NCBI GenBank assembly: GCA_028693885.1
Contig: JAQUUM010000004.1
Span: 1 to 21,310, forward strand
From: Bacilli bacterium
GTDB lineage: Bacteria; Bacillota_I; Bacilli_A; ML615J-28; CAG-698
Direction of reading: 5' to 3'
Length of the DNA stretch: 21,310 nucleotides
The position numbers and the translations under genes are program-made. The notes beneath the pieces were generated by a model. That model saw only the letters and a program-made list of their open reading frames with translations. It had not been told where the DNA came from and did not search any database. Shown piece by piece: positions 1 to 21,310 of this stretch. Numbering within the stretch: the first letter of the stretch is position 1; the number at the start of each line of letters is the position of its first letter.

Positions 1-1114
1 TGGAACAAAACTTCCAACAGTTCAAGCGACGATTTCAGGAAACTTTGAAAAGTTTATGAAATGGTGTGATGAAACTAAGAAATTAACTATTAGAACTAAT
101 GCTGATACTCCTAAAGAGGCTAAACAAGGAAAAGCTTATGGAGCTGAAGGAATTGGTCTTTGTCGTACTGAACACATGTTCTTTGAAGCTGATAGAATTA
201 AAGCAATGAGAGAAATGATTGTTTCTGATACGCTTGAACAAAGAAAAAAAGCTTTAGCAAAATTATTACCTATGCAAAGAAAAGATTTTGAAGAAATCTT
301 TGAAGCTATGGGGAATTTCCCGGTAACTATTCGTTATTTAGATCCACCTCTTCATGAATTCTTACCAACTAACGAAACAGATATCAAAACTTTAGCAAAA
401 GAAATGGGAATTACTTTTGAAACATTAAAATCTAAAATCCAAAGCTTACATGAATTTAATCCAATGTTAGGCCATCGTGGATGTAGATTATCAATATCTT
501 ATCCTTGTCTTGCAGAAATGCAAACAACAGCTGTAATTGAGGCATATATTAATGTATTAAAGAGAAATCCTAGTTATACAGCAATGCCTGAGATTATGAT
601 TCCTTTGGTAGGTGAAGTAAAAGAATTAGCTTTTGTTAAAAAAGTAGTTGTTGAAACTGCAAATGCAATTTTAGCAAAAAATAATATTAAAGCAGAATAT
701 AAAGTAGGAACAATGATAGAAGTGCCTCGTGCAGCATTGCTGGCTGATGAGATTGCTAAAGAAGCTGATTTCTTCAGTTTTGGAACTAACGATTTAACTC
801 AAATGACATTTGGATTTAGTAGAGATGATTCAGGTCCTTTCTTGGCTGAATATTATTTAAAGAAAGTATATGAAACAGATCCTTTTGCAACTGTTGATGT
901 TAACGGTGTTGGTAAATTAGTAAAATTAGCAACTGAATTAGGTAGAGGAATTAAGAACGACTTAAAAGTAGGTGTTTGTGGTGAACACGGTGGAGATCCT
1001 GCTTCAATTGAATTCTTTGATTCAGTAGGACTTGATTATGTATCTTGTTCTCCGTTTAGAGTTCCTATTGCTCGTCTTGCTGCTGCTCAAGCTGTAATTA
1101 AAAATAGAAAATAA
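1..1114 (+). CDS. ppdK: Pyruvate, phosphate dikinase, C-terminal part (5' end outside window)
   Basis: This is the C-terminal PEP/pyruvate-binding TIM barrel of pyruvate phosphate dikinase, which interconverts pyruvate + ATP + Pi and PEP + AMP + PPi in the cytoplasm. The frame is open from base 2 and the protein continues upstream of the window, so the first ATG at 56 is internal and not the start. Visible family motifs are GLCRTEHMFF (phosphate/PEP-binding arginine), GTMIEVPRAAL (metal-ligand Glu), FGTNDLTQMT (Asn and the metal-ligand Asp) and VCGEHGGDP, which carries the catalytic cysteine (codon 977-979). The swivelling phosphohistidine domain and the ATP-grasp domain must lie upstream. 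The C-terminus is a normal end for the family (SPFRVPIARLAAAQA). A hairpin terminator follows directly. PPDK is common in fermenting Mollicutes and Clostridia, where it supports PPi-linked glycolysis. Identity is firm; the direction of the reaction in this cell is not known. Confidence 0.96.
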   Translation, partial: GTKLPTVQATISGNFEKFMKWCDETKKLTIRTNADTPKEAKQGKAYGAEGIGLCRTEHMFFEADRIKAMREMIVSDTLEQRKKALAKLLPMQRKDFEEIFEAMGNFPVTIRYLDPPLHEFLPTNETDIKTLAKEMGITFETLKSKIQSLHEFNPMLGHRGCRLSISYPCLAEMQTTAVIEAYINVLKRNPSYTAMPEIMIPLVGEVKELAFVKKVVVETANAILAKNNIKAEYKVGTMIEVPRAALLADEIAKEADFFSFGTNDLTQMTFGFSRDDSGPFLAEYYLKKVYETDPFATVDVNGVGKLVKLATELGRGIKNDLKVGVCGEHGGDPASIEFFDSVGLDYVSCSPFRVPIARLAAAQAVIKNRK

Positions 1115-1119
1115 AAAGC

Positions 1120-1155
1120 AAAGATATCTTCAGTTAGAGGATATCTTTATTTTTT
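1120..1155 (+). terminator. Rho-independent terminator after ppdK
   Basis: A perfect 9-bp stem, AAAGATATC at 1120-1128 and GATATCTTT at 1140-1148, is followed by a T-rich tail to 1155. It lies six bases after the ppdK stop. The A-rich stretch on the other side (1109-1118) means it could also stop minus-strand transcription, as a backstop to the stronger minus-strand terminator at 1172-1199. Confidence 0.8.
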
Positions 1156-1160
1156 AACTT

Positions 1161-1199
1161 ATTAAAAAGAAAAAACCTAGAGGGTGAACTCTAGGTTTT
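1161..1199 (-). terminator. Rho-independent terminator of the small RNA and asnS
   Basis: An 11-bp perfect stem (1172-1182 with 1189-1199, 6-nt loop) is followed on the minus strand by a T-rich tract opposite the A-rich bases 1161-1176. There is no T-run on the plus strand, so the direction is clear. asnS has no closer hairpin terminator, so readthrough from asnS would also end here. Confidence 0.85.
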
Positions 1200-1276
1200 C
1201 CTAATTACTTTTTAATTTATTATTATAAATTAAAAAGGAATTAAAGGGATCAATTGCCCATTCTCAAGCAATTGAT
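1165..1276 (-). ncRNA. Candidate small RNA of about 110 nt with three hairpins
   Basis: A minus-strand promoter (1283-1310) would start transcription near 1276. From that point the transcript folds into three consecutive perfect hairpins. Hairpin 1 is ATCAATTGC/GCAATTGAT (1276-1268 with 1257-1249, 9 bp, 10-nt loop). Hairpin 2 is a 13-bp AU-rich stem (1237-1225 with 1220-1208), extended by four more pairs past one mismatch. Hairpin 3 is an 11-bp stem AAAACCTAGAG/CTCTAGGTTTT (1199-1189 with 1182-1172), followed on the minus strand by a U-run, which makes it an intrinsic terminator. No start codon with a ribosome site or worthwhile ORF lies inside. It matches no RNA family I recognise (not 6S, SRP RNA, T-box or a known riboswitch). 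The alternative is an asnS 3' untranslated region, but the well-spaced promoter after the asnS stop favours an independent transcript. Confidence 0.55.
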
Positions 1277-1282
1277 ACTAAC

Positions 1283-1310
1283 ATTATAATACAAAAAAAA
1301 TAAAATGCAA
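1283..1310 (-). promoter_or_regulatory. Sigma-A-type promoter for the candidate small RNA
   Basis: On the minus strand, TTGCAT (1310-1305) and a perfect TATAAT (1288-1283) are separated by 16 bases. It begins about ten bases past the asnS stop. The predicted start near 1276 falls exactly at the first base of a 9-bp hairpin, which supports a real transcription unit. Confidence 0.6.
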
Positions 1311-1319
1311 GTGTTTTTT

Positions 1320-2699
1320 TTAAAATTCGCAATTTTTTGGTGTTCTAGGGTATGGAATTACATCTCTGATGTTCTCTACGCCTGTAACATACATGATTAA
1401 TCTTTCAAATCCAAGTCCAAATCCTGCGTGTTTTACACCACCATAACGTCTTAGATCTAAATACCACTCCATTCCTTTTTCTGGAATATGCATTTCTTTC
1501 ATTCTCTTAAGTAATAAATCTAGACGTTCTTCTCTTTGGCTACCGCCAACTAATTCACCAGAACCAGGAACTAATAAATCCATAGCAGCTACTGTTTCGT
1601 TATCATCATTTAATCTCATATAGAAAGCTTTGATATCTTTTGGCCAATTGATTACAAAGACAGGTGCTTTAAAATATTCATCTGTTAAATATTTTTCATG
1701 TTCTGTTGCTAGATCATCACCATATTTAATTTGATTTTCAAAAGTTTTATTTGCTTGATTTATAATTTTTATAGCATCAGTGTATTCACAACACGCAACT
1801 TTAGAATTGACTAAATCATCTAGTTGTTTAATTTTACCTTTTTGTACAAATTGATCAAAAAATTCAAGTTCACTTTTTGCGTGTTCTAATATATAAGAAA
1901 CAACATATTTAAGCATGTTTTCAACTAAGTTCATATCATCGGTTATATCAGCAAACGCAATTTCTGGTTCTATCATCCAAAACTCAGATGCATGTCTTGT
2001 AGTGTTTGAGTTTTCTGCTCTAAATGTTGGTCCAAAAGTATAAACTTTTTTAAATGCTAAAGCAAATGTTTCGGCTTCAAGTTGGCCTGATACAGTTAGA
2101 TTAGCGGCTTTTCCAAAAAAATCTTTTGAAAAGTCAACTTCTTTTTCTTTAGTTAGACGGTTTAAGTCTAGTGTTGTTACTTGGAACATTTGGCCAGCGC
2201 CTTCGCAGTCGCTTGCAGTAATGATTGGAGTATGAACATAGATGAATTCTTCTTTTCTAAAGAATTCATGAATAGCATATGCAAGCAAACTTCTAACTCT
2301 AAACACCGCATTAAATAAATTAGTGCGCATTCTTAAGTGAGCTTGCTCTCTTAAGAATTCTTTTGTGTGACGCTTGGGTTGAATTGGATAGTTTTCAGGA
2401 CAGTCTCCATTTAAAGTAATTTCAGTTGCTTTAATTTCATAGGGTTGGTTTGTGTTTTCTAATAAAACAATTTTACCAGTTACAGTCAAAGCACTACCAG
2501 TTCTAATTTTCGAAGTTTCTTCAAAATTACTTAAGGCTTTATCATAAACAACTTGAATGTTGTTTAATGTGGAACCATCATTTAAATTAATGAATCCAAA
2601 TTCTTTTTGGAATCGGTTAGTTCTAACCCAACCTTCGAGAGTGATTTCACCTTTTGTGTTAAGGTAATTTTTGTTTAAAATACTAATTGTAGTTTTCAT
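1320..2699 (-). CDS. asnS: Asparaginyl-tRNA synthetase
   Basis: This class II aminoacyl-tRNA synthetase charges tRNA-Asn with asparagine. The 459-residue protein has an N-terminal OB-fold anticodon-binding domain (roughly residues 1-110, containing GWVRTNR and FGFINLNDGS). The class II catalytic core follows, with motif 2 around FRAENSNTTRHASEFWMIE and motif 3 near GFGLGFERLIMYVTG. The ending RDVIPYPRTPKNCEF is typical of AsnRS rather than AspRS. The start is the ATG at 2699, with AAGGAG six bases upstream. An in-frame ATG at 2741 would add 14 residues but lies inside the T-box terminator hairpin and is rejected. The gene has its own promoter and a T-box leader, so uncharged tRNA-Asn should raise expression. 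Length is normal for the family. Confidence 0.97.
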   Translation of the reverse strand: MKTTISILNKNYLNTKGEITLEGWVRTNRFQKEFGFINLNDGSTLNNIQVVYDKALSNFEETSKIRTGSALTVTGKIVLLENTNQPYEIKATEITLNGDCPENYPIQPKRHTKEFLREQAHLRMRTNLFNAVFRVRSLLAYAIHEFFRKEEFIYVHTPIITASDCEGAGQMFQVTTLDLNRLTKEKEVDFSKDFFGKAANLTVSGQLEAETFALAFKKVYTFGPTFRAENSNTTRHASEFWMIEPEIAFADITDDMNLVENMLKYVVSYILEHAKSELEFFDQFVQKGKIKQLDDLVNSKVACCEYTDAIKIINQANKTFENQIKYGDDLATEHEKYLTDEYFKAPVFVINWPKDIKAFYMRLNDDNETVAAMDLLVPGSGELVGGSQREERLDLLLKRMKEMHIPEKGMEWYLDLRRYGGVKHAGFGLGFERLIMYVTGVENIRDVIPYPRTPKNCEF

Positions 2700-2950
2700 T
2701 TTTTTCTCCTTTATAAAAAAATCGTCCTTGAAATAAATCAAGGACGAAAAATATATTCCGCGGTACCACCTTTAATTCATCTAAATAATATTAGATGCTC
2801 TTTTTTTCTTTTAACGCAAGTATTACGGTTAGGTCTACTTAAATTTCTTCTAACAGCTCAAGAGTGTTCTTTCGTTAAACTAATGCATAAGTTCTCACTA
2901 TCCTTATGTCACTTTATCACTAGACTTTAATTACTCGTCTCTTTCACAGC
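2700..2950 (-). promoter_or_regulatory. T-box riboswitch leader of asnS
   Basis: The leader carries the canonical T-box sequence GGTGGTACCGCGG on the minus strand (2771-2759). It is followed by a perfect 10-bp terminator stem, TCGTCCTTGA/TCAAGGACGA (2747-2738 with 2731-2722), and a run of Ts. The CGTCCTT arm can instead pair with AAGGTGG-type T-box bases to form the antiterminator. The 5' half has Stem I-like elements (AGACGAGTA at 2940-2932). An AAC triplet at 2893-2891, in GTGAGAACTT, is the candidate Asn specifier codon. Known T-box behaviour: uncharged tRNA pairs with specifier and T-box and prevents termination. The class is certain. The specifier assignment is inferred from position and from the downstream gene. 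Confidence 0.93.
2714..2747 (-). terminator. Regulated terminator of the asnS T-box
   Basis: A perfect 10-bp stem (2722-2731 with 2738-2747, 6-nt loop) is followed on the minus strand by eight Ts (2721-2714). It stops just before the asnS ribosome-binding site. Its promoter-proximal arm is shared with the antiterminator, as expected in a T-box. Confidence 0.92.
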
Positions 2951-2956
2951 AATCAA

Positions 2957-2985
2957 ATTTTACTCGATATTAATACTAAAGTCAA
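2957..2985 (-). promoter_or_regulatory. Promoter of the asnS T-box transcript
   Basis: On the minus strand TTGACT (2985-2980) and TAAAAT (2962-2957) are separated by 17 bases. The -35 begins one base after the stop codon of the upstream DUF1295 gene. The transcript would start near 2950, giving a leader of about 250 nt, which is a usual T-box length. Confidence 0.8.
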
Positions 2986-2986
2986 C

Positions 2987-3850
2987 TTATTTTTTAAAAG
3001 GTAAAAGCATTCTTACATTTTCTTGATATTCAGTAAAATTTTCTTTATAAGATAATAGTCTTTTTTCAGCCATAGGTATGCTTATAAAAACAAACATTAA
3101 AAGTACAGAAACAGGGCCTACTACTAAATACCATTTAGTAAGAAGTGACGGAATTGTGATTAAGAAGATTCCAAACCAGAAAAGAATTTCACCAAAATAG
3201 TTAGGATGTCTTGAATATCTCCAAAGACCAGTTTGAATATATTTTGATTTTTCAGAATTAGAGTTTTTAAATTTATGCATTTGTAGGTCTGATATCATTT
3301 GAACAGTAGCGGCTATTAAACAGAAAAGAAAACCAATTAATGTAATTACATTTACAACTTGAGTAGTTGATTCAATAAACAGTATTGCTGGAAGTAAAGC
3401 TAGATAAACAATAATTGTTGGAAACAAATGAATTCCTAAAAAATTAACTATTGGATATAATTTTTTTGACTTTTCTTTTAACATTACATAACGCCAATCT
3501 TGGTAATTAAAAGAAGTAAAGTTATAAGCCCAATTTAGAGTAAGTCTAATTCCCCAATAAGTAATAGCTGCTAATACTAAAATAACACCAGCTGAAAAAC
3601 TTGCTAAATGTATTGCTAGTAAAACAACAATTGCAATTGGAGCTACGCTCCAATAAGGATCATAAACCGAAGCGTTATTTAATAATACGCTAATTATATA
3701 GATAAAAACTGTAGCACTAATATCAGCTAGTAAGACTCTTAAATAAATTGGTTGAGTAGCTAGGTTGTTAAAAACTGTAATACCAATTGCTAAGGCACCA
3801 ATATATGCAAGTGTGATTAAAGCAAAGCTTAAAATTCTATTTTCTTTCAT
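2987..3850 (-). CDS. DUF1295 / steroid 5-alpha-reductase-like integral membrane protein
   Basis: This 287-residue multi-pass membrane protein belongs to the DUF1295 family, related to steroid 5-alpha-reductases and isoprenylcysteine methyltransferases. The hallmarks are YDPYWSVAP after the second hydrophobic segment and RYSRHPNYFGE near residue 210, followed by hydrophobic segments and a charged C-terminus (YQENVRMLLPFKK). About seven hydrophobic stretches can be seen. In related enzymes the second motif region contacts NAD(P)H or SAM, but the substrate of bacterial DUF1295 proteins is generally unknown, so only a membrane-embedded lipid- or isoprenoid-modifying role is suggested. The start ATG at 3850 has a GGGGG-type ribosome site about ten bases upstream. 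It lies directly upstream of the asnS T-box, which has its own promoter, so the two need not be co-regulated. Confidence 0.85.
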   Translation of the reverse strand: MKENRILSFALITLAYIGALAIGITVFNNLATQPIYLRVLLADISATVFIYIISVLLNNASVYDPYWSVAPIAIVVLLAIHLASFSAGVILVLAAITYWGIRLTLNWAYNFTSFNYQDWRYVMLKEKSKKLYPIVNFLGIHLFPTIIVYLALLPAILFIESTTQVVNVITLIGFLFCLIAATVQMISDLQMHKFKNSNSEKSKYIQTGLWRYSRHPNYFGEILFWFGIFLITIPSLLTKWYLVVGPVSVLLMFVFISIPMAEKRLLSYKENFTEYQENVRMLLPFKK

Positions 3851-3883
3851 TAGTATATCCCCCTTTAAAAGAACTACAAAAAT

Positions 3884-3912
3884 ATTATAACATATTTATT
3901 TTTTAGATACAA
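3884..3912 (-). promoter_or_regulatory. Promoter of the DUF1295 gene
   Basis: On the minus strand TTGTAT (3912-3907) and a perfect TATAAT (3889-3884) are separated by 17 bases. They lie about 35 bases ahead of the start codon and form the leftward half of a divergent promoter region shared with dnaX. Confidence 0.7.
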
Positions 3913-3939
3913 AAAAATTTTAAACAAATAATTTAACAA

Positions 3940-3974
3940 TTGATATGGCATTTCAAAGCTTGATATGGTATAAT
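3940..3974 (+). promoter_or_regulatory. Extended -10 promoter of dnaX, with a 12-bp direct repeat
   Basis: TATAAT at 3969-3974 is preceded by TGG, giving an extended -10 (TGnTATAAT). No good -35 lies at 16-18 bases. A near-perfect direct repeat, TTGATATGGCAT at 3940-3951 and TTGATATGGTAT at 3960-3971, has a 20-base period, and its second copy runs into the -10 box. The repeat could be an operator (two helical turns apart) or a duplicated promoter element. Confidence 0.6.
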
Positions 3975-4020
3975 CAAAAAGGATTAAGTCTTAATATAAA
4001 AATAAACAGGAGAGAAATTT

Positions 4021-6879
4021 ATGGCGTACAAAGCTTTATACAGAACTTATAGACCACAAAAGTTCTCTGAAGTTGTTGGTCAAGAAGTAATTGTAAAAAC
4101 CTTACAAAATTCCATAAAAGCAGGTAAGATTTCGCATGCTTATTTGTTTAATGGACCAAGAGGTACTGGTAAGACTTCTGTGGCTAGAGTTTTAGCTAAA
4201 GCTCTTAATTGTCCTAATGTTAAAGACTTAGAGCCTTGCGGAGAGTGTGAAGTTTGTACAGAAATTTCTAGTAGCACTTATCCTGATGTTATTGAAATTG
4301 ATGCAGCTAGTAATAATGGCGTTGATGAAATTAGAGATATTAGAGAAAAAGTTAAATATTTACCAAGTGGAGCTAAGTGGAAAATATATATAATCGATGA
4401 AGTTCATATGTTAACTACTAATGCTTTTAATGCTTTATTAAAAACATTAGAAGAACCGCCAAAACATGTGATTTTTGTTTTGGCAACAACCGATGTACAC
4501 AAAGTCCCAGCAACCATTATTTCAAGATGCCAAAGATATGATTTTAAAAGCTTAAGTGTTATTGAAATTAAAAATAAATTAGCAGCAGTTGCTAAAGAAG
4601 AAAACGTTCAAGTTGGTGATGAAACTTTAATGACAATAGCCGAAAGTGCTGAAGGTGCTTTAAGAGATGCTTTGAGTATTTTAGAACAAGTAATTTCATA
4701 TTCAAATGAAGTTGTTACTTTAGATGATGTTAATAACGTTACAGGAAATTTATCTAGCGATAAATTAATAGAACTTGCAGTTAGTTTTCAAGAAAAAGAA
4801 GTTAATAAAGCTCTTAATACTATTAGTGAATTGATATATTTAGGAAAAGAAGTTCGTCGTATTATCGCTGGACTTATTCAGTTATATAGAGACATTTTAA
4901 TTTATAAAAATATTGATACCCAAGAGATAAGTAAATATGTTTTTGAAAAAGAAGAATTTAAACTTCTTGCAAAAGCTTTAACAACTGATAAAATATTTTA
5001 CTATATAGATGTATTAAGTGATGTGCAATCAAAAATTAGATTTTCAAATAGTCCTCAAATCTTTTTAGAAGTTGCTGTTATTAAAATGATTCATGTAACT
5101 TATGAAGAATTATCTTTTATTCAAAGATTAAAAGAGATTGAAGAAAAGTTAGTTGGATTTGAAGGAAATACTACTCAAAGTTATCAAACTCCAAGTTTGA
5201 TAAAAGATGAAGCAGTTTATGAAAAAATAGATACACTTGATAAAACTTTAGCTAGTGTTAGAAGTGAATTGAGTAAAATGGATTTACCAAGTGTAATTAA
5301 TAAAGTAAACAAACTAACAAATAAAGACAATGAAAATCAAGATGAAGTAAATTTAAGTAACGCTGAGTATTATGAAGAACTACAATTATTAAAAGCAACG
5401 GTTAGATCACTTCAAAATCAACCAGTAGTTAATACAAGTCCTCCAAAAGAAGATGTTTTGAATCATGCAGAAAAAATACTTAATCTTGAAAGACAAATTA
5501 GAATTCTTCAAAACAATAATTTTGAAGAAGCTTGTAGTATGCTTGAAGTACAATTAAGAGAAACTAAGGATGAATTTAGTGCAGCTAGAAAAGAAGTTGC
5601 TAGATTAAAAACAATAGTTGATAAACCAACTTCACATGGTACTACTAAAGTTATTGGTGAAATCAATCAAGATTTAGTTGAAAGACTTGCTAAAATGGAA
5701 GCAAGAATTGAAGAGTTAGCTAGAGGAGCTTTAGCTTATTATAGTTTATATTTAGATCAAGGATCTAAGAAAAATCGCCTGAAAGAAGTCAAAGGCCAAA
5801 TGATTTTATTCAGTGATGAATTAGTTGATGTTAAAGATATAAACAAAGGCAGAAAATCTGTAGAAAAAGAAGAAGAGTTAGAAGAAGAGTCAGACGAAAC
5901 TTATACAGAAGAAGCTGATAATCAAGAAGAAGTTGAAGTAGAATCTAGCGATGAAACTAAAGAAGAATCTCCTAAGAAAGAAATAAAAAAAGACGAAACT
6001 AATACAATAGTAGTAGAAAAAGAAGAAGCGATTCAAACTAGCCAAGTAGTAGTGAATCCTCCGCGCCAAGAATCTTTTAATTCAACTTTAGAGATATTAA
6101 GACTTGAAAGAAAGCAACAAAAAGCTTTAGAAGAAAAAAATATAAAAACAGAAAAGCCAATTGTTAAAGAAACTTATTCAAGCAATGTTATAGAACCTAA
6201 AAAAGAAATAAAAGTAGAAGTTAAAAATGAAATAAAAGAAGAGTTTAAAACTCCTCTTGAAATATTAGATGATTTACCAGAAGAAACTTATTCTACTAAT
6301 ATAGAACATTCTAATAGAAAAAAAGATGATTCAAATGAAGTAGTTTGGAAATCAGTTGATGTAGAAGATAATACTGAACATAAAGAAGTAGACTTTGATA
6401 CTTATAATGTTAAAGCTTTAGAATTTATTTTAAATACTGCTTTAAGTGAAAAAGCCAAACAAGATTCTATTAGAGTTAAAGAATTATGGAAAGATTTATC
6501 TAAAAATGTAGATTCAGATGATTATGGATTAGTTGATCTTTTAAAAGAAGCAACGATTACTGCAGTTGGTGAAAAAGCTATTTTATTAGTTTATCCAACG
6601 TATGGAACTAGTAATAGTGTTATGGGTTCTAAATTTAAAAAAAGAGCTACAACAATTATTTGTAAAACTCTATTAGGAAAATATGAGTATCTAGCTTTAC
6701 CAAAAGAAGTTTGGGAAGAAAAAAGAAATGAATATTCTACTCAATACAAAAACAAAATAAAAGAACCTAAATTAAATGAGTTTGATAATGAAAGACTAGT
6801 TATTCAAAATAATTTTGAAAAAGAAAAAGAAGAAGAAAGTGATGTTATAGAACAACTTTACGAGGATATTTTTAAGTAA
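4021..6879 (+). CDS. dnaX: DNA polymerase III subunit gamma/tau, unusually long
   Basis: DnaX is the ATPase of the clamp loader that places the sliding clamp on DNA and links the replisome. The N-terminal AAA+ module is complete: MAYKALYRTYRPQKF start, Walker A GPRGTGKT (45-52), zinc-binding cysteines 64, 73, 76 and 79, Walker B with DEVH (126-129), and SRC motif (168-170). The collar domain runs to about residue 360. The protein then departs from the norm: 952 residues against 563 in B. subtilis. Residues ~370-590 look like coiled coil, ~610-660 are strongly acidic and ~660-790 are Lys/Glu-rich and probably disordered. A folded C-terminal domain follows at ~795-935, probably the polymerase-contacting tau domain. 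The start ATG has AGGAGA seven bases upstream. ebfC follows after 15 bases. Two in-phase A-heptamers in the linker are discussed in the findings. Confidence 0.95.
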   Translation: MAYKALYRTYRPQKFSEVVGQEVIVKTLQNSIKAGKISHAYLFNGPRGTGKTSVARVLAKALNCPNVKDLEPCGECEVCTEISSSTYPDVIEIDAASNNGVDEIRDIREKVKYLPSGAKWKIYIIDEVHMLTTNAFNALLKTLEEPPKHVIFVLATTDVHKVPATIISRCQRYDFKSLSVIEIKNKLAAVAKEENVQVGDETLMTIAESAEGALRDALSILEQVISYSNEVVTLDDVNNVTGNLSSDKLIELAVSFQEKEVNKALNTISELIYLGKEVRRIIAGLIQLYRDILIYKNIDTQEISKYVFEKEEFKLLAKALTTDKIFYYIDVLSDVQSKIRFSNSPQIFLEVAVIKMIHVTYEELSFIQRLKEIEEKLVGFEGNTTQSYQTPSLIKDEAVYEKIDTLDKTLASVRSELSKMDLPSVINKVNKLTNKDNENQDEVNLSNAEYYEELQLLKATVRSLQNQPVVNTSPPKEDVLNHAEKILNLERQIRILQNNNFEEACSMLEVQLRETKDEFSAARKEVARLKTIVDKPTSHGTTKVIGEINQDLVERLAKMEARIEELARGALAYYSLYLDQGSKKNRLKEVKGQMILFSDELVDVKDINKGRKSVEKEEELEEESDETYTEEADNQEEVEVESSDETKEESPKKEIKKDETNTIVVEKEEAIQTSQVVVNPPRQESFNSTLEILRLERKQQKALEEKNIKTEKPIVKETYSSNVIEPKKEIKVEVKNEIKEEFKTPLEILDDLPEETYSTNIEHSNRKKDDSNEVVWKSVDVEDNTEHKEVDFDTYNVKALEFILNTALSEKAKQDSIRVKELWKDLSKNVDSDDYGLVDLLKEATITAVGEKAILLVYPTYGTSNSVMGSKFKKRATTIICKTLLGKYEYLALPKEVWEEKRNEYSTQYKNKIKEPKLNEFDNERLVIQNNFEKEKEEESDVIEQLYEDIFK

Positions 6880-6894
6880 AAAGGAGAATAGATT

Positions 6895-7209
6895 ATGAAC
6901 CAACAAGCAATGTTAAAAAAGATAAAACAAATGCAAAAAGAAATGATGGATACGCAACAAGAAATCGAAAACACTGTTTTTGAAGCTAGTGTTACAGGTA
7001 TTGTTACAGTTGAGGTTATGGGAAACAAATATTTAAAAAAAGTAATAGTAGAAGAAGGGTTTGAATTAGAATCACCTGAGGACTATGAAATGCTTTCTGA
7101 TTCAATTGTTGCTGCATGTGCAAAAGCATATAAAGATATTGAAGAAGTAACAGAAGAAAGAATGGCAAAATTCCAAATGTTACTAAATGGAATCCCTGGA
7201 CTTTTTTAA
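6895..7209 (+). CDS. ebfC: YbaB/EbfC family nucleoid-associated protein
   Basis: This 104-residue DNA-binding protein of the YbaB/EbfC family (YaaK in B. subtilis) forms small dimers that coat DNA. Family features are the N-terminal helix rich in Met, Gln and Lys (MLKKIKQMQKEM), then VTGIVTVEVMGN, and a C-terminal helix ending MLLNGIPGLF. Length is typical. AAGGAG lies about ten bases before the ATG. It sits between dnaX and recR, the standard arrangement in bacteria, and its stop codon abuts the recR start. Its cellular role in the family is still loosely defined: nucleoid organisation and a link to RecR-dependent repair. Confidence 0.95.
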   Translation: MNQQAMLKKIKQMQKEMMDTQQEIENTVFEASVTGIVTVEVMGNKYLKKVIVEEGFELESPEDYEMLSDSIVAACAKAYKDIEEVTEERMAKFQMLLNGIPGLF

Positions 7210-7806
7210 ATGAAGTACCCGTTTTCTTTAGAAAAACTAATTGAAGATTTTGAGATGTTTCCAGGCGTTGGTCCAAAGACAGCCGAAAGACTTGCTTTTT
7301 TTACAATTCTAAATCTTGAAAAAGAAGATGTGGAAAGATTTAGTAAATCTCTTTTAAATGCAAAAAATGAATTAAAATATTGTAGTACTTGTGGAAGTAT
7401 TACAGATGTTGATATTTGTGATATTTGTAGTGATCAAGAAAGAGAAAAAAAACTAATCGTTGTAGAGAATACAAAAGATGTGATTACCTTTGAAAAGACT
7501 AATCAATACAAAGGAAGATATCATGTATTAAATGGAGTTATTTCACCATCTTCTGGAATTGGACCTAATCAAATAAATTTTGATAAATTGTTAGAACGAG
7601 TTGAACAAGAAGCGATTACGGAAGTAATTATTGCTACTAGTTCAAGTATTAATGGCGAAATTACTGCAATGTATATAAATAATAAATTAAAAGGAACCAA
7701 AGCAAAAGTTTATAGAATTGGTTATGGACTACCAGTTGGGGCCGATATTGAATATACAGATGAAATAACATTAATAAAAGCACTTGAAGGAAAGAAAGAA
7801 ATATAG
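7210..7806 (+). CDS. recR: Recombination mediator protein RecR
   Basis: RecR helps load RecA at single-strand gaps with RecO/RecF. The 198-residue protein shows the family order: helix-hairpin-helix (FPGVGPKTAERLAFF, residues 17-31), a four-cysteine zinc site (C58, C61, C70, C73), a Toprim domain beginning KLIVVENTKDV with the acidic GEITAMYI region, and the C-terminal YGLPVGADIEYTDEITL. The common IATNPT before the Toprim glutamate is here IATSSS, a mild variation. The ATG follows the ebfC stop with no gap (TAAATG) and there is no strong ribosome site, so translation is probably coupled to ebfC. A promoter for the next gene is embedded in its last codons. Confidence 0.96.
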   Translation: MKYPFSLEKLIEDFEMFPGVGPKTAERLAFFTILNLEKEDVERFSKSLLNAKNELKYCSTCGSITDVDICDICSDQEREKKLIVVENTKDVITFEKTNQYKGRYHVLNGVISPSSGIGPNQINFDKLLERVEQEAITEVIIATSSSINGEITAMYINNKLKGTKAKVYRIGYGLPVGADIEYTDEITLIKALEGKKEI

Positions 7807-7812
7807 TATAAT
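7784..7812 (+). promoter_or_regulatory. Promoter inside the 3' end of recR
   Basis: TTGAAG (7784-7789) and a perfect TATAAT (7807-7812) are separated by 17 bases. The -10 lies directly after the recR stop. It would give the following 82-residue gene transcription independent of the dnaX operon. Confidence 0.6.
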
Positions 7813-7843
7813 AGATAGTGTGCTATTTTGAAAGGAGACCTAT

Positions 7844-8092
7844 ATGGAACAAGTTAAAACTTTTATTGTGGATTTGTTTACAAAAGCTAATGGTATCTTA
7901 TCTAAGTTCTTAGATCCAATCATCAATTTCTTTGATGGTGGAGATTATGTACTTTATACGTTATTAGCTATTTGGGGTTTAGTATTAGGAGTAATAGGGT
8001 TAATCTCATTCGTTATGAAGGGGACTAAGTTTTTTGTTTTACTTGCTATTCTAACTGCCATTGTATTTGGTGCTTGGTTTTTTGTTAGATAA
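7844..8092 (+). CDS. Small two-segment membrane protein of unknown function
   Basis: This 82-residue protein is not recognised. An amphipathic N-terminus (about residues 1-30, MEQVKTFIVDLF) is followed by two hydrophobic segments, near residues 36-57 and 63-80, separated by a short basic turn (MKGTK). The predicted form is a membrane hairpin. A strong AAAGGAG lies seven bases before the ATG and a terminator follows 10 bases after the stop, so it is a monocistronic or operon-end gene. In B. subtilis the slot after recR holds yaaL and bofA, and BofA is also a small two-segment membrane protein. Shared position and topology make that comparison tempting, but I see no convincing sequence motif in common. 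Confidence 0.75.
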   Translation: MEQVKTFIVDLFTKANGILSKFLDPIINFFDGGDYVLYTLLAIWGLVLGVIGLISFVMKGTKFFVLLAILTAIVFGAWFFVR

Positions 8093-8102
8093 ATAGAATA
8101 AG

Positions 8103-8135
8103 AGATTAATACATTTTTTGTATTAATCTTTTTTT
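8103..8135 (+). terminator. Rho-independent terminator closing the dnaX-recR block
   Basis: A perfect 11-bp stem AGATTAATACA/TGTATTAATCT (8103-8113 with 8119-8129) has a five-T loop and is followed by a T-run to 8135. Confidence 0.88.
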
Positions 8136-8147
8136 AATGCTTAATCA

Positions 8148-8208
8148 TTTTATAAAATTTTTATAAAACAATTAAATTAATAAAAAGAAATAACTATTTT
8201 TTATAAAA
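8148..8208 (+). repeat. Three copies of the palindrome TTTTATAAAA
   Basis: Exact copies at 8148-8157, 8159-8168 and 8199-8208 have start spacings of 11 and 40 bases, close to whole helical turns. They lie upstream of the transporter-nuclease promoter. They could be protein-binding sites, bent DNA or an UP-like element. In a genome this AT-rich, chance cannot be excluded. Confidence 0.45.
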
Positions 8209-8218
8209 ATGGTGTGTA

Positions 8219-8251
8219 AACAAAATACTTTATAGTGCTTTGTTGTATAAT
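8219..8251 (+). promoter_or_regulatory. Operon promoter -10 with adjoining 26-bp imperfect palindrome
   Basis: A TATAAT at 8246-8251 lies 26 bases before the start of the ABC operon. No acceptable -35 is present. Instead the -35/spacer region is filled by an imperfect inverted repeat, AACAAAATACT (8219-8229) and AGTGCTTTGTT (8234-8244), with 9 of 11 positions paired around a 4-base centre. This is the layout of a regulator-controlled promoter, either operator or activator site. It does not match a CcpA cre site well. Confidence 0.5.
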
Positions 8252-8277
8252 ATATATGGTTTAAATTCAAGGAGAAA

Positions 8278-9438
8278 ATGATGGAAGAAAACAAAACTTT
8301 AGAAACAACAGCTGAGGTTCGTGAAAAAACAATTCATGAAAGTATTGAAGTGAGAATGGAAAACCTTACAAAAGAATTCTCTGATAAAACTGGTAAAATT
8401 ACTGTTGCTGTTAATGATTTTACAGTATCAATTGAAGCAGGTAAATTGATTGGTTTATTAGGACCATCAGGTTGTGGGAAGTCAACTACTCTTTATTTAG
8501 TTGCAGGCCTTTTAAAACCAACTGCAGGTAGAATTTATTTTGGAGAAGATGATATTACTTCAAGACCTCCTGAAAAAAGAGGAATTGGTTTAGTTTTTCA
8601 AAATTATGCTTTATATCCTCATATGACTGTTAGGCAAAATATTGTTTTCCCTTTGGAAAACATGGGAGTTGCAAAAGATGAAAGAAATGCTTTAGCTCAA
8701 GAAATGGCAGAACTTGTTCACATAGGCGATTTGATGGAAAGAAAACCAAATCAGTTAAGTGGTGGGCAACAACAGCGTGTGGCTATTGCTCGTGCTTTGG
8801 TTAAAAAGCCTAAAGTATTATTATTAGATGAACCTCTTTCTAATCTAGATGCAAGACTTCGTCTTCAAACTAGAGAAGAAATAAAAAGAATTCAAAGAGA
8901 AACAGGAATTACTACTATATTTGTTACACATGATCAAGAAGAAGCTATGAGTATTTCAGATGAAATAGTTGTAATGAATTATGGTCTTTTGCAACAAAAA
9001 GATCATCCTCAAGAAGTATATGATAATCCTGTTAATATGTTTGTTGCTAAGTTTTTAGGTAATCCTCCAATTAATACAATTAAGGGTTTTATTAAAAACA
9101 ATAGTTTATACATTGAAGATGTTAATAGTGCTAGTTTGGAATTAAAAGATAAAACTGGTATTTTAATTGAAGAAATTAAAGAAAGTGATCAAGAAGTATA
9201 TATTGGTATTAGACCAGAGTTTTTTAAAGTAACCAAAGATGGTAAAATAAAAGCTTTTGTTGAAATTGTTGAACACATCGGGCGTGATGTGATGGCAATT
9301 GCTAAAATACAAGATACTGATGTAGAAATTAGAGCACTTGTTCCAAGTGATACAAAAATCAAAGCTAACGAAACAATAAAATTTAGTTATTCTAAGTACT
9401 TTGTATTTAATGCAAGTACAGGAGAAAGGATTAAATAA
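8278..9438 (+). CDS. ugpC: ABC importer ATPase, UgpC/MsmK/MalK type
   Basis: This is the nucleotide-binding subunit of a carbohydrate-type (CUT1) ABC importer, acting on the inner membrane face. The 386 residues contain Walker A GPSGCGKST (from ~62), Q-loop in VFQNYALYPHMTV, signature LSGGQQQR (~160), Walker B LLLDEP (181-186) and the switch histidine H218 in FVTHDQ. A C-terminal regulatory TOBE-like domain (~250-386) is typical of this subfamily. Two tandem ATGs exist, at 8278 and 8281. The AAGGAG at 8269-8274 is better spaced from the second, so the protein may lack the first Met. The stop overlaps the next start by one base (TAATG). Family members power uptake of sugars, glycerol-3-phosphate or nucleosides; the nuclease downstream points to nucleic-acid breakdown products. 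Confidence 0.93.
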   Translation: MMEENKTLETTAEVREKTIHESIEVRMENLTKEFSDKTGKITVAVNDFTVSIEAGKLIGLLGPSGCGKSTTLYLVAGLLKPTAGRIYFGEDDITSRPPEKRGIGLVFQNYALYPHMTVRQNIVFPLENMGVAKDERNALAQEMAELVHIGDLMERKPNQLSGGQQQRVAIARALVKKPKVLLLDEPLSNLDARLRLQTREEIKRIQRETGITTIFVTHDQEEAMSISDEIVVMNYGLLQQKDHPQEVYDNPVNMFVAKFLGNPPINTIKGFIKNNSLYIEDVNSASLELKDKTGILIEEIKESDQEVYIGIRPEFFKVTKDGKIKAFVEIVEHIGRDVMAIAKIQDTDVEIRALVPSDTKIKANETIKFSYSKYFVFNASTGERIK

Positions 9439-10403
9439 TGTTAGAGTACAAAAAGGATGGATTAAAAGCAACCGCTGCCTTAATGCCTACTTTACTACTA
9501 ATGGCAGTATTTACTTTTTGGCCTATTTTTAGAACTTTGATTTCGGCTTTTATGGAAGGTTATAATACTAATATGACTTTCATAGAATTCTTTCAAAGAT
9601 TAGGTTCAACAACTAATTTAAGCCTAAGATGGTTTAGTGATATTTTTGTAGTACAAGATGGATTGTTTTTAAAATCTTTAAGAAATACTTTTGAAATGGC
9701 ACTTATATCAGTTCCGATTTCAATTATAGTTTCTTTGTTTATTGCTGTGGCATTAAATGGAATTAAAAGAGGACAAGGTGTACTTCAAACTATATTCTTT
9801 TTACCTTATGTTACAAACTCAATTGCATTAGGAATGGTTTTTTCTTTTATATTTAGTAGTAACTATGGTCTTATTAATGCGATAATTGAAACTTTTGGTG
9901 GAGATTCTCAAGCGTGGATATTTAGAATAACATCAACCGGAGCACAACCTACTAGAGCTTCAATATTATTCGTATTAATGGTATATACAGTTTGGGAAAG
10001 TTTAGCTTTTAAAATTATTGTATTTTTATCAGGACTTCAAAGTATTGATAAACAATACTATCAAGCAGCTCAAATTGATGGGGCATCTCGCTGGACTGTT
10101 TTTAAAAGAATTACAGTGCCTTTATTATCACCAATGATACTATATATTACAATCACTTCAATGATTGGTGCTTTTAAAGCTTATAATAATATAATTGCTA
10201 TTTTCGGTCATAATAAATTTGGACCTACATCAAGTCCTGATGAATTTATTACAGTAGTTGGATTTATTTATAAATATTTACCTTTGCATAATAATACGAA
10301 TTATTTAAGTTTAGTTTCGGCTGGATCCCTAATTCTTTTTGCAATCATAATGCTCGTTACTTTGCTGCAGTTTTATATCGGCAAAAAACGAGTTCATTAT
10401 TAG
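9438..10403 (+). CDS. ugpA: ABC importer permease, UgpA/MalF type
   Basis: This 321-residue integral membrane subunit has about six hydrophobic segments and the BPD-transport cytoplasmic loop. The EAA-type motif reads QAAQIDGASRWTVFKRITVP, starting near residue 209, and docks with the ATPase. The N-terminus (LKATAALMPTLLLMAVFTFWPI) is typical of the UgpA/MalF group. It starts at 9438 in a TAATG overlap with the ATPase gene and lies 14 bases before the second permease, so the two pore subunits are made together. Substrate cannot be read from the sequence. Confidence 0.92.
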   Translation: MLEYKKDGLKATAALMPTLLLMAVFTFWPIFRTLISAFMEGYNTNMTFIEFFQRLGSTTNLSLRWFSDIFVVQDGLFLKSLRNTFEMALISVPISIIVSLFIAVALNGIKRGQGVLQTIFFLPYVTNSIALGMVFSFIFSSNYGLINAIIETFGGDSQAWIFRITSTGAQPTRASILFVLMVYTVWESLAFKIIVFLSGLQSIDKQYYQAAQIDGASRWTVFKRITVPLLSPMILYITITSMIGAFKAYNNIIAIFGHNKFGPTSSPDEFITVVGFIYKYLPLHNNTNYLSLVSAGSLILFAIIMLVTLLQFYIGKKRVHY

Positions 10404-10417
10404 GGGGGTGAAGCATA

Positions 10418-11317
10418 ATGTATGATAATTTATATTTAGAAGGTAAAGAATTAAAAAAATTTAAGACTAAGAAAATTATTAATCAAATAATTATTTATTT
10501 TTTCTTAGCATTGATTGCTTTATTTGTTTTGGTTCCTTTTTATTGGATGTTAGCAACTTCGGTTAAAAGTGATGCAGAGTTAGCTCTTGGATTAACGTTT
10601 TTTCCTCAAGATTGGGCTTTTGAAAACTTTGGTAGAGTTTTTGTTAGAGCACCGTTTTTTGCAAGGTATTTCTTAAATACAATTATAGTAGGTACTTTAA
10701 CTACAATAGGAACTTTAGTAACTACTATTCTCGCTGCTTTTGCTTTTGCAAGACTTAATTTTAAGGGTAAAAATATTTTATTTACAGTGTTGCTTGCAAC
10801 TATGATGATACCAGGTGAAGTGTTTGTAATTTCTAACTTTGTTACTATTGGAAGTTTTGGAAGAATTCCATTACTTTCTTGGGCGGGAAAAGAAACGTTT
10901 GGAGCACTTGTACTACCGTTTATTACAAGTGTGTTTTACATCTTCTTTTTAAGACAAACATTTAAACAAATTCCAAATGAATTATATTTGGCAGCTAAGG
11001 TTGATGGAACTAGTGATTTTAAGTATTTATGGAAAATAATGATTCCAATAGCTAAGGCTACTATTACAACGATTTTTATCTTAAGTATGATGGGAGCATG
11101 GAATGCTTATATTTGGCCTACACTAGTTGCTAATAGTGAAGAAATGCGTTTAGTAACAAACGGTTTAATGCAATCATTTACTGATGAAGGTGGTCAAACA
11201 CCAGACAACTTAAGAATGGCAGCAACTGCTTTGGTAACTGTGCCATTACTAATTGTATTTATATTCTTAAGAAAGTATATTATGCGAGGAGTATCTCGTA
11301 GTGGTATAAAGGGTTAA
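10418..11317 (+). CDS. ugpE: ABC importer permease, UgpE/MalG type
   Basis: This is the second pore-forming subunit, 299 residues with about six hydrophobic segments. Its EAA-type loop is LAAKVDGTSDFKYLWKIMIP, near residue 190. The N-terminal region, with VPFYWMLATSVKSDAEL after the first membrane segment, and the conserved Arg-Leu-rich helices are typical of UgpE/MalG. A G-rich ribosome site (AGGGGGGTG) precedes the ATG. The C-terminus is RGVSRSGIKG, typical of the subfamily. The gene ends in TAATGA and is followed 15 bases later by the binding lipoprotein. Confidence 0.92.
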   Translation: MYDNLYLEGKELKKFKTKKIINQIIIYFFLALIALFVLVPFYWMLATSVKSDAELALGLTFFPQDWAFENFGRVFVRAPFFARYFLNTIIVGTLTTIGTLVTTILAAFAFARLNFKGKNILFTVLLATMMIPGEVFVISNFVTIGSFGRIPLLSWAGKETFGALVLPFITSVFYIFFLRQTFKQIPNELYLAAKVDGTSDFKYLWKIMIPIAKATITTIFILSMMGAWNAYIWPTLVANSEEMRLVTNGLMQSFTDEGGQTPDNLRMAATALVTVPLLIVFIFLRKYIMRGVSRSGIKG

Positions 11318-11332
11318 TGAAAGGAGCCTGAT

Positions 11333-12841
11333 ATGAGAAAATTATTTAGTTTAGTATTTATTTTAGGACTTGCTTTAGTTTTGTCTGCGTGTGGGACAAG
11401 AAGAAGCAGTTTAGTTAATTTAGTAAGTATGGAAGATTTTGAAGCTCAGACAGATATTCAAATTACTTTTAGAGTTTCGTTTGGTCAAACTATAACGCCA
11501 CATGTACAAAATTTGATTGATGATTTTAATGAAAAATATGATAATGTTACTTGTACAATGGAAGTAGTTGGTGGATATGATAATTTGCTTAAACAAACAA
11601 AATTAGATGTTCAAGGAAACACTGCTCCAACAATGGTAATTGGGTATCCTGATCATATAGCAGCTTATTTATTATCTGATGGTGTTGTACCTTTAGATGA
11701 TTTTATGGCTAGTGAAGAAGTAGGTTTTACAGAAGATGATATGAACGACTTTATTCCTTCATATTTAGAAGAAAATAATAAATATGATGCTAGAGGAACT
11801 TACTTTAGTTTACCTTTTAATAAATCAACTGAAGTATTAGTTTATAATAAAGCTTTCTTTGATTATTTTGATTTAGATGTACCTACTACTTGGCAAGAAG
11901 TAGATACAGTAGCTAAAGAAATCGTTGGAATTGTAAAGTCAGGAGATGCTGATAATACTTGGTCACCTGGTCTTACAATGTCTACAATGAATGATTTTAT
12001 TCCTATAAATTATGATTCAAATTCTAACTATTTCATTACAACAGCTCATCAATGGAATGGCCCTTATACATCTAGTGCTTTAAAAGCTGATGATTCAGTT
12101 GATCTTGAAAAAGGTAAAATGGATTTTGCTGATAGCACACTTAATGCGAATACCGTTGCTGGTTTAACATTTATGAAGACTATGGCTGATTATACTTATG
12201 GTGGGAATCCTGCACCTTTGGTAACTACTCCTGAGTATTGGGAAGAGTTATATGGAAGTAATCCGTTTAAACAAGGTAAATGTGTAATGACGATTGGTTC
12301 TACTGCGGGAGTTTCAAATAATCAAGGTGGAGTGGCTACTAATTTAGGTTATGCACCAATTCCTTATGATGAAGTAAATGCAATTAAAACAGTTATACAA
12401 CAAGGTACTAATGTTGCGATTTTATCGCAAGCAGATGATTACCAAAGAATGGCTGCTTGGTTATTTATTAAACATTGTTTAAGTTTAGAAGGAACTATTA
12501 GTTTTGCTGTTGGTACTGGATATTTTCCTGTAAGAAATTCTGCTTATAGTTATGATGCTGAAATTGCTGAAGGTGTTAGTGAAATTAACGATCAAGCTAA
12601 AGTGTATTATGATTTCTTAAATACTCCGACTATTGAACAAATTGCTAAATCAAAAGTGGCTCAAGTAATTAAAACATATAAAGATTTAGGTTATACATAT
12701 TATGTAGATCCTGCATGGAGTGGGTCTGCGGATGTTAGGCTTGAGGTAGGTATTGCAATGGTTCAAATTTTGATTGATAAAATTGCGATAGAAACAGCTC
12801 TAACAGATGCTAAAAACAGAGTGCCTACACTTGATTTTTAG
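11333..12841 (+). CDS. Extracellular solute-binding lipoprotein (family 1) of the importer
   Basis: This is the substrate-capturing subunit, anchored to the outer face of the membrane. It has a lipoprotein signal with lipobox LSAC, lipidated cysteine C20, then a 480-residue mature part. Family 1 solute-binding features include QNLIDDFNEKYDNVTCTMEVVGGYD at the first lobe, APTMVIGYPDH, PFNKSTEVLVYNKAFFD, and FKQGKCVMTIGSTAGV, followed by a helical second lobe. It is longer than maltose-binding protein and has an extra asparagine/tyrosine-rich stretch near residues 215-250. AAAGGAG precedes the ATG. Co-transcription with an SNase-like lipoprotein suggests nucleotides, nucleosides or short oligonucleotides as ligand. 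This is inference: the fold by itself would suit a sugar or glycerophosphodiester. Confidence 0.88.
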   Translation: MRKLFSLVFILGLALVLSACGTRRSSLVNLVSMEDFEAQTDIQITFRVSFGQTITPHVQNLIDDFNEKYDNVTCTMEVVGGYDNLLKQTKLDVQGNTAPTMVIGYPDHIAAYLLSDGVVPLDDFMASEEVGFTEDDMNDFIPSYLEENNKYDARGTYFSLPFNKSTEVLVYNKAFFDYFDLDVPTTWQEVDTVAKEIVGIVKSGDADNTWSPGLTMSTMNDFIPINYDSNSNYFITTAHQWNGPYTSSALKADDSVDLEKGKMDFADSTLNANTVAGLTFMKTMADYTYGGNPAPLVTTPEYWEELYGSNPFKQGKCVMTIGSTAGVSNNQGGVATNLGYAPIPYDEVNAIKTVIQQGTNVAILSQADDYQRMAAWLFIKHCLSLEGTISFAVGTGYFPVRNSAYSYDAEIAEGVSEINDQAKVYYDFLNTPTIEQIAKSKVAQVIKTYKDLGYTYYVDPAWSGSADVRLEVGIAMVQILIDKIAIETALTDAKNRVPTLDF

Positions 12842-12850
12842 GTATTAAAG

Positions 12851-14107
12851 ATGAGAAAAATAAAGAAGTATTTAATTGTTTTATTACTAGCGCTAGTGTT
12901 AGTACTGAGCGCTTGTAATAAAACTGATGATCCAGAAGATACTCCATTAGAATTAGATACTAGATATACAGATGCTTTGGTATTAGAAACTAGTTTTGAA
13001 GGTAAAGAGTTTATTGCTAACGGAATTGGTGAGGTTACTTTAGGTCTTTGTGTTGATGGTGATACTGTAACTGTAAGAAGTGGATCTACTAATATAACTA
13101 TTAGATTTTTAGGAATTAATACTCCTGAATCAACTGGTAAAGTTGAACCTTGGGGAAAACCTGCTAGTACTTTCACAAAAGAAAAACTAACTAATGCTAA
13201 TTCGATTGTTTTAGAAGCAGAAGGTGAAAGAACTGATAATAACGGAAGGTATTTAGCTTGGGTTTGGTATCAAGCTGAAGCAGGAGATCAATATAGATTG
13301 CTTAATCTAGAAATTATTGAAGAAGCTTATTCGTTTTTTACAATGGGCTCAACAAAATACCATGAAACTTTTATTTCAGCCCATTATAAAAATACAAGTA
13401 TTAAGAAAAGATTATATGGTGAGACTGATCCAAGTTTTTCTACTTCAAAAGTAGCACTTGATTCAACAATCGCTTATGTATTATCAGGACAAGAAGAATA
13501 TTTAACTGGAACAGTTTTTGATTTAACTGTTCAAGTTATTAGAACTGTTGGTGATGATTTCTTTGTAAGAGATGTCTTACCGACTGATATTGATGGTGAA
13601 GTAGTTTATGGTGATATTTTCGTTTTTGGATTTTATGGAGTTAGTTATTATACTTATTTAAATATTGGAGATATTGTTACTTTTAAATGTAAGTTTGATA
13701 TCAACGGTAATTATGGAGATCAAATTACTGATATTCAAGAATTAAGAATTACTGGTAGTGAAGAAGTTGTACTTGATGTAATTGATTCAAGTGAAATTAC
13801 AGATTTAAGTGTTTATAAAGGTGAAGTTATTACTATTGATAATTTGATTTATAAAGGATTTTATCAATCTCAAAATGATCAAGAATCAAATCCTGAACAA
13901 TACACTTTAAATTTTGAATCAAGTACTGGTAAAGAATTTGATGTTAGAATTGGGAATAGACTTATTTCTAGATATAATGTCAATGATTTAGTAGTAGATG
14001 AAGTATATATGGTAACTGGTGGAGTTAGCTATTATGAATTCGCTAGTGATTCGTATCAATTAATGCTTGGTGATAAAAACAAATCAAATGATATTGTTTT
14101 AAAATAA
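12851..14107 (+). CDS. Staphylococcal-nuclease-like lipoprotein with OB-like C-terminal domains
   Basis: This is a surface-anchored, calcium-dependent-type nuclease. Lipobox LSAC has cysteine C22. The SNase domain spans about residues 55-190. By alignment with staphylococcal nuclease, D71 (VDGDT) matches Asp21, R85 (IRFLGINTPE) matches Arg35, E93 matches Glu43 and R133 (NNGRYLAW) matches Arg87. The Ca2+-ligand Asp40 is replaced by N90, a substitution that may be tolerated. Residues ~195-418 hold two beta-rich OB-like units (LTGTVFDLTVQVIRTVGDDFFVRD and YKGEVITIDNLIY), as in nuclease-associated OB domains that hold nucleic acid. Nine bases separate it from the binding-protein stop, and AGGT provides only a weak ribosome site. 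Mycoplasma lipoprotein nucleases (MG186/MPN133) are likewise next to ugpC-ugpA-ugpE genes. The function call is strong; activity is untested. Confidence 0.88.
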   Translation: MRKIKKYLIVLLLALVLVLSACNKTDDPEDTPLELDTRYTDALVLETSFEGKEFIANGIGEVTLGLCVDGDTVTVRSGSTNITIRFLGINTPESTGKVEPWGKPASTFTKEKLTNANSIVLEAEGERTDNNGRYLAWVWYQAEAGDQYRLLNLEIIEEAYSFFTMGSTKYHETFISAHYKNTSIKKRLYGETDPSFSTSKVALDSTIAYVLSGQEEYLTGTVFDLTVQVIRTVGDDFFVRDVLPTDIDGEVVYGDIFVFGFYGVSYYTYLNIGDIVTFKCKFDINGNYGDQITDIQELRITGSEEVVLDVIDSSEITDLSVYKGEVITIDNLIYKGFYQSQNDQESNPEQYTLNFESSTGKEFDVRIGNRLISRYNVNDLVVDEVYMVTGGVSYYEFASDSYQLMLGDKNKSNDIVLK

Positions 14108-14127
14108 TAAAAGGAGGAAAGAAAAAA

Positions 14128-17019
14128 ATGAGTCTTAAAAAAGTTTTAATTAGTTTTGTAGTATTGTTTTTAGGAGTTGTTTTGGTAGGTTGCGGCAAGG
14201 AAGAAAATCTTGCTGAAACTTATATTCAAAACATAAGTCTTCTAAATCCTGCAGCAATTGTTGAGGATATACAATTGCAAAAGAAAATTAGTGGTCAAGG
14301 AAGCGTTACTTGGGTATCAAGTAATGAAGCAGTAGTTACTATTGAAGAGTATGAGGATACAACTTTAGCTGCAAGTTTCTTCAAGGGTAAAGTTACTCGT
14401 CCTGCGGTTGGTGAAGAAGATGTTATTTTAACATTAACAGCTACTTTTTCATTAGATGGAAAATCTGCAACTAGGGATATTAACATTAAAGTATTAGCAA
14501 TGCCAGCAGCAACTACAATCGCTGATATCTTAGAAATGAGTTCAGGGGCTGAAGTTTTAGTAGAAGGTGTTGTTGCTGCGGTTGGACCTAGTGGATTTAT
14601 GTTAGATGATACAACTGAAATCATCTATGTTTATCAAGGATCAGCTCCAGTTGTTGTAGTTGGTGATACAGCTGAGGTTAGTGGTACATTATCTATATAT
14701 CACAGTGCAAAACAAATATCTTATCCAACAGTGACTAAGATTAATACAGAAGCAGGTACTTATACTTATCCTACTCCTGTAAAAGTTACAGCTGATTCAC
14801 TTGCTAGTCTTTATAACGGTGATAGTAATGATTTTAATAATTATTATGAAATAACTGGAATTATTGATTTGATGGGCGATTATGATGATGTCTACATTAG
14901 AGATTTTGAAAATCCTGATATTGCAATTTATGTTCAATATAGTTATATTAATACAACTAATACTGCAATGTTTAAAGCTAAAGAAGGAGCTACAGTAAGC
15001 TTCAAAGCTTATTCAGTAGCACTTGATAATGATTACTATGATGATACTGTAGCAGTTATGTATTTAGATCAAACTTTCGTTGAATATACTGATACAGCAG
15101 CTTATGTTACGGTTACTGGAAGAAACATGATTGACATTGTTAATCCTCGTCAATATACAGCAAATCTTTTCCCTTCAACTGCAACAGCTACAGTTGTTTG
15201 GTCAACAAGTAATGAAGCAATTGCTACAGTTGATCAAACAGGACTTGTAACTGGTGTTTCAGAAGGCGATGTTGATATCATTGCTACAATTGGAACAATT
15301 ACTAATAGTAAAACTATTACGGTTGTAACAGAATTAGCTGATCCAACAGCAGTTAGTATTACAGGCGATGCTGAAGTTACTGAGTTTACAACAGCAGACT
15401 ATACTTCAGCTGTAGAACCAGTTAATGCAGATCCTGCAGTTACATGGAGTGTAAGTGATGAAACAATAGCAACAATTGATCAAACTGGTAAGCTTACTGC
15501 TATTAAAGTTGGTACTGTAACAATTAGTGCTACTGCAACTGGTACAACAGTTGTTGGTACTAAAGATGTTGATGTAGTTGCAATGGCAACAGTTGATATT
15601 GCTACTTTACTTCCTACTTTAACTGCAACACCACAAACTACATCTATTAAAGGTGAAGTGGTGGGTATTGCTGCTAAGGGTTGGTATCTAGCAGATAATA
15701 CTGGTTATGTTTATGTTCATTTAAATAAAGCACCTACTAATGTAGAATTAGGTGACACTGTAAGACTTGCAGTTAAGAAAGCACAAGTTTATTTCAATAC
15801 TACTAACTATGTTTATCAAATGGATGCAAGAACTGCAACTGATATGAATATCTATGAAATAACAGAAACATTTACTCCGCTTGCAACAGAAGCAAAGACA
15901 GTAGCAAGTTTTGAGTATTTGCCTGAAACAACTGTAACTGTAGATGTTATGAATGCTATGACAACTATGACTACATATGGCTTTAAATGGGTTGAAGTTA
16001 CTGGTACTGTAATTAAATTTGGTAGTAATAATAATACATATTTAGAAGTTGGTACTGATAAAGTTATGATTGACTATAACTCAACATCTGATGCTTTAGC
16101 AAGACTTGATTATTTAGTAGGCGATGAAATAACTTTAAAAGGTTTGATTTATGGTTATAATAAATCAAATGGTTGGAGTATTACTTTCTTTAATAGAGAA
16201 GGTGATTTAAAACAAGGTGAAACTGTTTTAGAAGTTAAACCTGCTATTATGTATGTTGATGAAATTGAAGATGAAATGGCTGGATATTATCCAGTTGAAG
16301 TTGAAGAAGATATGACTTTTGATTTTGCATCAACTTTATACCCTACTACAGCTTTTACTTATTCATCAAGTAATGCAGCCGTATTAAGTGATGCAGGCGT
16401 TGTTACTAGAGGTGCAAGTAATGAAAATGTTACTATAACAATTACAGTTTATTTAGATGGAAATACATCAGGTACTGCTAGTGGAACAATCGAAGTTGTT
16501 GTTACAGTATTAGCAGTGGGTGCTGTTCCTCTAGAGACTATGTATTCAACTGGATTTGAAACTCCTGGTTTTACAGCATCAACAACATATAATAATAGTG
16601 TTCCTAAACTTCAAGGACCAACTGGATATGAATGGGAAGTTGTTATGGGCACAGCATCAACAACGGCTTTTATTACAGGTGCTCAAAGTATGCAAATGAG
16701 ATCTTATCTAAGTAAGCCTGGTGTTCTTGGATACGCTGCCATGAACTTTAACGTAGATAATGCACATAAAATAACATTCAGTGCTAAGGTTTATACAGAT
16801 GATGATATAATGAAGGTATATTATTCAACTGATAATGGTGTAACTTGGATTGGTGAGGAAACATTTACTCCTACTAAGACAGCAACAACTTATACATATA
16901 ACTTACCTGAAGGCGGAGTTAATAATGTTAGATTTAAATTTGAACATCCAACACAGGGCGTAGATGGTACAAGGTTGACTATTGATGATGTAGTAGTTTT
17001 AGGAATTCCGGCTGCCTAA
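14128..17019 (+). CDS. Large surface lipoprotein of alternating OB-like and Ig-like domains
   Basis: This 963-residue lipoprotein (lipobox LVGC, C22) shows no enzyme motif I can recognise. Its modules in order are: atypical Ig-like (~30-125), OB-like (~128-205, GEVLVEGVVAAV-type start, seen as EVLVEGVVAAVGPSGFMLDD), a second OB-like (~215-315), two BIG_2-type Ig domains (~328-402 and ~410-485, sharing SNEAIATVDQTG / SDETIATIDQTG), OB-like (~490-570, TSIKGEVVGIAAKGWYLAD), OB-like (~620-690), atypical Ig (~730-800) and a C-terminal beta-sandwich (~810-960) like those that end secreted nucleases. Threonine and valine are abundant and cysteine is absent from the mature part except the anchor. A strong AGGAGG precedes the ATG. 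It is the last gene of the transporter-nuclease operon. Inferred role: display scaffold or nucleic-acid/polymer binder. Adhesin is the alternative. Confidence 0.8.
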   Translation: MSLKKVLISFVVLFLGVVLVGCGKEENLAETYIQNISLLNPAAIVEDIQLQKKISGQGSVTWVSSNEAVVTIEEYEDTTLAASFFKGKVTRPAVGEEDVILTLTATFSLDGKSATRDINIKVLAMPAATTIADILEMSSGAEVLVEGVVAAVGPSGFMLDDTTEIIYVYQGSAPVVVVGDTAEVSGTLSIYHSAKQISYPTVTKINTEAGTYTYPTPVKVTADSLASLYNGDSNDFNNYYEITGIIDLMGDYDDVYIRDFENPDIAIYVQYSYINTTNTAMFKAKEGATVSFKAYSVALDNDYYDDTVAVMYLDQTFVEYTDTAAYVTVTGRNMIDIVNPRQYTANLFPSTATATVVWSTSNEAIATVDQTGLVTGVSEGDVDIIATIGTITNSKTITVVTELADPTAVSITGDAEVTEFTTADYTSAVEPVNADPAVTWSVSDETIATIDQTGKLTAIKVGTVTISATATGTTVVGTKDVDVVAMATVDIATLLPTLTATPQTTSIKGEVVGIAAKGWYLADNTGYVYVHLNKAPTNVELGDTVRLAVKKAQVYFNTTNYVYQMDARTATDMNIYEITETFTPLATEAKTVASFEYLPETTVTVDVMNAMTTMTTYGFKWVEVTGTVIKFGSNNNTYLEVGTDKVMIDYNSTSDALARLDYLVGDEITLKGLIYGYNKSNGWSITFFNREGDLKQGETVLEVKPAIMYVDEIEDEMAGYYPVEVEEDMTFDFASTLYPTTAFTYSSSNAAVLSDAGVVTRGASNENVTITITVYLDGNTSGTASGTIEVVVTVLAVGAVPLETMYSTGFETPGFTASTTYNNSVPKLQGPTGYEWEVVMGTASTTAFITGAQSMQMRSYLSKPGVLGYAAMNFNVDNAHKITFSAKVYTDDDIMKVYYSTDNGVTWIGEETFTPTKTATTYTYNLPEGGVNNVRFKFEHPTQGVDGTRLTIDDVVVLGIPAA

Positions 17020-17035
17020 AAAATACTTAATATTT

Positions 17036-17077
17036 AACACTTCTTTTAAAGAAATTTAAAAGAAGTGTTTTTATTTG
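17036..17077 (+). terminator. Strong terminator closing the transporter-nuclease operon
   Basis: A perfect 15-bp stem, AACACTTCTTTTAAA at 17036-17050 and TTTAAAAGAAGTGTT at 17055-17069, is capped by a GAAA tetraloop and followed by a T-rich tail. It is the strongest hairpin in the window and separates the operon from the reductase-rsmA unit. Confidence 0.92.
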
Positions 17078-17109
17078 ATTAAAAAATGAATTTGTTGGAA
17101 AAGAAAATA

Positions 17110-17138
17110 TTTCATTATTCGGGAAAAAATGTTATAAT
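17110..17138 (+). promoter_or_regulatory. Promoter of the reductase-rsmA-ispE operon
   Basis: A perfect TATAAT lies at 17133-17138, about 30 bases before the start codon. The best -35 at 17-base spacing is TTTCAT (17110-17115), a poor match, so the promoter is called mainly on the -10. Confidence 0.5.
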
Positions 17139-17168
17139 AAGGTTAATCTTTTTATTTTGGAGGCTAAT

Positions 17169-18293
17169 ATGGAATACCGCAAGTGGAAAAAAATACCGAT
17201 TGAAACATCTCTTTTGGGATTTGGTTCAATGAGATTAAAAACTGTTAATGGTAAAATAGATGAAGAATTAGGATTTAAATTAGTTGATCAAGCTTATAAT
17301 AACGGGATCAATTATTTTGATATGGCTATGCCTTATATTGATGGCCAAAATGAAAGCTTTATGGGACGTGCTTTAAAAAGATATAAAAGAGATACTTTTT
17401 ATATCGCTACAAAACTTTCTCTTTGGATGTTTAATACTAAAGAAGAGATAGAACAAGTAATTGATAAACAATTAAAGAACCTTCAAACTGATTATATTGA
17501 TTGTTATATTATGCATGCACTAAACAAAGAAAAATTTGAAAAGATTAAAAGATTAGGTGTTATGGATATAGTTGAATCTTGGAGAAAACAAGGTAAGATT
17601 AAATATATTGGTTTTTCTTTTCATGATGAATATGATGTTTATAAAGAAATATTAGATTTTTATGATTGGGATTTTTGTCAGTTACAACTAAACTATATGG
17701 ATCAAGATTCCCAACAAGGAATTAAAGGATATCACGATGCCTTTAATAAAGGCATTCCTGTTATAGTTATGGAACCAGTTAAAGGTGGAGACTTAGCTAA
17801 TTTTAATGATAAAGTATCTTCTATATTTTATGATTATAATAAACATGCATCGCTTTCTAGTTGGGCTTTTAGATGGGTAGGAAGTCTAGAGGGTGTGAAA
17901 TTAATTTTAAGCGGAATGAATACAATCGAACAATTAAAAGATAATCTTAATACATTTAATAATTTTAAATCTTTAAATAATAAAGAACATGATTTAATTT
18001 CTAAAGTTCGTGCAGAATTAAAAAATATTGTAGAAGTTGGATGTACAAGATGTGAATATTGTTTACCATGTCCTTATGGAGTTAATATTCCTGGTAACTT
18101 TAAAATATTTAATAGTTATGCAATGTATAAAAACGAAGGATCGGCTAAATTTCAATTTAAAGAATTAAAAGATAATAAAGCTGATGCTAGTATTTGTGTT
18201 AGTTGTGGAGAATGTTTAAGTAAGTGTCCTCAGAGTATTCAAATTCCAACACAACTAGCTAGAATGCTTGAAGAATTGAGGTTTTTAAAATGA
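17169..18293 (+). CDS. Aldo/keto reductase with C-terminal ferredoxin-type iron-sulfur domain
   Basis: This 374-residue oxidoreductase consists of an aldo/keto reductase TIM barrel followed by a 4Fe-4S domain. The AKR catalytic tetrad is present as D51, Y56, K82 and H116. The C-terminal quarter has a CxxCxxCxxxC-like run, CTRCEYCLPC, and a second cluster motif, CVSCGECLSKCP, matching the COG1453-type 'predicted oxidoreductase' proteins that may pass electrons between NAD(P)H and an iron-sulfur cluster. The start is the ATG at 17169. A TTG at 17157 in the same frame is rejected because it is part of the TTGGAGG ribosome-binding site. The stop overlaps rsmA by four bases (ATGA). Substrate is unknown. 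The iron-sulfur clusters suggest an anaerobic or microaerobic setting. Confidence 0.92.
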   Translation: MEYRKWKKIPIETSLLGFGSMRLKTVNGKIDEELGFKLVDQAYNNGINYFDMAMPYIDGQNESFMGRALKRYKRDTFYIATKLSLWMFNTKEEIEQVIDKQLKNLQTDYIDCYIMHALNKEKFEKIKRLGVMDIVESWRKQGKIKYIGFSFHDEYDVYKEILDFYDWDFCQLQLNYMDQDSQQGIKGYHDAFNKGIPVIVMEPVKGGDLANFNDKVSSIFYDYNKHASLSSWAFRWVGSLEGVKLILSGMNTIEQLKDNLNTFNNFKSLNNKEHDLISKVRAELKNIVEVGCTRCEYCLPCPYGVNIPGNFKIFNSYAMYKNEGSAKFQFKELKDNKADASICVSCGECLSKCPQSIQIPTQLARMLEELRFLK

Positions 18294-19156
18294 TTGGAAA
18301 TTTAAAAAACACAATAGAAATTCTAAAGAAATATAATTTATATACTAAGAAAAAAGTTGGCCAGAATTTTTTGATAGATGAAAACATCTTAAAAAAGATT
18401 GGCGAAGTTAGTGGCTTAGATAAAGAAACTGGTGTTATTGAAATAGGGCCAGGGCTTGGTAGTTTAACTGAAGTTTTAGCGATTAATGCTAAAAAAGTAT
18501 TAAGTTATGATATTGATGAAGATATGATTACAGTTTTAAAAGATGTTTTAAAAGACTATGATAATGTTGAAGTAAGACATAAAGATTTTTTAAAGGTTTG
18601 TTTATGTGAAGATTTAAAAATCTTTAGAGATTGTAAAAACATTAAGATTGTTTCTAATTTACCATACTATATTACAACTCCGATAATTTTTAAATTATTA
18701 TCTGATCAGTTGCCAATTTGTGAGTATTATTTTATGGTTCAAAAAGAATTAGCGCTTCGTCTTACTGCTAAAACTAATACAAAAGATTATAATGCACTAA
18801 GCGTATTAATGAGATATAAAACTGATACATCAATTTTATTTGATGTTTCAAGAAATGCGTTTTTACCAATGCCTAATGTGGATAGTTGCTTTATTAAGAT
18901 GTCACTTGTTAAAAGGGACCTAGGAATCGAAAATGAGGCCCATTTTGGGGCCTACATTCAAAATATATTCGCTAGTAGGAGAAAAACCTTAGTCAACAAT
19001 TTAAACTCATCCTACGGCTTTAATAAAGAAAAGTTAAATACACTTATTACTGATTTTGGGTATGATTTTAGAGTAAGAGCTGAGAATTTGGAATTAGAAG
19101 AAATCGTTAAAATATATTTGAAATTGATTAATGAAGTTGATAATTTAAGAGAATAA
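18290..19156 (+). CDS. rsmA: 16S rRNA (adenine-N6,N6) dimethyltransferase
   Basis: RsmA (KsgA) dimethylates two adjacent adenosines (A1518/A1519, E. coli numbering) near the 3' end of 16S rRNA during late small-subunit assembly. The 288-residue protein has the family start KKKVGQNFLIDENILKKI, SAM-binding motif I VIEIGPGLGSLTE (~49-61), catalytic motif IV NLPYY (123-127), then the small helical C-terminal domain with FASRRKTLVNNL. Length is normal. It overlaps the preceding reductase by four bases and ispE starts three bases after its stop, indicating coupled translation. In B. subtilis the ksgA and ispE genes are also near neighbours, close to the origin. Confidence 0.96.
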   Translation: MIGNLKNTIEILKKYNLYTKKKVGQNFLIDENILKKIGEVSGLDKETGVIEIGPGLGSLTEVLAINAKKVLSYDIDEDMITVLKDVLKDYDNVEVRHKDFLKVCLCEDLKIFRDCKNIKIVSNLPYYITTPIIFKLLSDQLPICEYYFMVQKELALRLTAKTNTKDYNALSVLMRYKTDTSILFDVSRNAFLPMPNVDSCFIKMSLVKRDLGIENEAHFGAYIQNIFASRRKTLVNNLNSSYGFNKEKLNTLITDFGYDFRVRAENLELEEIVKIYLKLINEVDNLRE

Positions 19157-19159
19157 AAC

Positions 19160-19996
19160 ATGAAAAGAAAAGCTTATGCTAAAGTTAATTTAGGGCTTAG
19201 AGTTTTAAGAAAAAGAAAAGATAATTATCATGATTTAGAAATGGTGATGAGTAGTATTTCTTTATATGATGAATTAACTTTTAAAAAGAATAAGTTGAAT
19301 ATTGTTAGAATAATTAATGATATATATCCTGATAATATAGTGTTAAAAGCGGCTAATGCATTTAAAGAAAAATATAGTATTAAGCAAGGTGTTGATATCA
19401 ACATAAAGAAAAGAATTCCTTCACAAGCAGGGCTTGGTGGTGGAAGCAGCGATGCTGCTTGTACCTTAATTGCTTTGAACAAACTTTATAAACAAAATCG
19501 GAGTATTTATGAACTGCTTGCTTTAGGTAATACTTTAGGAAGTGATGTGTCTTTTTGTTTAACTAACCAAATGTCTTTTGTTAGTGGGAAGGGCGAAAAG
19601 ATTGATTTGATTGATAAAAAATTAAAAGTTTATTTAGTTCTAGTAGAACCAGACTTTAAATGTAGTACTAAAACGATATTTGAAAATCATATAATTGAAA
19701 AAAGTGATGATTTAACTAATTTAGTCGAAGCGATTAAAAAAAATGATTTGAAAGAAATAGCTAGTAATATTAGTAATGATTTAGAAACAACGGTTAATAG
19801 ATTATATGATAATAAAATTACAGAAATTAAAGAATTACTCATTAAAAATAAGGCACTTAATGCTTCAATGACAGGTAGTGGGTCGGTTGTTTTTGGGATA
19901 TTTGAAGATAAAAAAACTGCGAAAAAAGCTTATTTGAAATTAAAAAAAGAGATGATTAACTATAAATTATATCTTTGTAAATTAAGGAATAACTAA
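19160..19996 (+). CDS. ispE: 4-diphosphocytidyl-2-C-methyl-D-erythritol kinase
   Basis: IspE is the GHMP-family kinase that phosphorylates CDP-methylerythritol in the non-mevalonate (MEP) route to isopentenyl diphosphate. The 278 residues show AYAKVNLGLRV at the N-terminus (K8, N10), the glycine-rich ATP loop PSQAGLGGGSSDAA (~87-100), the catalytic aspartate D129 in LGSDVSFCL, and the C-terminal MTGSGSVVFG. Length is typical. It begins three bases after rsmA with only a weak purine-rich ribosome site, so it is probably translationally coupled. Its presence indicates the MEP pathway rather than the mevalonate pathway, as reported for acholeplasmas and unlike many cocci. Confidence 0.95.
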   Translation: MKRKAYAKVNLGLRVLRKRKDNYHDLEMVMSSISLYDELTFKKNKLNIVRIINDIYPDNIVLKAANAFKEKYSIKQGVDINIKKRIPSQAGLGGGSSDAACTLIALNKLYKQNRSIYELLALGNTLGSDVSFCLTNQMSFVSGKGEKIDLIDKKLKVYLVLVEPDFKCSTKTIFENHIIEKSDDLTNLVEAIKKNDLKEIASNISNDLETTVNRLYDNKITEIKELLIKNKALNASMTGSGSVVFGIFEDKKTAKKAYLKLKKEMINYKLYLCKLRNN

Positions 19997-20024
19997 TATT
20001 TAAAAATGATTTTAAATAAAAGTG

Positions 20025-20052
20025 TTGAATTATTTTAAGTTAGTGATATAAT
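20025..20052 (+). promoter_or_regulatory. Promoter of spoVG
   Basis: TTGAAT (20025-20030) and a perfect TATAAT (20047-20052) are separated by 16 bases, with TGA before the -10 giving an extended -10. Start codon is 36 bases further on. It resembles an ordinary vegetative promoter, not a sigma-H one. Confidence 0.75.
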
Positions 20053-20088
20053 TTAAGTATCAGTAGAGGAAAGGGTGGAAAGGAAAGT

Positions 20089-20367
20089 ATGCAAATTACA
20101 GATGTTAGAATGAGAAAAGTAGACAATGGAAGTAGGCTAAAAGCTGTTGCTACAATCACTTTTGATAATGTTTTTGTTGTTCACGAATTGAGAGTCATAG
20201 AGGGGACTAACGGTTTGTTTGTAGCGATGCCTAACAGAAAAAACAATAAAGGTTTATTCAAAGACATAGCTCATCCAATCGAAAAATCAATGCGTGAAGA
20301 AATTGAACAGATTGTACTTGATAAGTATAATTCTGGAGATCTTGATGAAGTTGAAGCAGAAGAATAA
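20089..20367 (+). CDS. spoVG: SpoVG family RNA/DNA-binding regulator
   Basis: SpoVG is a small nucleic-acid-binding regulator conserved well beyond spore formers. In Staphylococcus, Listeria and Borrelia it binds RNA or DNA and modulates many genes. The 92 residues follow the family closely: MQITDVRMRKV, LKAVATITFDNVFVVHELRVIEG, NGLFVAMPNRKNNKGLFKDIAHPI, then a C-terminal helix and an acidic tail (DLDEVEAEE). AAGGAAA precedes the ATG. It has its own promoter and terminator and lies just before glmU, as in Bacillus. Its presence does not by itself show sporulation. Confidence 0.97.
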   Translation: MQITDVRMRKVDNGSRLKAVATITFDNVFVVHELRVIEGTNGLFVAMPNRKNNKGLFKDIAHPIEKSMREEIEQIVLDKYNSGDLDEVEAEE

Positions 20368-20376
20368 AAGATTTAT

Positions 20377-20405
20377 AAAAAATACCATTCTTTGGTATTT
20401 TTTTT
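20377..20405 (+). terminator. Terminator between spoVG and glmU
   Basis: An 11-bp stem AAAAAATACCA/TGGTATTTTTT (20377-20387 with 20393-20403) has a five-base loop and a T-run to 20405. Only 14 bases separate it from the glmU start, and I see no promoter between, so glmU probably depends on readthrough. Confidence 0.8.
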
Positions 20406-20419
20406 AAGAGAGGGAATAT

Positions 20420-21310
20420 ATGAATTTATATGCAATTATATTAGCCGCAGGTAAAGGCCAAAGAATGAATTCAACAATGCCTAAATGCGCTCATAAAATA
20501 TTAGGTAAGCCAATGGTAGAGTATGTAGTAGATGCTATAAAATACCAAAATGTTGAAGACATTTATACAGTTGTTGGCTATCAAAAAGAAGTTATTGAAG
20601 AATTATTAAAAGATAAATCTAAGTTTGCTGTTCAAAAAGAACAACTTGGTACAGCTAATGCTGTAAAAAGTTGTGAAGAGTTTTTAAAAGATAAAATGGG
20701 TGTAACTTTAATTGCTATTGGTGATATGCCTTTTATAACAAAAGAAACTTATAAAGAACTAATAGATTTTCATGTAAAGAGTAAATCTGATTTGACGGTT
20801 TTAACTACTATTCATAAAGATCCTAGTGGATATGGTAGAATGGTTAGAAATAGTAAAGGTCAAGTAATGGCAATTGTTGAAGACAAAGATTGCGTTGGAG
20901 AACAAAAAAATATTAAAGAAATCAATGCATCAGTTTATGCTGTTGATAATCAAAAGTTATTTGTGTATTTAAATAATATTCAAAATACAAATAATCAAAA
21001 AGAATATTATTTAACTGATTTAGTAAGTTTGTTTTATAATGATAATTTAAAAGTTTCGACTTATATCGTTAGTGACTATGATGAGATTAGTGGAATTAAC
21101 GATCAAAAACAATTGGTTAACTTAGAAACGATGCTTCAAAAAAGAATTTTAGATAAGCATTTAGTTAATGGTGTTGATATTATAGATTTAAATAGCGTTA
21201 AAATAGGAGCGGATGTCATAATCGAAAAAGATGTTACTATTATGGAAAACGTTGAAATATTAGGTAAAAGTGTGATTGGTAAAAACTCAAGTGTTGGTCC
21301 TAATGTAAGC
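20420..21310 (+). CDS. glmU: Bifunctional N-acetylglucosamine-1-phosphate uridylyltransferase / glucosamine-1-phosphate acetyltransferase, 5' part
   Basis: GlmU makes UDP-N-acetylglucosamine, the precursor of peptidoglycan and other GlcNAc-containing glycans. The frame is open from the ATG at 20420 to the window end (297 codons), so the C-terminus is missing. The N-terminal nucleotidyltransferase domain has LAAGKGQRMNSTMPK and HKILGKPMVEY, the UTP-binding QLGTANAV, and the metal-binding GDMPF (usually GDxPL). Residues GYGRMVR and VEDKD follow. From about residue 250 the left-handed beta-helix acetyltransferase begins (VKIGADVIIEKDVTI, VEILGKSVIGKNSSVGPNVS), so a bifunctional enzyme is expected. 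AGAGAGGG precedes the start. In the family motif KVLH the residues here are KCAH, a minor change. Confidence 0.95.
   Translation, partial: MNLYAIILAAGKGQRMNSTMPKCAHKILGKPMVEYVVDAIKYQNVEDIYTVVGYQKEVIEELLKDKSKFAVQKEQLGTANAVKSCEEFLKDKMGVTLIAIGDMPFITKETYKELIDFHVKSKSDLTVLTTIHKDPSGYGRMVRNSKGQVMAIVEDKDCVGEQKNIKEINASVYAVDNQKLFVYLNNIQNTNNQKEYYLTDLVSLFYNDNLKVSTYIVSDYDEISGINDQKQLVNLETMLQKRILDKHLVNGVDIIDLNSVKIGADVIIEKDVTIMENVEILGKSVIGKNSSVGPNVS

What the first reader, a model, noticed from the sequence alone, without database searches (positions are those of the whole stretch)
8278..17019. Six-gene operon coupling a Ugp-type ABC importer to a lipoprotein nuclease and a scaffold lipoprotein: a likely nucleic-acid scavenging system
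Sequence shows, in one direction with gaps of 20 bases or less, ATPase, two permeases, a binding lipoprotein, an SNase-like lipoprotein and a large OB/Ig lipoprotein, bounded by a regulated-looking promoter and a 15-bp terminator. Established knowledge: Mycoplasma genitalium MG186-MG189 and M. pneumoniae MPN133-MPN136 pair a lipoprotein nuclease with ugpC-ugpA-ugpE. Inference: the operon captures extracellular nucleic acid, cuts it and imports the products. The dedicated binding protein and the OB-rich lipoprotein are additions that would complete the path from polymer to cytoplasm. A CUT1-type importer carrying nucleotides or oligonucleotides would be unusual.
Basis: partly seen in the sequence, partly recalled or inferred. 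Interest (0 to 1): 0.74.

Follow-up and report, generated by a model that had tools for sequence, protein, structure and literature searches.

The report
Nuclease-linked importer for nucleic-acid fragments
A six-gene bacterial operon pairs a cell-surface DNA/RNA-cutting enzyme with a dedicated import pump, and its relatives in wall-less bacteria suggest that the pump brings in short nucleic-acid pieces, perhaps also in plant pathogens where the same pump has been taken for a sugar importer.

Summary
In detail: six co-directional genes (8278-17019; spacings -1, 14, 15, 9, 20 bases) encode a MalK/UgpC-type ATPase (A), two permeases (B, C), a solute-binding lipoprotein (S), an SNase lipoprotein (N) and an Ig/OB lipoprotein (L). 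The block recurs: 38 of 60 nuclease-found stretches carry C-S-N. Starting from S alone, 48 of 56 ABC-linked stretches hold an SNase. In 21 genomes, 18 of 23 S genes but 0 of 123 other binding-protein genes lie within 12 kb of an SNase. Nucleic-acid scavenging is thus well supported, but not a new idea: Mycoplasma agalactiae MAG_5030-5070 (2013) and Izemoplasmatales loci (2021, 2023) were read that way. What goes further: S is closest, among solved structures, to a Thermus protein that I recall as dinucleotide-binding; part of the relatives add a NrnA-like (2-5-nt) hydrolase (not the window's own family), and some keep importer+NrnA without a nuclease, including five genomes of a phytoplasma genus. 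I infer import of short phosphorylated oligonucleotides, and that the phytoplasma "MalEFGK sugar transporter" may be this importer. No ligand was tested; no structure could be predicted. The binding protein is not an "addition": the published Mycoplasma operon has one.

The parts
8100..8132 (+). AT-rich terminator-like hairpin that closes the upstream dnaX-ybaB-recR-(82 aa) stretch
   Evidence: 14-pair stem and T run, z -7.7, 0 of 200 shuffles as stable
8278..9438 (+). gene A: MalK/UgpC-type ABC ATPase, 386 aa
   Evidence: PF00005 7.5e-38; best NCBIfam UgpC 351 bits, below its cut-off of 432
9438..10403 (+). gene B: permease, UgpA/MalF-like, 321 aa
   Evidence: PF00528 1.3e-14; UgpA 76 bits, cut-off 335
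10418..11317 (+). gene C: permease, UgpE/MalG-like, 299 aa
   Evidence: PF00528 2.2e-20; UgpE 115 bits, cut-off 297
11333..12841 (+). gene S: solute-binding lipoprotein, 502 aa; proposed binder of short (oligo)nucleotides
   Evidence: PF13416 1e-29; best PDB profile hits 7c0x/7c0f group, 157 bits, ahead of UgpB, 141 bits; C20 lipobox cysteine
12851..14107 (+). gene N: SNase-family lipoprotein nuclease, 418 aa, with C-terminal OB-like accessory domain
   Evidence: PF00565 1.6e-10; D69, R85, T91, E93, R133 invariant in 32 aligned sequences
14128..17019 (+). gene L: large surface lipoprotein, 963 aa: Ig-like domains, four OB-like segments (about residues 120-215, 210-330, 480-600, 590-710), C-terminal choice-of-anchor-J-like part; proposed polymer binder/scaffold
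   Evidence: Big_2, aBig_2, choice_anch_J 26.4 bits, below its cut-off of 30; profile matches to the nuclease accessory domain
17036..17069 (+). operon terminator, 15-pair stem then T run

Best explanation
A surface digest-and-import operon for nucleic acids. Steps: (1) L, a lipoprotein with four OB-like segments of the same kind as the nuclease's accessory domain, holds extracellular DNA or RNA (inferred). (2) N, an SNase with its catalytic residues kept, cuts it at the cell surface; SNases leave 3'-phosphorylated mono- and short oligonucleotides (active site seen in sequence; products recalled). (3) S captures the short fragments, most likely di- or oligonucleotides (inferred from its nearest solved relative and from gene partners). 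(4) A-B-C imports them (importer type shown by sequence; substrate inferred). (5) Inside, a NrnA-like enzyme, encoded in the same gene row in part of the relatives but not in this window, hydrolyses the 2-5-mers to mononucleotides, and SurE-like phosphatases (in a few relatives) remove phosphate (inferred).
For: Synteny: C-S-N in 38 of 60 nuclease-found stretches. S-found stretches, 58 of 60 from families other than f1 and f2: 56 of 60 have C beside S, and 48 of those 56 have an SNase by my own profile. Named genomes: 69 of 79 loci, and 42 of the 44 with enough flank, have an SNase. Control in 21 genomes: SNase within 12 kb of 18 of 23 S but 0 of 123 other SBP_bac_1 genes; NrnA-sized DHHA1 gene within 12 kb of 14 of 23 versus 0 of 123. 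NrnA-like genes in the gene row: six tested score 213-275 bits to NF053633; 25 of 56 ABC-linked S-found stretches have a same-strand DHH gene. A-B-C-S-DHH-SurE without SNase in the four ABC-linked loci fetched from genus g32; asnS-A-B-C-S-DHH without SNase in 5 of 5 genomes of genus g134. S profile is nearest to PDB group 7c0f-7c1b and shares with it FNKS, the Tyr at 307 and QGTN, where E. coli UgpB differs. Nuclease active site invariant. Literature: DNA as nutrient in Izemoplasmatales.
Against: No binding or transport data, and no structure model (prediction was off). The link from 7c0f-7c1b to the paper on a dinucleotide-binding protein is my recall; in print I saw only that paper's reference line, and an earlier title calls TTHA0379 a potential glycerophosphocholine binder. 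S and the Thermus protein are distant: 27 of 55 conserved positions match, against 25 for UgpB and 18 for MalE. The NrnA link is patchy: a DHH gene is on the same strand in only 8 of the 38 nuclease-found blocks and in 0 of the 24 blocks from the window's own family, and in only 10 of 79 named loci, 6 of the 44 with enough flank. The six NrnA-like proteins score below the family cut-off of 350, and NrnA has other roles (pAp, c-di-AMP breakdown). M. bovis data show nucleoside uptake through an operon with a UgpE-superfamily permease (PMC12838404), which favours nucleosides. The second SNase Ca-ligand Asp is Asn in the window (N90), though Asp in many relatives. Counts are not phylogenetically independent.
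Confidence: 0.55

Rival explanations
1. Same scavenging operon, but the imported species is a nucleoside (or base): other surface phosphatases strip the phosphate first, and NrnA/SurE are neighbours for general RNA turnover.
For: Wasmund et al. read Izemoplasmatales ABC transporters beside nucleases as probable nucleoside or nucleobase transporters. A M. bovis permease with a UgpE-superfamily domain was tied to inosine and thymidine uptake. The NrnA link is patchy.
Against: None of the six window genes is a phosphatase by Pfam. The partners beside S where the nuclease is lost are NrnA-like and SurE genes, which would have little work on nucleosides. The known mycoplasma nucleoside-binding lipoprotein P48 belongs to the different PnrA family.
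Confidence: 0.25
2. Imported species is the phosphorylated mononucleotide (3'-NMP or pNp type), with the NrnA-like enzyme acting as a pAp-type phosphatase rather than an oligonucleotidase.
For: SNase releases 3'-mononucleotides (recalled). The NrnA family has pAp phosphatase activity in some members. SurE is a nucleotidase (recalled).
Against: The tested Deinococcus NrnA lacks pAp activity and prefers di- and trinucleotides; the best solved relative of S is recalled as a dinucleotide binder.
Confidence: 0.12
3. A glycerophosphodiester, glycerol-phosphate or sugar importer of the Ugp/Mal kind; the nuclease is a chance neighbour.
For: Family names: UgpC/A/E/B are the best NCBIfam models; UgpB is the second PDB group; phytoplasma transporters are annotated Mal/Ugp.
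Against: All four Ugp models score under their cut-offs. Linkage to SNase and NrnA-sized genes is specific to S (0 of 123 other binding-protein loci). No glycosidase or GlpQ/UgpQ-type gene was seen among the operon and neighbour proteins scanned.
Confidence: 0.06

Closest known systems
Mycoplasma agalactiae MAG_5030 (P80)-MAG_5040 (SNase)-MAG_5050/5060/5070 operon (PMC3585158)
   Same: SNase lipoprotein, solute-binding lipoprotein, ABC ATPase and two permeases in one transcript; the authors proposed import of nucleic-acid precursors.
   Different: Order there is SBP-SNase-ATPase-permease-permease; here ATPase-permease-permease-SBP-SNase-L. No Ig/OB lipoprotein in the passages read. Sequence orthology of P80 with S not tested here.
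Izemoplasmatales 'DNA-degradation loci' (Wasmund 2021, PMC8289736; zrk13, PMC8397711)
   Same: Loci with nucleases, ABC transporters and phosphate transport; DNA used as nutrient; a large protein with nucleic-acid-binding domains.
   Different: Their large protein has nuclease and lamin-tail domains, and their transporter was read as nucleoside/nucleobase. I could not see the figures, so identity with this operon is not shown.
Hujiaoplasma nucleasis zrk29 nucleic-acid-degradation locus (PMC10470597)
   Same: [quoted passage not shown] the same ingredients as the ybaB-recR-A-B-C-S-N-(large protein)-NrnA rows.
   Different: No oligonucleotide import was proposed in the section and passages I read; gene order not seen.
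Thermus thermophilus TTHA0379-type binding protein (PDB 7c0f-7c1b; identity recalled)
   Same: Best solved-structure match of the S profile; shares FNKS, Tyr307 and QGTN.
   Different: Distant; it lies outside the S family in the tree with moderate support. Its genomic context was not examined.
E. coli UgpB/UgpAEC
   Same: Same importer type, next nearest binding protein.
   Different: S and its transporter genes score well below the equivalog cut-offs. The E. coli operon carries ugpQ, no nuclease.
Phytoplasma 'MalEFGK/UgpBEAC' sugar transporter (PMC2459194, PMC3322544)
   Same: S of genus g134 nests inside the S clade of the nuclease-linked operons, with an asnS-A-B-C-S-DHH row like that of several f10 loci.
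   Different: Nuclease and Ig/OB lipoprotein absent from the row; annotated as a sugar importer. That the published MalEFGK is this set is my inference by exclusion.

Membership tests
CUT1-type ABC importer | MalK-type ATPase with C-terminal regulatory OB domain | tested here: inconclusive
   ABC_tran 7.5e-38; OB_MalK 25.9 bits, cut-off 27
CUT1-type ABC importer | two BPD_transp_1 permeases and a family-1/8 binding protein | tested here: met
   all above Pfam cut-offs
Ugp glycerol-3-phosphate importer | NCBIfam subfamily/equivalog scores for UgpC, UgpA, UgpE, UgpB | tested here: not met
   351/432, 76/335, 115/297, 66/411 bits/cut-off
SNase (thermonuclease) family | catalytic Arg, Glu, Arg and Ca-binding Asp/Thr | tested here: met
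   D69, R85, T91, E93, R133 invariant in 32; the second Ca-ligand Asp is N90 in the window (roles of the positions recalled)
Mycoplasma P80-SNase-ABC operon | SBP lipoprotein, SNase, ATPase, two permeases co-directional | tested here: met
   window against the organisation in PMC3585158
Mycoplasma P80-SNase-ABC operon | orthology by sequence and the same gene order | tested here: inconclusive
   order differs; of 10 SNase stretches from small f16 genomes none showed such a block (one has an ABC set about 7 kb away); P80 itself not in hand
Izemoplasmatales DNA-degradation locus | multiple nucleases, ABC and phosphate transporters together | tested here: inconclusive
   one SNase found in the incomplete window genome; some relatives have a second SNase, NrnA-like genes and Na/Pi-PhoU
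Thermus-type dinucleotide-binding protein | best match in the library of solved sequences and shared motifs | tested here: met
   157 versus 141 bits for UgpB; FNKS, Y307, QGTN shared
Thermus-type dinucleotide-binding protein | binds dinucleotides | not testable with these tools
   needs a binding assay; structure prediction was off

The most novel reading that the evidence does not exclude
This is a CUT1-family importer of short oligonucleotides, coupled outside to a nuclease and a nucleic-acid-binding lipoprotein and inside to a NrnA-type oligonucleotidase; and the only 'sugar' ABC transporter of phytoplasmas is the same machine without the nuclease, so it feeds them nucleic-acid precursors and phosphate rather than maltose or sucrose.
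Probability: 0.42. Interest if true: 0.86.

Novelty: new variant of a known kind. Interest (0 to 1): 0.64.

Why it matters
A dedicated importer for oligonucleotides, rather than nucleosides, would change how nucleic-acid scavenging by wall-less and free-living DNA degraders is drawn: the phosphate would come in with the fragment. It also bears on an old question. For 'Ca. Phytoplasma mali' no transport system for nucleotides was identified, and specific enzymes to break down what its one 'maltose' ABC transporter would bring in were not found (PMC2459194, passages); the 2011 review still calls the substrate unclear (PMC3322544, passages). The synteny here gives that transporter a concrete, testable alternative substrate.

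Tried and rejected
Rejected: Ugp glycerol-phosphate importer (scores under cut-offs); competence-type DNA uptake (no such domain among the six proteins); chance linkage.

Led nowhere: structure prediction, and therefore fold comparison; RNA families at the operon (only a T-box of asnS in the window); promoter consensus scan; looking for the P80-type operon in 10 SNase stretches of small f16 genomes (0 of 10); finding the Thermus paper's text (only reference lines seen).

Limits of the counts. Alignment A2 of L proteins held 5 rows that I later judged not to be L (one each of L083 and L071, two of L055, one of L043); they were dropped for but are in the 25. L is recognised by phmmer as the next gene after N in 13 of 38 blocks; in many others a long ORF stands there. 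In one search the script skipped five of 11 control rows for lack of a usable open frame, leaving six; the tree is a quick one with long outgroup branches. In one search the places were copied by hand: SNase places covering the SNase part at E 5.1e-9 or better (a second Pfam SNase match of G012 was not located), and DHHA1 genes with open frames of 310-355 aa (longer ones dropped). Three weaker S-profile matches (G064, G031, and an unlisted one of G293) were not counted as S there; counting them gives 18 of 26 and 14 of 26 against 0 of about 120. Stretches are a hand-picked spread over families, not a random draw. 'Enough flank' means at least 4.5 kb before and 3 kb after S.
Full report
WHAT IS THERE. 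The window (21,310 bases, 26-35% GC by kilobase) comes from a 1.34-Mb genome rated 86.5% complete. Named records found through S are labelled Acholeplasmatales, Izemoplasmatales, Haloplasmataceae, Bacilli, Tenericutes and, lower in the list, also Clostridia. Six ORFs follow each other on the + strand with spacings of -1, 14, 15, 9 and 20 bases. Upstream lie dnaX, ybaB, recR (names from recognisable sequence, not tested by a family search here) and an 82-aa ORF, closed by a strong AT-rich hairpin at 8100-8132 (z -7.7); the operon ends in a 15-pair hairpin at 17036-17069 (z -5.4). A simple promoter scan lists no + strand site in 8093-8277.

THE PROTEINS. A is a MalK/UgpC-type ATPase, B and C are permeases, S is a family-1/8 binding lipoprotein, N an SNase lipoprotein. 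The four transporter parts have Ugp models as best NCBIfam matches but fall short of the curated cut-offs. In 32 aligned nucleases the residues D69, R85, T91, E93 and R133 never vary, so the enzyme should be active; the second Ca-ligand Asp is Asn in the window and Asp in many others. L carries Ig-like domains. Profile comparison shows that the C-terminal domain of N recurs in L: L 120-215 (probability 97.4, E 1e-11), 480-600 (94.7), and more weakly 210-330 and 590-710 (about 72), while five Ig and C-terminal segments of L give at most 0.3. In relatives PF01336, the OB-fold nucleic-acid-binding domain, is found in 8 of 25 proteins of alignment A2, in P0244 (E 2.4e-9) and, below its cut-off, in the C-terminal part of nuclease P0201. 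So L and N share a probable nucleic-acid-binding accessory domain.

SYNTENY. A search with N found 49 of 60 related genomes. Of 60 stretches fetched around its matches, 38 carry C-S-N in order, many of them next to dnaX-ybaB-recR; three more are cut by contig ends (L042, L049, L082), and the other 19 show no importer beside the nuclease. To avoid choosing by the nuclease, I searched with S alone: 168 of 296 genomes of the class have it at E 1e-40 or better. Of 60 stretches taken (58 from families other than f1 and f2), 56 have permease C beside S, and 48 of those 56 contain an SNase, 46 on the same strand. Of the eight without, L097, L127, L146 and L150 appear cut by contig ends; L116 and L117 have DHH and SurE genes instead; L125 and L149 are real exceptions, with an Ig protein behind S. 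Among 79 named loci 69 hold an SNase, 42 of the 44 with enough flank; of the two exceptions, L178 has A-B-C-S-L, and L194 (Ca. Izemoplasma acidinucleici) is an S gene without its B and C genes.

CONTROL. In 21 genomes I compared S with every other SBP_bac_1 match: an SNase lies within 12 kb of 18 of 23 S but of 0 of 123 others; a NrnA-sized DHHA1 gene lies within 12 kb of 14 of 23 against 0 of 123. With three weaker S-profile matches counted as S the figures are 18 and 14 of 26 against 0 of about 120. The genomes were picked because they hold S, and they share ancestry, so the Fisher values printed there are not probabilities.

WHAT IS IMPORTED. Three lines point to short oligonucleotides. First, in part of the relatives the row continues with one or two DHH-DHHA1 proteins whose best NCBIfam model is NrnA (six tested, 213-275 bits, cut-off 350 not reached), with SurE or a Na/Pi-PhoU gene in some. 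NrnA degrades 2-5-mers (start of abstract of PMC5593865 in the listing; passages of PMC11229311). Second, where the nuclease is missing the importer can keep this partner: A-B-C-S-DHH-SurE in the four ABC-linked loci fetched from genus g32 (L116, L117, L264, L265; three more S loci of that genus have no ABC genes) and asnS-A-B-C-S-DHH in 5 of 5 genomes of genus g134. Third, the S profile is nearest to PDB group 7c0f-7c1b (157 bits; UgpB 141). I recall these entries as the Thermus dinucleotide-binding protein; [quoted passage not shown] Five positions differ between deposited variants (four seen, one); I take them for mutated pocket residues. They align with S residues Y82, D107, Y307, S323 and N329; the first four are invariant or nearly so in the S family. 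S shares FNKS, that Tyr and QGTN with the Thermus protein, where UgpB has FNSS, Glu and GGAS. Over all 55 conserved positions the three outgroups score 27 (Thermus), 25 (UgpB) and 18 (MalE), so the preference is slight.

AGAINST IT. The NrnA link is patchy: 25 of 56 S-found rows, but 8 of 38 nuclease-found blocks, 0 of 24 in the window's own family, and 10 of 79 named loci. In the window's genome DHHA1 matches exist on other contigs. Nucleoside import remains a serious rival.

PHYTOPLASMAS. Genome G235 has a 706,569-base main contig and five contigs in all, which equals the published chromosome size and four extrachromosomal DNAs of strain AY-WB (PMC2459194 Table 1); so genus g134 is taken as 'Ca. 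Phytoplasma'. S from four of the five genomes (the four put in the tree) nests inside the nuclease-linked clade (97% SH-aLRT, quick tree with long branches). Each of the five has two SBP_bac_8 matches, one of them S; the other, about 400 aa, I presume to be PotD. None of the five is among the genomes with a Pfam SNase match. The phytoplasma papers describe one 'maltose' (MalKFGE) importer with unclear substrate, no matching catabolic enzymes and, for 'Ca. P. mali', no identified nucleotide transporter. That this importer is the A-B-C-S set is my inference by exclusion.

PRIOR ART. The coupling of SNase, binding protein and ABC importer, and the proposal that it feeds on nucleic acids, is in PMC3585158 (abstract and passages seen). 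Izemoplasmatales DNA-degradation loci are in PMC8289736 (section 11 and passages) and PMC8397711 (passages); a locus with extracellular ribonuclease, NrnA, nucleoid-associated protein, RecR and ABC transporters, with many genes induced by DNA/RNA, is in PMC10470597 (section 7 and passages). A review says that some mycoplasma nuclease and ABC genes form operons (PMC12115388, passages). I met no statement of oligonucleotide import by this importer, nor of the phytoplasma reading, in the listings of searches and the passages opened; the library lacks most subscription papers.

VERDICT. The operon is real, conserved and most likely a nucleic-acid digest-and-import system (about 0.9 for that general claim). 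The specific claim of oligonucleotide import rests on gene partners and distant homology (about 0.55). No ligand was measured.

Noticed in passing
window 2737-2956 (- strand): T-box leader (RF00230, 105.8 bits) in front of asnS; in several other families asnS sits directly beside the importer operon.
   Followed up: partly
L092-L101, L071, L128: Pairs of adjacent S-type binding-protein genes in families f7 and f18, and elsewhere S-type proteins joined to Ig-like or repeat domains (P0054, P0056): a possible second specificity.
   Followed up: no
L118, L266, L267: A second S copy in genus g32 genomes stands without A, B, C genes; role unknown.
   Followed up: no
L053, L071, L078, L092, L098: RDD-family membrane proteins lie one or two genes upstream of the ATPase gene in several families.
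   Followed up: no
L033 6132-7052, L034 12192-13151: NERD-HRDC nuclease-related genes between the large downstream gene and the aldo/keto reductase gene in two relatives.
   Followed up: no
L102-L105, L120, L121, L124: A second, diverged SNase gene follows L in families f8 and f13.
   Followed up: no
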